This document shows, in pieces, positions 1 to 64,000 of a stretch of 64,000 bases of DNA. Below the pieces are notes generated by a model. The model saw only the letters and a program-made list of their open reading frames with translations, made no database searches and was not told the origin of the DNA. Origin of the DNA: Acidihalobacter ferrooxydans (GTDB lineage Bacteria > Pseudomonadota > Gammaproteobacteria > DSM-5130 > Acidihalobacteraceae); contig NZ_CP019434.1 in assembly GCF_001975725.1 (NCBI RefSeq), forward strand, positions 248,001 through 312,000, read 5' to 3'. Within the stretch, counting starts at the first letter, position 1. Each line of letters begins with the position of its first letter. Position numbers and translations under genes: made by a program.

Positions 1-446
1 GCCGTTTGCGCGGCGAGTTGGCGCAATGCATCGGGAGATCCGGTATCGAAAGGATAAACGGCGATCCCGATACTCGTTCTCAAGTCCGGCAACCCCGGTT
101 CGGGATCGGTCAGGACGCGGCGGATTCTATGAATGATCGATTCGAGTTCCTCGACTGTGTTGATGCTGGCGACTATCTCTACGGTGCCAGGGAACTCAAT
201 GGGCCCTGCATAGTCGATCGAACGCATGGCTTGCTGCAATTTGGCAGGAAGCAATTCGGCTAATTCCGCTTTTTTGTTCTCAGACCATGAGTCGAGGATG
301 GATGATCTGAACTCAAGAACCATGACAGCCGTCAATGAATGCAGGCGTTCTGTGAGCCCGAAACCCAGAGCCAAACGGCTTTCTAATTCCGAGGCTCGTT
401 GAGAGGCTCTATTTCTGCTCGGGACCGGGGCTGACGATTTCTTCAT
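1..446 (-). CDS. degenerate GGDEF-domain protein (partial, runs off the window)
   Basis: Only the N-terminal part is present; the frame is open from an ATG at 446 to base 1 (148 codons). The start has a good ribosome site (AAGGA) a few bases upstream. After a basic, low-complexity N-terminus comes a fold resembling a GGDEF (diguanylate cyclase) domain: the late motif TSIGIAVYPFDTGSPDALR matches the conserved SIGIA-YP region, and IIHRIRRVL matches the preceding helix. Where the GGDEF loop should lie, the protein reads PIEFPGTVEIVASI, so the catalytic motif is missing. If this reading is right it cannot make c-di-GMP and would act as a sensor or scaffold. The rest of the protein is outside the window. 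Confidence 0.6.
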   Translation of the reverse strand, partial: MKKSSAPVPSRNRASQRASELESRLALGFGLTERLHSLTAVMVLEFRSSILDSWSENKKAELAELLPAKLQQAMRSIDYAGPIEFPGTVEIVASINTVEELESIIHRIRRVLTDPEPGLPDLRTSIGIAVYPFDTGSPDALRQLAAQT

Positions 447-870
447 GCGTGATTCCTTGCCTGGGCTCTGGGTTTTTACCGCAACGGATCGAATTCAGAT
501 GGGGTGGCCGTTGAATTTTTACCGGTTGGAAATCATGTTATTTGCCTTGCGTGTTCATGGTGACGAAAAAATCCGCATCCGTTTTTTTCTGAAGATCCAT
601 CATAACGGCTTTAATTGACACGGGCTCAATCTTTTTAGCCGTGTATTCGCGAGCCAATCGCGATAAAAACGATCATTTTGATTCGCGTAGAAAGATGCCT
701 GTGGGTGTTTGCTGCGCTGGATGATGTGCGGCGGGACGTTGGGTAAAACCTGGCGGGTGCGGCATGGAGTTTTCTCAAGGTTGGAGTTGCTCCAATTCAT
801 CACGGAAACGCGGTCAGCCCCCTGATTATCTTTTTCGTGTCCTCAGCTTCCGGGTTCGCTTCCCGGTGGG
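447..870. other. gene-poor interval with transposase relic
   Basis: Between the GGDEF-like gene and the next minus-strand gene I see no intact gene. The only recognisable content is the Y1 transposase remnant at 600-803. The stretch around 480-600 is AT-richer than its surroundings and probably holds the promoter of the GGDEF-like gene, but no clear -35/-10 pair could be fixed. Confidence 0.4.
600..803 (-). pseudogene. truncated Y1-type (IS200/RAYT-like) transposase relic
   Basis: The 67-codon frame contains RQVLPNVPPHIIQRSKHP and ASFYANQNDRFYRDWL, which match the first beta-strand region of Y1 HUH transposases of the REP-associated tyrosine transposase type (usual form LPxVPHHIIQRGNNRQ-xFY-x-DxxFYLDWL). 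The match stops after about 55 residues. The HUH motif and the catalytic tyrosine that should follow are absent, so it is dead. RAYT proteins are known to mobilise REP-type palindromes, which is relevant given the many palindromic repeats in this window, although no repeat here can be tied directly to this relic. Confidence 0.6.
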
Positions 871-1350
871 TTATCCGGGCTTGTCGGGATTTTTCTGATC
901 GTCTTCATTTTCGTCCGCGTCCGCATCGATGTACTGCTCATCGAGCAGTGTGGCCCATTGATGCTCGTGTCGTTCGATCAATTCCAGGAGCCGTTGGCGA
1001 AACCCGAGTAGTTTTTTTTCGAAGTGCGAGAAGTCTTCGCCGCTGTCGACGCTTTGCGCGGCGCGCTCCAGGCCGAGCAGGGTGTCGCGCAGTTTCATGC
1101 TGGCGCCCATCGAGCTCTTGATTTGTTCGCGCGGATGCGGAATCCAGCCGCGGTCGTTGGTCAGCGAGCGCAGACCTTCTCCGCATTCAAGCAGCCGTTT
1201 TCGCATGCGGTCGACTGCGCCGATTTTGCCGGAGCGTACGTCGCCGAAAACTGCGAGGTCGAGCAGTTCAAGCCATTCGCGCCGTAAGGTGGCGAGGGTG
1301 TCGGGGTCGAAAGTGAGCGAGGCGGTGACACGTTCGGGGTCGAAGGCCAT
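871..1350 (-). CDS. conserved hypothetical protein, helical, acidic C-terminus
   Basis: A 159-residue soluble protein that I do not recognise. The ATG at 1350 is preceded by AAGGA at suitable spacing; a longer frame to 1449 would overlap the murU end and has arginine-rich, shadow-like composition, so it was rejected. The sequence is mostly predicted helix (LRREWLELLDLAVF, FSHFEKKLLGFRQRLLELIERHEHQWATLL) and ends in an acidic tail (DADADENEDDQ). It follows murU by 29 bases on the same strand and is probably the last gene of the amgK-murU transcript. No motif points to a function. Confidence 0.65.
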   Translation of the reverse strand: MAFDPERVTASLTFDPDTLATLRREWLELLDLAVFGDVRSGKIGAVDRMRKRLLECGEGLRSLTNDRGWIPHPREQIKSSMGASMKLRDTLLGLERAAQSVDSGEDFSHFEKKLLGFRQRLLELIERHEHQWATLLDEQYIDADADENEDDQKNPDKPG

Positions 1351-1379
1351 GTGCGTTGAAGTCCTTGTGAAAGATGGGG

Positions 1380-2048
1380 TTACGGGGTGGCGCTGCTGTG
1401 TGGGCGGTTCAGCGCATGCAGTCGATCGGGCGTGCCGACGTCGGCCCACAAGCCATGATGGTGCTCGCCGCTGATGCGGTCTGCGCTGATTGCATGGCGC
1501 AGCAGCGGCGCCAGCGGCTGCGGGCCATCGGGTACATCCGCGAACAGTTCGGGGCGATAGTAACCGATGCCGCTGTAGGTCAGGCGGTTGTCGTCATGAG
1601 GCCTGATGCGGGTCCCGTGCAGTGCGAAATCGCCGTGCGGATGTTGTGGCGGGTTGTCGACGAGCACGAGGTGCGCGAGGTCGCCGCCCGGGTCGTGCGG
1701 CGTCAGCGGATGGTCGCACCAGATGTCGCCGTTGACCACGAGGAAGGGGCCCGCTCCGAGCAGAGGCAGGGCGTGATGGATGCCGCCAGCGGTTTCGAGG
1801 GCGCCGTCGGGTTCCTGTGAATAGTGGATGCGCAGGCCGTAGTGCGCGCCGTTGCCGAGCGTGGCGCGGATCTGGTCGCCGAGCCAGGCGAGGTTGATGA
1901 CGATGTCGCGGTAGCCGGCGGCGGCCAGGCGCAGCAGATGGTGTTCGATCAGGGGGCGTCCGCCCACGGGTAGCAAGGGTTTGGGCGTGTGATCGGTGAG
2001 TGGGCGCATGCGTTCGCCGCGTCCGGCGGCGAGAATCATGGCGCGCAT
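1380..2048 (-). CDS. murU: N-acetylmuramate alpha-1-phosphate uridylyltransferase MurU
   Basis: A 222-residue nucleotidyltransferase. It has the sugar-nucleotide pyrophosphorylase signature GRGERMRPLT at residues 9-18, the following KPLLPVGGRPLIEH segment, and the metal-binding NGD at about 106-108. In Pseudomonas, MurU joins UTP and MurNAc-1-phosphate to give UDP-MurNAc, bypassing de novo synthesis in cell-wall recycling and by-passing fosfomycin. The upstream neighbour is the matching kinase amgK, and the two frames overlap by 13 bases, which suggests translational coupling. The pairing separates it from related mannose- or glucose-1-phosphate guanylyl/thymidylyltransferases. Confidence 0.9.
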   Translation of the reverse strand: MRAMILAAGRGERMRPLTDHTPKPLLPVGGRPLIEHHLLRLAAAGYRDIVINLAWLGDQIRATLGNGAHYGLRIHYSQEPDGALETAGGIHHALPLLGAGPFLVVNGDIWCDHPLTPHDPGGDLAHLVLVDNPPQHPHGDFALHGTRIRPHDDNRLTYSGIGYYRPELFADVPDGPQPLAPLLRHAISADRISGEHHHGLWADVGTPDRLHALNRPHSSATP

Positions 2049-3049
2049 GGGGGCGCCGCCTTGGCGAGGCGGGCGGGGATGTCGAGCGTGTGCAGGAGTT
2101 CGGCGAGGGGTGCGGTGTCTGGGTAACGGGGGGCGATGCGCAGCAAGGCGTCGAGCACGCGCGGCAGGTCGGCCAGGTAACCGGCCTTGCCGTCGCGGTG
2201 GTAGAGCCGGGCGAAGATGCCGAGGACTTTAAGTTGGCGTTGCAGACCCATGAGGTCGAACCAGCGCAGAAAGGTGGCGTCGTCGACGGCGAGGCATATG
2301 CCGGCGCGCGCCGCCTGGTCACGGTAGCTCAGCGCCCAGGCGCGGATGCGCTCCTCGGGCCAGGCGACGTAGGCGTCGCGCAGGAGGGAGACGAGGTCGT
2401 AGGTCAGCGGTCCGCGCACGGCGTCTTGATAGTCAAGCACGCCGGGGTTGTCGGTCGCGGTGCGCATGAGGTTGCGCGAATGGTAGTCGCGGTGAACGAA
2501 GACCTGAGGCTGCGCGAGCGCGCTGGCGATCAGCGCCGCGTTCACGGTGTCGAGCAGAGCGCGCTGCGCGGTGTCGGGCGTCAGGCCGAGATGGCGGCCG
2601 AGAAACCAGTCGGGGAACAGCGCCATTTCGCGCCCGAGCATGGCTGCATCGTAGTCGGGCAGGCCGGTGCAGTCCGCGCGCTGGATGCGCAGCAGCGTGG
2701 CGAAGGCGTCGGCGTAGAGCGCGTCGGCGGTGGTGGGGCTGAGTGCGGCGAGGTAGGGCGTCGTGCCGAGATCATCGAGCAAGGCGAAGCCTGCGTGCGT
2801 GTCGTGCGCGTGCACGTTGGGGACATGGACATCGGCTTGCGCCAGGCGCTGGGTGATATCGAGAAACGGGGCAAGAGGTTCCTGCGCCGGCGGTGCGTCC
2901 ATGACGATGTAGCTCGCGCCGCTGCGAGTCAGGGCACGGAAATAGCGGCGGAAGCTGGCGTCACCGGAGGCTGGTTCGAGTGGGGCTGTATCGGGCAGAT
3001 GGTGTGTCAGCCAGGCGTCCAGCATCTGTCGGCGGGGGTCTGTGGGCAT
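2036..3049 (-). CDS. amgK: anomeric N-acetylmuramate/N-acetylglucosamine kinase AmgK
   Basis: A 337-residue aminoglycoside-phosphotransferase-fold kinase. The catalytic loop HRDYHSRN lies at about 186-193 and the metal-binding VLDYQDA at 204-210. AmgK phosphorylates the anomeric carbon of recycled MurNAc; the product is the substrate of MurU, encoded immediately downstream with overlapping frames. I chose the ATG at 3049 because MPTDPRRQMLDAWL aligns with family N-termini. An in-frame ATG at 3061 is possible and the longer frame up to 3334 is a shadow of sirB1. No strong ribosome site is visible at either start. Confidence 0.88.
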   Translation of the reverse strand: MPTDPRRQMLDAWLTHHLPDTAPLEPASGDASFRRYFRALTRSGASYIVMDAPPAQEPLAPFLDITQRLAQADVHVPNVHAHDTHAGFALLDDLGTTPYLAALSPTTADALYADAFATLLRIQRADCTGLPDYDAAMLGREMALFPDWFLGRHLGLTPDTAQRALLDTVNAALIASALAQPQVFVHRDYHSRNLMRTATDNPGVLDYQDAVRGPLTYDLVSLLRDAYVAWPEERIRAWALSYRDQAARAGICLAVDDATFLRWFDLMGLQRQLKVLGIFARLYHRDGKAGYLADLPRVLDALLRIAPRYPDTAPLAELLHTLDIPARLAKAAPPCAP

Positions 3050-3146
3050 GACCGGTGGCATCGTAGGGTGGGGCGGTATGCAGTATACGTGTCGTGCACG
3101 AAGCAGGGCGCGAATCGCGGCGCGGGTCGCCCCACGCCGCTGAAAA

Positions 3147-3980
3147 TCAGTGCAGATGAATGGGTTCGCGTTGTAGGTCGATGACGAGATCGCGGATGCG
3201 CGCGGCGTCTTCAGCGTCGGGTTGGGCGACGAGGTAGTGGCGCAGGTCGCGCAGCGCGGCGGGCGCGTAGTCGACTTCGTAGAACAGCAGCCCACGATCA
3301 CGGTATTCCTCGTCGAGGTGTGGATCGATGGCAATGATCAGGTCGATGGTTTCCAGGGTGCGCTGTATTTCGCCCTGCTGGTGGTAGATGCCTTTGAGGT
3401 TGCGCAGCATGCGTACGAGTATTTCGCGCTTGCCGGCACGGTGGAGCAGCGATTGGACGGAAACATCGATCTCGCCATATTGCATGCGCAGGCGCTGGGT
3501 GAGGTCGTCTTCGTCCAGGCTGACGCCGCCGTTGAACGGGTCGAGCACGACCTGACCGCCCATGACGGTGAGCTTGACCAGGAAGTGGCCGGGGAAGGAG
3601 ACGCCTTCGAGTTCAAGGCCGATGCGACGGCCAAGGTCCATGTAGATAAGCGCGAGAGAGATGGGGATGCCGCGGCGGCGGTCGAGCACGTCGCTGAGGA
3701 AGCTGTTACGCGGGTTGTAGTAGTCCTGGTCTTCGCCCTCGAAACCGAGTTCCTCGAACATGTAGCGGTTGAGGTGGGCGATGCGGGCCGGGATGTCTCC
3801 GTCATGCGGTATGTCGTTGGCCAGATCGAGCGCCCAGCGTTCGAGGCGGTCGATATAGGGCGCCGGGTCGAGATCCGGGTAAGCGCCGCGGCCAATCAGC
3901 AGCGCCGCGCGAGTGAGGTCGATGCGCGCTTCTGGTTGGTCGAGTTGGCGCAGTAGTGCGTCGCGTAATTCGTCGTGCAT
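3147..3980 (-). CDS. SirB1/transglutaminase-like tetratricopeptide protein
   Basis: A 277-residue protein of the SirB1 family. The N-terminal half is a transglutaminase-like fold (YYNPRNSFLSDVLDRRRGIPISLALIY, then GVSFPGHFLVKL) and the C-terminal third a TPR-like region (IYHQQGEIQRTLETIDLIIAIDP). The ATG at 3980 has a strong GGAGGG ribosome site, so the longer frame to 4040 was trimmed. The family is widespread next to prmC/ispE genes in proteobacteria but its biochemical role is unsettled. It lies about 100 bases upstream of amgK on the same strand. Just behind its start come an IS3-family element and repeat E1, so its promoter region has been disturbed. Confidence 0.85.
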   Translation of the reverse strand: MHDELRDALLRQLDQPEARIDLTRAALLIGRGAYPDLDPAPYIDRLERWALDLANDIPHDGDIPARIAHLNRYMFEELGFEGEDQDYYNPRNSFLSDVLDRRRGIPISLALIYMDLGRRIGLELEGVSFPGHFLVKLTVMGGQVVLDPFNGGVSLDEDDLTQRLRMQYGEIDVSVQSLLHRAGKREILVRMLRNLKGIYHQQGEIQRTLETIDLIIAIDPHLDEEYRDRGLLFYEVDYAPAALRDLRHYLVAQPDAEDAARIRDLVIDLQREPIHLH

Positions 3981-4092
3981 ATACCCTCCGCTGTGTCGGC
4001 CCATGACTCTAAGCATGAGGGCGTACGCGTGTCCGTTCAAGAGTGCAGGGGGCTCGTAGTTGTGGAAGCACCACGCCTGACGTGTTGTCGAG

Positions 4093-4095
4093 GTC
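4093..4095 (+). repeat. left target-site duplication of IS3-family element (GTC)
   Basis: GTC directly precedes the left end of the element and recurs at 5452-5454 directly after the right end. A 3-bp duplication is usual for IS3-family insertions. Confidence 0.75.
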
Positions 4096-4159
4096 TAAAG
4101 TGGACCCCAGATTTCGGACAGCAGTTTAAGCTGTCCGGCAAGGATCTGAGGATTGAGGA

Positions 4160-4459
4160 ATGAGTGAGAGAAAGAAGCGAAAGGTCTACAGCCCGGAATT
4201 CAAAGCCAAGGTAGGCATCGAGGCCCTGAAAGGCATCAAGACAGTCAACGAGATCGGTCAGGAATACGGGGTTCACCCGGTTCAGGTGGGCCAATGGAAG
4301 AAAGCGATCCAGGAGCAGGCGTCGCGCCTGTTCGAGGGCAAACGTGGTCCGAAGCCTGTGGTGGAGCATCAACAGCCGGACAAGCTCTACAGCGAGATCG
4401 GCAAGCTGAAAATGGAATTGGACTGGCTGAAAAAAAAGTCCGGAATCAGCCTGCCATGA
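4160..4459 (+). CDS. IS3-family transposase OrfA
   Basis: A 99-residue helix-turn-helix protein. The N-terminus (RKVYSPEFKAKVGIEALKG, then VNEIGQEYGVHPVQVGQWKK) is the usual HTH of IS3 OrfA, followed by a leucine-zipper-like helix (KLYSEIGKLKMELDWLKKK). OrfA binds the element ends, and as the N-terminal part of the frameshifted OrfAB directs the transposase. The stop TGA overlaps the orfB start in ATGA at 4456-4459, and the A8 slippery run lies 20 bases before it. Confidence 0.92.
   Translation: MSERKKRKVYSPEFKAKVGIEALKGIKTVNEIGQEYGVHPVQVGQWKKAIQEQASRLFEGKRGPKPVVEHQQPDKLYSEIGKLKMELDWLKKKSGISLP
4430..4437 (+). promoter_or_regulatory. A8 programmed -1 frameshift site
   Basis: Eight consecutive A residues lie in the overlap where orfA (frame 2) and orfB (frame 1) are both open. 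Slippage by -1 here fuses OrfA to OrfB, the standard way IS3 elements make full transposase. No downstream pseudoknot was worked out. Confidence 0.7.
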
Positions 4460-5412
4460 AGCGCCGGCACTGGATAGAACCCAACACAGCGATCGCGCTG
4501 ACCCGCCAATGCGAATTGGCCAGCGTCACCCGGTCAACGGTCTATGCCCAGCACGAACCCAAGGAGGTGGACGAGGCAGAGCAACGTTTGTGTCGTCTCC
4601 TCGACGAGGAATACACCCGCCACCCCTTCTACGGCAGCCGCCGGATGGTGGTCTTCCTGAAGGGAGAAGGCCACCCGGTCAATCGCAAGCGGGTACAACG
4701 CCTCATGCGCTTGATGGGGCTGGCCGCAATGGCGCCAGGCCCTCACACCAGTCAGCCACATCCGCAGCACAAGGTCTATCCTTATCGGCTAAGGGGTCTT
4801 GCCATCACGCGCCCCAATCAGGTCTGGAGCACCGACATCACCTATGTTCGCCTGGCACCCGGCTTTGCCTATCTGGTCGCGGTTATTGACTGGTACAGCC
4901 GCAGGGTATTGAGCTGGCGAGTGAGCAACACCCTGGACACAGGCTTCTGCATCGACTGTCTCGAGGAAGCTCTGCGATGCGATGGCAAACCAGAGATATT
5001 CAACAGCGACCAGGGAGCGCAGTTCACCAGCACAGCTTTCACCGATGTCCTCAAGCGCGAAGGGATCCGTATCAGCATGGATGGCCGGGGCCGTGCGCTG
5101 GACAATATCTTCGTGGAGCGGCTCTGGCGCAGCGTCAAGCATGAGGACATCTATCTCAAGGGATACGACGCCTTGGGAGAGCTGACGCTCGGGCTGACCG
5201 ATTACTTCATGTTCTACAACGCAGAGCGCCCCCACCAGTCACTTGCTTACCAGACACCGGATCGGGTCTACCGTACGGGCCATGGAGGTGGAGCCAAGAT
5301 CGTAGATAAATTCTCCGGGGAAGGAGATCAAGCAGAAACACATGAAGCAGAAACACATGAAGCACCGGGGCAGCGCCGCACAGCTGTGGGTGAGACAGTA
5401 TCCGCAGCTTAA
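4456..5412 (+). CDS. IS3-family transposase OrfB (DDE integrase core)
   Basis: A 318-residue catalytic subunit. An N-terminal HTH_21-like region (HPFYGSRRM) precedes an rve integrase core with the DDE triad visible in WSTDITYV, IFNSDQGAQFTS and LDNIFVERLWRSVKHEDIY. The frame stays open upstream to 4294 without a ribosome site of its own, consistent with expression mainly as an OrfAB fusion. The C-terminus has a short tandem repeat (AETHEAETHEA) from a 15-base duplication. No disabling mutation is seen. Confidence 0.93.
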   Translation: MKRRHWIEPNTAIALTRQCELASVTRSTVYAQHEPKEVDEAEQRLCRLLDEEYTRHPFYGSRRMVVFLKGEGHPVNRKRVQRLMRLMGLAAMAPGPHTSQPHPQHKVYPYRLRGLAITRPNQVWSTDITYVRLAPGFAYLVAVIDWYSRRVLSWRVSNTLDTGFCIDCLEEALRCDGKPEIFNSDQGAQFTSTAFTDVLKREGIRISMDGRGRALDNIFVERLWRSVKHEDIYLKGYDALGELTLGLTDYFMFYNAERPHQSLAYQTPDRVYRTGHGGGAKIVDKFSGEGDQAETHEAETHEAPGQRRTAVGETVSAA

Positions 5413-5451
5413 ACTCTGGTGGATTTTGTCTTGACTATGGGGTCCACTTTA

Positions 5452-5514
5452 GTCTTACCAATCACGATGTTGTGGTGCTAATAACCCACTTGCTTGATTG
5501 CAAGACTCGGCCCC
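5452..5514 (+). repeat. palindromic repeat E1, left arm interrupted by the IS
   Basis: The right arm GATTGCAAGACTCGGCCCC (5496-5514) is shared with copies E2-E4. Joining 4092-4095 to 5455 restores a left arm GGTCTTACCAATC, showing that the IS3-family element landed inside this repeat. Middle part: CACTTGCTT before the right arm, as in the other copies. Confidence 0.7.
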
Positions 5515-5621
5515 TCTTGTGTTCCTCTGGTTGTCTTATATGGCGATAAGTTACTGAATAAAAATAAATAGTATTGGCAACCAAGATGGGCTAATTATTT
5601 GATTTGATTGCAGCAGGACAA

Positions 5622-5649
5622 GAGGTTCCGGACAAACCTCCGGAACCTC
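5622..5649 (-). terminator. hairpin downstream of phoX
   Basis: GAGGTTCCGG (5622-5631) pairs perfectly with CCGGAACCTC (5640-5649) around an 8-base loop, 24 bases past the phoX stop on the minus strand. The T-tract beyond it is weak, so termination efficiency is uncertain. Confidence 0.65.
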
Positions 5650-5672
5650 GATCTGCGCCTGCAGGGGGGTAC

Positions 5673-7667
5673 TCAGCTCAGGCTGGGGATGCCGCTGATA
5701 TAGCCGACAGCAGCTTGTGCGTTCTTCAGATCGCCCCAGTTTTCCTGGACAGCGGCTTTGAGGCTGTCCTGCGACGGAGAGGCAAAAGACCAGTCACCCG
5801 GGTGCTGGAAGTTGGACATGACATAGGCGAAGCCATTCATGTTGTCCTTCACCTGCAGGCCGGTGCACTCGGCGCCGGCCGGTACGGTAAGGATGCGTGC
5901 CAGAGACTTGTCGGAGACGTTGTAGGCCCAGACCGCGTTATTCAGGTGCATGCCGGAGTCCTCCCCGATAAACAGCGTGCCCATGCTCTTGGAAAAAGAC
6001 AGGTTGTCCGGGTTGGCGATCTTGTCGACATTGGCGGTGTTGCCGTTGGCATCCGAGGCCATGGGTTCGCCGACCAGAGCACTGGGCGCAGACATGCTCA
6101 ACGGTACCCAGGCACTGTTGATTGCCCTGCCGTTGGTATCGAAGGCAGAGCCAAGCGGCAGCGCATAGATGGCGCCTGCTTTGTTCTTGTTCAGTTGGAT
6201 GGCGCCAGCGTGGTCGCTCATGGTCTTTTTGATGGAAGACATGGCGAAGTAGGCCATCCCATTAGTTTCATCCAGGGTAACGCCTTCGAACTTGGTCAAT
6301 TCCATAGTGGCGCCCAGCACCGCAGCGTAACGCGCTGTTTCCAGAAAAGCTGCGGCCTTTTCCATACCGGGCTTGATCTTCACCCACTCAGTTTCGCTTC
6401 CACCGTAGTTGATCAAGGTGTAACCGGAATCCGAGGGATCGGTGTATTGAACGTCTATGATGCCCGAGGCTTTAAGCGTATCGGCCATATATTCAATCTC
6501 GCCGCTGGTCGCATGGCCGAGCCTGATCCAGGCGATGTCGAATGCGCCGGCGGACGGCGCTGACCCGCTCGGTACCGTCCCGGCGGTCAGCTTTGCGGCG
6601 TACAGGGTGCCCGAAGAGAGATATCCCGGCACATCCGCCACAAACACAAAAATGCCGCCGGCGGTAGTATCGTCACCCTGCAGCACGGTGCGGTTGTCAG
6701 GCAAGATCTTGACTTTCTCGCGTGAGATGCGGCCCATGCAGTAGTACTTTTTGATCGAGCCGGTGCCGTCGGGATTCACGGTGACTTCCGGCACATGGCC
6801 ATAGTGGTACGGTTTGGCCACATTTGGGGCGCCGAAGGTGTTCTTGCTGAAATCCCGGAACAAACCCTTCTTGTCATTGCCGTGCTGCTCGATGTACCAG
6901 GCGTCAGGCGGATATTCTTCGCTGCCCAGATGCGTATTCCAGGGTGACAGGCTGGCGGCACACGTGATCCACAGGCCATGCACGGAATCGGTCGGCACGT
7001 TGAAATAGGATTTGACCGTCATTTCCCCGCTGTTCTTGTCTTGATCCAGAGTGGCGATTGCTACCGGCGAAGGCAGCTTGCCGTACATTGGGTTGCCCGC
7101 CTGATTTTCGGACTTATACTCGAACTGCGTGACCAGAAACAGGATGTTTCCGCTGATGCCGGGTACGTTGGAGTTGTGCAGCTTGATCAGCGATTGACCG
7201 TCCGGACAGTCGGAAAAAAACTGTTTCGGAGTCGCGCCGGAAGTATCGATGATCGGGTTGCCATACACATTGAAATAACCACCGGCCAACACCGGGGCAC
7301 CCGTCGGCGTAGTCAGTGTGTCGCCCGTTTTGTAGAGGGTTTTGTAGGACAGGCTCAGGGTCTTGGTGCTGTTGTTCGCATAGATGACATCGATAGTGGC
7401 ATTGGTGAAGACAGTGGCACGCTCAGCGACACTGCTCGGCGCGGGCATGCTGTTGAACTTTATTGCGATTGGTGTGGCCGGCGAAGCCGTTGCAGGCGTG
7501 CTGGCCCGACTGCTGCCGCTCATGCCCAGCAGGGAAGCGCCGGTGAGTACGGATGGACCTGATAAGAGGAATGGCGCGCCCCCCAAAAGTCCGAGAAAAC
7601 GGCGGCGACTTGATACCGATTCGGCCTCATGATCAGGACTGGCTTCAACTCTTTCCGGATTTTTCAT
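5673..7667 (-). CDS. phoX: PhoX-family alkaline phosphatase, Tat-exported
   Basis: A 664-residue protein of the PhoX (DUF839) family, Ca2+/Fe3+-dependent phosphatases that release phosphate from organic esters outside the cytoplasm. The N-terminus carries a twin-arginine signal SSRRRFLGLLGG (residues 19-30) followed by a hydrophobic stretch. Family features include PDNRTVLQGDDTTAGGIFVFVAD, WVPLSMSAPSALVGEPMA and LSFSKSMGTLFIGEDS. The ATG at 7667 has an AGAGG ribosome site; the longer frame to 7739 would run through the promoter. A Pho box and -10 lie directly upstream, so it is very likely a PhoB target; phoBR is in the same window. Confidence 0.9.
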   Translation of the reverse strand: MKNPERVEASPDHEAESVSSRRRFLGLLGGAPFLLSGPSVLTGASLLGMSGSSRASTPATASPATPIAIKFNSMPAPSSVAERATVFTNATIDVIYANNSTKTLSLSYKTLYKTGDTLTTPTGAPVLAGGYFNVYGNPIIDTSGATPKQFFSDCPDGQSLIKLHNSNVPGISGNILFLVTQFEYKSENQAGNPMYGKLPSPVAIATLDQDKNSGEMTVKSYFNVPTDSVHGLWITCAASLSPWNTHLGSEEYPPDAWYIEQHGNDKKGLFRDFSKNTFGAPNVAKPYHYGHVPEVTVNPDGTGSIKKYYCMGRISREKVKILPDNRTVLQGDDTTAGGIFVFVADVPGYLSSGTLYAAKLTAGTVPSGSAPSAGAFDIAWIRLGHATSGEIEYMADTLKASGIIDVQYTDPSDSGYTLINYGGSETEWVKIKPGMEKAAAFLETARYAAVLGATMELTKFEGVTLDETNGMAYFAMSSIKKTMSDHAGAIQLNKNKAGAIYALPLGSAFDTNGRAINSAWVPLSMSAPSALVGEPMASDANGNTANVDKIANPDNLSFSKSMGTLFIGEDSGMHLNNAVWAYNVSDKSLARILTVPAGAECTGLQVKDNMNGFAYVMSNFQHPGDWSFASPSQDSLKAAVQENWGDLKNAQAAVGYISGIPSLS

Positions 7668-7700
7668 GGGTGCCTCTGAAAGCTGATGCAAGAGACGCTG

Positions 7701-7734
7701 ATAGTAAGCAGGGGGCGTTACGAAAATATGACTG
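7701..7734 (-). promoter_or_regulatory. putative Pho box and -10 of phoX
   Basis: On the minus strand the sequence at 7734-7717 reads CAGTCATATTTTCGTAAC, close to the PhoB consensus of two direct repeats (CTGTCAT-N4-CTGTAAC form). Ten bases further on is TACTAT (7706-7701), a good -10, giving the normal geometry in which the Pho box replaces the -35. The start codon is 34 bases beyond the -10. Confidence 0.7.
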
Positions 7735-7751
7735 CGCAAACAACAATGTTT

Positions 7752-7843
7752 GGGGTTGGGTTTTGCAATCCTGCACGATTCTTAGTGGTCTGGCCCTTTC
7801 GTGGCGCTAAGAATCCACCTGCTTGATTGCAAGACTCAGCCCC
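7752..7843 (+). repeat. palindromic repeat E2, two nested stems
   Basis: This is the best-preserved copy. The outer arms 7752-7770 (GGGGTTGGGTTTTGCAATC) and 7825-7843 (GATTGCAAGACTCAGCCCC) pair along their whole length if G-U pairs are allowed. An inner stem pairs GATTCTTAG (7777-7785) with CTAAGAATC (7807-7815). It sits between the divergent phoX and small-membrane-protein genes. The wobble-compatible changes hint at selection on RNA, but this is not proof. Confidence 0.75.
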
Positions 7844-8033
7844 TTTGTACCTTGGCAAGGGCTTCAGGCGTATTTTCTCAAGGTTCGATAAACTCGACTT
7901 TGGTTTTCACCCTTTTCATCCATTTCGCACTCATCGTCGATACACTGATTAACTATGAACAGGCTCATGTTTGAAGGGTTCTTCCTGGGGGCGCTCCGAT
8001 TGGCAGTGGTCGTTCCATCATTGAGACAAGGCT

Positions 8034-8174
8034 ATGCATGAGACGAATCGCGACCTCGACAAAATGCGCAATAAAGTTTCCGCCCGATCATTCGGAAACC
8101 GCTTCTTGCCGAAGCTCTTCGGTTGGCTGTTTCTTGGTTACGCCCTGGGATGGGCTATCTGGGTGAGCTGGTGA
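8034..8174 (+). CDS. small membrane protein coupled to the XpaC-like gene
   Basis: A 46-residue frame starting at the first ATG after an in-frame stop (8022). It has a charged N-terminus (MHETNRDLDKMRNK) and one hydrophobic segment (FGWLFLGYALGWAIWVSW). Its TGA stop overlaps the next start in TGATG at 8172-8176, the classical arrangement for translational coupling. The ribosome site (AAGG) is rather close to the ATG. It is too short for routine gene callers, but the overlap and composition support it as a real gene of the XpaC/TelA operon. Function unknown. Confidence 0.55.
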   Translation: MHETNRDLDKMRNKVSARSFGNRFLPKLFGWLFLGYALGWAIWVSW

Positions 8175-9010
8175 TGTTGGATGCCTTGCGGCAAAGACTG
8201 CTCAAGCTGCGGCGCGCCTGGCGGCGCCGTAGCGGCGCCTTGCTGCTGGGGTTTCTCCTTGTGCCTCTGTTTGCTTCTTTGTCGGCATCGTTGTTCACAG
8301 GGCATTACCGCCTGTTTTTGCTCAAGCTGGCCGCCTTCGCAATCTGGAGTGCGGCTGCGATGCTGATCAGCAAGGGCATTCGGGAGGAGATGGACTACGA
8401 AGACGCTCTTCTCGCCAGGGCGCCTGTTTGGCCTTTGAAAGGGCTGGGCGCTTTGGTTTTGGGAAGCGGCGTGTTTTATTTGGGGTGGGTGGTGGCCGGC
8501 GAGCCATTGTGGCGCAGCCTGTTCGTCGGCGCGCTGGCAACCCTCGGAGCGATGCTCAATTACGGTCTGGATCCCCGCCAGGACAAACTTCCGGATTTAG
8601 AGGATGTCGATCCGCATCATTTTCTCAAAAGCCTGGAGCAAGCGCGCGCAAGCTTGGCCGTTATTCGCGGCCGCAACGGCCGCATCCATGATTCCTTGCT
8701 GCATAATCGTATCAATCGAGCCGCTCGTCGGGCGGAGGAAATCCTGGATGTGCTGGCCCAGAATCCGCGAAAATTCCGGGAAGCACGCAAGTTTCTGGTC
8801 GTCTATATCGACGGCGTATCGCGAGTGACTGACGGGTATCTGGCGGTGGAGGAGGAATGGGTCGATCCGGCAATGCGCGATCGGCTCTATCGCCTGATGG
8901 CCGACGTGGATCAACGTTTCTATCAGGAGCTGGATCGGCTTCGCGCCGGCGATCGCTTCGATCTGGATGTGCAGATCGAGGCACTCAAGCAGCAACTCAA
9001 GGAACGATGA
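8174..9010 (+). CDS. XpaC-like 5-bromo-4-chloroindolyl phosphate hydrolysis family protein
   Basis: A 278-residue protein. Two or three hydrophobic segments occupy the N-terminal half (ALLLGFLLVPLFASLSASLF, FLLKLAAFAIWSAAAMLI, LGALVLGSGVFYLGWVV). A cytoplasmic helical C-terminal domain of the XpaC family follows (LLHNRINRAARRAEEILDVLAQNP, FLVVYIDGVSRVTDGYLAVEE). XpaC was named after an indicator phenotype in Bacillus; its true role is unknown, but it recurrently pairs with telA as it does here, 12 bases upstream. The ATG at 8174 overlaps the preceding stop, so translation is probably coupled to the small membrane protein. Confidence 0.8.
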   Translation: MLDALRQRLLKLRRAWRRRSGALLLGFLLVPLFASLSASLFTGHYRLFLLKLAAFAIWSAAAMLISKGIREEMDYEDALLARAPVWPLKGLGALVLGSGVFYLGWVVAGEPLWRSLFVGALATLGAMLNYGLDPRQDKLPDLEDVDPHHFLKSLEQARASLAVIRGRNGRIHDSLLHNRINRAARRAEEILDVLAQNPRKFREARKFLVVYIDGVSRVTDGYLAVEEEWVDPAMRDRLYRLMADVDQRFYQELDRLRAGDRFDLDVQIEALKQQLKER

Positions 9011-9022
9011 GGTGAGCGTGGC

Positions 9023-10213
9023 ATGAAAGACAAGGATTTGCCGGGTATCGAGCCCGAGGCGGCAGGCATGGACAAGGTGACCATTCCCGACGCCTTGCGG
9101 GCGGAAATGGAAAAAAAATCTACCGGGGAAGAAGCCGCTTCCACACCGCTTACGCCGGAAGAAGAGGAGCGGCTACGCGAGGTGATGGAAGAAATCGATT
9201 TTCGGGACCGCAGTTCCGTGATCCACTTTGGTTCGGCGGCGCAGGAAAAACTGGACGAGATTTCCAATCGCATGATCGACGGCGTCAAAAGCGATGAAAG
9301 CGGCGCCGCCGGTGAATCGCTCAATCAGATGGTCGCCGCGATACGCGGCTTCGATCTCGACACGCTCGATCCCACCCAGAAGCGGCAATGGTGGCAGAAG
9401 TTGGTGGGGAAGGCGGAGCCTCTGGTGGTGTTCATTCAACGTTATGAACAGGTGCGCGATCAGATCGATCTGGTCGCCAATGACCTGGAACGACACAAGG
9501 CGCAGTTGACGACTGATTTGATCGCTCTGGACAAACTCTATGCCGCCAATCTGGACTACTTTCGCCAGCTCGAACTTTATATCCAGGCGGGCGAACAAAA
9601 GCTTGCCCAACTCGAAAATACGCGGATTCCTGAATACGAGCGCAAGGCGTCTTCCGGCGAGATGCTGGCCGTGCAGGAGCTACGTGAAATACGCGGCTTT
9701 CGCGATGACCTGGAGCGGCGCGTACATGACTTGCGCCTTTCCCGGCAAGTGGCCATGCAGGCGTTGCCCAGTATTCGCCTGATTCAGGAAAACAATAAGT
9801 CGCTGATTAACAAAATAAGTTCGACTCTGGTCAATACCGTGCCTTTGTGGCGCAATCAACTTGCCCAGACCGTCACTATTTTCCGTAGCCACGAAGCCGC
9901 CAAGTCGGTCAAAGCGGCGGGCGATCTGACCAATCAGCTGTTGGAACGCAACGCCGAAGGACTGCGCGAGGCCAATCGCGAAGTGCGCGAACAGGTCGAA
10001 CGCGGCATTTTTGACATGGATAGCATAAAGAAAGCCAATGCCACACTCATCGCCACTCTGGAAGATTCGCTGAAGATCGCCAGCGAAGGCAAGGCCGCCC
10101 GCCAGGCGGCGCTCGGCGATCTTGAAAAAAACGAGGAGGCGCTCAAGCAGGCGTTACTGGCGGTATCAGAAGAGGCGAAAAGACATGAGGGCGAGGATAA
10201 GCAGGCACCATGA
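9023..10213 (+). CDS. TelA/KlaA-type toxic anion resistance family protein
   Basis: A 396-residue, strongly helical cytoplasmic protein of the TelA family, first linked to tellurite resistance and later to envelope stress and antimicrobials. Diagnostic stretches are YEQVRDQIDLVANDLERHK, MLAVQELREIRGFRDDLERRVHDL, QALPSIRLIQENNKSLI and TLVNTVPLWRNQLAQ. Coiled-coil propensity is high in 150-260 and 310-390. AGGTGA lies at good spacing before the ATG at 9023. It follows the XpaC-like gene in the same transcript. Tellurite resistance itself should not be assumed. Confidence 0.85.
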   Translation: MKDKDLPGIEPEAAGMDKVTIPDALRAEMEKKSTGEEAASTPLTPEEEERLREVMEEIDFRDRSSVIHFGSAAQEKLDEISNRMIDGVKSDESGAAGESLNQMVAAIRGFDLDTLDPTQKRQWWQKLVGKAEPLVVFIQRYEQVRDQIDLVANDLERHKAQLTTDLIALDKLYAANLDYFRQLELYIQAGEQKLAQLENTRIPEYERKASSGEMLAVQELREIRGFRDDLERRVHDLRLSRQVAMQALPSIRLIQENNKSLINKISSTLVNTVPLWRNQLAQTVTIFRSHEAAKSVKAAGDLTNQLLERNAEGLREANREVREQVERGIFDMDSIKKANATLIATLEDSLKIASEGKAARQAALGDLEKNEEALKQALLAVSEEAKRHEGEDKQAP

Positions 10214-10340
10214 AAAGCTGTCCTTGCGCCCCGCTGCTTATTGGGGTTTTCGATGCAGCACGCCAGAGGCGTTCGTCCTGACTATTCAGCAAATCAATCT
10301 TGGGGCCTGGTCATGCAATTCTGATAGCGCATATGTTGTA

Positions 10341-10406
10341 GGGGGTTTTGCAATCCCGATGTCGTGGCGCGAACAGCCAACTTGCTTGATTGCAAGACCA
10401 GACCCC
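10341..10406 (+). repeat. palindromic repeat E3
   Basis: The left arm GGGGGTTTTGCAATC (10341-10355) pairs with the right arm GATTGCAAGACCAGACCCC (10388-10406). It shares the CTTGCTT spacer and right arm with E1, E2 and E4 but lacks the inner stem of E2. It lies between telA and the 3' end of the EamA gene. Confidence 0.7.
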
Positions 10407-10457
10407 GTTTGTTTGCTTTGCATAAAAGCACGAATGCCCATGGAAATGTTACTTGCG

Positions 10458-11516
10458 CTAACCATGACTATGTTCATGATGGATATCTGGATAATGCGCA
10501 TGACTATGCGTTATTGGCTCGTGGGTGTGTGGATGAGTGTGTGGCTCGTGCCCATCCCAGTCGAAGTTATGCTCGTGTTGATGGTGAATGTCATGGACGT
10601 GCGAATGGGTATGGGTAATTTCATCGTGCGTGTGCGGGTGAACATGCCGTTCAGTGAGGTGCAACCAAACGCCACAACCCATTAGTACAGCGGCGACCCA
10701 AAACATGGGGGAGGCCTGGCCGCCAAAGAACAAAAGTGCGATTGCCGCACCCAAAAACGGCGCTGTTGAAAAATAGGCACCAGTACGAGCCGTGCCCAAG
10801 CCGCGGAGCGCAACAACGAACAATACTAAGCTGATGCCATAACTTAGCAACCCAACGACCATTGCCTCTCCGATGGCGGAGCCGGTTGGAAGATGTGCCC
10901 CGATTGACAGTGCAATCACTGTGTTGACGACGCCCGCGACACTACCCTTGAGACAGGCCAAGAACAGTGCATCGTTAGCCGATACTTTGCGCGTAAAGTT
11001 GTTGTCCAGTGCCCAACACAAACAAGCCGAAGCAATAAGCAGGGAACCCCAGCTTAGACCAGCACCACCCGTAGCCCCGCTGATGGACAGCACCACGGCA
11101 CCAGCGACGATTAGCATCATGCCAAGTACGATGCGACGATCCGTGTTCTCACGGAACACGACCCAAGCAAGGACGGCTGTTAGCACGGCTTCCAAATTGA
11201 GCAACAATGAAGCCGTTGCCGCAGACGTGTAGAGTAGCCCCACCATGAGCGCGAGTGGCCCAAGCACCCCGCCAAAAACGATGGCGAGCAGCAGCCAAAG
11301 CCATTCACTCTTTGGCATGGATGGCACATGCCACCCACGGTCTCGAATGAGCTTGATAATGCCAAGCCCAATGCCACTGCCGAGATAGAGCAGGCCCGCC
11401 AAAAGCACAGGAGACATGTCGTGCAATAGCTGTTTAGCGAACGGTGTACTCGCACCAAAAAGCAAAGCAGCCAGTAAGGCAGCAGACGTGGATTTAGAAA
11501 TGTGGATACGCGTCAT
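10458..11516 (-). CDS. EamA/DMT-family transporter with histidine-rich tail
   Basis: A 352-residue inner-membrane protein. Residues 1-285 hold about ten hydrophobic segments with two EamA repeats (LLFGASTPFAKQLL; FRENTDRRIVLGMMLIVAGAVVL; FFGGQASPMFWVAAVLMG). The last 67 residues contain 25 histidines, many in HxH or HTH patterns, suggesting metal binding; the substrate is unknown and a metal is an inference. The gene is AT-richer than the core genes. It starts 65 bases after the core site GTTGGGC that ends the neighbouring integron-type cassette, but no attC is visible after its stop, so it may be a cassette that lost its end. Confidence 0.8.
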   Translation of the reverse strand: MTRIHISKSTSAALLAALLFGASTPFAKQLLHDMSPVLLAGLLYLGSGIGLGIIKLIRDRGWHVPSMPKSEWLWLLLAIVFGGVLGPLALMVGLLYTSAATASLLLNLEAVLTAVLAWVVFRENTDRRIVLGMMLIVAGAVVLSISGATGGAGLSWGSLLIASACLCWALDNNFTRKVSANDALFLACLKGSVAGVVNTVIALSIGAHLPTGSAIGEAMVVGLLSYGISLVLFVVALRGLGTARTGAYFSTAPFLGAAIALLFFGGQASPMFWVAAVLMGCGVWLHLTERHVHPHTHDEITHTHSHVHDIHHQHEHNFDWDGHEPHTHPHTHEPITHSHAHYPDIHHEHSHG

Positions 11517-11580
11517 ACAAAAAGCCTACACAAATCTTGAGCTATATTGCACTGAGGCATGCGATAGACTTACGTGTGCC

Positions 11581-11661
11581 GCCCAACGCCAGCCGTAACC
11601 GGCGCATTTGTAGTGAGCGCAGCGAACGAAAAATGCGTCCGCGTTTACGGCCTTGTTAGCT
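11581..11661 (-). repeat. attC (59-base-element-like) recombination site
   Basis: Reading the minus strand, the site begins AGCTAAC, overlapping the TAA stop of the OLD-type gene, and ends GTTGGGC, a perfect GTTRRRY core. In between are imperfect inverted arms (GGCCGTAAACGCGGACGCATTT against AAATGCGCCGGTTACGGC, written here in two parts) around a central loop. The length of 81 bp, the stop-codon overlap and the orientation fit integron attC sites. The GTTAGCT at the opposite end of the cassette is the exact complement of AGCTAAC, as expected after circular-cassette integration. Confidence 0.72.
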
Positions 11662-13366
11662 GCGAACCATCTTTTCGAGGGCGACGATAAGTGCATCGAT
11701 GGAATTTCGCTTATATTGGTTAAGACATTCATGTGGTTTTTTCGCCACTTCCTCAGCTAAAACGGCTTTTACTCTACGCAGAATTCCCTCATTCCAAGGC
11801 TTTCCTTGATCCATAAATGTTGATTTCAATCGTTCTGACCATTTTTTGTTGCTCTTGAATGCCGCCGAATCTAGGTTCACACCAAACGCGTTGAGTACTG
11901 CGTCTTTATAGCAGGAGACCGAAATACAGTCCTCGAACTCCGAATCGGTCATTCCTTTGCAGGTAACCATCGTGCAGTTTGATACATCAATGAGTACATC
12001 ATCAGAAGCTTTTTGAAAGGCCTTCCGACCGGCATCATCATTATCGAGCAAGGTATGAGTAAGGCAGAGAGAATTTTTGAGAAGCGAGAGCTTATAGGAC
12101 AAATTTCCGGCTCCGCCTATCGGTTCGATAACAACCATGTTGGTTTTTAGTGCCTTAGCTAGCTTTTCACTCATGACAGGGATTAGTGCCCTCAATGACT
12201 TAACATCTTCCTCACCTTCCACAACCAATGCGTAATTTGCATTAGTTAAATTGTCTGATGCTTTGATGCCGAGTATTTCGCGGATGGTTGCGACATTTTT
12301 TGCCGGAGTAGCCTTGCCAGAATTAACAATAATATTCGTCCGAATATTAGATCTATCGACGAAAAGCGGATTGTGAGTGGTTAGAATTACTTGGTTGGAT
12401 TCTGCCAGAGACTTTATGATCTCGTTTAGTTGGTGGATAGCACCCGGGTGCAAGTGCGACTCTGGTTCTTCGATGGCAATTATTGATGCTCCAGGATGCC
12501 TTAATTTGTTCTTCAACAATCCTAGTGCGGCAAGGCTTTTTACACCATCACCTTTGTATTCAATACTTGTCGGAGTTCCATCGTCAATAATTACATTGAA
12601 TTCTCGCCTCACGCCGTAGCGCCGACTAATTTCTGGTATTTCTATTTGAACGTTCTTAATGGTTGGCAAGAATTCCATTAAAGGCTCTTGTATTCGATGC
12701 GCCAAATCTTCCAATATTGGCAGCTGTAAGTCTTGAATGACCGCTAAAGCATTTTGATATTCCTCATCCCTCTCAAGAACTCGAAGTTCTTGCGATAGCA
12801 TGCGACTTACAACCTCAATCGCCTCTCTGTCAGTTCGTACCGCCGGGATGTAATTAAAGTAAATGCGACTTGCAACAAACTCCGATATTTTCCCGGACTT
12901 TGATGAGAGTGATTTTGTGTTTTTTCCTGGTTTTCTTAAATTTATCTGAGCTTCGTTTTCTTTTCCGATTTTGATCTCTAGCGGCAGTGTCCCATTCAAG
13001 CTAGACCCTATCTCTTTCTTAAACTCTTCAATCTCAGGTTGATCCAGCATAAATTCCATTTTGAAAACGGTCTGAGTTGATGAGCGCCTGTTTTGAAACT
13101 GAATTGGAAAATCTCGACTCCAGAAATAGGTTTCTTGAGAGCTTCGATACGGTCTACGTACAACCGAGCGTTCGTCACGGGCGTGCATTTGCAGCAGATC
13201 CATCGCAACTTGGAGTGCCTTCAGTAGATTGGATTTTCCTTCGTTATTTTTTCCTATCAACACAGTAATGTCGGACACCACAACCTTATGGGCAGATGTG
13301 ATACTCCTGAAGTTGGTGACTGAAAAATTTGTCAATCTCACGCTCTAAGACCTTTTTTGCAGCTAA
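11587..13366 (-). mobile_element. integron-type gene cassette carrying an OLD-family nuclease gene
   Basis: The cassette is bounded on the minus strand by G/TTAGCT at its 5' end (13367/13366) and by G/TTGGGC at its 3' end (11587/11586). It holds one gene read in cassette orientation, starting 20-odd bases after the 5' core and stopping inside the attC. This is standard cassette anatomy. No integrase gene or attI was found in the window, so the cassette is an orphan, either from a lost integron or inserted at a secondary site. Its base composition is clearly AT-richer than flanking core genes. Confidence 0.65.
11656..13341 (-). CDS. OLD-family ATP-dependent endonuclease (AAA ATPase + TOPRIM)
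   Basis: A 561-residue protein with an SMC/RecF-like ATPase: Walker A GKNNEGKS at 30-37, Walker B region IIAIEEPESHLHPGA at about 287-301, H-loop TTHNPLF at 321-327. A TOPRIM nuclease follows, with VVEGEEDV (373-380) and LLDNDDAG (431-438). This is the layout of phage P2 OLD and of Gabija GajA. No UvrD-like GajB is adjacent, so it is a class 1 (stand-alone) OLD protein; anti-phage defence is a family-based inference. The start is GTG at 13341 with AAGG upstream. The gene is AT-rich and sits in an integron-type cassette. Confidence 0.85.
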   Translation of the reverse strand: MRLTNFSVTNFRSITSAHKVVVSDITVLIGKNNEGKSNLLKALQVAMDLLQMHARDERSVVRRPYRSSQETYFWSRDFPIQFQNRRSSTQTVFKMEFMLDQPEIEEFKKEIGSSLNGTLPLEIKIGKENEAQINLRKPGKNTKSLSSKSGKISEFVASRIYFNYIPAVRTDREAIEVVSRMLSQELRVLERDEEYQNALAVIQDLQLPILEDLAHRIQEPLMEFLPTIKNVQIEIPEISRRYGVRREFNVIIDDGTPTSIEYKGDGVKSLAALGLLKNKLRHPGASIIAIEEPESHLHPGAIHQLNEIIKSLAESNQVILTTHNPLFVDRSNIRTNIIVNSGKATPAKNVATIREILGIKASDNLTNANYALVVEGEEDVKSLRALIPVMSEKLAKALKTNMVVIEPIGGAGNLSYKLSLLKNSLCLTHTLLDNDDAGRKAFQKASDDVLIDVSNCTMVTCKGMTDSEFEDCISVSCYKDAVLNAFGVNLDSAAFKSNKKWSERLKSTFMDQGKPWNEGILRRVKAVLAEEVAKKPHECLNQYKRNSIDALIVALEKMVRS

Positions 13367-13391
13367 CCATTTATTATCAGGCTAAAATTCC

Positions 13392-13506
13392 TTGATAAGT
13401 GCATATTCACCGGATTTTCAGGAAAAAATGCCTGGTTTGCCGGTCAATATCAACTTATCAATGCCTCCGAGGCCCTGATAAGCTGATATTGACCGGGTTT
13501 TCGGGC
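13392..13506. repeat. cluster F: three copies of a ~22-bp motif, two direct and one inverted
   Basis: TTGATAAGTGCATATTCACCGG (13392-13413, given here as its consensus region) recurs as TGATAAGCTGATATTGACCGG at 13477-13497, and inverted as CCGGTCAATATCAACTTATC at 13440-13459. The inverted and last copies form a near-perfect 21-bp stem around a GC-rich 16-base loop. All three are followed by a G/C-capped TTTTC-type stretch. The cluster starts about 25 bases upstream of the OLD cassette boundary. It does not occur elsewhere in the window. Confidence 0.65.
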
Positions 13507-13614
13507 ATAAACCCAACCTATTTAGGGGGTTTTCTCCGCCAGAATCGAAAGTATCAGAGCGCGTATGGCGGGTCAAAGGTTGCTCGATGAGGCGCGAGGA
13601 GTCATGCGTCGATT

Positions 13615-13699
13615 GCATTATGCGATCAGTGTACGATTCTGAGTGGTCTAACCCTATCGCGGCACAAACAATCCGTTTGCTTGATTGCAAGATCGCCCC
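13615..13699 (+). repeat. palindromic repeat E4 (degenerate left arm)
   Basis: The core GTACGATTCTGAGTGGTCTAA aligns with the same region of E2, and the right arm GATTGCAAGATCGCCCC (13683-13699) with CTTGATT spacing matches E1-E3. The left arm has decayed. It lies beside the doxX 3' end. Confidence 0.6.
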
Positions 13700-13714
13700 T
13701 TTTTGTTTGCGTGT

Positions 13715-14113
13715 CTATTGCTTGTGGCGCAGTAACCTGTCCAGCGACCAGGGCCCGCCGCCGACGATGGACAGATAGAGGAAGGTGAAGCAGAAGTACA
13801 CTGCGGCTTCGCCATGATTGACCAGGGGCCAGAAGTCTTTGGGGGCGAATATCTTGAAGTATGCTATGGCCATTTCGCCGGAGAGCAGGAAGGCGGCAGG
13901 GCGAGTGAACAGGCCGAACAGCACGAGTGCGCCGCCGAATGTTTCCAGAATGCCAGCGAACCAGATCAGGGTGAATGGTGCGTGATAACCCATGCTCATC
14001 GGATAATGGAACAGCTTGGCGGTGCCATGCTGCATGTAGAGAAATCCGACGATAATGCGCAGGATGCTCAGCGCGGTCGGGGAGCAGGTGTTCAGGAATT
14101 TCTGGAGACTCAT
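13715..14113 (-). CDS. DoxX-family membrane protein
   Basis: A 132-residue protein with four hydrophobic segments: ILRIIVGFLYMQHG, TLIWFAGILETFGGALVLFGLF, FLLSGEMAIAYFKIF and AAVYFCFTFLYLSIVG. The DoxX family motif LRxxxGxxxxxHGxxKLF is seen as LRIIVGFLYMQHGTAKLF. The ATG at 14113 has a strong GGAGGAA ribosome site. Members include a thiosulfate:quinone oxidoreductase subunit (DoxD/A) in archaea, but most are uncharacterised membrane proteins, so a sulfur role is only a possibility. Monocistronic in appearance. Confidence 0.85.
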   Translation of the reverse strand: MSLQKFLNTCSPTALSILRIIVGFLYMQHGTAKLFHYPMSMGYHAPFTLIWFAGILETFGGALVLFGLFTRPAAFLLSGEMAIAYFKIFAPKDFWPLVNHGEAAVYFCFTFLYLSIVGGGPWSLDRLLRHKQ

Positions 14114-14253
14114 GGCGTTTCCTCCGGGAGAGCACAGTGTGTTATTAGCATAAGACCGCCAATCGGGCGCTCGGTTCTCGATGGCGCGCCACTGGTTTAT
14201 GGATGGGCGGCTGAATCGATGTGGATGATTGGACTATTCTGCATGGGTGTTGA

Positions 14254-14415
14254 ATCCGGCTATTCCATTAGGCGAGGTGTTGAGTGTGCAGGGATTCGGG
14301 TTCACAGGGGAAATTTTTCAGCGAACGGCATCGTTGCGCTATGCCCGAGCGAAGCAATAACCGGTGGATTCAAAATTCATGCAAGAGGGGCCTCTCCTGA
14401 TGAATGATCCGGGTT
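14254..14415 (+). repeat. MITE-like repeat B1
   Basis: About 160 bp, ending in CCGGGTTG on the right and starting TCCGGCTATTCCAT on the left. It aligns over its length with B2 (39495-39657) and with the reverse complement of B3 (63252-63412); shared blocks include TTCACAGGG, CCCGAGCGAA and CTCTCCTGATG. It occupies most of the 316-base gap between doxX and the next gene. Confidence 0.75.
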
Positions 14416-14429
14416 GAAGGAGCGTTTGC

Positions 14430-14816
14430 ATGCGTGTGTTGTTTGCGATGGTCCTGTGCGGGTTCGTCGCTTTGATTCTCGTTGGGCTGTTGACGCTCTG
14501 GGGGCACGCGCATGCATGGGTGCTGGCCAGCGGCATGATGGCGTCTTACGTGGTCGGCATGTTGCTGTTCGAGGGCTTGGTCGCGTTTTGTGAGCGCGCA
14601 CGCGGCGTGGGTAGATGTGCGAATCCTGAAACCATTTACACGCTGTTGCTGCCGACGGTGGTTTGTGTCGGCGTTGCCGCGCTCTCGCGGTATGACCACG
14701 CCACGCTGTATCTGTTGCCCGCTGCGCTGCTGCCGCAGATCGGCATGATTGGCGCGACGCTGGTGCAGCGGGCTGCGACCACGATCGCTGCCATTGACCG
14801 CGATAGGCAGCCTTGA
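14430..14816 (+). CDS. small integral membrane protein, hypothetical
   Basis: A 128-residue protein with four hydrophobic segments (VLFAMVLCGFVALILVGLLTLW, WVLASGMMASYVVGMLLFEGLV, TIYTLLLPTVVCVGVAALS, LYLLPAALLPQIGMIGATLV) joined by short charged loops. A GAAGGAG ribosome site lies eight bases before the ATG. I do not recognise the family. It is convergent with the lipoprotein gene, with only nine bases between the stops and a small GACCTC/GAGGTC dyad there. Repeat B1 directly precedes it and may carry or displace its promoter. Confidence 0.6.
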   Translation: MRVLFAMVLCGFVALILVGLLTLWGHAHAWVLASGMMASYVVGMLLFEGLVAFCERARGVGRCANPETIYTLLLPTVVCVGVAALSRYDHATLYLLPAALLPQIGMIGATLVQRAATTIAAIDRDRQP

Positions 14817-14825
14817 CCTCGGAGG

Positions 14826-15632
14826 TCATCTGGATTGTCTTGCCGTGAACGGTGCGCGGTCAGCGGCGGCCAGCAGGGGATAGAGCACCCGCGCCGGTAC
14901 GTCTACCGTCTGCGTGCCGCAGGCGTACGGCGCGACCTGATAGGGCGGGAAGTACAGGCGCAGGCCGGTGGCCTGTCCATCGCGTGCGGTCAGGGTGGCG
15001 ATGGCGTAGTTCTGCGGGGTCGGTGCGGTACCTGCGCGCAACCATTTTTTATCTTTGAAACACCAGGCGGTGTCGCCGCCGGCGGCGCGTTTGGCGAAGA
15101 CGCTACGCGCTTGCGTGCTGAGCACCGCGCGGGCTTGCGCGGCGTTGGCGAACAACTGACCCGGTTGTGTGACGAGATGGCCGTCGATGAGGTTGAAGCT
15201 GGCGAGAAAGGGCATGCCATGGGCGCCGCCGGTGAAGCGGTAACCGCTGGCGAGCACGCTGACGAAACCGTCGCCTTTGGCGACGATGCGCATATCGATC
15301 AGCAGTTCGTACACCCAGGGTTGCGGGCGCGGTTGGCTGGCGGTCGAGAGAAAAGCGGCAAGCTGGCGCTTCGCCCAGACGTGCAATACGGGATCCAGCG
15401 CCGGGCCGGCGGTGCCGAGGGCGGGGTAGCAGATGGCGTAGCGATAAAGGGGTGTGCTGTGGCGGTCGATGATGGCGGGTGCGGGCGTGGCGGGCGCAAG
15501 GGCGTCGCAGGGTGAATGCCGGGCGCTCTTGACCGGCGGCGGCGCGGGTGTCGTGCAGCCGCCGAATAGCAGGGCGCTCAGGCTGAGGGCCAGTGTGGGC
15601 GCTGGGTGGTGCGTCAGGCGGAATGCGCGCAT
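14826..15632 (-). CDS. lipoprotein with DUF3298/RsiV-like domain
   Basis: A 268-residue protein starting at ATG 15632; the frame upstream of that is a shadow of pyrF. A lipobox LSALLFGGC gives a predicted lipidated cysteine near residue 25. The mature part fits the DUF3298 fold found in RsiV and PdaC-type proteins: an N-terminal strand-rich region (YRYAICYPALG), then YRFTGGAHGMPFLASFNLIDGHLV and a C-terminal YFPPYQVAPYACGTQTVDVP. It follows pyrF by 11 bases in the same orientation and is probably cotranscribed. Molecular role unknown. Confidence 0.75.
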   Translation of the reverse strand: MRAFRLTHHPAPTLALSLSALLFGGCTTPAPPPVKSARHSPCDALAPATPAPAIIDRHSTPLYRYAICYPALGTAGPALDPVLHVWAKRQLAAFLSTASQPRPQPWVYELLIDMRIVAKGDGFVSVLASGYRFTGGAHGMPFLASFNLIDGHLVTQPGQLFANAAQARAVLSTQARSVFAKRAAGGDTAWCFKDKKWLRAGTAPTPQNYAIATLTARDGQATGLRLYFPPYQVAPYACGTQTVDVPARVLYPLLAAADRAPFTARQSR

Positions 15633-15643
15633 GGCGGGTGTGG

Positions 15644-16489
15644 TCAGGGGCGCGCCCGGTAACGGTTGATGAGGGCGCGGGTTTCGAGCGCGACCTGGCG
15701 CGCGGCAGCCGCGAAATCGTCGCGTTGGCTGGCATAGAGCACGGCGCGCGAGGAGTTGATGACCAGCCCGAGACCGTCGGGCCTTTGTCCGGCCTTGACC
15801 AATGCTTCCACGTCGCCGCCCTGCGCTCCGACGCCAGGCACCAGAAAGGGGATGTCGCCGGCGATTTTGCGGATTGCGGCCATTTGCTCGGGCCAGGTTG
15901 CGCCGACGACGAGCATGCAGTTGCCGTGGGTATTCCAGTGTCGGGCAACGGTCTGCGCGACCTTCTGGTAGAGCGGCATGCCGCCGACGTCGAGATCCTG
16001 AAAATCGGCTGCGCCGGGGTTGGATGTGCGACACAGCAGGACGACGCCGCGCTCGGCGTGCGCGGTGAACGGGGTCACCGAATCTGTGCCGAGGTAGGGG
16101 TTCACGGTGAGCGCGTCGGCGCCATAGCGCTCGAATGCCTCGGCAGCGTACATCGCCGCAGTGCTGCCGATGTCGCCGCGCTTGGAATCGAGGATCACTG
16201 GAATGTGCGGATAGTGCGCGTTGATGTAGGCAATGGTCTGCGCGAGCTGCGCCTCGGCGGATTCTGCGGCGAAGTAGGCAATCTGCGGCTTGTAGGCGCA
16301 GACGAGGTCATGCGTAGCGTCGATAATGGCTTTGTTGAATTCGAGAATCGCCTGCTTGCGATCCAGGTTGTGCAAAGGCTGCGGAAAGCGGGTGACGTCG
16401 GGGTCGAGACCGACGCAGAGCAGTGAATCGCTGGCGCGCCAGGCGTGGTTTAGTTTTTCGATGAAATTCAAGGTGAGAGCCTTATGCAT
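15644..16489 (-). CDS. pyrF: orotidine 5'-phosphate decarboxylase PyrF (type 2)
   Basis: A 281-residue enzyme that decarboxylates OMP to UMP, the last step of de novo pyrimidine synthesis. The active-site motif [11 protein letters not shown] lies at 100-110, with the family N-terminus LCVGLDPD at 24-31 and the phosphate-binding end [10 protein letters not shown] and [10 protein letters not shown]. The length fits type 2 PyrF (actinobacterial/proteobacterial, ~270-280 residues), longer than E. coli type 1. The start is ATG 16489. The lipoprotein gene follows closely downstream. Confidence 0.93.
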
Positions 16490-16549
16490 TTTCTGAGTTC
16501 AAAGCCGAGCGTAGCAGATCGCGGCCTATAGGATCGAGTGGCGGATGAC

Positions 16550-16636
16550 CCTCTTTGATTACGGGCGACTGAGAATATGTTGTGCATGGAATCATGAGGC
16601 TCGCGAGATCGGCAGACGTTGCGAAACATTCGGGTT
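16550..16636 (-). repeat. MITE-like repeat A1 (half copy, abuts IS)
   Basis: This matches one half of the family-A repeat: GGCTCGCGAGATCGGCAG and the end TTGCGAAACATTCGGG correspond to the same regions of A6 (56949-57108). It stops four bases before the left end of the IS110-family element; the other half is not found on the far side of the element, so either the insertion came with a deletion or A1 was already truncated. Confidence 0.65.
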
Positions 16637-16652
16637 GATATGTTTTGACCTG

Positions 16653-16998
16653 TCAAGCGGTGGGCATCACTACTGACGTTGCCTCATGGTGTTTTCCTGT
16701 TCATTTCGTCTGTTCCTGTGTCATGTCAAGCACCTTGGCTCAGGGCCTGTACGGCAGATTGCGACGGTGGATCATGCTGATATACGTGGATTGGTGACCA
16801 CCTGACTTCACTGCGTCGCGGAGCTGGCCTTTCTCTAACGTCAGGGATCATCGGCCGGGAGGCTCGTGTGAGATCGTCCCGTCATGGCCGATGCCGGTAT
16901 AACCCAAACAAGGATTCTCCACACCGGCCGGGCAGACCCTGAGTCAAGGCGCCTGTCGTGCATCCTCTACGGTAATGCGTGTGGCGTGCGCCACATGC
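16653..16998 (-). ncRNA. candidate bridge-RNA region of the IS110-family element
   Basis: This is 346 bases of non-coding DNA between the transposase stop and the left inverted repeat. In IS110-family elements the recombinase is guided by a structured bridge RNA, and in the IS1111 group it is encoded downstream of the recombinase, the position seen here. The stretch is rich in short complementary segments (for example CATCGGCC near 16850 and GGCCGATG near 16885). The exact RNA ends and its target- and donor-binding loops were not resolved by eye. Confidence 0.45.
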
Positions 16999-18183
16999 TC
17001 ATCGTGCCACCATGCCGTTCCCGGCCCCGAGGCGGGGCATCTCCTGGCGCACGATGTCCCAGATGAAGCCGGCCAGCTCACGGGCGATCGCCACGCACAC
17101 CCGTTTGACGTTCTTGCCCGCCTGGGTCAGGGTGCGGTAGCGGCCACAGAGTCTTTTCTGTGCCCGCCAGGCGATCTCCCGCGCCTCTGGCGTCGCCTTT
17201 TGCGCCTTGCGCTTGAGGTGCATCGTCTGACGCGCCGGGAACCGATAGCTCCAGGCACACTCCACCAGCATGCGGCGCGCATGGGCATTGCCGGTCAGGG
17301 TGATCGCGCCCTGGCGTCGTCGGCCGCCGCTGCTGTGTTCACTCGGCACCCGCCCCAGGTAGGCCATGAGCTGTTTGGGTGACTCGAAGCGGCTGATATC
17401 GCCAAGCTCCGCCAACAGCACGATGGCGGCCAGTGTGTCGATGCCGCGCAAGGCCACCAGCGCATCCACCACCGGGGCCAATGACCAGTTCGGCAGGGCC
17501 TGCATCAATTGGGCGGTAAGATCGGCCACGCGTCGAGAGGCGGCGTTGACCGCGTCGATGTACTCCTGCAGCACCACCTGCAGCCAGGGTTGTTCGAAGC
17601 GGATCGATGCCATCCAGTTGAAGTGGGTCGCCGTCCAGCGTGTCTTGCCCGTGGGCCAGTGATGCCCGTGGCGCAACAAAAATCCGTTGAGCTGCTGGCG
17701 TGCCTTGCGCTCCTGACCCTTCATGTCGTCCCGCGCCCGCGTCAGATCCCGCATCGCTTCCTGCTCGGCGTCCGGCACCCACACCGGGGGCGGTTCGCCA
17801 GCCCGTAACGGCCGCGCCAGCTTCAGCGCATCACGCCGGTCGGTCTTGACCCGCTCGCCCGCCTTCTTCGGAATCAGCGAAGGCGCCACCACCTGACAGT
17901 CATGCCCCGCCGCGACCAGCCGCCGATACAATCCGTAACCACACGGGCCGGCCTCATAGCAAAACTGCAACAAGGCGCCCTCGAACTCGGCGCTCAGGCG
18001 ATCCAGCCATCGGCTCACCTTCTTCGGCTCATGGGCGATCTCTCCCCGGTACAGGGGTTCATCGCGCCCTGGCAGGGCGACCGCCACCGCAATCGTGTCC
18101 TTGTGAACGTCCAGTCCGACGTAGGCGGCATATCGCTCCGTCACGATCGGTGCCGAAGTCTGGTTTGCGCTATCCTCTTTCAT
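16999..18183 (-). CDS. IS110-family transposase (DEDD recombinase)
   Basis: A 394-residue recombinase. The N-terminal DEDD (RuvC-like) domain begins YVGLDVHKDTIAVAV (D25) and contains KTDRRDALKLARPL. The C-terminal Transposase_20 domain has LRGIDTLAAIVLLAELGDI, then LGRVPSEHSSGGRRRQGAIT with the conserved serine region and GNAHARRMLVECAW. The length matches intact members. It starts at ATG 18183. It acts with a bridge RNA to join donor and target DNA; that RNA probably lies in the 346 bases downstream. Confidence 0.92.
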   Translation of the reverse strand: MKEDSANQTSAPIVTERYAAYVGLDVHKDTIAVAVALPGRDEPLYRGEIAHEPKKVSRWLDRLSAEFEGALLQFCYEAGPCGYGLYRRLVAAGHDCQVVAPSLIPKKAGERVKTDRRDALKLARPLRAGEPPPVWVPDAEQEAMRDLTRARDDMKGQERKARQQLNGFLLRHGHHWPTGKTRWTATHFNWMASIRFEQPWLQVVLQEYIDAVNAASRRVADLTAQLMQALPNWSLAPVVDALVALRGIDTLAAIVLLAELGDISRFESPKQLMAYLGRVPSEHSSGGRRRQGAITLTGNAHARRMLVECAWSYRFPARQTMHLKRKAQKATPEAREIAWRAQKRLCGRYRTLTQAGKNVKRVCVAIARELAGFIWDIVRQEMPRLGAGNGMVAR

Positions 18184-18286
18184 GACCTGTCCTCCTCAAT
18201 GTGGCTCTGTGGCGGGAGTGATTTCCCAACCCACCCCAACATAACCCACGTGCGTTGAGGTTGGGCAGGTCAAAACATCATGTCTA

Positions 18287-18371
18287 ACAGCTGTTGAAGC
18301 TCTGCTCATGCGGCGCGACAGGGTGTCACAATCGGGCGCTTGTGCTCATTTTGGGTCTGGGCTGTTTGGGG
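18287..18371 (+). repeat. repeat D1
   Basis: About 55 bases at its core (18302-18357) match D2 closely: CTCATGCGGCGCGACAGG, then CAATCGG and CTTGTGCTCATTTT. It is preceded by AGCTGTTGAAG and followed by GGCTGTTTGG, similar to the ends of D2. D1 and D2 flank the zinc-ribbon gene as direct repeats. Confidence 0.65.
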
Positions 18372-18469
18372 TGTGGAACGTCGCGGCCCGGACAGCGCAG
18401 GGATAATGCATAATTCGGGTTGGGGTGTGTCTGCAAGGGCGGGGCAAGAGCGCAAGGAATGCGAGCAGT

Positions 18470-18757
18470 ATGTGGAAAGCAATTCGTCGACAAATGGAAC
18501 TCGAACGTCACCGTTGCCAGAGCTGCGGGATGCCGTTGCGTTTCGACCCGCAGGGCGGCGGGAGCGAGGCGGACGGGACACGCAGTCCGCACTGGTGCAG
18601 CTTCTGTTATGCCGAAGGCGCTTTGCGGGAGCCGGGCTTGAGTCTGTCCGAGATGCAGGCCCGGGTGGACGGTCTGTTGCGCAAGCGCAAGGCCGGGAAA
18701 TTCGCGCGTCTGTACATGCGGCTGCGCTTGCGGACCTTGCGCCGCTGGCGTCGTTAA
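18470..18757 (+). CDS. putative zinc-ribbon protein
   Basis: A 95-residue protein with two CxxC knuckles, CQSC (16-19) and CSFC (43-46), joined by a segment with GGGSEADGTRSPHW. This matches the small putative zinc-ribbon family (zf-ribbon_2 type). A basic, arginine-rich C-terminus (LLRKRKAGKFARLYMRLRLR) suggests nucleic-acid contact. The ATG at 18470 has AAGGA at long spacing; ATG 18494 is an alternative. The gene is bracketed by the D1 and D2 repeats. No function is established. Confidence 0.65.
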   Translation: MWKAIRRQMELERHRCQSCGMPLRFDPQGGGSEADGTRSPHWCSFCYAEGALREPGLSLSEMQARVDGLLRKRKAGKFARLYMRLRLRTLRRWRR

Positions 18758-18760
18758 CAT

Positions 18761-18891
18761 GGCTGTTGTTGTCTACTCATGCGGCACGCCAGAGCGTCAA
18801 AATCGGCTCTTGTGCTCATTTATGCTCTGTAAACGGCGCTTTTTCGCCCGACAATCCTTCTCTCGCGCTCGCCTGAGCGACAACAACAGCC
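18761..18891 (+). repeat. repeat D2, MITE-like with 11-bp inverted ends
   Basis: GGCTGTTGTTG (18761-18771) and CAACAACAGCC (18881-18891) are perfect inverted repeats enclosing 131 bp in total. Inside is the D core (18772-18828) shared with D1. It ends 25 bases before the DgkA-like start. Confidence 0.65.
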
Positions 18892-18915
18892 TTGTTCACA
18901 GCCATCGGCTCCGGG

Positions 18916-19272
18916 ATGTCCAAGAACCGTCCGTTCACGGATAAGTTGCGTTTCGCGCTGGCAGGCTGGCGACACGCGTGGCGTTCGGAAGTCAACTTCC
19001 GCCGTCAGGTCTGGATCGGCGGCGCGGCGGTACTGGTAGTGATCGCGGTGCGCGCGCCGTTGGTGTGGCTGGCGCTGACGGTTTTGTGTATCGGCATGGT
19101 CTGGGCGCTGGAATTGGCGAACACGGCAGTCGAGGAATTGGTCGATCTGGTATCCCCCGAGCGGCGGGTGGTGGCCGGGAAAATCAAGGACCTGATGGCA
19201 GGTGCGGTGCTGTTCGCCGCTCTGGCAAGTTTGGTGGTTGGGGTTTGTGCGCTGTGGGTTGCGCTGGGTTGA
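18916..19272 (+). CDS. diacylglycerol kinase family protein (first of two paralogues)
   Basis: A 118-residue inner-membrane protein with three hydrophobic segments. The catalytic motif ELANTAVEELVDLV and KIKDLMAGAVL keeps the glutamate, asparagine, second glutamate and KD pair of DgkA-type kinases. It is clearly diverged from the second copy at 34692-35066, which is the better match to E. coli DgkA. The substrate may be diacylglycerol or undecaprenol; in LPS- or glycan-rich settings the latter is plausible. ATG 18916 was preferred over the TTG at 18892; neither has a good ribosome site. Confidence 0.8.
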   Translation: MSKNRPFTDKLRFALAGWRHAWRSEVNFRRQVWIGGAAVLVVIAVRAPLVWLALTVLCIGMVWALELANTAVEELVDLVSPERRVVAGKIKDLMAGAVLFAALASLVVGVCALWVALG

Positions 19273-19394
19273 CCCGGATTTGGCCGCTTTCCGATGTGGC
19301 GTCGTCGGCGGGTGCATTGATGAGTCTGAGGTTTTCGTCTTTTGTGGCATTTTGTGGCAAATGCAGGCGCTGGCGAACGCTGCGATGACAGCAA

Positions 19395-19553
19395 ACCCGG
19401 ATATTTCATGACTACCGCTGATCTCGCGGGCCTCATGATTCTACGAGGGGCGTTCCCCGGTCGACCGTATGCAGCGCGATACGCCGCTGCTTCAGAGATG
19501 CCTTGTGCAACCCCTATCCGGCGCGATATCGGCGCGCATTCATGAATCATCCG
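19395..19553 (+). repeat. MITE-like repeat A2
   Basis: The left end CCCGGATATTTCATGAC and right end CATGAATCATCCG are imperfect inverted repeats. The interior (CTGATCTCGCGGGCCTCATG, GATACGCCGCTGCTTCAG, CCCCTATCCGGCGCGATATC) aligns with A5 (43237-43392) in the same orientation. It fills much of the 398-base gap between dgkA-like and lpxH-like genes; I see nothing else there apart from the sequence flanking it. Confidence 0.75.
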
Positions 19554-19670
19554 CGCATGGGCCTGCTCGCCCTGGACGATGGGTGCGGCACGATGGCTGC
19601 CGGGAAGCAGCCGGTGGTGTTCCATGTGCCGATCCGGGTGACGGGGTGGATCAGGTGGCTGATCAGATGA

Positions 19671-20498
19671 TCAGATCGGGGAGTTGGCGGCCACGATGGA
19701 TTTGCGTGCGGCCTCGTCGGAGGTCTGTGGCGCCGTGGCGGGCCAGCGCAACAGTTCGAGGCGGCCATCGTGGTGCTCCACGAGTGCGGTGCGGCTTTCC
19801 ACCCAGTCGCCGTCGTTGCAGTAGAGGATGTCGTGGAAGCGGCTGATTTCGGCATGATGGCTGTGGCCGCAGACGATGCCGTGCGCCCGCGCTTCGGCGC
19901 AGGTCTGGGCGACGCGTTTCTCGAAACCGCTGAGCAGATGCACGATCTGCTTGACACGATATTTGGCGGTGGCAGACAGCGTGCGCGGTTGTAGCCCGTC
20001 GGCGGGCGGGGCGCGCTTTTTGCCTGACGGGCGTTTGTTCAGCGCGCGGAGCCAGTCGTAGAGTACGTCGCCGATATGCGCCAGCCAGGGCATTTTGTGA
20101 ATGATGGTGTCGAATTCGTCGCCGTGCATGATCAGCAGGCGGCGGCCATCGGCCGTCACGTGAATAGCGCGTTGCTCGATCATGACCTGGCCGAAGCGCT
20201 GCCCCGAGTAGGTGCGCATGGCGTGGTCGTGATTGCCGGGGATGTAGGTGACGGTCACGCCATCGGCGGCCCGGCCGAGGACGTAGCGCACGACTTCCAT
20301 GTGTTCGCGCGGCCAGTGCGGATGGCGGCGCAGCGCCCAAAGGTCGATGATGTCGCCGACCAGATAGATGCGCTCGACTTCAGTTTGGCGCAGGAAGCGC
20401 AGCAGGTCTTCGGCTTGGGCGCCGCTGCTGCCGAGATGCAGATCGGAAATCCACAGTGTTCGGTAACCGTTCGGCGTTTTGGCTTGCGTCGTTTCCAT
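19671..20498 (-). CDS. LpxH-like metallophosphoesterase (UDP-2,3-diacylglucosamine diphosphatase family)
   Basis: A 275-residue calcineurin-type phosphoesterase with the metal-binding set DLHLGS, GDIIDLW, GNHD, HGDEFD and GHSHHAE in order. The C-terminus and overall length fit the COG2908 group of UDP-2,3-diacylglucosamine pyrophosphatase-like proteins. They act in lipid A synthesis or, for the longer paralogues, on unknown substrates. ATG 20498 (METTQAK) was chosen; an upstream ATG at 20522 is possible. It stands alone, followed by repeat A2. I do not assign lpxH because this is the longer, less characterised branch. Confidence 0.8.
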   Translation of the reverse strand: METTQAKTPNGYRTLWISDLHLGSSGAQAEDLLRFLRQTEVERIYLVGDIIDLWALRRHPHWPREHMEVVRYVLGRAADGVTVTYIPGNHDHAMRTYSGQRFGQVMIEQRAIHVTADGRRLLIMHGDEFDTIIHKMPWLAHIGDVLYDWLRALNKRPSGKKRAPPADGLQPRTLSATAKYRVKQIVHLLSGFEKRVAQTCAEARAHGIVCGHSHHAEISRFHDILYCNDGDWVESRTALVEHHDGRLELLRWPATAPQTSDEAARKSIVAANSPI

Positions 20499-20683
20499 GC
20501 GCTGTCCCCGGCGTGCGGTCACGCCGATCTGTGGTAATACGCGTTTGCTGCGTATTGTGAGTATACGCCGTTGACCGGGCTGGGGCGTCTTACCACTTAT
20601 TCATGCCAAGGCGCCGCGCAGAGGGTTTCACAGCGGCGAGCATTCGTCAAATGCACCCGGAGCGTTCCCTGGGCGGGTGACGA

Positions 20684-20715
20684 TGAATCATTGAATCCGT
20701 TGTGCGTTCAATGAT
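20684..20715 (-). terminator. hairpin downstream of the glycosyltransferase fusion
   Basis: TCATTGAA and TTCAATGA pair around an 11-base loop, about 40 bases beyond the stop of the GT fusion gene (20752) on the minus strand. There is no clear T-run, so this is only a candidate terminator. Confidence 0.4.
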
Positions 20716-20751
20716 CAGGGATTGGCTTCTCGGTGGGTGGTCTGTCCGGAT

Positions 20752-23436
20752 TCAACGCGTTGCCACGTTGAAGGCCGGAGGATTGAGTACGCCAGCGAAG
20801 GCGTAATAGGTGTCGCGCACAACGCCGAGACGGGTCACATGGAAGACGCCAAGATAGCGGGGCGTGCCGACGAAGAGCTGGCTCAGGTTGTCCGGATGCC
20901 GGCTGTTGACGATGTACAGGCCATAGGTGCCGGGTTTGGGCTCATGTTCCCAGGCAAGGTAAGCGCTGCCGGAGCCGACTTCGAAGGGGTCGTATGTCGT
21001 CGGGTGGCCGGGCATGTTGAACGCGAGCACGCTTGCCACCTTGTAATTCGAGCAGACAATCCAGGGCGACTGGCCGGCATGGGTGTTCGCCGTGCGCAGC
21101 CCTTCCACCCAGTTGGCCAGCGGCGTGTAGTCGAAGGGGAATGTGCGCGGGTAGTTTTTGTAGGCAATGAGCGGGTGTGCGGTTCCGATCTGCACGTATA
21201 GGGAGATGGCGACGGCGAAGGCGACGGCGAACTTGCCGAGCCAGCGCAGCCAACGTCGGGGATGGGTCATGATCGCCGCCAGCGGTCCTCCGGCCATGAC
21301 GAATGCGGTGGCATAGGCCGGCGCGGTCCAGTTTGGCTGGCTGCCGGCCAACAGGCTCGCGCCGCCGAACAGGCCGAAGGTGATCAGCGCTGGCCACAAC
21401 AGAAAAGGACGTATCTCGCCGGGGGACAGAACGCCTGTTGTGGGCAGCTCGGCCTGAGACGGGCGTCGGCGCCACACCTGGACGATTCCGATGATGATGA
21501 TAATCAGAAATATCGGTGTGATGACGGCTGCCTGGCCGGCGAGATAGGACAGCAGCGAAGACAGGCCGCCATGCAGGCGGTCGTCGCCGGCTGCTTTGCC
21601 AAAGCCCTGGCGCAGATGAAACGCGATCGAGTTGTGGTGTGTGAACTCCCAGATCCACATCGGGGTGGTGACGAGGCCGGCAACGGCGAGGGCCAGCCAG
21701 GGGTGCGGCGTGCGCAGGCTGTGCCGGCCGCGCGGCGTGCTCAGCAGCGCGAACAGCAAAGAGAGGTAGAGCAAGACCATGGGCAGTTTGCTCATCAGGC
21801 CGAGGCCGGCGAACAGCCCCATCAGGAGCCAGTCGAGCAATCGCTCGCGCTCCAGCGCGCGAAAGGTCAGCAACAGCGTCGCGGTCCAGAAAAACAGCAG
21901 CGGAACGTCTGGGTTGGCGATCACGCCGCCGACCGCAAACAGCGGTGTGGTGACTACGAGCACCAGTGCCCAGAGTCCGGCGCGCGGGTCGCGCCAATAG
22001 GCGATGGCCAGGCGATACACCAGCCAGCCGATGGCCACGCCCATGATGCCGGACAGCAGGCGTACGCCGAGCGGCGTGGTGCCGAGCAGGCGGGTGCCGG
22101 CGGCAATCAGATAGGCGATCATCGGCGGATGGTCGTAAAAGTTCCAGGCCAGATGACGCGACCACTGCCAGTAGTAGGTTTCGTCGAAGCTGAGTGGAAT
22201 CTGGGCAGCAAAGACGATGCGCACAATGCCCGCGGTGATCAGGAGGATCACGACCCAGCTGCGACTGACGAATTCCGCCGGTTGCGGCAGGTTGCCGCCG
22301 GTGTCGGCGCCGACGGCCGGAAACGCCCAGCGGCGACTGCCCCAGAAGTTCCACACGCTGGCCACGACCACGCCGCAGATCAATGCGATCTGTTCGATGG
22401 ACACGGTGTGTACCAGCGCGCTCCATGCGGCCGGCCCGGACGCAACGGGCAGGTGAATGACGGATTCGAAAATCAGGCTGCGCATGATGAAGCCCACCAG
22501 GCTGACGGCGATAAAAACGCTCATGCTTGCATGCGCGCGACGTTCGCGAAAGGTCCATGCGGCATTGAGCGAGAAATTGACTCGCGCGGCGACCAGAAAA
22601 GACAGGGTCTGCGCGAAAAAGCCCCCCAGTGAAGGGCCGAATTCTTTGAGCCCCAGGTACCAGTAGGCAAGGCCGAAGGCGAGGGAGTCGATGGCCATGC
22701 CGAGCAGGCCGACGAAACCGAATTGCAGGTATCCGATCAGGCGGGGATAGCGCGCGCGGTAGAGGCCCGCCAACTGCACCAGATAGGCGAGCATGATCGC
22801 ACCGCCCAGTTTGCTGGCGCCGCGGGTGCGGTCGTGAAAGGTGAAGGGGACTTCGACCACGCGCCGGCCTGGCAGGCGCGCGAACAGTTCGAGTCCGATC
22901 TTGTAGCCGCGGGGTACGTAGTGCAAGTCATCGAGGCAGTCGCGGCGCAGGGCAAAGAAGCCGGAGGTGATGTCTTTGACCGGGCTGAGCGGGCGGGCCA
23001 GCAGGCCGGCGCCGCGCGAGACGATGCGGCGCAGTAGCGGCCAGCCCGCAGTGCCGCCACCGGCAACGTAGCGACTGCCGACGGCGACATCGGCGCCCGC
23101 GTGGATCGCGGCGAGCAGGTCGGGCAGGAGTTCGGGCGGGTGAGAGAGGTCGGCGTCCATGACCGCCAGCACATCGCCGCGGGCCTGCTCGAACCCAGCG
23201 GCGACCGCTTTGGCCAGGCCCTTGTCGCGCTTGCGTACGATGACCCGGACACAGTCGGTGGCGGCGTGCTCGGCAGCGGCCTGGCGCATGGCGGCGGCAG
23301 TGCCGTCGGGTGAATCGTCATCGACAATGAGCAGTTCGGCCGGCTCGTCGAGGCTGGCGAAGGCGGCGAGTACGCGCCGGATGAGCTCGGGTGCGTTGTC
23401 GCGCTCGTTGAACGTGGGGACAATGACTGACAGCAT
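20752..23436 (-). CDS. three-domain GT2 - GtrA - GT39/ArnT-like membrane glycosyltransferase
   Basis: An 894-residue fusion. Residues 1-230: a dolichol-phosphate-mannose-synthase-like GT2 domain (VDDDSPDG 38-45, DADLSHP 94-100). Residues 236-370: a GtrA domain with four hydrophobic helices, proposed to flip polyprenyl-phosphate sugar. Residues 395-894: a PMT/ArnT-type GT-C transferase with the acidic FDETYYWQW (417-425) and YDHPPMIAYL, many TM helices and a periplasmic C-terminus. One chain could thus load a sugar onto polyprenyl phosphate, flip it and transfer it outside, perhaps to lipid A. The sugar and acceptor are unknown. clcA precedes it with a 3-base gap. Confidence 0.88.
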   Translation of the reverse strand: MLSVIVPTFNERDNAPELIRRVLAAFASLDEPAELLIVDDDSPDGTAAAMRQAAAEHAATDCVRVIVRKRDKGLAKAVAAGFEQARGDVLAVMDADLSHPPELLPDLLAAIHAGADVAVGSRYVAGGGTAGWPLLRRIVSRGAGLLARPLSPVKDITSGFFALRRDCLDDLHYVPRGYKIGLELFARLPGRRVVEVPFTFHDRTRGASKLGGAIMLAYLVQLAGLYRARYPRLIGYLQFGFVGLLGMAIDSLAFGLAYWYLGLKEFGPSLGGFFAQTLSFLVAARVNFSLNAAWTFRERRAHASMSVFIAVSLVGFIMRSLIFESVIHLPVASGPAAWSALVHTVSIEQIALICGVVVASVWNFWGSRRWAFPAVGADTGGNLPQPAEFVSRSWVVILLITAGIVRIVFAAQIPLSFDETYYWQWSRHLAWNFYDHPPMIAYLIAAGTRLLGTTPLGVRLLSGIMGVAIGWLVYRLAIAYWRDPRAGLWALVLVVTTPLFAVGGVIANPDVPLLFFWTATLLLTFRALERERLLDWLLMGLFAGLGLMSKLPMVLLYLSLLFALLSTPRGRHSLRTPHPWLALAVAGLVTTPMWIWEFTHHNSIAFHLRQGFGKAAGDDRLHGGLSSLLSYLAGQAAVITPIFLIIIIIGIVQVWRRRPSQAELPTTGVLSPGEIRPFLLWPALITFGLFGGASLLAGSQPNWTAPAYATAFVMAGGPLAAIMTHPRRWLRWLGKFAVAFAVAISLYVQIGTAHPLIAYKNYPRTFPFDYTPLANWVEGLRTANTHAGQSPWIVCSNYKVASVLAFNMPGHPTTYDPFEVGSGSAYLAWEHEPKPGTYGLYIVNSRHPDNLSQLFVGTPRYLGVFHVTRLGVVRDTYYAFAGVLNPPAFNVATR

Positions 23437-23439
23437 GGA

Positions 23440-24822
23440 TTAAGGCGTTTTGGTGGGTGGTTCTGGCGCCGGTTTGTCGGCAGCAGGAGGCGTCGCCGCG
23501 GTGATGAAATTCTCCGCGAGCGCCTGATAGATGGGTTTCGGACAGACCAGACGCGAGGCGCCATAAGCGATGAATGAGGCCGCCATCAATGGGATCAGCA
23601 GATCGTTGTTATGCGTCATTTCCATCACGATGACGAAGGCGGTGATCGGCGTTTGTACCACGCCGGCAAAGTACGCCACCGTACCGAGCAGGACGATGGC
23701 AGCGACGTCGATGTGCGGGAACCAATGCGCGAGGTGCGCGCCGAGGCCGGCCCCGGTGGCCAGCGAGGGCGCGAAGATGCCGCCGGGAATGCCGCTCCAG
23801 TAGGATACGGCGGTGGCGAGCAGCTTGAGGTAGGGGAATGCGCCGTTTACGTCGTGGGTGTTCTGGACCAGCGCGCGGGCCGCATCATAGCCGGAGCCGT
23901 AGGTCGCGCCGCCGGACAGAATGCCGATCAGGGCGATCAGTAACCCGCAGATGCCGGCGACGAGCAGGGTGCGGCGCCGGTAGATCGGCCTGATGATGCG
24001 TTGACCGCGGATCAGTAGAGTGCTGAACAGTCCGCCGAGCAACCCGCCAGCGACGCCGCAGACGAACACGGGCATGAAAATGCCGGGCGTGACCTGGATG
24101 TTGGCGGGCACGATGCCGAGATAGGTGTAGTTGCCGAGCAGTGCGATCGAGGTGATGCCGGCGATGATGACGGCGGTGATGAGCGTGCCGCTGGTGCGCT
24201 CTTCGAAGGAGCGGCTCATCTCCTCGATGGCGAACAGGATGCCGGCCAGCGGCGTGTTGAACGCAGCGGCGATGCCGGCGGCGCCACCGGCCAGAATCAT
24301 GCCGCGATCCATGTAATGAAACGGGAACCGGCCGAGGCGGCCGAGGCTGAACAGTACGGCAGCGCCGATATGCACGGTCGGTCCTTCGCGGCCGATGGAT
24401 GCGCCGGACAGCAGGCCGAGCAGTGTGAGCAGGACTTTGCCGATGGCGATGCGCCAACTGAGCAGCTTGCCGCGCATGCTCTCCTCGTGGATGTTGAGCG
24501 CCGCGATGCACTGCGGGATGCCGCTGCCTTCGCTGCCCGGGAAATAGCGTTTGGTCAGCCAGGCGACCAGCATGATCAGCGCAGGCGTCACCAGCAGCGG
24601 AAGCCAGGGAGAAACGGCGACCAGGCGCATGAACAGCGTGTTCGAATAATCGGCGGCGCGGGCAAACAGGCTGGCGATCAGGCCGACGAAGACCGCGCCC
24701 GTCCAGAAAATGATGCGAATGCGCCAGCTCTCGGGGGACAGCAAGCCGTTGGCCGACTGGAAAATGCGCTTGAGCATGAGACCGGGGGTGTCTGGTGGGC
24801 GGGCGGCGTTCAAACGCGCCAT
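23440..24822 (-). CDS. ClC-type chloride/proton antiporter
   Basis: A 460-residue protein with about ten to twelve hydrophobic segments. ClC signatures are present: GSEGSGIPQ (96-104), GREGPTVHIGAA (144 on, gating glutamate E146), and GIPGGIFAPSLATGAGLG. The intracellular proton glutamate is kept in AIEEMSRSF (E201), which indicates a Cl-/H+ exchanger rather than a channel. There is no CBS domain. ATG 24822 was chosen over TTG 24849. Such antiporters support acid resistance. It is tightly linked to the downstream glycosyltransferase fusion (3-base gap). Confidence 0.9.
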   Translation of the reverse strand: MARLNAARPPDTPGLMLKRIFQSANGLLSPESWRIRIIFWTGAVFVGLIASLFARAADYSNTLFMRLVAVSPWLPLLVTPALIMLVAWLTKRYFPGSEGSGIPQCIAALNIHEESMRGKLLSWRIAIGKVLLTLLGLLSGASIGREGPTVHIGAAVLFSLGRLGRFPFHYMDRGMILAGGAAGIAAAFNTPLAGILFAIEEMSRSFEERTSGTLITAVIIAGITSIALLGNYTYLGIVPANIQVTPGIFMPVFVCGVAGGLLGGLFSTLLIRGQRIIRPIYRRRTLLVAGICGLLIALIGILSGGATYGSGYDAARALVQNTHDVNGAFPYLKLLATAVSYWSGIPGGIFAPSLATGAGLGAHLAHWFPHIDVAAIVLLGTVAYFAGVVQTPITAFVIVMEMTHNNDLLIPLMAASFIAYGASRLVCPKPIYQALAENFITAATPPAADKPAPEPPTKTP

Positions 24823-24973
24823 TTTTGGGGAACGCCGGAGTGAACGCAAGTCTGACGAGACAGTTTATCGATGCACGGTAGCGTATTTGGATGGCGTATT
24901 CGGATGGTGGCGTGTGCAGTGGGCGAACCTATAAGATGTGGGCTAGATGCTTGGCAACGAAATGGGCGGACAT

Positions 24974-26011
24974 ATGGGGCAGATCAAGGTCGGCGTGGTT
25001 GGCGGAACCGGCTATGCGGGCGTCGAAATCATTCGGTTGCTGCTTGGGCATCCGCATGCGCAGTTGACGGCGTTGACCTCGCGCGCCGACGCCGGCCGGC
25101 GTGTCGACGAGGTGTTTCCGAACCTGAGAGGGTATCTCGATCTGACGTTCGTGGCACCGGACGCTGCGCGTCTGCACGACTGCGATGTGGTGTTTTTCGC
25201 CACACCGAACGGCACCGCGATGCATGATGCGCCGCGCCTGCTCGATGCGGGCGTGCGGGTGATCGATCTGGCGGCGGATTTTCGCTTGCAGGACGTGGCC
25301 GAGTGGTCGCGTTGGTACGGCATGGCGCATGCGTGTCCGGAACGGGTGCCCGAAGCGGTGTACGGGCTGCCGGAAATCAATCGCGAGGCCATTCGCTCGG
25401 CGCGGCTGGTGGCCAATCCCGGCTGCTACCCGACCGCGATCATCCTGGGGTTTCTGCCGCTGCTGCGCTCTGGGGCCGTCGAGCCCGGGCGCTTGATCGC
25501 CGATGCCAAATCAGGGGCCAGTGGTGCGGGCCGCAAGGCGGCGATAACGACGCTGTTGACCGAGGCGGCGGACAATTTCCACGCCTACGGCGTGAGCGGG
25601 CACCGTCATCTGCCGGAAATTCGCGAGGTGCTCGGGGCCCGGCTTGGCGCACCGGTGGACCTGGTTTTCGTCCCGCATCTGCTGCCGATGATTCGCGGCA
25701 TTCATGCAACCCTCTATGCCGGCCTGCGCGATGCGCGGATCGATTTGCAGGATCTCTACGAAACAGCGTATCGCGACGAGCCGTTCGTTGATGTCATGCC
25801 GCCCGGTTCGCATCCGGAGACGCGCAGCGTACGGGGCGGCAATTTATGTCGCATTGCGGTGTCGCAGGCACCGGGAAGCGATACGGCCGTCGTCCTGTCG
25901 GTGATCGACAATCTGGTCAAGGGCGCGGCGGGACAGGCGGTGCAGAACATGAACCTGATGTTCGGGCTGCGCGAGGCTACGGGGCTCGAAAGCGTCTCGC
26001 CGCTGCCCTGA
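24974..26011 (+). CDS. argC: N-acetyl-gamma-glutamyl-phosphate reductase ArgC
   Basis: A 345-residue NADPH-dependent enzyme that reduces N-acetylglutamyl phosphate to the semialdehyde in arginine synthesis. It has the Rossmann motif [11 protein letters not shown] near the N-terminus, the catalytic cysteine in NPGCYPTA, and SGHRHLPEI and [10 protein letters not shown]. The length is typical of type 1 ArgC. The start is ambiguous: ATG 24974 gives the usual N-terminus ([11 protein letters not shown]), while ATGs at 24947 and 24962 are in frame. The next gene starts one base after its stop, so it leads a short operon with a DUF6776-like gene and a bactofilin. Confidence 0.93.
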
Positions 26012-26012
26012 G

Positions 26013-26750
26013 ATGGCGCGACCGAAACACAGGATGCGCAAAGGCTACGAACTGCGCATGCGCCGCCCGCTGCGCAAGGGGTTGCTGGCGCTGTTCGCCG
26101 TGGCGCTGCTGGTGCTGGCCGGCGTGTTGATCTATCGGGCGGGGTATCGCGCCGGCACGAACCTGAGCCAGCAGGATCGGGCCGAACTGAGCGCGCTGAA
26201 AACACAGGCAGTGTATCTGAGTGAGCGAAATCAGACGCTGACCGACCTGGCCGCGCGTTTGGGCCGCAGCGCCGAAATCGATCGCGCAGCGGCGCAGCGC
26301 GTGCAACGCAGTCTTAATGACATGGAAGCACAACTGACCAGCCTTAACGAAGAGCTGGCGTTCTACCGCAGCATTATGTCGCCGTCGGATCAATCGGCGG
26401 GGTTGCAGTTGCAGCGCCTGCAGCTGGCGCGCGTGACGCCCGCCGGTCGTGCGTACACGTTCAATATCGTGCTGACGCAATTGCAGCGCGGCGGGGGGCT
26501 GGCGCAGGGGCGCGTGACGGCGCGCATACAGGGCCTGCGCGGCGGCAAACCGGAGACCCTGGATATGGGCAAACTGGCACAGCTCAGACTGGTTTTTTCA
26601 TTCCGGTATTTCCAGGACTTCGAGGGCAGCTTTGAGTTGCCGACCGGATTCGCGCCCAGGACGATCGAAATCGTGGTGCGGCCGAGTTCGCGGCGGCTTA
26701 AAGAAATCCGGAAAACGTTTACCTGGGCCGATGCGCTCAAGGGAGGGTGA
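26013..26750 (+). CDS. single-pass membrane protein with coiled coil, DUF6776-like
   Basis: A 245-residue protein. A basic N-terminus is followed by one transmembrane helix (LLALFAVALLVLAGVLIYRAG), a coiled coil (residues 55-115, SERNQTLTDLAARL to LNDMEAQLTSLNEELAFYRSI), and a strand-rich periplasmic domain (YTFNIVLTQLQRGGGLAQGRV, FSFRYFQDFEGSFELPTGF). This layout fits the DUF6776 type of proteobacteria that commonly neighbours bactofilin genes. It overlaps the region of the bactofilin start, suggesting joint expression and perhaps a membrane anchor for the bactofilin polymer. Function is inferred from context only. Confidence 0.75.
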   Translation: MARPKHRMRKGYELRMRRPLRKGLLALFAVALLVLAGVLIYRAGYRAGTNLSQQDRAELSALKTQAVYLSERNQTLTDLAARLGRSAEIDRAAAQRVQRSLNDMEAQLTSLNEELAFYRSIMSPSDQSAGLQLQRLQLARVTPAGRAYTFNIVLTQLQRGGGLAQGRVTARIQGLRGGKPETLDMGKLAQLRLVFSFRYFQDFEGSFELPTGFAPRTIEIVVRPSSRRLKEIRKTFTWADALKGG

Positions 26751-26755
26751 TGAGT

Positions 26756-27187
26756 ATGTGGGGCGGCAAGAAAAAAACGGGCGCGACGCGCGTCGATACC
26801 CTGATCGGCAAAGATGCGTCGATCCGGGGCAATCTACAGTTCACGGGCGGTCTGCATATCGATGGGCAGGTTGAGGGGAACGTGCTCGCCAGCGATACCG
26901 ACAGTGCCGCTTTGGTGCTCAGCGAAGGCGGGCGAATCAATGGCGAGGTGCACGCGCCGATCATGATGCTCAACGGCACCGTCGAGGGCGATGTGTATGC
27001 GTCCGAGCATCTGGAACTGGCGGCGAATGCGCGGATCTGCGGCGATGTGTACTACAACCTGCTGGAAATGGCGGTCGGCGCCGAGGTCAACGGGAAGTTG
27101 GTTCACCGTAAAGGCGGGAAGCCGCAGCTGGAGGACCAGCGCGCGCAGTTCGTGAACAATGACGTGGGGTCGGACGCAGCACCATAA
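26756..27187 (+). CDS. bactofilin-family cytoskeletal protein
   Basis: A 143-residue protein with a central bactofilin beta-helix: repeated glycine-rich turns SIRGNLQFTGGLHIDGQVEGNV, RINGEVHAPIMMLNGTVEGDV and RICGDVYYNLLEMAVGAEVNGKLV. The flanking tails are short and polar. Bactofilins self-assemble without nucleotide and organise cell-wall enzymes. The GGGAGGG ribosome site (26741-26747) fits ATG 26756 best; ATG 26750 and GTG 26747 are in frame but too close. Confidence 0.88.
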   Translation: MWGGKKKTGATRVDTLIGKDASIRGNLQFTGGLHIDGQVEGNVLASDTDSAALVLSEGGRINGEVHAPIMMLNGTVEGDVYASEHLELAANARICGDVYYNLLEMAVGAEVNGKLVHRKGGKPQLEDQRAQFVNNDVGSDAAP

Positions 27188-27377
27188 AGCCTCGCAACCC
27201 GCCCGTGAATCAAGTTCGGAGGGCGAAGGGCGTTGTTGCGTGCCCGCCTGAGCGGCGAAGAGTCTGCAAAGGTGTGCCGCGACCGGTTCGCTCGTACCGC
27301 GCATGGGCTGCGCGAGCCGATCGGCGCGCGCATCTGTTAAGCTCATGCGCGCGGCCAAGCATGGGGCCGCGTCCGGG

Positions 27378-28661
27378 ATGAATGGATCAATGCAAAACAA
27401 GACAGGCGTCGGCCGCCCTGCACGACGGCCGGTGCGTACCGTATTCGTGCTGCTGTTCGGGGTCGTGCTGGGGATTTTTATCGACCGCACTTTTCTGGCC
27501 GGCATCATTCCCGCGGCGCTGGTGCCGGCTTCCGCGGTGGGCGACTTCAAGCTCATGGCGCAATCCTGGAATCTGATCGACGCTTACTATGTCGACCGCC
27601 AGTCGATCAAGCCTGACCGGATGACCTACGCGGCGATCGCCGGCATGGTCGATTCACTGGGCGATACGGGCCACAGCACCTTCCTCACGCCGCGCGAGGT
27701 GCGTATGGCGAATGCGTCGATCGACGGTCATTTCGCCGGCATCGGGGCGGAGGTGCAGATGAAGGACAACCATGTCGTCATCGTCTCGCCGATTGACGGT
27801 ACGCCGGCGCAGCGAGCGCATCTAAGGCCTGGCGACGTGATTCTGGCGGTGAACGGCAAGTCCGTCGCTGGAGAGGGGCTGACCGAGGTGGTTGAAAAAA
27901 TTCGCGGCAAGGCCGGCACCAAGGTCACGTTGACGCTGCGGGATGCACGCGATGGCAAGCAACGTACGGTCGCCCTGGTGCGCGCAAATATCCCGGTTCG
28001 AAGCGTCAGTTGGCACATGCTGCCCGGTACCAAAGTGGCGGATATTCGCATTGCCAGTTTCAGCGAAGGGACTGCGCATGAGTTGATTCAGGCGCTGGAT
28101 GCGGCGCAGCAGGCCGGCGCGCGCGGCGTGGTGCTCGACTTGCGTAACGACCCCGGCGGCTTGCTCGATCAGGCCATCGACGTTGCCAGCGTGTTTATCC
28201 CCAAGGGGAATGTGCTGCTGGAGCGCAATGCGCGCGGGCAGATCAAGCCGATCCCGGTGCGGACCGACGTGCCGAAGTACACGCTGCCGATCGCGGTGCT
28301 GATCAACGGCGGTACGGCCAGCGCGGCGGAAATCGTCTCCGGCGCGCTGCATGACGATCTTGGTGCGCCGCTGATCGGTGAGCGGACCTTTGGCACCGGC
28401 ACCGTGCTGCAGGAATTCATGCTGCCGGACGGTGCGGCGTTGTTGCTGGGCGTGCGCGAGTGGCTGACGCCGCACGGGCATACGATCTGGCACAAGGGCA
28501 TCAAGCCGACGGACAAAGTCGCATTGGGCAACAAGGCAACCATGCTCCGCCCGGACATGCTGGGCACGCTGAGCGCGGCCAAGCTGCGCGCCAGCAGCGA
28601 TGTTCAGCTGCTCGCGGCGCTCAAGGCGGTCGAGGGACTCATCGCGCAGAAAGCGCACTGA
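27378..28661 (+). CDS. S41-family (CtpA-like) peptidase lacking the canonical lysine
   Basis: A 427-residue protein: N-terminal TM helix or signal anchor (VFVLLFGVVLGIFI, 22-35), PDZ domain (about 115-200, with LRPGDVILAVNG), and S41 peptidase core. The nucleophile serine is present in NGGTASAAEIV (S315). Where CtpA enzymes have GKG, this protein has FGTGTVLQ, so T340 replaces the catalytic lysine. The C-terminus (REWLTPHGHTIWHKGIKP) matches a subgroup of S41 proteins with the same GTG sequence. It may use another base or be inactive. ATG 27378 was chosen; 27390 is possible. Location: periplasm, anchored. Confidence 0.85.
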   Translation: MNGSMQNKTGVGRPARRPVRTVFVLLFGVVLGIFIDRTFLAGIIPAALVPASAVGDFKLMAQSWNLIDAYYVDRQSIKPDRMTYAAIAGMVDSLGDTGHSTFLTPREVRMANASIDGHFAGIGAEVQMKDNHVVIVSPIDGTPAQRAHLRPGDVILAVNGKSVAGEGLTEVVEKIRGKAGTKVTLTLRDARDGKQRTVALVRANIPVRSVSWHMLPGTKVADIRIASFSEGTAHELIQALDAAQQAGARGVVLDLRNDPGGLLDQAIDVASVFIPKGNVLLERNARGQIKPIPVRTDVPKYTLPIAVLINGGTASAAEIVSGALHDDLGAPLIGERTFGTGTVLQEFMLPDGAALLLGVREWLTPHGHTIWHKGIKPTDKVALGNKATMLRPDMLGTLSAAKLRASSDVQLLAALKAVEGLIAQKAH

Positions 28662-28754
28662 CAGCCGGTCAGGCTGTGCGGGGCGCACGTGTGCGTGCAA
28701 CGGCGCCGTTCCCTTTCCCTGTGCTGCTCGTATATAGTGGGCGCTCGATTGCTC

Positions 28755-29022
28755 GGCCGCCCTGGAGAGAGTCCGCACAGTACGGACCGCCGAAGGCGCA
28801 ACCCGCCCGGAAACGCTCAGGCACAAGGGACACGGCGGCCGCAGATCGCGTCGGCACATTGGGCGTGATCGCTATCGGCTCTGGAGAGCGGCTGACGTCT
28901 TGCGTCGGCCCACCGAAGGGGATGGTGCCTGGCAGGACTATCGAAGGGGGCTGCATGAATCGCTCTTTGGTTTTCCGCGCAACAGCGCCTAATCTCTCAG
29001 GTTCGAGGACAGAGGGGCGGTT
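28755..29022 (+). promoter_or_regulatory. tandem glycine riboswitch upstream of gcvT
   Basis: Two aptamers of the glycine riboswitch are recognisable. Aptamer 1 (about 28757-28834) contains GGAGAG, GCCGAAGGCGCAA and CGCTCAGGCACAAGGGAC. Aptamer 2 (about 28878-29020) contains CTGGAGAGCGGC, CACCGAAGGGGATGG and TCTCTCAGGTTCGAGGACAG, with an extended P3. They lie about 95 bases before gcvT in the same direction. Glycine binding normally turns on the cleavage system. The linker between the aptamers is longer than the most compact tandem arrangements. Confidence 0.9.
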
Positions 29023-29115
29023 GATGTCATGGTCCGGTCTGCGGTGCAGGCGGCAGACATCAACCGTGACCACGTCGCGCGGATGCGCGGCGTTCATACC
29101 TTGAGGAGCCGAGCC

Positions 29116-30198
29116 ATGTTACAGCGCACACCGATTTATTCAGACCACCTCGCCGCCGGCGGCAAGATGGTCGATTTCGCCGGCTGGGACATGCCGCTGC
29201 ATTACGGCTCGCAGCTCGAAGAACATCATCAGGTGCGCCGCGACGCGGGCGTATTCGACGTTTCCCATATGACCGTGGTCGATCTGGTCGGCGCGGATGC
29301 GCGCGATTATCTGCGCCGTCTGCTGGCCAACGACGTGGCCAAGCTCAAGACGCCGGGCAAAGCGCTGTACAGCTGCATGCTGCGTCCCGACGGCGGCGTG
29401 ATCGACGATCTCATTACCTACTGGCTGGGCGGCGAGCGCTATCGGGTGGTCGTCAATGCCGCGACGCACGACAAGGATCTGGCCTGGATGCAGGCGCAGG
29501 CAGCGGGCTTCGCCGTCACCCTCACCGAACGCGCCGAACTGGCAATGCTGGCCGTGCAGGGCCCCAATGCGCGCGCGTTGGCGGCCGGCGTGCTCGGCGG
29601 CGCGGACGCCGAAGCGGCGCTGGCGCTCAAGCCGTTCACCGGCGTTGAACGGGGTGATCGGTTTGTCGCCCGTACCGGCTATACCGGCGAGGATGGATTC
29701 GAAATCATGCTGCCGGCCACGGCTGCCTCCGCCTTCTGGCGCGCACTGCTCGCCGCCGGCGTCAAGCCCATCGGCCTCGGTGCGCGCGACACGCTGCGTC
29801 TGGAAGCCGGCATGAACCTTTACGGAACAGATATGGACGAGACCATCAGTCCGCTGGAGTGCGGCCTGAACTGGACCGTCGCCTGGGAGCCGGTCGAGCG
29901 AGTCTTTATCGGCCGCGAGGCGCTGGAGGCACAGCGCGCGGCGGGCACGGCGCGGCGCTTTGTCGGGCTGGTGCTGGAAGGGCGCGGCGTGCTGCGCGGG
30001 CATCAGCGCGTGCAAACGCCGGCCGGAGACGGGCAGACCACCAGCGGCACGTTCTCGCCCACGCTTGGCGTTGCCATTGCGCTGGCGCGCTTGCCGGCCG
30101 CTGCTGGCGATGCCTGCGAGGTCGATATTCGCGGCAAGCTGCACGCGGCGCGCGTGGTCAAGCCGCCGTTCGTACGCAACGGTCAGGGGTGTCTCTGA
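29116..30198 (+). CDS. gcvT: glycine cleavage system T protein (aminomethyltransferase)
   Basis: A 360-residue tetrahydrofolate-dependent enzyme that takes the methylene group from the aminomethylated H protein. It shows the family N-terminus ([35 protein letters not shown], quoted in part), the substrate-binding YTGEDGFEI and [14 protein letters not shown]. The ATG at 29116 has GAGGAG at ideal spacing; the frame upstream belongs to the riboswitch leader. It is the first gene of the riboswitch-controlled gcv cluster. Confidence 0.94.
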
Positions 30199-30353
30199 TC
30201 TGTGATTTCAACGGGGCGCCGAGACCCCTCGGGTGAGGTTCTGAACATCAGAAATTCGTGCGAATGAATACCCGTTTCAATCCGATGGCAAACCCGATTA
30301 TTTAGCCGGTTTATTTAATTCGATTTTTCATACAACGTGCGGAGACGCGAGCA

Positions 30354-30734
30354 ATGAGTGACCTGAAATACACCAAGAGCCACGAATGGGTACGCGACAA
30401 CGGCGACGGCACCTTCACCGTCGGCATCACCGATCATGCCCAGGAGCAGCTCGGCGATCTGGTGTTCGTCGAGACCCCCGAACCCGGGGTGCAGCTCAAC
30501 GTCGGCGACGCCTGTGCCGTGGTTGAATCGGTGAAGGCCGCGTCCGATGTGTACGCGCCGGTGTCCGGCGAAGTCGTCACCGGTAATGCGGCGCTGGCCG
30601 ACACGCCCGAGCTGATCAACCAGTCCGCACAGGAGGATGGCTGGCTGTTCACCCTCAAGCCGGCCGATCCCGCCGCACTGACCGGGCTGATGAGTGCCGA
30701 CGAGTACGCGGCCTATCTCGCATTAGAGGACTGA
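30354..30734 (+). CDS. gcvH: glycine cleavage system H protein (lipoyl carrier)
   Basis: A 126-residue lipoyl-domain protein that shuttles the aminomethyl group between the P, T and L proteins. The lipoylation site is K61 in VVESVKAASD; the N-terminus KYTKSHEWV and C-terminus GWLFTLKP are diagnostic. A GGAGACG site precedes the ATG. A 155-base AT-rich gap separates it from gcvT and could hold a promoter. The L protein gene is not in the window. Confidence 0.95.
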   Translation: MSDLKYTKSHEWVRDNGDGTFTVGITDHAQEQLGDLVFVETPEPGVQLNVGDACAVVESVKAASDVYAPVSGEVVTGNAALADTPELINQSAQEDGWLFTLKPADPAALTGLMSADEYAAYLALED

Positions 30735-30803
30735 TTTTTCACTCCGAGCGGGGCCGCCGTGCGCCCCGGCTCACCAGCAGGCCATCGTGCCGAGTAAGGA
30801 TTC

Positions 30804-32159
30804 ATGCCGTTCATACCGCACACCCAGGACGAAATCGACGCTATGCTCGCCGTCATCGGCGCGCCGGACATCGAAAGTCTGTTCGACGACATTCCCGCCG
30901 CGCTGCGCAGCGGACCGCTCAAGACGGTGCCCGATGCGCTGTCCGAGATGCAGGTCGGCCGCCTGATGCAGAGCCGCGCCGCGCCGGACGCCGGCGCATT
31001 GAACTTCATCGGTGCCGGTGCCTACGAGCATCATATTCCGGCGGCGGTGTGGGACATCGCCACGCGTGGCGAGTTCTACAGCGCCTACACGCCGTATCAG
31101 GCCGAGGCTTCGCAGGGCACGCTGCAACTGATTTACGAGTTCCAGACCATGCTGACCGGGTTGACCGGGCTGGAGGTCTCGAACGCGTCGCTGTATGACG
31201 GCGCCTCCGCGTTGGCCGAAGCGGTGTTGATGGCAGTGCGGCTGAATCGCAAGTCCAGGTCCCGGCGAGTGCTGGTGCCGGCCAGCGTGCATCCGGCCTA
31301 CCGCGCGACCGCGCATGCCATCGTTCACGCGCAGGGCATTGAACTGATCGAGTTGCCGATCGATCCGGCCGTCGGCCGCGTCGATCCGGCTGCGCTGGCC
31401 GCTTACGATGCCGAGGACATCACCGCGCTGGTGGTGCCGCAACCCAACTTTTATGGCGTACTCGAAGAGGTCGATGCATTGACCGACTGGGCCGCCGCGC
31501 ACAATGCACTGCTCATCGCCGTGGTCAACCCGCTCACCCTGGCCGTGCTCACGCCGCCCGGGGAATGGGGCGCGGCAGGCGCCGACATCGCGGTCGGCGA
31601 CGGCCAGCCGCTCGGCGCGCCGCTGTCCTCCGGTGGGCCATATTACGGTTTCATGTGCACGCGTATGGCGCACGTACGCCAGATGCCCGGTCGGCTTGTC
31701 GGGCGCAGTATCGATGCCGACGGCAAGCCCGGTTTCGTGCTCACTTTGCAGGCGCGCGAGCAGCATATCCGCCGTTCCAAGGCGACCTCGAACATCTGCA
31801 CCAATCAGGGTCTGGTGGTCACCGCCTCGACCATCCACATGGCAATTCTCGGGCCGGACGGGCTGGCGCGCGTCGCTGCGGCGAGCTATGCCAACACCCA
31901 CGCGCTGGCCGAAAAACTGCGCCCTCTGGGCGTCGAGCCGGTGTTCGCCGGGGACTATTTTCATGAGGTCGCGCTGCGCCTGCCAGTGGCTAACGCGGCG
32001 CCGGTGCTGGAGCGCATGGCCGCCGAAGGCGTGCTTGGCGGCTACGAGCTTGGCCGCATCGGCTGGCCGGATGCGGTGCTCGTCTGCGCTACCGAAACCA
32101 AGACCGAGGAAGACCTGCAACGCTACGTCGATACGCTCGCCCGCGCCCTGCGGTCCTGA
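30804..32159 (+). CDS. gcvPA: glycine dehydrogenase (decarboxylating) subunit 1
   Basis: A 451-residue half of the split P protein. It has the N-terminal [15 protein letters not shown] and [18 protein letters not shown] (as [10 protein letters not shown]) typical of GcvPA, plus [14 protein letters not shown] and [16 protein letters not shown]. With GcvPB it forms the PLP-dependent glycine decarboxylase; the PLP lysine is in subunit 2. Split P proteins are common in Chromatiales-type gammaproteobacteria and many Gram-positives. It is preceded by AAGGA and followed by tpx rather than directly by gcvPB. Confidence 0.94.
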
Positions 32160-32202
32160 GCGCGACCGGCGTCTTTCCACCCACGAGAAGAGGATACTCA
32201 AA

Positions 32203-32700
32203 ATGGCCAATATCACTTTGCAAGGCAATCTGATCAAGACCAACGGCGAACTGCCCGCCGTGGGCAGTGCCGCGCCGGATTTTCATCTGGTCGACGGCAA
32301 GCTCAACGACGTCAGCCTGGCGACCTATGCCGGCAAGAAAAAACTGCTCAACATCGTCCCCAGCCTGGACACCCCGACCTGCGCCACGTCCACGCGCAAG
32401 TTCAACGAATACGCCAAGGCGCATGCCGACACCGTGATGCTGGTGGTGTCTGCCGACCTGCCGTTCGCGCAGGGTCGCTTCTGCGGTGCCGAGGGCGTGG
32501 ACAACGTGATCCCGTTGTCGATGATGCGCACGCGCGCCTTCGCCAAGGATTACGGCGTGCTGATCGAGGACGGCCCGCTGGCCGGCATCACGGCGCGCGC
32601 GGTCGTCGTGCTGGATGCGAACGATAAGGTGCTCTACACCGAGCTGGTGCCCGAAATCGGTGACGAGCCGAACTACGACGCCGCGCTCGCCGCGCTCTGA
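32203..32700 (+). CDS. tpx: thiol peroxidase Tpx
   Basis: A 165-residue atypical 2-Cys peroxiredoxin. The peroxidatic cysteine is C60 in DTPTCATS and the resolving cysteine C94 in RFCGAEG, the Tpx-type spacing. It reduces hydroperoxides with thioredoxin. The start is ATG 32203 with GAGAAGAGGA upstream; the longer frame is a shadow of gcvPA. Its position between gcvPA and gcvPB is unusual, and a strong terminator follows directly, so transcripts from the riboswitch may end here. Confidence 0.94.
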
Positions 32701-32706
32701 ACCCTC

Positions 32707-32739
32707 CCGGCGGTGCGCCGGAGCGCGCCGCCGGTTTTT
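32707..32739 (+). terminator. strong intrinsic terminator between tpx and gcvPB
   Basis: CCGGCGGTGCGC (32707-32718) pairs with GCGCGCCGCCGG (32723-32734) over 12 bp with one G-T pair and a 4-base loop. TTTTT follows at 32735-32739. The hairpin begins 7 bases after the tpx stop and ends 22 bases before the gcvPB ATG. Confidence 0.85.
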
Positions 32740-32761
32740 CTGCTCCGACGAGTTTTCCGCG

Positions 32762-34213
32762 ATGCTGATTTTCGAACACTCCAAGCCGCAACGCCGCGCC
32801 GCCGCTCAGGCGCCGCTGACCCACGCATCCATGAACGGGCTGCCTGAACGCTTCCGCCGCACCTCGGCTACCGGCCTGCCTGAAGTCTCGGAGCTGCAGG
32901 CAGTGCGTCATTACACGCGGCTGTCGCAGAAGAATTTCTCCATCGACACCCAGTTCTACCCGCTGGGTTCGTGCACCATGAAATACAACCCGCGCGGCGC
33001 CAATGCGATGGCCATGCTGCCCGGCTTCCTCGGCCGGCATCCCTACGCGCCGGAAGCCTTCAGTCAGGGAATTCTCTCGACGCTGTTCGAACTCCAGCAG
33101 ATGCTGGAGGACGTGACCGGCATGCGCGGCGTGTCGCTCACGCCAATGGCTGGCGCGCAGGGCGAGTTCGCGGGCGTGGCGATGATTCGCGCGTATCACG
33201 CAGCCCGTGGGGACACTGCGCGCACCGAAATCATCGTGCCCGACGCCGCACATGGCACCAACCCCGCGACCGCCACCATGTGCGGCTATGCAGTGCGCGA
33301 AATCCCGACCGACGCCGACGGCGACGTCGATCTTGCGGCGTTGCGCCTCGCGGTCGGTCCGCATACGGCCGGCATCATGCTCACCAACCCTTCCACGCTT
33401 GGCGTGTTCGACCGGCGCATCAAGGAAATCGCCGGCCTCGTGCATGAGGCCGGCGGCCTGTTGTATTACGACGGCGCCAACCTCAACGCCATCCTCGGCA
33501 AGGTGCGCCCCGGCGACATGGGTTTCGATGTCATCCACATGAATCTGCATAAAACCTTTTCCACTCCGCACGGCGGCGGCGGACCGGGCGCGGGCGCGGT
33601 CGGCGTCAGCCAGCGTCTGCTGCCGTTCCTGCCGGTGCCGCTGGTGGCGCACGAGGGCGAGCGTTACCGTCTGCTGGACGAACAGGATCGCCCGCAGAGT
33701 ATCGGCCGGCTGTCGGCATTCATGGGTAACGTCGGCGTGCTGCTGCGCGCTTACGTGTATATGCGCATGCTTGGACGCGAGGGCATGTCGCGCGTGGCGG
33801 ATTTTGCTACGCTCAATGCCAACTATCTGGCCAAGCGTCTGGCCGCAGCCGGCTTCACGCTGGCCTACCCGCAACGGCGCGCGACCCACGAATTCATCGT
33901 TACGCTCAAGCGCGAGGCCAGGGAAACCGGCGTCACCGCGATGGATTACGCCAAACGCCTGCTCGACTTCGGCATCCATGCGCCGACCACGTATTTCCCG
34001 CTGCTGGTGCCGGAGTGCCTGCTGATCGAGCCGACCGAAACCGAGGCCAAGGAAGCGCTGGACGGTTTCGTCGACGCGATGGCGGCGATTCGCGCCGAGG
34101 CGGCAAGCGATCCGGCGAAGATCAAGGGCGCGCCCTATACGCAGCCCAACCGGCGTTTCGACGAAGTGCGGGCCGCGCGCGAGCCGGATGTGCGCTGGCG
34201 GCCCGCTGTCTGA
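32762..34213 (+). CDS. gcvPB: glycine dehydrogenase (decarboxylating) subunit 2
   Basis: A 483-residue PLP-containing half of the P protein. The PLP lysine is K264 in [30 protein letters not shown] and [11 protein letters not shown] are family hallmarks. It decarboxylates glycine and loads the aminomethyl group onto the H protein with GcvPA. The ATG at 32762 lacks a good ribosome site and lies just beyond a strong terminator, so expression may depend on readthrough or on a promoter inside tpx. That matters because the two subunits should be equimolar. Confidence 0.94.
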
Positions 34214-34691
34214 TGTGGTTGTGCACATCATGCGGATGGATGCCGACACAAACGGTGTTTGAGCCGCGCCGGTTGCAAGCGCACTTCGACGCAACAGACC
34301 GGCCATGCGTCTGGCGTTGTTTGAATCGGCCGTCACGCGCGGCCGGAAGGGCGATTGACTCAGGAGCATCCATAAGGTCGGGGCCGCTGATTCGATCAGC
34401 GACTCCACCTTCGCCCTGACCGGGATATTTCACGCATTTCCACCAATCTCGCGGGTCTCTTGATGCCACAGAAAATTTTTTCGTTTGGGCATAGCGCGAT
34501 CACGCCACTCGTTGAAGACTATTTCCTGTGAATCCAGAACGCTTCGCAAGCAACGCGCTGCCGCGATCCTCCAGGCCCGCCTGGTTGCTGGCTTGCGGTG
34601 TAATCATCACTCATGCGTAATGAAGCCCGGGTTAATGCATTTGTGTCGATCGAGGCGTGTTCAGCGGATACGTCTAAAGCCGGAGGTTCGC
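34214..34691. other. 478-base gene-free interval
   Basis: No gene is supported between gcvPB and dgkA. It contains half repeat A3 (34419-34475) and, near 34566-34588, GATCCTCCAGGCCCGCCTGG, which resembles the end of repeat family C. The remainder shows no recognisable RNA or site. Confidence 0.5.
34419..34475 (+). repeat. MITE-like repeat A3 (left half only)
   Basis: ACCGGGATATTTCACGC, then CCAATCTCGCGGGTCTCTTG and TGCCACA match the first third of A5 (43237-43392) in the same orientation. The rest of the element is missing. Confidence 0.6.
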
Positions 34692-35066
34692 GTGGGCAAT
34701 AGTGGAAATACCGGGCTCAAGCGGTTTTTGATGTCTTTTGTCTATTCAGGCCGCGGATTGGCCAGCGGTTTTAAGCATGAAGAAGCGTTCCGACAGGAAG
34801 TTCTGGGCGCGGTGGTCATGATCCCGCTGGCATTCTGGCTGGGCCATGACACGGTGCAGCGCGTGCTGCTGTTCGGCAGCGTTATGCTGGTGTTGATCGT
34901 CGAATTACTCAATTCCGCAATCGAAGCGGCAATTGATCGTGTCGGCAGCGAACGCCATCCACTTGCCGCGCAGGCAAAGGACATGGCGTCCGCCGCAGTA
35001 TTTCTGAGCTTCATCAATTCGATGACGATCTGGGGTTTGATACTGCTGCCGCGCTGGTTGTCGTAG
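34692..35066 (+). CDS. dgkA: diacylglycerol kinase DgkA
   Basis: A 124-residue, three-helix inner-membrane kinase that phosphorylates diacylglycerol to phosphatidate for phospholipid recycling. The catalytic set is E71, N74 and E78 in ELLNSAIEAAIDR, and K96-D97 in AQAKDMASAAV. The N-terminus GNTGLKRFLMSFVYSGRGL matches DgkA. I chose the GTG at 34692 because GGAGG lies at ideal spacing. This is the canonical copy; a diverged paralogue is at 18916-19272. Confidence 0.9.
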   Translation: MGNSGNTGLKRFLMSFVYSGRGLASGFKHEEAFRQEVLGAVVMIPLAFWLGHDTVQRVLLFGSVMLVLIVELLNSAIEAAIDRVGSERHPLAAQAKDMASAAVFLSFINSMTIWGLILLPRWLS

Positions 35067-35094
35067 CTTTTATTCCGCTGTCATCGCCGATGAG

Positions 35095-35168
35095 CTGATG
35101 CGTCGGGTAGGCGTCCATCCCCCACTCGCTTCGCTACGATCCCCCAAGGCCGACAGGCTTGGGCTTGA
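35095..35168 (-). repeat. repeat C3 (partial)
   Basis: CCCCCACTCGCTTCGCTACGA and AGGCCGACAGGCTTGGG match the right half of family C (compare 45508-45595 reversed and 52270-52314). It overlaps the 3' end of the receiver-like gene and supplies its last codons and stop. Confidence 0.65.
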
Positions 35169-35469
35169 TCCGTGTGAGTACCCGCTCGGCGACCTTGCCA
35201 CGGACCACGGCTTCGTCCGCTCCGGCGGCTTTCGCAGCGCGTAACGCAGCGCCTTCGACATGCGGACCGAAGACCAGAATATGGGCGTGCGGATAACGCT
35301 GGCGTTGGTTTTCCAGCAGCGCATCGGCGCCGGTATCGCCAAGATCGATGACAATCAGGTCCGGCGTGTCTGGGCTGTCCGGACGGAGCAGCCTCGCGCC
35401 GGCGTTCTGCCAGCGCGAGGCGAGGCGCGTGCGGGTCATCAGGTCGGTGCAGTGCAGCAGGATGCGCAT
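35134..35469 (-). CDS. receiver-like (CheY-fold) small protein
   Basis: A 111-residue protein with the shape of a stand-alone receiver domain: MRILLHCTDL (beta 1), DLIVIDLGD (beta 3 with a candidate phospho-acceptor aspartate), HILVFGPHVEGAALRAAKAAGADEAVVRGKV (beta 4 onwards). The second acidic pair normally found after beta 1 is absent and the conserved lysine is not clear, so it is likely a pseudo-receiver. It starts 7 bases after the hemL stop on the same strand. Its last eight codons (KPVGLGGS and stop) come from repeat C3, which suggests an altered C-terminus. Confidence 0.6.
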   Translation of the reverse strand: MRILLHCTDLMTRTRLASRWQNAGARLLRPDSPDTPDLIVIDLGDTGADALLENQRQRYPHAHILVFGPHVEGAALRAAKAAGADEAVVRGKVAERVLTRIKPKPVGLGGS

Positions 35470-35476
35470 GTGTCGC

Positions 35477-36760
35477 TCAGGCCATGGCGGCGAATGTGCG
35501 CTGCGCCGCAGCGACGGTCGCCTCGATTTCCGCAGGACCGTGCGCGGCGGACACGAAGCCTGCTTCGAACGCCGATGGCGCGAGATTGACGCCCTCGTCG
35601 AGCATGCCGTGGAAGAACCGCCGGAAGCGGTCGGCGTCGCTGGCCATCACATCGGCGAAACTGCGCACCGCTGGCGCATCGGTGAAAAAGAGGCCGAACA
35701 TGGCGCCAGCCTGATTGGTGCGCAGGGCGACCCCGGCTGCGGTGGCGGCGTTTTCGAGGCCGCGTAGCAGGTGCGTGGTGGTCTCGGTCAGGCGCTCATG
35801 AAAACCGGGCACGGCGATCAGTTCAAGGGTTTTTAATCCGGCGGTCATCGCCAGTGGGTTGCCGGACAAGGTGCCCGCCTGGTAGACGGGGCCGAGCGGC
35901 GCCAGGTGTTCCATAACGTCGCGCCGACCGCCAAATGCGCCGACCGGCATGCCACCGCCGATGATCTTGCCCAGCGTGGTGAGGTCAGGGGTAATGCCGT
36001 ACAGGGCCTGCGCACCGCCGAGGGCGACGCGAAAGCCGGTCATGACCTCGTCCAGAATCAGCAGTGCGCCGTGCGCGTCGCAAACGCGACGCAAGCCTTC
36101 CAGGAAGCCGGGCTCGGGCGGTACGCAGTTCATGTTGCCGGCGACCGGCTCGACGATGATGCAGGCAATCTGTCCGCCGATGCGGGCAAAGAGGTCGTTC
36201 ACCGCTTGCAGGTCGTTGTAAGGCAGAGTGAGCGTGTGTTCGGCCACTGCGGCGGGCACGCCGGGTGAATCAGGCACGCCCAGGGTCAGTGCGCCGGAGC
36301 CGGCCTTGACCAGCAGCGCGTCAGCGTGACCGTGGTAGCAGCCCTCGAATTTGACGATTTTGTCGCGCCCGGTGAAGCCGCGGGCCAGACGGATCGCGCT
36401 CATGGTCGCCTCGGTGCCGGAGTTGACCATGCGAACCATGTCGATCGAGGGAACGAGTTCGCACACGCGCTCGGCCATTTGCGTTTCCAGCTCGGTCGGG
36501 GCACCGAAAGACAGGCCGCGCGCGGTGGCTTCCTGCACGGCAGCGACGACGTCAGGGTGTGCATGGCCGAGAATCATCGGGCCCCAGGAGCCGACGTAAT
36601 CGAGGTAGGCGCGACCGTCGGTGGCGTAGAGGTATGCGCCTTGAGCGCGCTCGATGAACAGTGGTTCGCCGCCGACGCTCTTGAATGCGCGCACCGGAGA
36701 ATTGACCCCGCCGGGGATGTGTTGTTGAGCGCGGGCGAAAGACGTGTGAGTGTCGTTCAT
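35477..36760 (-). CDS. hemL: glutamate-1-semialdehyde 2,1-aminomutase HemL
   Basis: A 427-residue PLP enzyme that converts glutamate-1-semialdehyde to 5-aminolevulinate in the C5 haem pathway. The PLP lysine is K265 in [45 protein letters not shown] and LDEVMTGFR are diagnostic. The length is standard. It leads a two-gene unit with the receiver-like gene. Confidence 0.95.
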
Positions 36761-37172
36761 GGTGAGGATGACCTGGCGTTAGCGGATGCCCAGTTTAGCA
36801 GTTGCAGCAGGAGGATTAAGCCGCTCCGAGTCAATGCGCGCATACATTGATCGTCGAGACGCGAGGTGCGGCTTTGTGTAAGGCCCGACTGGCAGGGTGC
36901 GCCTCTTCTCGCAGGGGCAGTCGATAATCGCGGGCCACCCTCTGATACAGGGCTTTGGTGTGCTTCGGGATGCAGACTGTAGATAGAGCCCGAATGTTTC
37001 ACAAATCCGCGAGACTGATATGGGGTTTGTGAATTATCCGGGCTTGGGTGGTTGTCTTTGGGGGGGGTGTCCTGATGACATTGTCGTAATCATCACGGCC
37101 ACATTTGATACGGTGGTGTATTTGGACCTCCATTCAAGCTAGAATCGCGCGTTACCTGTGAGGAGAGTTCTT
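36761..37172. other. 412-base gene-free interval with minimal repeat A4
   Basis: This divergent promoter region between hemL and the DUF6580 gene holds no supported gene; a frame at 36757-37002 on the minus strand has no family resemblance or ribosome site. The only recognised element is repeat A4 (36988-37044). A stretch GGGGGGGG at about 37058 is a homopolymer tract. Confidence 0.5.
36988..37044 (+). repeat. minimal palindromic repeat A4
   Basis: GCCCGAATGTTTCACAAA and TTTGTGAATTATCCGGGC are near-perfect inverted arms separated by 21 bases. They correspond to the two ends of the longer family-A elements, so A4 looks like a solo-ends derivative. Confidence 0.7.
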
Positions 37173-37691
37173 ATGCGCCCTCGTTTACTGACGCTCATCG
37201 TCTTGATATTCGCCGCTGCGGCATTGCGGCTGATTCCGCATCCGGCGAATTTCGCGCCGATCGGCGCATTGGCCCTGTTTGCCGGGGCCCACTTTGAGGA
37301 TCGTCGCCTGGCACTGGCCGTGCCGCTTGGTGCCTTGCTGTTGAGCGACCTGGTGCTCGGCCTCTACCCCGGTCTGGTTTTCGTCTACGCAGGCTTCGCG
37401 CTTAGCGTGGGCATCGGGTTCATGCTGCGGCAACGTACGGTCGGTCGCATCGCCGCCGGAACCTTGGCCAGCGCACTGACGTTTTTCCTGCTGACCAATT
37501 TTGGCGCATGGTTGACGTTGGGGATGTACCCAAAAACGCTGGAAGGATTATGGGCGGCCTATCTGGCCGGCATCCCGTTCTTGCGCAATGCGTTGCTCGG
37601 CGATGCGTTTTACGTCGTGTTGCTGTTTGGGGGATTTGCATTGGCGGAACGACGCCTGCCCTGGCTGCGCGGGACGCTCGCTAACACTTGA
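37173..37691 (+). CDS. DUF6580-like integral membrane protein
   Basis: A 172-residue protein with five or so hydrophobic segments (LTLIVLIFAAAALRLI, APIGALALFAGAHF, LALAVPLGALLLSDLVLGL, FVYAGFALSVGIGFML, LASALTFFLLTNFGAWL, YVVLLFGGFALA). The pattern PNFAPIGALALFAG ... LLSDLVLGLYP ... FLLTNFGAWL resembles DUF6580 putative transport proteins, related in fold to ECF transporter S-components. A strong GAGGAGAG ribosome site fits ATG 37173, so the GTG at 37158 was rejected. The substrate is unknown. Confidence 0.75.
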   Translation: MRPRLLTLIVLIFAAAALRLIPHPANFAPIGALALFAGAHFEDRRLALAVPLGALLLSDLVLGLYPGLVFVYAGFALSVGIGFMLRQRTVGRIAAGTLASALTFFLLTNFGAWLTLGMYPKTLEGLWAAYLAGIPFLRNALLGDAFYVVLLFGGFALAERRLPWLRGTLANT

Positions 37692-37750
37692 CAACGCGCA
37701 TGAATCAGGATGACCATTTCCTGATAAACTGAATTATTCTACGGAGGAAG

Positions 37751-38236
37751 ATGAAAATGTCGGAGAAAAAACTTGCGATCATCGCAACCAAGGGTACGCT
37801 GGACTGGGGATATCCTCCGTTCATCCTGGCGTCCACCGCCGCAGCGCTTGGTTACGATACTGAGGTGTTCTTCACTTTTTACGGCTTGCAACTGCTGAAG
37901 AAGAACCTGGAGCTGAAAGTCAGCCCACTGGGTAACCCGGGTATGCCCATGCCGGCCGGTATGGACAAGTGGTTCCCGACGTTGGGCCTTGCCCTTCCTG
38001 GCATGGAAGGCATGATGACCATGATGATGAAGAACAAGATGAAGGCCAAGGGCGTTGCCAGCCTGGAAGATCTGCGCGAGCTTTGCGTGGAAGCGGAAGT
38101 GCGCATGGTAGCCTGTCAGATGACGGTCGACCTGTTTGAAATGAATCCGACAGAATTCATCGACGGTATCGAATTTGGTGGCGCGGCCACGTTCTTCGAA
38201 TTCGCAGGCGAAAGCGACATCTGCTTGTTCATCTAA
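37751..38236 (+). CDS. DsrE/DsrF/DrsH-like family protein
   Basis: A 161-residue protein of the DsrE-like superfamily. The N-terminus KKLAIIATKGTLDWGYPPFILASTAAALGYDTEVFFTFYGLQLL is family-typical (quoted here as KLAIIATKGTLDWG and VFFTFYGLQLL), and a conserved cysteine lies in VRMVACQMTVDLF. Relatives move persulfide sulfur in sulfur oxidisers together with TusA and rhodanese. Here it stands alone, with no Hdr or Dsr genes nearby. GGAGGAAG precedes the ATG, and a perfect terminator follows. Confidence 0.85.
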   Translation: MKMSEKKLAIIATKGTLDWGYPPFILASTAAALGYDTEVFFTFYGLQLLKKNLELKVSPLGNPGMPMPAGMDKWFPTLGLALPGMEGMMTMMMKNKMKAKGVASLEDLRELCVEAEVRMVACQMTVDLFEMNPTEFIDGIEFGGAATFFEFAGESDICLFI

Positions 38237-38245
38237 TGCTTTCGA

Positions 38246-38280
38246 GCATAGTGATGGATTGTATCCATCACTATGCTTTT
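38246..38280 (+). terminator. intrinsic terminator after the DsrE-like gene
   Basis: GCATAGTGATGGAT (38246-38259) pairs perfectly with ATCCATCACTATGC (38263-38276) around a 3-base loop, followed by TTTT. Confidence 0.9.
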
Positions 38281-38287
38281 GCGTGTC

Positions 38288-38743
38288 ATGTCTGTTATCC
38301 AACCTGCTGTTGAAATTCCCTTCTCCGAGCGCTGCCGCAACGGTAGTTTCAAGGGCGTTTTGCGCTGGCACCAACTCGATACGTTCTGGGCGGCGTTGCG
38401 TAACGCTGCTGGCAAGGGTTGGTATATCTACGCTGTTGGTGAAGCCGTGCCGGATTCGCCGTCGAGCGCGGAAGATGTGCAGCGATTCATTGATGAAATC
38501 GATGCGCTGCTACGGCGCGAACACGACGAGGACTATTGCGGCATCGTCTATGCCGACGACCTGCAAACCCCGGCGCTGATCAAAATTTTCGACCCCAATA
38601 ATCTGGGTTCCAGCTGTGGATCGAGCATGAATCCGCCCAAACCGGGTTGGATTCTGAGCTTGCAACAGCCGACCGACTTGACCGATACGGCGCCATTGCC
38701 GAACAATCGGCGGCGCTGGTGGAATCGACTGTTCGGCGCCTGA
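38288..38743 (+). CDS. conserved hypothetical protein
   Basis: A 151-residue soluble protein that I do not recognise. Visible features: HQLDTFWAALRNAAGKGWYIYAVGE near the N-terminus (in two parts), a helical middle (DVQRFIDEIDALLRREH), and a C-terminal FDPNNLGSSCGSS then PKPGWILSL. It ends in a basic stretch (NNRRRWWNRLFG). The start ATG 38288 was chosen because ATG 38273 lies inside the terminator hairpin. It is convergent with the DUF1841 gene, with 10 bases between stops. Confidence 0.6.
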   Translation: MSVIQPAVEIPFSERCRNGSFKGVLRWHQLDTFWAALRNAAGKGWYIYAVGEAVPDSPSSAEDVQRFIDEIDALLRREHDEDYCGIVYADDLQTPALIKIFDPNNLGSSCGSSMNPPKPGWILSLQQPTDLTDTAPLPNNRRRWWNRLFGA

Positions 38744-38753
38744 GAATGTCGCG

Positions 38754-39185
38754 TTAGCGTGCTGCCAGCCGTTTAAGGCATTCCAGATACGCCTGTTCGT
38801 CGGGGGGCGTCCCGTTGCGTTGGGCCGTCCACAGGCTTTCGCCCAAACAATCCATCATGGCGTGTTCGGCTTGATGAGAATCTCCCAGGCGCTCGCATAA
38901 GGCCTGATAAGCGGCCCTCATACCCGCCGGGCGGTCTGTGGCCGTCTGTTCGCGAATCGCCAGGTGCATGCCGAGATGCAGGAACGGGTTCGATGCCCCT
39001 TGTTCGGGCAGGTACTCTCCATGCAGTGCCGCATCCTCGGCGTCAAACAGCGCATGGTATTCCGGGTGCGCTTCAATGGCGTCGACGATCTGCGTGGCCA
39101 GTGGGTCGAGCGTTTCGCCGCGTCGTCGCCGCGCCCAGACGTCGAGAAAGAACTGGCGGATTTGTGAGCGGTCTTGACCGAACAT
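38754..39185 (-). CDS. DUF1841 family protein
   Basis: A 143-residue protein matching DUF1841: MFGQDRSQIRQFFLDVWARRR at the N-terminus and the hallmark NPFLHLGMHLAIREQ followed by HQAEHAMMDCLGESLW. The family is common in beta- and gammaproteobacteria and has no assigned function; it is all-alpha by appearance. It is a single gene on the minus strand. Confidence 0.85.
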   Translation of the reverse strand: MFGQDRSQIRQFFLDVWARRRRGETLDPLATQIVDAIEAHPEYHALFDAEDAALHGEYLPEQGASNPFLHLGMHLAIREQTATDRPAGMRAAYQALCERLGDSHQAEHAMMDCLGESLWTAQRNGTPPDEQAYLECLKRLAAR

Positions 39186-39751
39186 TCCGGGCTGGAGGTG
39201 GTTGGCGGATGTTCAGTGTGGCGGCTACCAGCACGGACGGCAAGCCTTGTCAGAAAAGTTGTGTATCGTCGTGCTTAATCGCTTATCCGGGTTGAGGATG
39301 ACGGTCTCCCCAAAATGCCGAAGGGTAGTGGGCAGGCAGATCGTCAGGTTGAAATAGGGTCGGTGTCCGTGAGCCAGCAGGGTATCGCAGACTACATAAT
39401 GAGAAAAAATTCAATTTTTCGTGCTATTTTGATTTTTTTGTTGTCTGAATAGTGTGCAGGGCATCTTGCCGGGCTTCTTTGGGCGGCACTATCGAACCCT
39501 GATAATTTATTCGGCGAGGTGATGATTGCGCAGAGATTTGGATTCACAGGGAAAATTCTGAGCGAGCGGCATCGTTTCGCGATGCCTGAGCGAAGAAGAT
39601 TTTTAAGTGGATTCAAAGCTCAAGCAAGGGCGTCTCTCCTGATGGACTATCTGGGTTGAAGCCTCCGGTCAACGGTGTCGCTGCAGAAAGAAGCCGCAGC
39701 TGACTCAGGTCGGCATGTGGACTTGTGCCGAAGCTTTGAACGGAGGTGATC
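39186..39751. other. 566-base gene-free interval
   Basis: This divergent region between the DUF1841 gene and cfa contains repeat B2 (39495-39657). Near 39401-39420 there is a short AT-rich inverted repeat (GAGAAAAAATT/AATTTTTC). No gene, RNA or clear promoter was recognised. Confidence 0.5.
39495..39657 (+). repeat. MITE-like repeat B2
   Basis: The left end AACCCTGATAATTTATTC and right end GGACTATCTGGGTT are related inverted ends. The interior (GATTGCGCAGAG, GGATTCACAGGGAAAA, GCGAGCGGCATCGTT, CTCTCCTGATGG) aligns with B1 in the same orientation and with B3 inverted. Confidence 0.75.
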
Positions 39752-41023
39752 ATGTCTCAACAAAACCCGACCTATTCTCCCCGCAGCCGCACGGCCGCTC
39801 GTCGGCGACGCGCACCGATCCTGCGCCGGCCCCATGCATTGCTGGAAAAAATGCTGTCCGCGCGCATCCAGTTGGGCAGCCTGACCATGCGTCTGCCCAG
39901 CGGTGAGACGCGGGTGTTCGGTCATGGCGAGCCGGCCGCGGAAATGATCGTGCATGACAACGCGGCGCTGCGGCGCATCCTGCGCGATCCGGGGCTGGAG
40001 TTGGGCGAAACCTATATGGAAGGAGGATGGGAAGCTGGCGCCGGTGGCCTGCGCACGCTGATCGAGGTGCTCATGCGCAATTTCGCCGAGGCACATCCAG
40101 AAGGCGCCGAGCGTCTGACCCTGCCCTTGATCAAGTTGATGCAGCAGAGCAATCGCATCGGTCGTTCGCGGCGCAACGTGTCTCATCACTACGATCTCGA
40201 TGAGGCGCTGTTTCGCACGTTTCTGGATGATGGAATGTTCTATTCGTGCGCTTATTTTCCGCACGAAGATATGACGCTGGAGGATGCGCAGCAGGCCAAA
40301 TGCCAGTTGCTGATGGATAAGCTGCGCTTGCAGCCGGGTATGCGTGTACTCGACATCGGCTCCGGCTGGGGCGGGCTGGCAATGTACCTGGCCGAACATG
40401 GCGGGGTCGAGGTCGATGGCGTGACCTTGTCTACCGAACAGCTGCGGGTGGCGGAGGATGAGGCTGCACGGCGCGGTCTGAGCGATCGCGTACATTTTTA
40501 TCTGCGTGATTATCGCGAGCAGGAAGGTGTGTACGATCGCATCGTCAGCGTCGGCATGTTCGAGCACGTCGGTGAACCGCAATTCAGCACGTTCTTTCGC
40601 AAGATTAACAGCCTGCTGGCGCCCGATGGGATCGCCGTGTTGCACACCATTGGCGTGACCGGTGTGCCAGGGCAGACCAATGCCTGGGTCCGGCGGCACA
40701 TTTTCCCGGGCGGCTACGTTCCCTCCCTGTCGCAAATTACCAGAAAGGTGGAGCAGATCGCCGGTTTGGCGTACACCGATGTCGAGGTGCTGCGATTACA
40801 CTACGCCTGGACGCTGGCGGAATGGTATCGCCGCTTTCAGGCGCAACGCGCATCGATTGCCGAGCGTATGGGCGAGAAATTCTGCCGTATGTGGGAGTTC
40901 TATCTGGCGACCAGCGAAGGTTCCTTTCTGTGGTGGGATTTGGTGGTTTTCCATGTCCAGCTCACGCATGGGCATGGCGCGGTGCCGGTCACGCGGGACT
41001 ATCTCTGCCAGCCGGAGGCGTGA
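39752..41023 (+). CDS. cfa: cyclopropane-fatty-acyl-phospholipid synthase
   Basis: A 423-residue SAM-dependent enzyme that adds a methylene bridge to unsaturated acyl chains of membrane phospholipids. The SAM motif VLDIGSGWGGLA is at 199-210, preceded by VSHHYDLDEALFRTFLDDGMFYSCAYF (in parts) and followed by SVGMFEHVG. The long arginine-rich N-terminus is usual for the group. A GGAGG site lies 5 bases before ATG 39752. Cyclopropane lipids support acid and stress tolerance. DUF924 and GNAT genes follow closely. Confidence 0.93.
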   Translation: MSQQNPTYSPRSRTAARRRRAPILRRPHALLEKMLSARIQLGSLTMRLPSGETRVFGHGEPAAEMIVHDNAALRRILRDPGLELGETYMEGGWEAGAGGLRTLIEVLMRNFAEAHPEGAERLTLPLIKLMQQSNRIGRSRRNVSHHYDLDEALFRTFLDDGMFYSCAYFPHEDMTLEDAQQAKCQLLMDKLRLQPGMRVLDIGSGWGGLAMYLAEHGGVEVDGVTLSTEQLRVAEDEAARRGLSDRVHFYLRDYREQEGVYDRIVSVGMFEHVGEPQFSTFFRKINSLLAPDGIAVLHTIGVTGVPGQTNAWVRRHIFPGGYVPSLSQITRKVEQIAGLAYTDVEVLRLHYAWTLAEWYRRFQAQRASIAERMGEKFCRMWEFYLATSEGSFLWWDLVVFHVQLTHGHGAVPVTRDYLCQPEA

Positions 41024-41038
41024 CGAGGGAGCGCGCGA

Positions 41039-41593
41039 GTGGCGACGGATGCGGCAGTACATGAGGTGCTTGAGTTCTGGTATTTGGACTCCGTACGCCC
41101 GCGCTGGTTCGATGCTACGCCGGTATTGGATGCGCAAATTCGCGCGCGCTTCGAGCCGCTGTGGCTGCAGGCGAGGCGTGGCGAGCTGGACGCCTGGGCG
41201 AATGATCCCGATGGTGCGCTGGCCTTGTCGATCGTGCTCGATCAGTTCCCGCTGAATATGTTTCGCGGTCAGCCGGAGAGTTTTGCCACTGAACAGGCGG
41301 CGGTGCGGTTGGCCAGAAGCGCAGTCGCCGCCGGGCTGGATCAGCGCCTGTCACCAGAGCGCAGAGTTTTTCTCTATATGCCGCTGATGCACAGTGAACA
41401 CATGGCGGATCAAGACGAGTCCGTGCGTCTATTCGAGGCGAGCGGTTTGCAGGACAATGCAAAATTTGCGCGACATCACCGCGAGATCGTGCGTCGGTTC
41501 GGGCGGTTTCCCCATCGCAATGCGATTCTCGGGCGTGCCAGTACGCCTGAAGAACAGGCTTATCTGGCCTCCGACGAGGCGTTTACCGGTTAG
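41039..41593 (+). CDS. DUF924 family protein
   Basis: A 184-residue all-helical protein. The DUF924 pattern is clear: VLEFWYLDS at the start, then RPRWF, LSIVLDQFPLNMFRGQPESFATEQ (in parts), FLYMPLMHSEHMADQ, NAKFARHHREIVRRFGRFPHRNAILGR. The fold is TPR-like and the function unknown. It starts with GTG 41039 after GAGGGAG. It sits 15 bases after cfa and 12 before the GNAT gene, so the three form one operon. Confidence 0.85.
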   Translation: MATDAAVHEVLEFWYLDSVRPRWFDATPVLDAQIRARFEPLWLQARRGELDAWANDPDGALALSIVLDQFPLNMFRGQPESFATEQAAVRLARSAVAAGLDQRLSPERRVFLYMPLMHSEHMADQDESVRLFEASGLQDNAKFARHHREIVRRFGRFPHRNAILGRASTPEEQAYLASDEAFTG

Positions 41594-41605
41594 GCGCGTG
41601 ACGAG

Positions 41606-42313
41606 ATGACGCGCGAACGTGAACGGCTGCTCGCCGAAGCGGTGCGTCAGGCGTGTATTGATGCCTGGCGTGAGGGGTATGAGGCGGCGAGTATGAGCGG
41701 GCTGTGTGCCGAAGGTGCGCTCGAAGCGGGGCTCAGTGCCGTGCAGAATCTCGATCTGACAAGCGTGTTCGCCCTTGGGCGGATTCCGCAGCCTGCTGCT
41801 CAAACCCAGGTCGCGAAGTTCGATGGGTTCGACGTGCGCCACGCGACGCCCGGGGATTGGTCGGGTATCTGGTCGTTTTTTCGGCCCATCGTCGAGGCCG
41901 GCGAAAGCTATCCCTATCCGTCCGATATATCGGAAGACGCCGCCCGCGCGGCATGGATGGACACGCCGTCCGCGACCTATGTGGCAGTGCGTGATGGTCG
42001 TGTAGTCGGCAGTTATTACCTCAAACCGAATCAGCCGGGCCGCGGCGCGCATGTGTGCAATGCAGGCTATATGGTCGATCCGGCGGCGCGCGGCGGTGGC
42101 GTGGCTACGGCGCTGTGCGTGCACTCACAAGCTGAAGCGCGCCGGCTGGGGTTTCGCGCGATGCAGTTCAATCTGGTGGTGGCGAGCAACGCGGCGGCGA
42201 TCCATCTTTGGCGCAAGCTCGGTTTCGAGCAGGTCGGCGTGTTGCCCCGTGCGTTTGATCACGCGCGCCTGGGGCTGGTCGACGCGCTGGTGCTGTATCG
42301 CTGGCTGGATTGA
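41606..42313 (+). CDS. GNAT-family N-acetyltransferase with N-terminal helical extension
   Basis: A 235-residue protein. The first 65 residues are a helical region (LLAEAVRQACIDAWREGYEAAS) with no recognised domain. Residues 75-235 are a GNAT fold: VRHATPGDWSGIW, the acetyl-CoA loop region VDPAARGGGVATALC, and NAAAIHLWRKLGFEQVGVLP. It probably acetylates a small molecule or protein amine; the substrate is unknown. Last gene of the cfa operon. Confidence 0.85.
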   Translation: MTRERERLLAEAVRQACIDAWREGYEAASMSGLCAEGALEAGLSAVQNLDLTSVFALGRIPQPAAQTQVAKFDGFDVRHATPGDWSGIWSFFRPIVEAGESYPYPSDISEDAARAAWMDTPSATYVAVRDGRVVGSYYLKPNQPGRGAHVCNAGYMVDPAARGGGVATALCVHSQAEARRLGFRAMQFNLVVASNAAAIHLWRKLGFEQVGVLPRAFDHARLGLVDALVLYRWLD

Positions 42314-42345
42314 TGCTCCGCCACGCTCTGCGCGGGCGCAGGGCA

Positions 42346-43128
42346 CTATAGCGCGATGAGTTCGGGCGGCGACTCGGCGTCCAGCAGCAGCAGGCTGTGT
42401 TCCGGCAGCGGCTGCCAGATGCCTTGCCCGGTCAGGGCTTCGGAGGCGACAAGTTGTGCACCGTCAGGAAAGCTCTCGTCGTCCACGCAGAAATAGAGGC
42501 TGGGGCTGTCATCGTTGACCGCGTGGCGCACGGCATAGAGGCGTTCGCCGTCGCTGATGATCAGGTTGAGCAGCGCGGAAACGCCTGCGGTCCAGTCGTC
42601 GAGCAGGGACAGGGTTTCGCTGATGGCGCTTTCGAGCGTGATATCTTCATCCTCGTTGAGGATGTGCCGCAGTAACGCGAAGATGTATTCGGAGTCTGTA
42701 TCGCCGCGTACGCTGGCTTCGATATCGGGGCTCAGATCACGCAGCAGATTGGGGCGCACGCTGCGCCGGAAGTCCTCGATGAAGCCGTTGTGCAGGAACA
42801 GCAGTTCGTGGTCGTGAAAGGGCTGCGTGTTGACCGGGGCCGTGCCGAAGCCCGGCGTGGCACTGCGCACCGCAGCAAGCCACAGATCGCTGCGCAGGTT
42901 GCGGGCAAGCGTGGCGAGGTTGGCGTCGACCCAGATCGGGTGCGGGTTGGTGTAGACCGCGGGCATGTCGTCGGGCCCGTACCAGCCGAAGCCGAAGCCA
43001 TCGCCGTTGACCCGGGCATAGCGCATTTCGCGCGGCGCGACGGCCTGCTCGATCAGGTTGTGTGAAGGCTTGAGCAGAAACTGTTCAAGCGCGATTTCCG
43101 GGCCCAGATAAGCCGCCATGCGACACAT
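42346..43128 (-). CDS. class II glutamine amidotransferase, EgtC-like
   Basis: A 260-residue Ntn hydrolase. The nucleophile is Cys2 after Met removal (MCRMAAYLGPEIAL), with NGDGFGFGWYG, FHDHELLFLHNGFIEDF and RGDTDSEYIFALL following. The N-terminus is typical of EgtC-annotated proteins, which cleave gamma-glutamyl-hercynylcysteine sulfoxide in ergothioneine synthesis. No egtB or egtD is present here, so the true substrate may differ (YafJ/DUG3-like activity is the alternative). Confidence 0.82.
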   Translation of the reverse strand: MCRMAAYLGPEIALEQFLLKPSHNLIEQAVAPREMRYARVNGDGFGFGWYGPDDMPAVYTNPHPIWVDANLATLARNLRSDLWLAAVRSATPGFGTAPVNTQPFHDHELLFLHNGFIEDFRRSVRPNLLRDLSPDIEASVRGDTDSEYIFALLRHILNEDEDITLESAISETLSLLDDWTAGVSALLNLIISDGERLYAVRHAVNDDSPSLYFCVDDESFPDGAQLVASEALTGQGIWQPLPEHSLLLLDAESPPELIAL

Positions 43129-43236
43129 TTCGCGATCTCCTGAGAGGTGCTATCACCATAGTAGCGCCAAATGCGCACGGCGGTGTCATGGGTCTGTAAT
43201 ATGATTGGGGTGTAATAATCCCGGCCGGTTCGTTAG

Positions 43237-43392
43237 CCCGGATGTTTCACAACGACCACCGATCTCGCGGGTCTCTTGATTCCACAAGGGATATTGCCTC
43301 GGCCGGCCGTCGTCACCGATACGCCGCTCCTTCAGTGTCCCTTGTGAAACCCCTATCCGGCGCGATATCAGCACTTGTTGTGAAACATCCGG
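43237..43392 (+). repeat. MITE-like repeat A5 (complete)
   Basis: 156 bp bounded by CCCGGATGTTTCACAAC and GTTGTGAAACATCCGG, near-perfect inverted ends of 16-17 bp. It is a reference copy for family A. It fills most of the gap between the egtC-like gene and phoB, ending about 50 bases before the phoB start. Confidence 0.8.
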
Positions 43393-43443
43393 TTTAGACG
43401 GGATGATCACGTCATCTGAAATTCACGCATGAAGGTGGTGCGC

Positions 43444-44136
43444 ATGGGCGGTAACAATATCCTGCTGGTCGAAGACGAACCGGCGATTCGGGAAATGGTC
43501 AGTTTTGCATTGGGGCGTGCAGGCCTGCGGGTGCGCGAAGCCGAGGACGTGCAGGCCGCCCAACTGGCGCTGGCCGACCAGTTGCCCGACCTGGTGTTGC
43601 TCGACTGGATGCTGCCGGGCGTGAGCGGCATCGATTTCGCGCGCCGGCTCAAGTGTGACGAATACACGCGCGAACTGCCGATCATTATGCTCACTGCGCG
43701 CAGCGACGAGGACGACAAGGTCGGTGGGCTCGAAGCCGGGGTGGACGACTACGTCATCAAGCCGTTTTCGCCGCGCGAGCTGGTGGCACGCATCCGCGCC
43801 GTGCTGCGTCGTGCGCGGCCTGAGCAGGACGCGGCGGCACTGAGCGTCGATGGCCTCGAGCTCGATCCGGCCAGCCATCGTGTGATGGCGCATGGTGCGC
43901 CGCTGGAAATGGGGCCGACCGAATTTCGTCTGTTGCAGTTCTTCATGTCGCATCCCGAGCGGGTGTACAGTCGCGAGCAACTGTTGGATCGCGTCTGGGG
44001 TCGCAATGCCTACGTCGAGGAACGCACGGTCGATGTGCATATTCTGCGCCTGCGCAAGGTGCTGGGGCCGCATGGTTGCGACCATCTGGTGCAGACGGTG
44101 CGCGGCGCGGGCTATCGCTTTTCCGCACGGGCCTGA
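43444..44136 (+). CDS. phoB: phosphate regulon response regulator PhoB
   Basis: A 230-residue OmpR-type regulator. Receiver domain: acidic pair DE (11-12), phospho-acceptor D54 in [14 protein letters not shown] near 105. C-terminal winged helix: [31 protein letters not shown] (in parts) and [16 protein letters not shown]. The MGPTEFRLL and [10 protein letters not shown] strings mark PhoB. ATG 43444 has AAGGTGG five bases upstream; ATG 43429 is possible. Under phosphate starvation PhoB-P binds Pho boxes, and phoX in this window has one. Confidence 0.9.
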
Positions 44137-44184
44137 GTCATACGTGGTTGTCGCTGAGCGGCCGTGCTGCGCCGGAGTGCCCGC

Positions 44185-45507
44185 GTGAACGGCTGGATGA
44201 CCGAGCTCGCGCGGCTGGTAGCGCTGCTGCTGATCGGTCTGCTGGTCGGGCTGCTCAATGGCCAACTTGCCTGGAGTCTGGCCGCCGTCGCGGTGCTGGC
44301 GCTGGGTTTTCATCTGTTTCAGTTGTACCGCTTGCACCGCTGGATTGTCCGTGATGAGGATCGCATCAACCCGCCCGATGGCAGTGGCGTGTGGGGTGAT
44401 CTGATCGACGCGCTCTACCGTTTTGGCAAGCGCCATCGCAAGCGTAAGCAGCGGCTCACGCGTCTGCTGGAACGGTTCAACGAGTTCACCGGCGCGATGC
44501 CGGACGCGAACGTGGTCATCGGGCCGCAGGGTGAAATCCGCTGGTTGAATGATGCCGCGCAAACGCTGCTGGGCCTCAACCAGCCGGCCGATCTCGGGCA
44601 GCGCATCGGCAATCTGATCCGTCATCCTGATTTTCTGCACTTCCTGCGCCACGGCAAGTACGCCGAGACCCTGGAGTTCCCTTCGCCTCTGCGCGAGGAT
44701 GTGCGCCTGAGCGTGCGCGTGGTGCCGTTCGGCAATCACGAACGCCTGATCGCCGCGCGCGACGTGTCGCATTTTTTCCGTATCGAGCGGATGCGGCGCG
44801 ACTTCGTCGCCAATGTTTCACACGAGTTGCGCACGCCGCTGACCGTGCTCTCCGGATATCTCGAAACCTGGAGCGATATGCGCGACGAAGTGCCGCCGCC
44901 GTTGCGCCCGTCGCTGGAGCACATGTCCGGGCAGGCCGCGCGCATGCAGCAGATTGTCGAAGACCTGCTCACGCTGTCGCGGCTCGACAGCGAAAGTACG
45001 GTCGCCGGCGACCAGGTTGATGTGCCGATTCCCGCCGTCGTGGCCACGCTGCGCGAGGATGCCGAGGCACTCAGCGGGGCGCAGCGCCATGTCATCACCG
45101 CCGACATAGACGCCGAACTCTGGTTGCGTGGCGAAATCAAGGAACTGCACAGCGCGCTGGGTAATCTGGTGTCCAACGCGGTGCGCTACACGCCGGCAGG
45201 CGGCCGAATCACCTTGATCTGGAAAGCCGAAGCGGACGGTGGCGCGCGCTTCGAAGTGCGCGACAGCGGTATTGGTATCGCGGCGGCGGACATTGCGCGG
45301 CTGACCGAGCGCTTCTATCGCGTAGACAAGGATCGCTCGCGCGCCAGTGGCGGCACCGGCCTTGGTCTGGCGATCGCCAAACATGCGTTGCAGCGTCACG
45401 GCGCCCGACTCGAAATCACCAGCCGCCCCGGTGCTGGCAGCACGTTCGCCTGCGTGTTTCCGTCGGGTCGGGTGGTGCGCAAGACGACCCGGGCGCGGGC
45501 CGGCTAG
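44185..45507 (+). CDS. phoR: phosphate regulon sensor kinase PhoR
   Basis: A 440-residue histidine kinase: two N-terminal hydrophobic helices (LVALLLIGLLVGLL, LAAVAVLALGFHLFQL), PAS-like region (NVVIGPQGEIRWLND), HisKA with H213 in FVANVSHELRTPL, and HATPase with NLVSNAVRYTP, VRDSGIGIAAADI and GGTGLGLAI. DUF3329-type N-terminus as in E. coli PhoR. The start is uncertain: GTG 44185 has GGAG at good spacing; ATG 44197 and GTG 44164 are in frame. It follows phoB by 48 bases. Confidence 0.92.
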   Translation: MNGWMTELARLVALLLIGLLVGLLNGQLAWSLAAVAVLALGFHLFQLYRLHRWIVRDEDRINPPDGSGVWGDLIDALYRFGKRHRKRKQRLTRLLERFNEFTGAMPDANVVIGPQGEIRWLNDAAQTLLGLNQPADLGQRIGNLIRHPDFLHFLRHGKYAETLEFPSPLREDVRLSVRVVPFGNHERLIAARDVSHFFRIERMRRDFVANVSHELRTPLTVLSGYLETWSDMRDEVPPPLRPSLEHMSGQAARMQQIVEDLLTLSRLDSESTVAGDQVDVPIPAVVATLREDAEALSGAQRHVITADIDAELWLRGEIKELHSALGNLVSNAVRYTPAGGRITLIWKAEADGGARFEVRDSGIGIAAADIARLTERFYRVDKDRSRASGGTGLGLAIAKHALQRHGARLEITSRPGAGSTFACVFPSGRVVRKTTRARAG

Positions 45508-45595
45508 GAGCCTGTCGGACTCGGAAGATCGAAGCGAGGCGAGTGGGAAATGGGCCCATTATCCCACCGCCGCCGCCGATTCTTTCCGAGTCCGG
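45508..45595 (+). repeat. palindromic repeat C1
   Basis: GGAGCCTGTCGGACTCGG at the left and CGATTCTTTCCGAGTCCG at the right form inverted arms, with ATGGGCCCATTATCCCA in the middle. It begins directly after the phoR stop, possibly acting as its terminator. C1 is the compact form of family C. Confidence 0.72.
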
Positions 45596-45874
45596 CGCAC
45601 GCCTGGTGCACCTGCTGCGTGCTACCATCTTTGCCGCAAATACCGCTGTCGCGGCATACTGCCCAGGCGGCGCGTAGTATCGTGAGCGCACTGCATGGCG
45701 CAACGGGTTCTGGAGTCTCGTCGGAGTCAGGCAGCGTTATTGCCGATGAGAGGCCAACGCGGGGCATTGCTTCCGTCTGTTCGTCAGGCAGAGCCACTCT
45801 TGTCGAAAGAGTGAAGTGGCTTCATCACCATGCGTCCCGCGCAGATTTTCCCAATCCAACAGGCACATTCTGGC
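45596..45874. other. phoR-ppx intergenic region
   Basis: 279 bases between repeat C1 and ppx without a supported gene. A small hairpin CACTCTT/AAGAGTG (45795-45813) precedes the ppx start by about 60 bases. No Pho box was recognised. Confidence 0.4.
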
Positions 45875-47377
45875 ATGAAGACTTTACCGCCCCCCGCTGC
45901 GGTTGCAGCCGTCGATCTGGGTTCCAACAGCTTTCATATGATCGTGGCCCAGGTGGAGGCGAACGGGCAGTTGCGCGTCGTTGATCGGCTCAAGGAAATG
46001 GTCCGTCTCGGCGGTGGCCTCGATGAAGACAGCAACCTGACGCCCGAGGCGCAACAGCGCGCGCTGGAATGCCTGCGCCGCTTCGGTCAGCGCGTGCGCG
46101 ATTTCCCGCCGGGGTCGGTGCGGGCGTTGGGCACGAATACATTGCGTCTGGCACGCAATGCCGAGGCGTTTCTGGCGCAGGCTTCGGTCGCGCTGGGGCA
46201 CCCGATAGACATTATCGCGGGCCGCGAGGAGGCGCGTCTGGTGTACCTCGGCGTAGCTCACAACGTGGCCGCCAGCGGCGAGCGACGGCTGGTGGTGGAC
46301 ATCGGCGGCGGCAGCACCGAGTTGATCGTCGGCGAAGGCTTCGATGCGCTGGAAACCGAAAGCCTGCATATGGGCTGCGTGAGTGTATCGCAAGATTTTT
46401 TCCCGAATGGTGAACTCAGCGCCAAGCAGTGGCGGCGCGCCCTGACCTACGCGCAGCAGGAATTACGCCCTCTCGTGCGCCGCTACAAAGCGGCGAACTG
46501 GGAGCGGGCGCTCGGCGCGTCCGGCACGATCCTCAGCACGGAACGGGTGTTGCGCGAAGCGGGCTGGAACGAGGGCGGCGGCATTACCCCCGCCGGACTT
46601 GGCAAGCTCGGCGATGCGCTGCTTGGCGCCAAGCACATCGAGCGGATCGATCTGCCGGGGCTGGACAAGGATCGCGCCCCGGTTTTCGCCGGGGGCGTTG
46701 CGGTACTGACCGGCGTGTTCGCGGCGCTCGGCATTCAGCGGATGGACGTATCCAGCGGTGCGCTGCGCGAGGGTGCGCTGTACGATCTGCTGGGGCGCAT
46801 GCATCACGAGGATATCCGAACCCGCGCCATCGATGCGTTCATCGCGCGCTATCAGGTCGATACGGCACAGGCCGAGCGCGTCGCGCTGACCGCCACGCAG
46901 ATGTTCGATGCGGTGGCCGACCAGTGGGCTCTGAATGCCGATGACCGCGACTATCTCTATTGGGCCGCGCGACTGCACGAAGTCGGGCAGAGCGTCGCGC
47001 ACAGCGGGTATCACAAGCATGGCGAATACCTCGTCGCCAATGCTGATCTGCCGGGGTTTTCGCGTCACGAACAGGAAGTGCTGGCATTGCTGGTGCGGAC
47101 TCACCGGCGCAAGTTCAATCTGCGCCTGTTCGAGCCTTTGCCGGCGGCGGCGCGGCCACGCATCGTGCAGCTCGCCGCCCTGTTGCGGCTGGCAGTGGTG
47201 ATCCAGCGTGGGCGCGGCGCCGACGAGGTGAAGGTGGACAGCCTGGCTGCCACGGACGGCGCCTTGACGCTGACTCTGGAGCCGGGCTGGCAGGAGCGCT
47301 ATCCCTTGACCCAGGCAGACCTGGAAAATGAACAAAAGTCCTTCAAGGGCGTCGATATCAAGCTCGGTCTGGATTAG
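45875..47377 (+). CDS. ppx: exopolyphosphatase (Ppx/GppA family)
   Basis: A 500-residue ASKHA-fold enzyme that releases phosphate from polyphosphate ends. Motifs: VDLGSNSFHM (13-22), GTNTLRLARN, GREEARLVYLG, VVDIGGGSTELIVG and an HD-like C-terminal half (LHEVGQSVAHSGYHKHGEYLVANADLPGF, in parts). The length favours Ppx over GppA but the two cannot be separated by motif alone. The position after phoBR supports a role in phosphate metabolism. ATG 45875 was chosen over an upstream TTG/ATG at 45830. Confidence 0.9.
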   Translation: MKTLPPPAAVAAVDLGSNSFHMIVAQVEANGQLRVVDRLKEMVRLGGGLDEDSNLTPEAQQRALECLRRFGQRVRDFPPGSVRALGTNTLRLARNAEAFLAQASVALGHPIDIIAGREEARLVYLGVAHNVAASGERRLVVDIGGGSTELIVGEGFDALETESLHMGCVSVSQDFFPNGELSAKQWRRALTYAQQELRPLVRRYKAANWERALGASGTILSTERVLREAGWNEGGGITPAGLGKLGDALLGAKHIERIDLPGLDKDRAPVFAGGVAVLTGVFAALGIQRMDVSSGALREGALYDLLGRMHHEDIRTRAIDAFIARYQVDTAQAERVALTATQMFDAVADQWALNADDRDYLYWAARLHEVGQSVAHSGYHKHGEYLVANADLPGFSRHEQEVLALLVRTHRRKFNLRLFEPLPAAARPRIVQLAALLRLAVVIQRGRGADEVKVDSLAATDGALTLTLEPGWQERYPLTQADLENEQKSFKGVDIKLGLD

Positions 47378-47383
47378 CGGCGC

Positions 47384-47650
47384 TCAGCCGGTGCCTTCGT
47401 ACAGTTTCAGGGCGAGAATGGCGCCAGCCAGCAGGAGGGTGACCGCATTGGCCAGAATGATCGGCCAGGCGTGCAGCAGGATGCCGTAGATAAGCCACAG
47501 TGCGACACCGAGAGTGAATGTGAAATACATGCCCAGCGAGAGATCGCGCGCCGAACGTGTGCGCCAGACCTTGATGACTTGTGGCAGGAAGGCGACAGTC
47601 GTCAGTGCGCCGGCAGCAAGACCGATGCTATCGATGAATACGGGGTTCAT
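47384..47650 (-). CDS. SemiSWEET-family sugar transporter
   Basis: An 88-residue protein with three transmembrane helices (FIDSIGLAAGALTTVAFLPQVI, LGMYFTFTLGVALWLIYGILL, WPIILANAVTLLLAGAILAL). The PQ motif in FLPQVIKVWRTRSA and the overall form match bacterial SemiSWEETs, which dimerise to move sugars. It converges on ppx with 6 bases between the stops. The potD terminator-like hairpin lies in its leader. Confidence 0.88.
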   Translation of the reverse strand: MNPVFIDSIGLAAGALTTVAFLPQVIKVWRTRSARDLSLGMYFTFTLGVALWLIYGILLHAWPIILANAVTLLLAGAILALKLYEGTG

Positions 47651-47657
47651 GGTGGGT

Positions 47658-47690
47658 CCTGTCTCCGCCCCGTTCCGGGACGGAGACAGG
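47658..47690 (-). terminator. hairpin between potD and the SemiSWEET gene
   Basis: CCTGTCTCCG (47658-47667) pairs with CGGAGACAGG (47681-47690), extended by CCC/GGG inside. It lies 22 bases after the potD stop on the minus strand and ends just before the SemiSWEET ATG, whose ribosome site could be covered. There is no T-tract, so it may act in the downstream leader rather than as a terminator. Confidence 0.5.
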
Positions 47691-47712
47691 TGCTGATGGC
47701 ACGATGCCGGGC

Positions 47713-48774
47713 TTACTGCGTGCGCACGGCGTTCCAGATGGCCTGATACGCCTTCATCTTCTCACCTTTCAGCCCCGGCATGTAATACAGGCGCTTCCAT
47801 TCTTCCGGGGTTGGTTGTACCAATGAGGATTGGAGGACTTTGTCCAGATAGGGCCGGGCAGCGGCGTTCGGGCTGGCGTAGACGTTCCAGTTCGACAGTT
47901 CGGCGCCGATTTTGGCATCCAGAATGAAGTTGATGAACTTGTAGGCCAGGCCGGGATTGGGCGCATGCGCCGGAATGGCCATGTTGTCGACCCAGGCTTC
48001 GGCGCCGCCTTTCGGGATGATGTACTTGATGTACTTGGTTGCTTGCGGGCTGCTCTCGATTTCATTGGCGAGGTCGCCGTTGTAGACGATACCGGCGGCG
48101 ATCACGCCCTTCTCCAACTGATGCAGCGCCGGAGTGCCGTCGACGAAGCCGGTGAAGTTATGCCGTTGTTTGGTTTCGAGCACCAGCTTGGCCGCGGCCT
48201 TCCACTCGCTGATTTTGTCGCAGCCGAAGGTATAGCCCAGGTAGGCGCAGGCCGCGTGCAGGGTGTCCTGACCGCTGCCACCCATCAGGGCGAAGGGATA
48301 GCTGGGGTTGACTTTGGGATCGAACAGCACGCCCCAGGTCTGCGGCGGGTTCTTGAACTTGCGCGTGTCATAGGCCAGCGCGGTGGTGCCCCACTGATAG
48401 GGAATGGCATACGCGTCGTGCGGATCGTACGGCGTGTTCTGGAATTGCGGGGCGAGGTTCTTGAAGTTCGACAACTTGGACTTGTCGAGCTTCATCAGCA
48501 GGCCGGCGGCCGCCATGCGTTCGATCATGTAGTTCGAGGGCACGACCACATCGTACTGAGAGTCGCCGCCCGCCATCAGTTTGGCCAGCAGTTCGGAGTT
48601 CGATGAGTAGTAGGTCTGCACGACCTTGACGTTATATTTTTTCTCGAACTGTTTGATGATTTTCGGGTTCATGTACTCGGTCCAGTTGAACAGGTTCAAC
48701 GTCTCCTGAGCCGAGGCGAGCGTGGGCAGCGCGGTCATCAGCGCAAGCAGGAACAGGCGTTTAAGCAGTTTCAT
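47713..48774 (-). CDS. potD: spermidine/putrescine ABC transporter, periplasmic binding protein
   Basis: A 353-residue solute-binding protein with a cleavable signal peptide (MKLLKRLFLLALMTALPTLASA, cut near ASA-QE). It begins TLNLFNWTEYMNPKIIKQFEKKY (in parts), typical of PotD/PotF, with VVVPSNYMIERM, IPYQWGTTALAYD and VDNMAIPAHAPN. It captures polyamines for PotABC. GAGGAAA precedes the ATG. It is the last gene of potABCD. Confidence 0.92.
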   Translation of the reverse strand: MKLLKRLFLLALMTALPTLASAQETLNLFNWTEYMNPKIIKQFEKKYNVKVVQTYYSSNSELLAKLMAGGDSQYDVVVPSNYMIERMAAAGLLMKLDKSKLSNFKNLAPQFQNTPYDPHDAYAIPYQWGTTALAYDTRKFKNPPQTWGVLFDPKVNPSYPFALMGGSGQDTLHAACAYLGYTFGCDKISEWKAAAKLVLETKQRHNFTGFVDGTPALHQLEKGVIAAGIVYNGDLANEIESSPQATKYIKYIIPKGGAEAWVDNMAIPAHAPNPGLAYKFINFILDAKIGAELSNWNVYASPNAAARPYLDKVLQSSLVQPTPEEWKRLYYMPGLKGEKMKAYQAIWNAVRTQ

Positions 48775-48876
48775 GTCAGTTTCCTCTTGAGAGTGAGGTG
48801 TTGCAGTGGGTCGGGCTATTGCCCGTACGCCGTCCAGTGCTGGACAGGCGAATGCTTGCCGACGGTGCGCGGGTAT

Positions 48877-49701
48877 TCATTCGATGGCCGACGAAAGATG
48901 CCCGCTGCGCCGTGCGCGGATAAACGTCTGCGCCAGCGCGGCCAGGAGCACGGCGCCGATCAGCAGGCTGCCGATGGCGTTGGTCTCGGGTGTGATGCCG
49001 TGGCGCGCGATACTGCCCCAGATGTAGATGGGCAGGGTCACGCTGCCGGGCCCGCCGGTGAAGAAGCTGATCACGAAGTCGTCCAGCGAGAGGGTGAAGG
49101 CGAGCAGGAAACCGGCGATCAACGCGGGTTTGAGCACCGGCAGCCAGAAGGCGTAGAGGCTTTTCAGCGGCGAGGCGTAGAGGTCGGCGGCGGCGTGTAC
49201 GAGGTTACGGTCGAGGCCAACCAGACGGGCGTAAACGACCAGCGCGACGTACGGTCTCTGAAAGCTGATGTGGGCGATGCCCATGGTGATCAGGCCCGCC
49301 TGCGGCCAGCCGATGAGCTTGTACATGTAGTTGAAGAAGACCATCTGCGAAATGCCGTAGATGACATCGGGCATGACGATTGGAAGATAGACGATCAGGG
49401 CCAGGATGGCGAAGCCGCGGCCGCGGTAACGGTGCAGGCCGACGGCGAGCAGTGCGCCGAACACAGTGCCGAGTGTGGCCGAGCCGAGGCCGAGTTCGAG
49501 CGAGTGTTTGAGCGCGGAGAGCATGCCGCCCTGCTCCCAGATGATGCCGTACCATTTGAGCGTGAAACCGGTCAGGTTGACCGCGGCGGCCTCCGGCTCG
49601 AAGGAGAAGGCGACGACGACGAACAGCGGCAGCCAGAGAAACGCCAGGCTGAGAATAGCGATGCTCTGCGACAGCCGGGAGATGCGTGTGCGTGGGTTCA
49701 T
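48877..49701 (-). CDS. potC: spermidine/putrescine ABC transporter permease PotC
   Basis: A 274-residue inner-membrane protein with six hydrophobic segments. The permease EAA-like loop reads AAADLYASPLKSLYAFWLPVLKPAL (in parts), with LTLSLDDF-type SFTLSLDDFVISFF-like sequence seen as AFTLSLDDFVISFFTGG, characteristic of PotC. It overlaps the potB stop by four bases (ATGA). With PotB it forms the channel for polyamine import. Confidence 0.92.
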   Translation of the reverse strand: MNPRTRISRLSQSIAILSLAFLWLPLFVVVAFSFEPEAAAVNLTGFTLKWYGIIWEQGGMLSALKHSLELGLGSATLGTVFGALLAVGLHRYRGRGFAILALIVYLPIVMPDVIYGISQMVFFNYMYKLIGWPQAGLITMGIAHISFQRPYVALVVYARLVGLDRNLVHAAADLYASPLKSLYAFWLPVLKPALIAGFLLAFTLSLDDFVISFFTGGPGSVTLPIYIWGSIARHGITPETNAIGSLLIGAVLLAALAQTFIRARRSGHLSSAIE

Positions 49702-50588
49702 AGCAGGTTGGCCTCGCCCGCATTGAGGCGTCTGGTCATGCGTCTGAAGATGATCAGGCCGATGAACGTGAAGGCGAGCATCACCAGCGACAAGGCCGCA
49801 CCGAACGGCCAGTTCGGCATGGAGCTGAACTGCAGGGCGATGAGATTGCCGAGCATGGTCGAGCGATTGCCACCGAGCAGTTCAGGCACGATGTAGGCGC
49901 CGAAGGCGGGAATCGCGACGAGAATCACGCCGGCGAGCAGGCCGGGCACGGTTTGCGGAAATACGCCATGCCAGAATTCGGCCCACCGATTGGCGTAGAG
50001 ATCCCGCGTGGCGTCGACCAGGCGCCAGTCGAGTTTTTCGGCCGAGGCGTAAATCGGCAGCACCATGTACGGCAGATAGTTATAGATCAGCCCCATGAAC
50101 ACGGCGAAATTGCTCGGGTACAGGCCCATGTGTTCGGGTAGCAGGTGCAGCGCGATGGCCAGATGCGCCAGCGGAGTGCCGGGCGCAAGCAGTTGCATCC
50201 AGGCGTAGGCGCGCACCACCTGATTGGTCCAGGACGGGATGATGACCAGCAGCAGCAAGGCGGCGCGCCAGCGTTCGCGTACGCTGGCGATGAAGAAGGC
50301 CAGCGGATAGGCAATCAGACCGGTGGCGATCGTGGTGTAAAACGCCTGCAGCAGTGAGCGGCCGATGACTTCGAAATTGCCGGGGCTCCAGCCGAGGAAG
50401 TTGTAACCGGCGACCTGGTCGAAGGCTGAGGTTGTGAACGGCAGGGTCGGCTGGCCGTATGGGCTGTTGCTCATGAAGGCCAGCACACCCATGAGGAGCG
50501 CGGGGAGAAACAAAAACAGGGTGATCCAGACGACGCCTGGACCGATGGTCAGCGTGACGCCGAAGGCTTTGCGCAGCAGGGGCGGCAT
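49698..50588 (-). CDS. potB: spermidine/putrescine ABC transporter permease PotB
   Basis: A 296-residue permease with six or seven hydrophobic segments (VVWITLFLFLPALLMGVLAF, ATGLIAYPLAFFIA, ALLLLVIIPSWTNQVVRAYAW in part, FMGLIYNYLPYMVLPIYASAE in part). The EAA loop is DATRDLYANRWAEFWHGVFPQTVPGL (in part) and the family string IPAFGAYIVPELLGG is present. It is about 110 bases downstream of potA and overlaps potC. Confidence 0.92.
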   Translation of the reverse strand: MPPLLRKAFGVTLTIGPGVVWITLFLFLPALLMGVLAFMSNSPYGQPTLPFTTSAFDQVAGYNFLGWSPGNFEVIGRSLLQAFYTTIATGLIAYPLAFFIASVRERWRAALLLLVIIPSWTNQVVRAYAWMQLLAPGTPLAHLAIALHLLPEHMGLYPSNFAVFMGLIYNYLPYMVLPIYASAEKLDWRLVDATRDLYANRWAEFWHGVFPQTVPGLLAGVILVAIPAFGAYIVPELLGGNRSTMLGNLIALQFSSMPNWPFGAALSLVMLAFTFIGLIIFRRMTRRLNAGEANLL

Positions 50589-50697
50589 GTCTACGCGACC
50601 TCGACGGGCCAGGCGCAGGCTGCCGGGCAGATGTGGTCGATGGCGATCCAGCCGGGCGGCATTGTCGGGGCGGCGTGGCGCGTGCTGTCGGGCGCGT

Positions 50698-51753
<1,056 letters not shown>

Positions 51754-51914
51754 TATGCCTATCCCCCGAAGCGTCTGTCTCTGGTCTGAGTGGGTGCGTG
51801 CTCGAAGTTCGATGGCATATTAACGCTACCCGTGTTGTTTTGAACATCGGAATAGCGAATTTTGTTGCATGAATCGGGCATGATTTTTATGGGGAGCCGA
51901 GCTTGTTGAGCGAA

Positions 51915-52442
51915 AATGATCCGATCGGGCTGTGCGCGGATCCTGTAGCGCGTCGTTTTTGCGGCGGGGCGCGATTGGGAGCCGTGTCACGCGCCGAAGA
52001 ATCTGGCGATGGCGCTGTCTGCGGAAGTGGCGGAACGGGTCGAGCTGTTTCAGCGGTCGACGCTGAAAGAAAGCCAGGCGCTGAGCGCAACGAAATGCGC
52101 GGCAGTCGAGCGGGCGCTGGCTGACATCCCGCTGCATCCGGGAGTCTGTCGGATTTGGAAAGACTCAGCTTCGAAAGAATCTGCTGCGGCGATGGGATAA
52201 TGGGCCCACGCCTCGCGCTTTTTCCTCGAATAGAACCACTCGTGCTCAAAAGACCGCGAAACCGGCCTTCATTCCCCACTCGCCTCGCGACGATCCTCCA
52301 GGTCCGCAGGCTCCAGGTGCGCATTGCCGACCGGCTGGAGGTGGATTTATGGACGGCGGCGCCGCGCAAAATTCTGCTTAACGCGGAGAAATATCCGGCG
52401 GATCGGGTGCGCGGGCAATCGCCAAGGTACGATGAGTATTGA
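51915..52442 (+). pseudogene. MazG-like nucleotide pyrophosphohydrolase, split by repeat C2
   Basis: In frame 1, 51949-52140 encodes VFAAGRDWEPCHAPKNLAMAL and SAEVAERVELFQ, the N-terminal half of the small MazG-like pyrophosphohydrolases (family form RDWEQFHSPKNLAMALSVEAAEL). The C-terminal end is found at about 52322-52442: IADRLEVDL and NAEKYPADRVRG then YDEY. Between them lies repeat C2. An in-frame TAG near 51937 also breaks the N-terminus. Both lesions make it a pseudogene. Intact members hydrolyse (d)NTPs to monophosphates. Confidence 0.75.
52138..52314 (-). repeat. repeat C2, long form, inserted in the MazG-like gene
   Basis: About 175 bp with inverted ends GGAGTCTGTCGGA and TCCGCAGGCTCC. 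TGGGATAATGGGCCCA and CCCACTCGCCTCGCGACGA match C1 reversed, but roughly 70 bp of extra sequence separates these two blocks. It interrupts the MazG-like reading frame, direct evidence that family C is or was mobile. Confidence 0.75.
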
Positions 52443-52450
52443 CGCAGGCG

Positions 52451-53137
52451 TCAGATACGGCGGTAGATCAGATCCCAGACCCCATGCCCGAGGCGCTGCC
52501 CGCGCTGTTCGAACTTGGTCGCGGGCCGGCCGGTGGGCTGCGGGGCGAAGGCGCGGGAGCCATGCAGATTGCCGAGTTCGGGCGTCGCCTCCATCACGTC
52601 GAGCATGTGTTCGGCATATTCGGCCCAGTCCGTGGCGAGGTGGATGCGCCCACCCGGGGCGAGCTTGCGGGCCAGCAGACTGACGAACGCGGGTTGAATC
52701 AGGCGCCGCTTGTGATGGCGTTTTTTATGCCAGGGATCGGGGAAGAAAATCTGGATCACCGCGAGCGAGCCGTCATCGATGCGTCGTTCGAGTACTTCGA
52801 CGGCGTCCGCCTCGAACACGCGCAGATTGTCGAGGGCCAGGCGCGCAATGGTTTGCAGCAGGTGGCCGACGCCAGGGCGGTGCACTTCGATCCCGATGAA
52901 GTCGCGTTCGGGATGTGCCTGGGCTTGCGTGGCGAGCGATTCGCCGTTGCCGAAACCGATTTCCAGGGTGACGGGGGCGGTGCGCCCGAAGACCTCGGTG
53001 AGGTCGAGCGTATCGCCCTGCGCATCGAGCAGCAGGCGCGGGCCGAGGGCGGTCAGCGCACGTTCCTGACCGGGTGTCAGACGCCCTTCGCGGCGTACGA
53101 AGCTGCGGATGGGGCGGCGTGCCTTGGCGTTATGCAT
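52451..53137 (-). CDS. trmB: tRNA (guanine-N7-)-methyltransferase TrmB
   Basis: A 228-residue SAM-dependent enzyme that makes m7G46 in tRNA. Motifs: SAM site [24 protein letters not shown], and the hallmark [17 protein letters not shown] with the catalytic aspartate, then [10 protein letters not shown]. The start is ATG 53137. It is eight bases beyond the thiG stop on the same strand, so thiS-thiG-trmB may be one transcript. Confidence 0.94.
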
Positions 53138-53144
53138 GGGTACG

Positions 53145-53957
53145 TCAGCTCACCAGCCCTTCCAGCGGGGAGGATGCGGACGCATAGCGCTTGCGCGGCA
53201 TGCGCCCGGCGAGGAATGCCTCGCGACCGGCCTCGATGCCTTTGCGCATGGCCGAGGCCATCAGCACCGGGTTGCGCGCCGCGGCGATGGCCGTGTTCAT
53301 GAGCACGCCGTCGCAGCCCAGTTCCATGGCCACGGCCGCGTCGGAGGCGGTGCCGACACCGGCGTCCACGATGACCGGCACCTTGGCGTTTTCGATGATC
53401 TCGAAAATATTGTAGGGATTGCGGATGCCGAGGCCGGAGCCGATCGGCGCGGCCAGCGGCATCACGGCGACGCAGCCCAGGTCTTCCAGCCTGCGGGCGA
53501 TGATCGGATCGTCGTTGGTGTAGACCATGACTTCGAAGCCGTCTGCGACCAGGGTTTCAGCGGCGGCCAGGGTTTCGATGATGTCGGGGAACAGGGTTTT
53601 CTGGTCGCCGAGGACTTCGAGTTTGACCAGGTTGTGGCCCTCAAGCAGTTCGCGCGCCAGACGGCAGGTGCGCACCGCGTCGGCGGCGTTGTAGCAGCCG
53701 GCGGTGTTGGGCAGCAGGGTATAGCGCTCGGGCGGGACGACATCGAGCAGGTTGGGCTCGCCGGCGTCCTGGCCGAGGTTGGTGCGGCGCACGGCGAAGG
53801 TGACGATTTCGGCGCCGCTGGCGGCAACGGCCGCGCCGGTTTCGGCCATGTCCTGATATTTGCCGGTGCCGACCAGCAGGCGGGAGCGATAGGTGCGCGT
53901 GCCGACCGTGAGCAGGTCGTCGGCCGCGGTGTCGATAGGTGCGGGTTGGGTCGCCAT
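53145..53957 (-). CDS. thiG: thiazole synthase ThiG
   Basis: A 270-residue TIM-barrel enzyme that forms the thiazole ring of thiamin from dehydroglycine, DXP and ThiS thiocarboxylate. The Schiff-base lysine is in [33 protein letters not shown] and [18 protein letters not shown] (in parts) are diagnostic. It lies 35 bases after thiS. Confidence 0.95.
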
Positions 53958-53992
53958 GAGTGCAGTGTCCGTGTTGAAGTGACGTGCGGGGT

Positions 53993-54193
53993 TCAGCCGC
54001 CGCCGATGGCGTGAACGATTTCGATGCGGTCGCCGGGGCTCAGCAGGAAGTCGTCGAAGCGGCTGCGCGGCACGATTTCCTGATTCACTTCCATCGCCAG
54101 ACGGCGGCCTTCGAGTTCGAGCAGGGCGACGAGTTGCCGGGCGGTGATCGCCTCCGGGATGTCGCGTAACTGGCCGTTGAGCGTGACTTGCAT
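53993..54193 (-). CDS. thiS: sulfur carrier protein ThiS
   Basis: A 66-residue ubiquitin-fold carrier ending in the required GG (AIGGG). The C-terminal glycine is adenylated and thiocarboxylated to donate sulfur to ThiG. The N-terminus [17 protein letters not shown] fits the family. It is divergent from the PP-loop gene, with about 145 bases between the starts. Confidence 0.93.
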
Positions 54194-54339
54194 CGGCAGG
54201 GTATTCGGATGAATAAGCCCGCTATTCTACAACATGCCGACCGGCGAGGGTGGGGCGCACCGGCATGCTTTGCTAGAATTTGCGGCCCATCGTGTGTGTA
54301 ACGGCGTCCGTGCGCCGCTTCCGATATGACTCAACCGAT

Positions 54340-55389
54340 ATGACTCAACGCAAGGCTGTAGCCCTGATTTCCGGCGGGCTGGATTCGATGCTCGCCGCGC
54401 GCGCGGTGATGGCACAGGGCGTGCACGTCGAAGGTATCAATTTTTTCACCGGTTTTTGCGTGGAGGGCCATACGCATGCCATCCGCAAGCAGTCCCGCGC
54501 CCGGCCGAAGCGCAATAATGCGCTCTGGGTGGCGGAGCAACTCGGTATCCGGCTGCATATTGTGGATGTCGTCGAGGCGTACAAGGATGTGGTGCTCAAT
54601 CCGCGCCACGGCTATGGCGCGAACCTCAATCCGTGCCTGGATTGCAAGGTGTTCATGGTCGGCAAGGCGCGCGAGTGGATGGAGGACAATGGCTTCGATT
54701 TCATCATTACCGGCGAAGTGATCGGGCAGCGGCCGAAGTCGCAACTGAAAAAGACCCTGCCGATTGTGGCGCGTGAGTCGGGCGCGGATGATCGGTTGCT
54801 GCGGCCTCTGTGCGCGCGGAATCTCGCGCCGACGCTGCCCGAACGCGAAGGCTGGGTCGATCGGGCGCAGTTGTTCGATTTTTCCGGGCGCTCGCGCAAG
54901 CCGCAGATGGCGCTGGCCGAGCGTTTTGGCCTGGAGGACTATGCGCAACCGGCCGGTGGCTGCTGTTTTCTCACCGACGAAAGTTATTCGCGCAAACTGG
55001 CGGATCTGTGGCTGCATCGTGGCGAAAAGCGTTATGAACTGGACGATATCATGTTGCTCAAGATCGGTCGGCATCTGCGTCCGCGCGCGCATTTCAAGCT
55101 CATCGTTGCCCGCGAGGAAGGCGAGTCGCGTTTCCTGGAGGGCTATCGGAAGCAGTTCACGCATCTGCGGGTGCGCAGTCACGGCGGGCCGTTGACGCTG
55201 GTCGATAGCGAGGCCGAACTCGACGCCGAGGATTTACTGCTGGCCGCGCGCATTGTGGCGCGCTTCAGCCAGGGGCGTGATGCCGAGTGTGTGGAGGTGG
55301 AGGTCGCCTGCCGGGGCGACGCCGAGCCGCGCCGGGTGCGCGTGGCGCCCTTGCCGCCGGATGAAGTGCCGCAGGGCTGGTATGTCTGA
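54340..55389 (+). CDS. PP-loop tRNA-thiolation-like protein (MnmA/ThiI-related)
   Basis: A 349-residue protein with an N-terminal PP-loop ATPase (SGGLDS, 11-16) and cysteines placed for sulfur transfer: NPCLDCK (C99, C102) and AGGCCF (C208, C209). It resembles the COG0482-like thiouridylases that are shorter in their PP-loop part and carry a C-terminal domain (YELDDIMLLKIGRHLRPRAHF, in parts). A TusA-like gene overlaps its 3' end, suggesting a sulfur donor. Modified base and tRNA are unknown. The start region shows a duplicated GATATGACTCAAC; ATG 54340 is the in-frame one. No ribosome site is evident. Confidence 0.78.
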   Translation: MTQRKAVALISGGLDSMLAARAVMAQGVHVEGINFFTGFCVEGHTHAIRKQSRARPKRNNALWVAEQLGIRLHIVDVVEAYKDVVLNPRHGYGANLNPCLDCKVFMVGKAREWMEDNGFDFIITGEVIGQRPKSQLKKTLPIVARESGADDRLLRPLCARNLAPTLPEREGWVDRAQLFDFSGRSRKPQMALAERFGLEDYAQPAGGCCFLTDESYSRKLADLWLHRGEKRYELDDIMLLKIGRHLRPRAHFKLIVAREEGESRFLEGYRKQFTHLRVRSHGGPLTLVDSEAELDAEDLLLAARIVARFSQGRDAECVEVEVACRGDAEPRRVRVAPLPPDEVPQGWYV

Positions 55390-55666
55390 GTCGGCCGGGT
55401 CTAAGTCGGTCGAGTCTGAGTCGGTCGAGTCTGCGTCGGATGAATACGCACTCGACGCGCGGCGGTTGCTCTGCCCGCTGCCGGTGATTCGCGTGCAGGA
55501 TCGGGTCAGGCAGCTCGCGCCGGGCGCTCGTCTGCGCGTTTACTGCACCGATCCGGGGGCGAAGGCCGATGTGCCGGCCTGGTGTCGGGTGCATGGGCAC
55601 CGGGTACTCGATGTCGTCGAGTCGCATGACGAAGTGATCATTCTCATCGAAACAGGTGTGTCATGA
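55382..55666 (+). CDS. TusA-like sulfur carrier protein
   Basis: A 94-residue protein of the TusA family. The reactive cysteine is C31 in LDARRLLCPLPVIR, followed by LAPGARLRVYCTDPGA and the strand VIILIE. The N-terminal 22 residues are a low-complexity Ser/Glu/Val extension (SKSVESESVESASDE) produced by a tandem 15-base repeat (GAGTCTGAGTCGGTC form). It overlaps the PP-loop gene by eight bases, so the two are translationally linked and probably work together. Confidence 0.87.
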   Translation: MSESAGSKSVESESVESASDEYALDARRLLCPLPVIRVQDRVRQLAPGARLRVYCTDPGAKADVPAWCRVHGHRVLDVVESHDEVIILIETGVS

Positions 55667-55716
55667 GTGCTGTGGCATAATCGCCGCATTACTCTCCCTC
55701 GCTCAGGCTATCGCCG

Positions 55717-56883
55717 ATGTCAGAACAGAAGGTGTCCGACGCCGACGTCCGTTATGCCGCGATGCGTCGTGTCACGCTGGTCGGCGCGACTGTCAACGTC
55801 GTGGTGTCGGTGGCGCAGATTGCCGGTGGTGTGTTTGCGCAATCCCAGGCGCTGATCGCCGACGGCCTGCATACGCTGTCCGACCTGATCAGCGATGCCG
55901 TCGTGCTGTTTGCCGCCAAGCACGGCAGCCAGGATGCCGACGAGGATCATCCCTATGGCCACCGTCGGATCGAGACGCTGGGCTCGGTGTTCGTAGGGCT
56001 GGCGCTGCTCGGCGTCGCGCTGGGTATCGGTTACAGTGCGGGCGAGCGGCTGCTGCATCCGGCCACGCTGTCGAACCCCGAGCCGCTTGCGCTGGCGTTC
56101 GCGGCGCTGGCCATTGTCGCCAAGGAATCGCTGTATCACTACACGGTATACGTGGCCAGGCGGGTACGTTCGAACCTGCTACGCGCCAATGCCTGGCACC
56201 ATCGCTCGGACGTGTTTTCCTCGCTGGTGGTGTTCGCCGGTATCGGCGGTGCGCTGCTGGGTTTTCGCTATCTTGATGCGGTTGCGGCGTTGGTTGTGGC
56301 GGTCATGATCGTGCGCATCGGCTGGCAGTTGGCGACCAGCGGCGTGCGCGAGTTGGTCGATACCGCGCTCGATCCGGAGGATGTGGCGAAGCTGCGCCAG
56401 GCCATTCTCGACACCGATGGCGTGAGCGGGCTGCACATGCTGCGCACACGCCGCATGGGCGGCGAGGCGCTGGCCGATGTGCACATTCTGGTCAATTCGC
56501 GGATCAGTGTGTCCGAGGGGCATCGCATCAGCGAAGCCGTCGAGCAGCGTCTGCTCAGCGAGTTCGAGGAAATGAAGGATGTCATCGTGCACATCGACCC
56601 GGAGGACGATGAACGCGAGGCGGCTTGCGCCACGCTGCCGCAGCGCAGCGAATTGCTCGCGCGGCTGCGCGAACAGTGGGCGGACATTCCGATTGCGCGC
56701 CGACTGGAAAATGTCGGTCTGCATTATCTGAACGGACACGTGCACATCGAGTTGTTCGTGCCGCTGCGTGAGGCGCCGGAATTGGAAGAGGCCAAAACGT
56801 TCGCGCGTGAACTGAAAGCGGCATGCAAGCGCGTGCCGGAGGTCGGAGAGGTGACGGTGTATTTCCGGTGTGGAGGCGCATAA
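55717..56883 (+). CDS. cation diffusion facilitator (CDF) family metal transporter
   Basis: A 388-residue antiporter with six hydrophobic segments. The metal site is seen as ADGLHTLSDLISD (TM2) and HHRSDVFSS (TM5), i.e. HxxxD/HxxxD type, with HPYGHRRIETL between. The cytoplasmic domain follows (VSGLHMLRTRRMGG, VHIDPEDDE) and is extended by about 80 residues beyond the usual CDF end (YLNGHVHIELFVPL). It probably exports Fe2+, Zn2+ or Mn2+; the metal cannot be fixed by eye. Confidence 0.9.
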   Translation: MSEQKVSDADVRYAAMRRVTLVGATVNVVVSVAQIAGGVFAQSQALIADGLHTLSDLISDAVVLFAAKHGSQDADEDHPYGHRRIETLGSVFVGLALLGVALGIGYSAGERLLHPATLSNPEPLALAFAALAIVAKESLYHYTVYVARRVRSNLLRANAWHHRSDVFSSLVVFAGIGGALLGFRYLDAVAALVVAVMIVRIGWQLATSGVRELVDTALDPEDVAKLRQAILDTDGVSGLHMLRTRRMGGEALADVHILVNSRISVSEGHRISEAVEQRLLSEFEEMKDVIVHIDPEDDEREAACATLPQRSELLARLREQWADIPIARRLENVGLHYLNGHVHIELFVPLREAPELEEAKTFARELKAACKRVPEVGEVTVYFRCGGA

Positions 56884-56885
56884 AT

Positions 56886-56925
56886 AGTGCATTTGTATGA
56901 TTTACGCACCAAAATAGTTCATTGC
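56886..56925 (+). promoter_or_regulatory. putative NtrC-binding site(s) upstream of glnA
   Basis: CGCACCAAAATAGTTCAT (56905-56922) resembles the NtrC dyad GCACC-N5-GGTGC, as in GCACCAAAATGGTGC forms. AGTGCATTT just before (56886) forms an outer GTGC/GCAC dyad with it. It lies about 230 bases upstream of the sigma-54 promoter, an acceptable enhancer distance. Confidence 0.45.
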
Positions 56926-56948
56926 GATGAATGCGGGCGCATGCCTGA

Positions 56949-57108
56949 CCCGGATGTTTTACGGATTTGTGCTGATATCGCGACGGATCGTGTTTTTACA
57001 AAGGGATTTCAGAATGAGCGGCGTATCGGTGATTGCGGCCGACGGAAGAAATATCTCTTGTGAAATCAAGAGACCCGCGAAATCGGTGGTTGTTGTGAAA
57101 CATCCGGG
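56949..57108 (-). repeat. MITE-like repeat A6 (complete)
   Basis: 160 bp with ends CCCGGATGTTTTAC and GTTGTGAAACATCCGGG. It is the reverse complement of A5 along its whole length (for example GAAATCAAGAGACCCGCGAA against A5's TCGCGGGTCTCTTGATTC). It lies between the putative NtrC site and the sigma-54 promoter of glnA. Confidence 0.8.
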
Positions 57109-57137
57109 CCAGGGCGTGTTGACGCGGCTGTGATGCC

Positions 57138-57153
57138 TGGCATCATTTCTGCT
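57138..57153 (+). promoter_or_regulatory. sigma-54 promoter of glnA
   Basis: TGGCAT-CATTT-CTGCT fits the TGGCAY-N5-YTGCW consensus with the GG (-24) and GC (-12) elements at exact spacing. Transcription would start near 57164, about 75 bases before the glnA ATG. Confidence 0.75.
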
Positions 57154-57237
57154 AGCAGGTAAACCGGGGTCGCTCGCCCGTAATGTCGAGCTGTCAACTT
57201 TCGAGAAACGTTCCACACGTTGAGGAGTCAACCAAGT

Positions 57238-58647
57238 ATGTCCGCGACAGACGTAATGAATATGATGAAGGAGCACGACGTCAAGTACGTCGATTTCCGT
57301 TTCACCGATACCATCGGCAAGGAACAGCATGTGAGTGTGCCGGCCTCCACGGTCGACGAAAGCCTGTTCGAAGACGGCAAGATGTTCGATGGCTCCTCGA
57401 TTGCCGGTTGGAAGGGCATCGAAGCCTCCGACATGATCCTGATGCCCGATGCCGCGACGGCTGCCATCGATCCCTTTTTCAACGACACCACGCTGATTCT
57501 GCGCTGTGACATCATCGAGCCGTCGACCATGCAGGGCTACGAGCGCGATCCGCGTTCGATCGCCAAGCGCGCGGAGGCCTACCTGAAGTCCACAGGGGTC
57601 GCGGACACCGCGTTCTTTGGCCCTGAGCCGGAATTTTTTGTGTTCGACGACGTGCGCTGGGGAGCCGATATGTCCGGCTCCTTCTGCAAGATCGATTCCG
57701 ACGAAGCCGGCTGGAATTCCGAGAAGGTTTTCGAGGAAGGCAACATCGGCCACCGTCCCGGCGTGAAAGGGGGGTACTTCCCGGTGCCGCCGGTCGATTC
57801 ACTGCAGGATTTGCGTTCCGCCATGTGCGATGTGCTGGAAGAGATGGGTGTGCCGGTCGAGGTGCACCATCACGAAGTCGCCACAGCGGGTCAGTGCGAA
57901 ATCGGCACCAGATTCAGCACGCTGGTCGAGCGTGCGGACTGGACGATCATGTCCAAATACGTAATCCAGAACGTCGCGCACAACTACGGCAAGACCGCGA
58001 CCTTCATGCCCAAGCCGCTGGTCGGCGACAATGGCAACGGCATGCACGTGCACCAGTCCCTGGCCAAAGACGGCAAGAACCTGTTCGCCGGGGATCTGTA
58101 TGGCGGGCTGTCCGAACTGGCGTTGTTCTACATCGGCGGCATCATCAAGCATGCCAAGGCGATCAACGCGCTCACCAACGCCTCCACCAACAGCTACAAG
58201 CGCTTGGTGCCGGGTTTCGAGGCGCCGGTGATGCTGGCCTATTCCGCGCGCAACCGTTCCGCGTCGATCCGTATTCCGTACGTGGCCAGCCCGAAAGGTC
58301 GGCGTATCGAAGTGCGCTTCCCGGATTCCACCGCCAACCCCTATCTGGGCTTTGCCGGAATGATGATGGCCGGTCTGGACGGGATTCTGAACAAGATTCA
58401 TCCCGGCGAAGCCATGGACAAAAATCTGTACGACCTGCCGCCCGAGGAAGAGAAAAAAATCCCGCAGGTGTGCAGTTCTCTGGACGAGGCATTGGCCGCG
58501 CTGGATGCTGATCGTGCCTTCCTGACCGCGGGCGGTGTGTTCTCCGACGATGCCATCGATGCCTACATCGGCTTGAAGATGGAAGAAGTGACGCGCCTGC
58601 GCATGACGACTCATCCGGTCGAGTTCGATATGTACTACAGCCTCTGA
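57238..58647 (+). CDS. glnA: glutamine synthetase type I
   Basis: A 469-residue GS-I enzyme that makes glutamine from glutamate, ammonia and ATP. Motifs: [12 protein letters not shown] (50-61), [12 protein letters not shown] (metal ligands), [10 protein letters not shown] (267-276), and the adenylylation site Y398 in [11 protein letters not shown], so activity is controlled by GlnE. It has a sigma-54 promoter and a possible NtrC site upstream; glnL and glnG follow 1.1 kb downstream. GAGGAG lies 12 bases before ATG 57238. Confidence 0.96.
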
Positions 58648-58673
58648 GTCTGTCTCGCGACAGATCTGTACAG

Positions 58674-58697
58674 AAAACGCCCCGTCAGGGGCGTTTT
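58674..58697 (+). terminator. intrinsic terminator of glnA
   Basis: AAAACGCCCC (58674-58683) pairs with GGGGCGTTTT (58688-58697) around GTCA. It lies 27 bases after the glnA stop and the stem ends in its own T-run, followed by CATTT. Confidence 0.9.
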
Positions 58698-58881
58698 CAT
58701 TTGCGCGAGAAGTCGTGCCCGAATCGCTCGCCCGGCGACGCTCGCGGCGATCTGCCCGTACACGAAGAATCTCATGCATCACCTGCCGGTTATCAAACGT
58801 TTGCAGAGGCCGGTGAGCTATTCGGGCTTGACCCATGAAGGTTGCTTGCCGCCCGTGCCGCGCTGCGCCTATGATCGGGAT

Positions 58882-59441
58882 ATGAAACGTTTTGTACTGA
58901 CGATGTTCGTGCTGTTGACAGCGCTGCCCGCAGTGGCCGCGGCGCAGATCTATAGCTGGACGAATGCGCAAGGCGTAGTGGTCTATTCCGACCGGAAACC
59001 ACCCCAGGGGTTAGCGTGCACAAGGTCGATTTGCCGCCTCTGATAACGGTGCCGGTGCCGAAACAGCAGAAGGTGCCCACCACGCCCCTGGCGGCGGCGC
59101 GGCAGAGCCCTGGCATGCAGGCCGAACATCTGAAAATTCAAATACTCAGTCCGCAGGACAAGCAGGCGATACGCGCGAACAATGGCCATGTGACCGTGCA
59201 TCTGGCGATCCGACCGGCGTTGGCGCAGGGGCAGACGATTCGCCTCTACGTAGATGGTCAGTCCGCGTATGCGGGGCATTCGCTGACTATCGGGCTGCCC
59301 AATCTCGACCGTGGCGCCCATCATGCCTATGCGCAAGTGGTGAGTCCGGGTGGGGATGTGCTGGCGCGCTCGGACACCGTGACCTTTTATGTCCTGCGCC
59401 ATTCGATACTCTTCAAAAAGCCGACCGTTCCTGCCTCCTGA
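58882..59441 (+). pseudogene. DUF4124-type periplasmic protein with a one-base frameshift
   Basis: ATG 58882 opens a signal peptide (RFVLTMFVLLTALPAVAAA) and a DUF4124 start (QIYSWTNAQGVVVYSDRKPP). The frame then runs into a stop. The expected continuation GVSVHKVDLPPLITV lies in another frame and stays open to 59441, with family-like strands (LRLYVDG-type RLYVDGQSAYAG, LDRGAHHAYAQVV). One extra C in the CCCC run at 59002-59005 would restore a 187-residue protein. It may be a recent mutation or a sequencing error. This gene commonly lies between glnA and glnL. Confidence 0.8.
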
Positions 59442-59492
59442 TTCGGTTCCCGTATGCCGCGCGCCGTGGTTTGTGGCCCGGCAGTTTCCCAT

Positions 59493-59510
59493 CGCCCCAT
59501 AATGGTGCGC
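59493..59510 (+). promoter_or_regulatory. putative NtrC-binding site upstream of glnL
   Basis: GCCCCATAATGGTGCGC is nearly the ideal NtrC dyad (GCACCA-N3-TGGTGC form), differing at one position of the left half. In enterics NtrC represses glnLG transcription from such a site; the same is plausible here. Confidence 0.55.
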
Positions 59511-59590
59511 CAGTGCGCGGAAATATGCCGTTATGGCGCTTCAATTGTGGGCGCGGATATTGCTATGACACTACCGGTACAACGCTTTAA

Positions 59591-59735
59591 CCCGAATGTT
59601 TCATGACGGGTGCTGATATCGCGCCGGATCGTGTTTGCACACGGGGTATTTCAGAAGGCGCGGCGTATCGATGATTGCGGCCGACTGAGGAACTATCCCT
59701 TGTGGAATCAAGAAACCCGTGAGGTCGATGAAAAC
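59591..59735 (-). repeat. MITE-like repeat A7 (right end lost)
   Basis: CCCGAATGTTTCATGAC, GCTGATATCGCGCCGGATCG, GATTGCGGCCGACTGAGG and TGGAATCAAGAAACCCG follow A6 in order and orientation, but the GTGAAACATCCGG end is missing. It lies between the putative NtrC site and the glnL start (59775). Confidence 0.7.
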
Positions 59736-59774
59736 TTGTTAAATATCAGAGATAACACACATACCGATAGTTTG

Positions 59775-60854
59775 ATGACTGAACGCGCGCTGCAAACTAA
59801 TCTGGTGGATACGCGGCCGATCCTGGACGGGTTGGTGACATCGGTCTTCATGTTCGACCGCGAGCTGCACCTTATTTACCTCAATCCGGCTGGCGAGATG
59901 CTGCTGGAACATGGGGTCTCGAATTTGCTTGGCTTGCCTGCCGAGGACGTGTTTCCGGGGGATGACGATTTTTTGGGTGCGATGGGAACGGTCATGAGCA
60001 GCATGCATACGCAAACCGAGCGGGAAAAAAACCTGAGCCTGCTCGGTCGCCGCGAGATTACGGCCGACTATGCCATTTCGCCCTGCATGGCGGGAGTGGA
60101 TGTCAATGGCGTTCTGGTTGAGCTGGCTCAGGTGGATCGTCAGTTGCGCATCACACGCGAGCGACGTTTGCTGAGCCAGCAGGTGACGGCGCGCCGGTTG
60201 CTGCGCGGACTGGCCCATGAAATCAAAAATCCGCTCAGTGGCCTGCGCGGCGCGGCTCAGTTGCTGGAGCGAGAACTCGATTCCGAAGACCTGCGCGAAT
60301 ATACACGGATCATCATCAGCGAAGCCGACCGGCTTCGGGCACTGGTCGATCGCATGCTGGGCCCCAACAGCCGTCCGCGGCTGACCCTGGTGAATGTGCA
60401 TGAAATCCTGGATCGCGTGTGCCAGCTGGTGCTGATCGAGCCGTCGGCCGGAGTGGCGTTGAGTAAGGACTATGACCCGAGCATCCCGGAACTGCGCCTG
60501 GATCGCGACATGATCATCCAGGCGGTGCTCAACATCGTTCAGAACGCCCTGCATGCGCTGGAGGGGCATGGCGAAATTCAGCTGCGTACCCGCATTGCCC
60601 GCAATTACAACATCGGCGGGGTGCGTCACCGCCTGATCGCGGTGATCGAGGTTCACGACAACGGCCCCGGCGTGCCGGAAAATCTGCTCGATCGAATTTT
60701 TTATCCGATGGTGTCCGGACATGCCGACGGTACAGGTCTCGGGCTGGCCATCTCTCAGTCCCTGGTCACGCAGCATGGCGGCCTGATCGAGTGTCAGTCG
60801 CGTCCGGGACATACCATTTTCACTTTGCTGTTGCCTGTGGAGGCGAATGCATGA
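59775..60854 (+). CDS. glnL: nitrogen regulation sensor kinase NtrB (GlnL)
   Basis: A 359-residue cytoplasmic histidine kinase: PAS domain (about 12-120, VTSVFMFDRELHLIYLNPAG in part), HisKA with H148 in LRGLAHEIKNPLSGLRGAAQLL (in part), HATPase with NIVQNALHAL, DNGPGVPENL and GHADGTGLGLAI. It phosphorylates NtrC when nitrogen is short, under PII control. ATG 59775 was chosen; the longer frame to 59610 lies in repeat A7. Its stop overlaps the glnG start in ATGA. Confidence 0.93.
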   Translation: MTERALQTNLVDTRPILDGLVTSVFMFDRELHLIYLNPAGEMLLEHGVSNLLGLPAEDVFPGDDDFLGAMGTVMSSMHTQTEREKNLSLLGRREITADYAISPCMAGVDVNGVLVELAQVDRQLRITRERRLLSQQVTARRLLRGLAHEIKNPLSGLRGAAQLLERELDSEDLREYTRIIISEADRLRALVDRMLGPNSRPRLTLVNVHEILDRVCQLVLIEPSAGVALSKDYDPSIPELRLDRDMIIQAVLNIVQNALHALEGHGEIQLRTRIARNYNIGGVRHRLIAVIEVHDNGPGVPENLLDRIFYPMVSGHADGTGLGLAISQSLVTQHGGLIECQSRPGHTIFTLLLPVEANA

Positions 60855-62293
60855 ATGCCAGCAATAACGGCAGCCTTTGGGTTGTCGACGACGATCGCTC
60901 AATCCGCTGGGTGCTGGAGCGCGCATTAACGGGCGCGGGTTTCGACGTGCAGAGTTACAGCGATGCCGAATCCGTGTTGCAACGGATCGGCCACGGTCGC
61001 CCCGATGCGCTGATCAGCGATATCCGCATGCCCGGGCTGGATGGCCTGGAACTGCTGGAGAAAGTCCATGCCGATCATCCCGATTTGCCGGTGATCATTA
61101 TTACGGCGCACTCGGATCTCGATGCGGCGGTCTCCGCCTATCAGGGGGGCGCATTCGAGTATCTGCCCAAACCATTCGATGTCGACGAAGCGGTCGAGCT
61201 GGCGCGCCGCGCGGTGCAACGCTCCAGGGAGCGTCCTGCGCCGCGGCCCAACGCGGGGCTTGAGTCGGGTGTCAGCATCATCGGCGAGGCGCCGGCGATG
61301 CAGGAGGTATTTCGCGCTATCGGCCGGCTGGCGCGCTCGAACATCACCGTGCTGATTACCGGCGAGTCCGGCACCGGCAAGGAGCTCATCGCCCGCGCGC
61401 TGCATCGCCACAGCCCGCGTGCCGACGGGCCTTACATCGCCTTGAACACGGCCGCGATTCCGCGCGATCTGCTGGAGTCCGAGCTGTTCGGACATGAAAA
61501 AGGTGCCTTTACCGGCGCGCAGGCCCAGCGCCGCGGGCGCTTCGAACAGGCCGACGGCGGCACGCTGTTTCTCGATGAAATCGGTGACATGCCGTCGGAA
61601 TTGCAGACGCGCCTGCTGCGCGTGCTGGCCGATGGCGAGTTCTACCGCGTTGGTGGGCACATGCCAATCCGGGTGGACGTGCGCATCATTGCTGCGACGC
61701 ATCAGAACCTCGAACGACGTGTTGCGGAAGGGCAGTTTCGCGAGGACTTGCTGCATCGCCTGAATGTCATACGCCTGCGCTTGCCGCCACTGCGCGAGCG
61801 TCAGGAAGACATACCCCTGCTGCTGCAACATTTCCTCAAGCAGGCGGCCAAGGAGTTGGATACCACGACCAAGACACCGCTGCCCGAGGTGGTCGAACAC
61901 CTCGTCCACTATCCGTGGCCGGGTAATGTGCGCGAACTGGAAAATACCTGCCGTTGGCTGACCGTCATGGCGACCGGCAACGAACTGCATCTGGACGATC
62001 TGCCGCCCGAACTGCGCCAACAAGCGGTCAGTACCGAAGGTCTGGACTGGGAGGCGCCGCTGGCGCGCTGGGCGCAACGCCATGTGGCGACTGCACCCGA
62101 GCCGTTGCTCGACATTGCGCTGCCGCGTATCGAGCAGATTCTCATCGAAACCGCGTTGCGCCGGACAGGTGGTCGCCGTCAGGAAGCATCGAAGCTGCTG
62201 GGTTGGGGGCGCAACACGCTGACCCGCAAAATCAAGGAACTCGGCATGACCGCTGCAGAGGACGCGGATGCCGACGAAACGGATGGAGCCTGA
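60851..62293 (+). CDS. glnG: nitrogen regulation response regulator NtrC (GlnG)
   Basis: A 480-residue sigma-54 activator: receiver with phospho-acceptor D57 (LISDIRMPG), AAA+ domain with Walker A GESGTGKE (171-178), the sigma-54-contacting GAFTGA (218-223), Walker [14 protein letters not shown], and a C-terminal Fis-type HTH ([20 protein letters not shown]). It activates glnA from its sigma-54 promoter. It overlaps glnL by four bases. Confidence 0.95.
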
Positions 62294-62367
62294 GGGCGTG
62301 CCGGCGATTGCGCGCTATGATCATGGCGCCCCCTCGACGCGCGTTTCATAGCGGCGCGGGACGGTCG

Positions 62368-63189
62368 ATGTTGACTCATAAACAGCCCGTGCTGGAACGT
62401 ATCCGCATCTACCCGCTAAAGTCATTCGACGGCATGGACGTGGCGATTGCCCGCGTGCTGCCGGTCGGTGCACTGGCCTCGGATCGCCGTTTCGCGCTGT
62501 GTGATGCCGGCGGCGCATTCCTCAACGGCAAGCGTGACCCGCGGGTGCATGCGGTGCGGATCGCGTGGCGGATGGAAGCGGACGTGCTGTGCTTCGATGC
62601 CACGGTCGGGCAACGCAGCTGCCACGGACGGCTTCCGGAGGATGCCGAGCGTCTTGGCGAATGGTTCAGCGCCCATTTCGGACAAGAGCTCACCGTGGTC
62701 GAGGACACACAGCGCGGCTACCCTGACGATACCGACGCGCACGGCCCGACCGTGGTAGCCACGGCCAGCATCGAGCGCGTTGCCGCATGGCTCGGGGAGC
62801 CGCTCGCGAGAACCCGGCGCCGTTTCAGGGCCAATCTGGAAATCGGCGGCGTACCGGCGTTCTGGGAGGATGGACTGCTGGGCGAGGAAGGCGCGGCGCC
62901 CGGGCGGTTTTTGATCGGTGATGTCGAATTTCAGGGACTCAAACCCTGTGTGCGCTGCCCGGTCCCGACACGCGATCCCGATACAGGTGTGGCCGACAGC
63001 CGCTTGCCACGTGTATTCAGTGCGCAGCGCCGCACGGAACTGCCGGATTGGGCGCCACAGAGTCGCTTTACCCATTACTACCGTTTTACGCTGAACACGG
63101 GCGTGCCTGCCGCTTTCAGTGGTGGTGAATTACACGTTGGGGATGCCCTGCGCGAGGTATTCAGGCCCGCACAGACGCCCCGGGAGTAA
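62368..63189 (+). CDS. MOSC-domain protein with N-terminal beta-barrel
   Basis: A 273-residue protein. MOSC_N (residues 8-125): IRIYPLKSFDGMDVAIARV, ASDRRFALCDAGGAFLNGKRDPR (in part). MOSC (130-265): ARTRRRFRANLEIGGVPAFWED (in part), then the conserved GLKPCVRCPVPTRDPDTG with the likely sulfur- or molybdenum-ligand cysteine. Relatives (YcbX, mARC) reduce N-hydroxylated compounds with molybdenum cofactor, but this protein has no ferredoxin domain. ATG 62368 was chosen. Confidence 0.85.
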   Translation: MLTHKQPVLERIRIYPLKSFDGMDVAIARVLPVGALASDRRFALCDAGGAFLNGKRDPRVHAVRIAWRMEADVLCFDATVGQRSCHGRLPEDAERLGEWFSAHFGQELTVVEDTQRGYPDDTDAHGPTVVATASIERVAAWLGEPLARTRRRFRANLEIGGVPAFWEDGLLGEEGAAPGRFLIGDVEFQGLKPCVRCPVPTRDPDTGVADSRLPRVFSAQRRTELPDWAPQSRFTHYYRFTLNTGVPAAFSGGELHVGDALREVFRPAQTPRE

Positions 63190-63251
63190 GTGCGCGTCAC
63201 CGCTCAAGGAAGACCGCCCCGGCGTATGGCCAGCGCCGTGCGTGATCGCGT

Positions 63252-63412
63252 CACCGGATAAGCCATCAGGAGAGGCGTCCTTGCTCGATCTTCGAAGCCA
63301 CTGAAAAACTCATTCGCTCGGGCGTGGCGCAACGAGGTTGCCCGCTGAAGAAATTCGCCGTGAGTCCAGATCTCTGCACAATCATTACTTCGCCGCATGG
63401 AATATCTGGGTG
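63252..63412 (-). repeat. MITE-like repeat B3 (inverted relative to B1/B2)
   Basis: CACCGGATAAGCCATCAGGAGAGGCGT (quoted by its start and CAGGAGAGGCG) at one end and GGAATATCTGGGT at the other. Its reverse complement aligns with B2 (CTCGTTGCGCCACGCCCGAGCGAA against CATCGTTTCGCGATGCCTGAGCG). It fills the gap before lptM. Confidence 0.72.
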
Positions 63413-63491
63413 TTTAACCGTTCTCCGGGTTTATTCGGATCGACCCATCGGGTAACGTAGCCGCTCCGTTTTCCGCGAATCGACCAGTCCT

Positions 63492-63635
63492 ATGAATATC
63501 CGCTCTATCGGGCGCAGTCTCCTCACCGCGCTCCTGACTTCCATGCTCGTTCTCTCGCTAGGCGGCTGCGGGAAGAAGGGGCCGCTGTATCTCCCGCAAG
63601 ACAACGGCGCGAAGACCGCGCAGCAGGGGCGCTGA
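63492..63635 (+). CDS. lptM: LPS-translocon maturation lipoprotein LptM (YifL)
   Basis: A 47-residue lipoprotein with signal peptide and lipobox LSLGGC (C26), followed by the family hallmark GKKGPLYLPQ. LptM helps LptD fold and oxidise in the outer membrane. It stops four bases before lysA, the neighbour it has in most gammaproteobacteria. Too short for some gene callers. Confidence 0.9.
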   Translation: MNIRSIGRSLLTALLTSMLVLSLGGCGKKGPLYLPQDNGAKTAQQGR

Positions 63636-63638
63636 GCG

Positions 63639-64000
63639 ATGGATTATTTCAATGACCGCGACGGTGTGCTGCATGCCGAAGATGTGCCTGTCACCGAACT
63701 GGCCGAACGTTTCGGCACACCCTGTTACGTGTACTCGCGGGCGACGCTCGAGCGGCACTGGCGGGCGTTCGATGCGGCGCTCGGCGATCATCCCCACTTG
63801 ATCTGTTATGCGGTGAAGGCGAACTCCAATCTGGCCGTGCTGAACCTGTTGGCCCGGCTCGGTTCGGGCTTCGACGTGGTTTCGGGCGGCGAACTCGAGC
63901 GTGTGCTGCGCGCCGGCGGCGATCCGGCGCGGACCGTGTTCTCCGGGGTCGGCAAGCAGGTGTGGGAAATGCGCCGCGCGCTAGAAGTCGGCATCCGCTG
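63639..64000 (+). CDS. lysA: diaminopimelate decarboxylase LysA (partial, runs off the window)
   Basis: The first 120 codons are present. The PLP lysine is K60 in [14 protein letters not shown], followed by [16 protein letters not shown] and VFSGVGKQ, all typical of LysA, the last enzyme of lysine synthesis. The ATG at 63639 is four bases after the lptM stop. The C-terminal two thirds lie outside the window. Confidence 0.95.

Follow-up and report, generated by a model that had tools for sequence, protein, structure and literature searches.

Genes for defense have been reported in integron cassettes in 2025 (Darracq 2025; Kieffer 2025; Getz 2025; summarized in the review PMC12409362), and the locus described here likewise packages a single defense-type gene with an attC site. 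It differs from these anti-phage cassettes in its cargo, a predicted OLD nuclease, and in its occurrence in a genome without integrase. The OLD proteins of class 1, such as P2 Old, YbjD of E. coli and the protein of PDB entry 6P74, are encoded by a single gene without GajB or retron partner and combine an ABC ATPase with a TOPRIM domain in about 560 residues. These characteristics recur in the gene studied here, which is, however, borne by an integron cassette and whose product is far in sequence from its PDB match 6P74, a class 1 OLD from Thermus scotoductus (E 1.6e-5). A review of 2023 regarded autonomous defense by class 1 OLDs as an open question, since it had been shown for P2 Old and lambda alone (PMC10568477), and YbjD has been reported since then (PMC13261556).

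Cassettes without their integrase are also described. CALINs, as defined in IntegronFinder (PMC9024848), consist of attC sites and cassettes without intI, which likewise applies here, but the OLD locus has one attC site where the default minimum is two, and its upstream element is common to a larger CALIN at 2217 kb of the same genome. Insertion at attG sites (Loot 2024, as cited in PMC12444791) also places cassettes at scattered chromosomal sites, whereas here two of the four cassette sites have a 175-bp upstream sequence in common. Finally, a chromosomal integron with cassette arrays is present in the sister genus (G002, G004) within the same bacterial family, but there intI lies beside argH together with a different attI, and the argH locus is empty in A. 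ferrooxydans.

The DNA analyzed, in the following called the window, comprises 64,000 nucleotides of Acidihalobacter ferrooxydans (contig NZ_CP019434.1, positions 248,001 to 312,000 of the forward strand). Taken as a whole, we think it likely that it carries a cassette with a stand-alone OLD gene for an autonomous nuclease, which IntI would have inserted at the GTT ending an attI-like element, and that the intI gene has since gone. The features concerned are, in window coordinates:

11587..13366, minus strand: near-certain integron gene cassette of 1780 bp that begins at G^TTAGCT and runs up to the G in the R' box of attC, delimited by the sequence and by the onset of homology to a copy in another genome (L062) at GTTAGCTGC
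13359..13367, minus strand: 5' core site GTTAGCTGC, with the recombination point between G13367 and T13366; exact nine-base complement of R''
11656..13341, minus strand: OLD-family gene of 561 aa, with GTG start and a TAA stop within R''; N-terminal ABC ATPase, C-terminal TOPRIM
11581..11661, minus strand: attC site of 81 bp, with R'' AGCTAAC, stem GGCCGTAA/TTACGGC, extrahelical base and R' GTTGGGC; its bottom strand is the plus strand
13367..13541, minus strand: probable attI-like upstream element of about 175 bp that contains an inverted repeat of 28 bp and has an 89% identical copy elsewhere in the genome

Read on the minus strand from 13367 to 11581, the core GTTAGCTGC is followed by an AAAGG resembling a ribosome site, the GTG, 561 codons, the TAA and the palindrome. 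A preliminary description of this DNA had placed the OLD start about 20 bases after a GTTAGCT core and the stop inside an attC-like palindrome, and both are found: the GTG at 13341 lies 19 bases downstream of the seven-base core, and the TAA at 11658..11656 falls inside the AGCTAAC that opens an 81-bp imperfect palindrome (11661..11581, minus strand) ending in GTTGGGC. The exact complementarity of R'' and core that had been given for seven bases is borne out, but it extends over nine, as the R'' arm GCAGCTAAC pairs with the 5' core at nine of nine bases. GTTAGCT fits the core consensus GTTRRRY except for the C at the third R, and the G^TT recombination points at both ends result in a length of 1780 bp, which matches 11587-13366 exactly. 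The DNA is AT-richer, as had been noted, with a GC content of 0.42-0.45 within the cassette against 0.53-0.67 in the surroundings. Every anatomical part was located where it had been described, the one correction being the strand, as the cassette runs from right to left. We therefore regard 11587-13366 as a complete integron gene cassette, an assignment that is almost certain from the sequence.

Another explanation would be that the gene is an ordinary chromosomal one whose inverted-repeat terminator resembles attC by chance, and the fold of the site taken by itself gives it some room. When the bottom strand of 11581-11661 was folded, as had been suggested, the attC arm did form, but the 81-mer beat shuffled sequences just modestly (z -1.6, with 10 of 200 shuffles equally good). 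As this single-site fold was unimpressive, comparative evidence was sought. When 369 genomes of the class were searched for similarity, the attC core was found to recur in 15 other genomes beside other genes, mostly with 87-97% identity and in one weaker form with 77%, and a further copy of the family lies on a Pseudoalteromonas replicon. In nearly all cases the end of an unrelated gene falls on the site or close to it, the neighboring genes differ, and the outer bases, namely R'' and the last letters of R', vary from site to site. A constant inner arm with cassette-specific ends is, at the level of sequence, the signature of attC. In ten aligned sites, the stem is paired in 95% of the cells, compared to 29-45% in slid controls, and three pairs show a compensated change, so that the family of the window site has both the extrahelical base and a stem (L'/L'') with compensatory change. 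The covariance model R1 scores the window site with 108.8 bits, which is circular because the model contains that very site; the independent support comes from the similarity and the covariation of the other nine. The attC assignment, for which a model scan had been recommended, is borne out by similarity, covariation and the covariance model.

The terminator explanation is further opposed by the pairing of core and R''. When the 428 ORFs with 100 aa or more in about 140 kb of the A. ferrooxydans genome were examined, a match of at least eight bases occurred in two, the OLD gene and one cassette of a second array, and the nine-base match is likewise confined to 2 of the 428, both cassettes. 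Also, the homology to L062 breaks at the core. The chance palindrome is thus ruled out by the comparative data, and we give it next to no probability. The attC family itself, about 75 bp in length (L097-L112), is spread across many genera of the class with one detected copy per genome and varied cargo, which includes a TIR gene (PDC-S66/ThsB-like, L108) and a DUF2971 gene (PDC-S31, L109).

Homologous genes lacking GTT boundaries had been named as an observation that would speak against the cassette, and the result is divided: GTT ends typical of a cassette occur in three homologs (identity 92%, 64% and 61%) but are missing from four others (66%, 60%, 59% and 46%). The closest, in a Mariprofundaceae MAG of another class (L062), is the same gene with 92% DNA identity over 918 bp, and in the alignment its homology with the window starts exactly at GTTAGCTGC. 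Upstream of it stands a different cassette, which encodes a 4-fold beta flower protein (PF21784) and has a core of its own and an attC that is shortened. The L062 copy of the OLD gene breaks off after about 306 codons, where an insertion-sequence-like end truncates it, and the 3' side of the cassette is therefore not preserved. The 64% homolog (L119), in another genome of the class, resides in a canonical array with full attC sites on both sides, and in the 61% homolog (L060) the start is preceded by GTTAGCTC and the stop coincides with GAGCTAAC, the remainder of the attC being weak. Cassette ends are absent from L059, L061, L095 and L040, the last of which, as read from its sequence, apparently adjoins a type I restriction methylase gene, and such a gene is annotated near L095. 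In a small and partly supported tree, cassette and non-cassette copies are intermixed. Judged by these homologs, the OLD cassette has moved across distant hosts. No OLD cassette was found in viral contigs, and phages gave distant partial matches and nothing closer. The site before insertion would be expected to read AAATGG joined to TTGGGCGGCA; no such empty site could be demonstrated from relatives, because the flanks are not conserved in them, and the EamA homologs there have different neighbors.

The protein matches the Pfam profiles AAA_15 (2.5e-27) and AAA_21 and the PADLOC profile Old (8.6e-32), the latter up to residue 464 and thus into the C-terminal domain. Intact motifs comprise Walker A with K36, the H-loop of the ATPase with H323 and, read from the sequence, the TOPRIM residues E375/D379, D433/D435 and D466-x-E468, with the roles of the residues assigned by comparison with PMC7049728. 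The ABC ATPase and the TOPRIM metal-binding residues of a class 1 OLD are hence found by Pfam, PADLOC and sequence motifs, and the gene is the sole sizeable ORF in the cassette. The flanking genes of the locus are EamA and DoxX. No UvrD-like GajB gene, as in Gabija (class 2), lies next to the OLD gene, and neither a reverse transcriptase, as in retrons (class 3), among the scanned neighbors nor an Rfam match nearby was detected; by context, the protein therefore belongs to class 1. The stand-alone OLD gene of the preliminary description thus sits in a real cassette, with its motifs intact and no partner gene. An AlphaFold model based on five sequences was discarded (pLDDT 42), as the alignment was too shallow. 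Elsewhere in the window, at 28752-29022, an ordinary tandem glycine riboswitch (RF00504, two aptamers) was recognized.

Between the window gene and its L062 copy, 49 of 72 differences are at third positions, and a dN of 0.031 compared to a dS of 0.30 (dN/dS about 0.1) indicates purifying selection. That a one-gene cassette has moved between classes and is under such selection argues for a protein that is self-sufficient and useful. An anti-phage function appears likely to us. Instead, the gene could serve DNA repair or maintenance or be a silent passenger. Until 2023, a phage phenotype had been shown for no class 1 OLD but P2 Old (PMC10568477), certain members of the OLD family serve purposes unrelated to defense, among them the archaeal Cran1 (PMC12796447), and no promoter was found for the gene, all of which would be compatible with a role other than defense. 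The low dN/dS between cassette copies from different classes points the other way, as do Old being the best PADLOC match, the position of non-cassette homologs near restriction systems and the phage phenotypes that YbjD, another class 1 OLD, shows upon induction (PMC13261556), and we consider a non-defense role unlikely. As an anti-phage protein, it would act without partners as an ATP-controlled homodimeric TOPRIM enzyme with putative nuclease activity. P2 Old is triggered by loss or inhibition of RecBCD (PMC10568477), and a phage-induced change in host DNA-end processing may similarly be the trigger here, with degradation of DNA or death of the cell as the outcome. The earlier suggestion of an undescribed anti-phage cassette must be narrowed, as defense cassettes are already known (PMC12409362), but none of the papers searched describes an OLD cassette or its sharing by distant bacteria.

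That no integrase is in view, as stated before, holds beyond the window: no match over the cut-off of TIGR02249 was obtained in the window or in the whole genome (one contig, 3.45 Mb). Matches below it all score far below, occur likewise in all 14 control genomes, and two of them look like XerC/XerD by their length. The same model exceeds the cut-off in 36 of 95 relatives, including two of the sister genus with intI beside argH, and the argH locus of A. ferrooxydans shows no integrase, integrase remnant or attI trace. The genome accordingly has no intI over the cut-off that could stand next to an attI in a complete integron. The genome-wide search for intI and other attC sites that had been advised did reveal three further cassette loci:

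(a) 2,217.6-2,219.9 kb: multi-cassette array in which an unknown gene of about 142 aa comes before one for DUF3825, both having an attC, followed by remnants that include a ParDE pair
(b) 2423.4-2424.6 kb (L115 1585-2650): lone cassette for a DUF3644 protein, whose core GTTATGAG is matched by its R'' CTCATAAC
(c) 2775.4-2778.2 kb (L017 9437-12183): SmaI-like restriction gene, fused to a control domain, that lies between two decayed attC sites

The DUF3644 product of locus (b), which lies near a tRNA-like 3' end, matches the PADLOC candidate PDC-S19, and defense-type genes are present in three of the four cassette loci of the genome. A CALIN in the sense of at least two attC sites without integrase is found at 2217 kb, and the OLD locus has a single attC. 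In locus (a), direct repeats of about 42 bp (L064 2122-2183 and 2837-2898) flank the ParDE cassette and a truncated attC, and in locus (c) the restriction gene is next to an IS30-type transposase.

The hairpin-rich element of about 175 bp lies directly upstream of the OLD cassette, and its 89% identical copy heads array (a) (genome 2217444-2217631; L064 444-618). At each locus, the two copies cease to be similar at the junction with the cassette, and both arrays have TTGGGCG after an attC. As the second copy heads a multi-cassette array, the element is, on the basis of these sequences, somewhat more probably than anything else the attI-like site of an integrase-less platform. The preliminary view of an orphan cassette outside an integron is therefore only partly upheld: the genome indeed lacks intI, but the cassette adjoins an element that also heads a second array. 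In the 369 genomes, a 188-bp query of the element gave no accepted match; none was found in plasmids and never one beside intI, and in sequence the element is unlike the sister-genus attI. For these reasons it is termed attI-like, and an off-target insertion into attG is kept as a rival, in which the element would be a repeated intergenic sequence with a good GTT target that was hit twice and never served as a platform. This possible but clearly less probable route would agree with the lack of intI near either copy, with the dissimilarity to the sister-genus attI and with the single cassette at 2423 kb, which lies near the tRNA-like sequence in the absence of the element, and insertion of this kind is documented (Loot 2024, cited in PMC12444791). 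It does not explain as well that the similarity of both copies ends at the cassette junction, as expected of attI, and that one copy heads several ordered cassettes, as platforms do. Two weak matches to the element among the 369 genomes were rejected, both being located inside unrelated genes. A dispersed intergenic repeat of about 60 bp, of which the genome has well over ten copies, is found nearby at 13633-13702, as well as at 7772-7846 and 10382-10416.

Under the attI-like reading, which we prefer, a former or trans-acting IntI would have recombined the folded bottom strand of attC with the GTT at the end of the element; we infer both this insertion route and the attI identity. As the genome has no intI, the OLD cassette should now be fixed. 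Its expression would start outside or within the element, in which no promoter was recognized. The fold of the element as RNA is much stronger than that of shuffled sequences (z -5.7), so that a regulatory role is conceivable and it may have one.

It is also imaginable, although rather doubtful, that the element acts as a portable attI lacking an integrase of its own, which was copied to several chromosomal sites and captures cassettes by means of an integrase supplied in trans; if true, a portable attI would scatter defense cassettes over the genome. Defense cassettes now extend to a genome without integrase, and the natural cassette-borne homologs, namely the window gene and those with 64% and 61% identity, the 92% copy being truncated, make the question of autonomous defense by class 1 OLDs directly testable.
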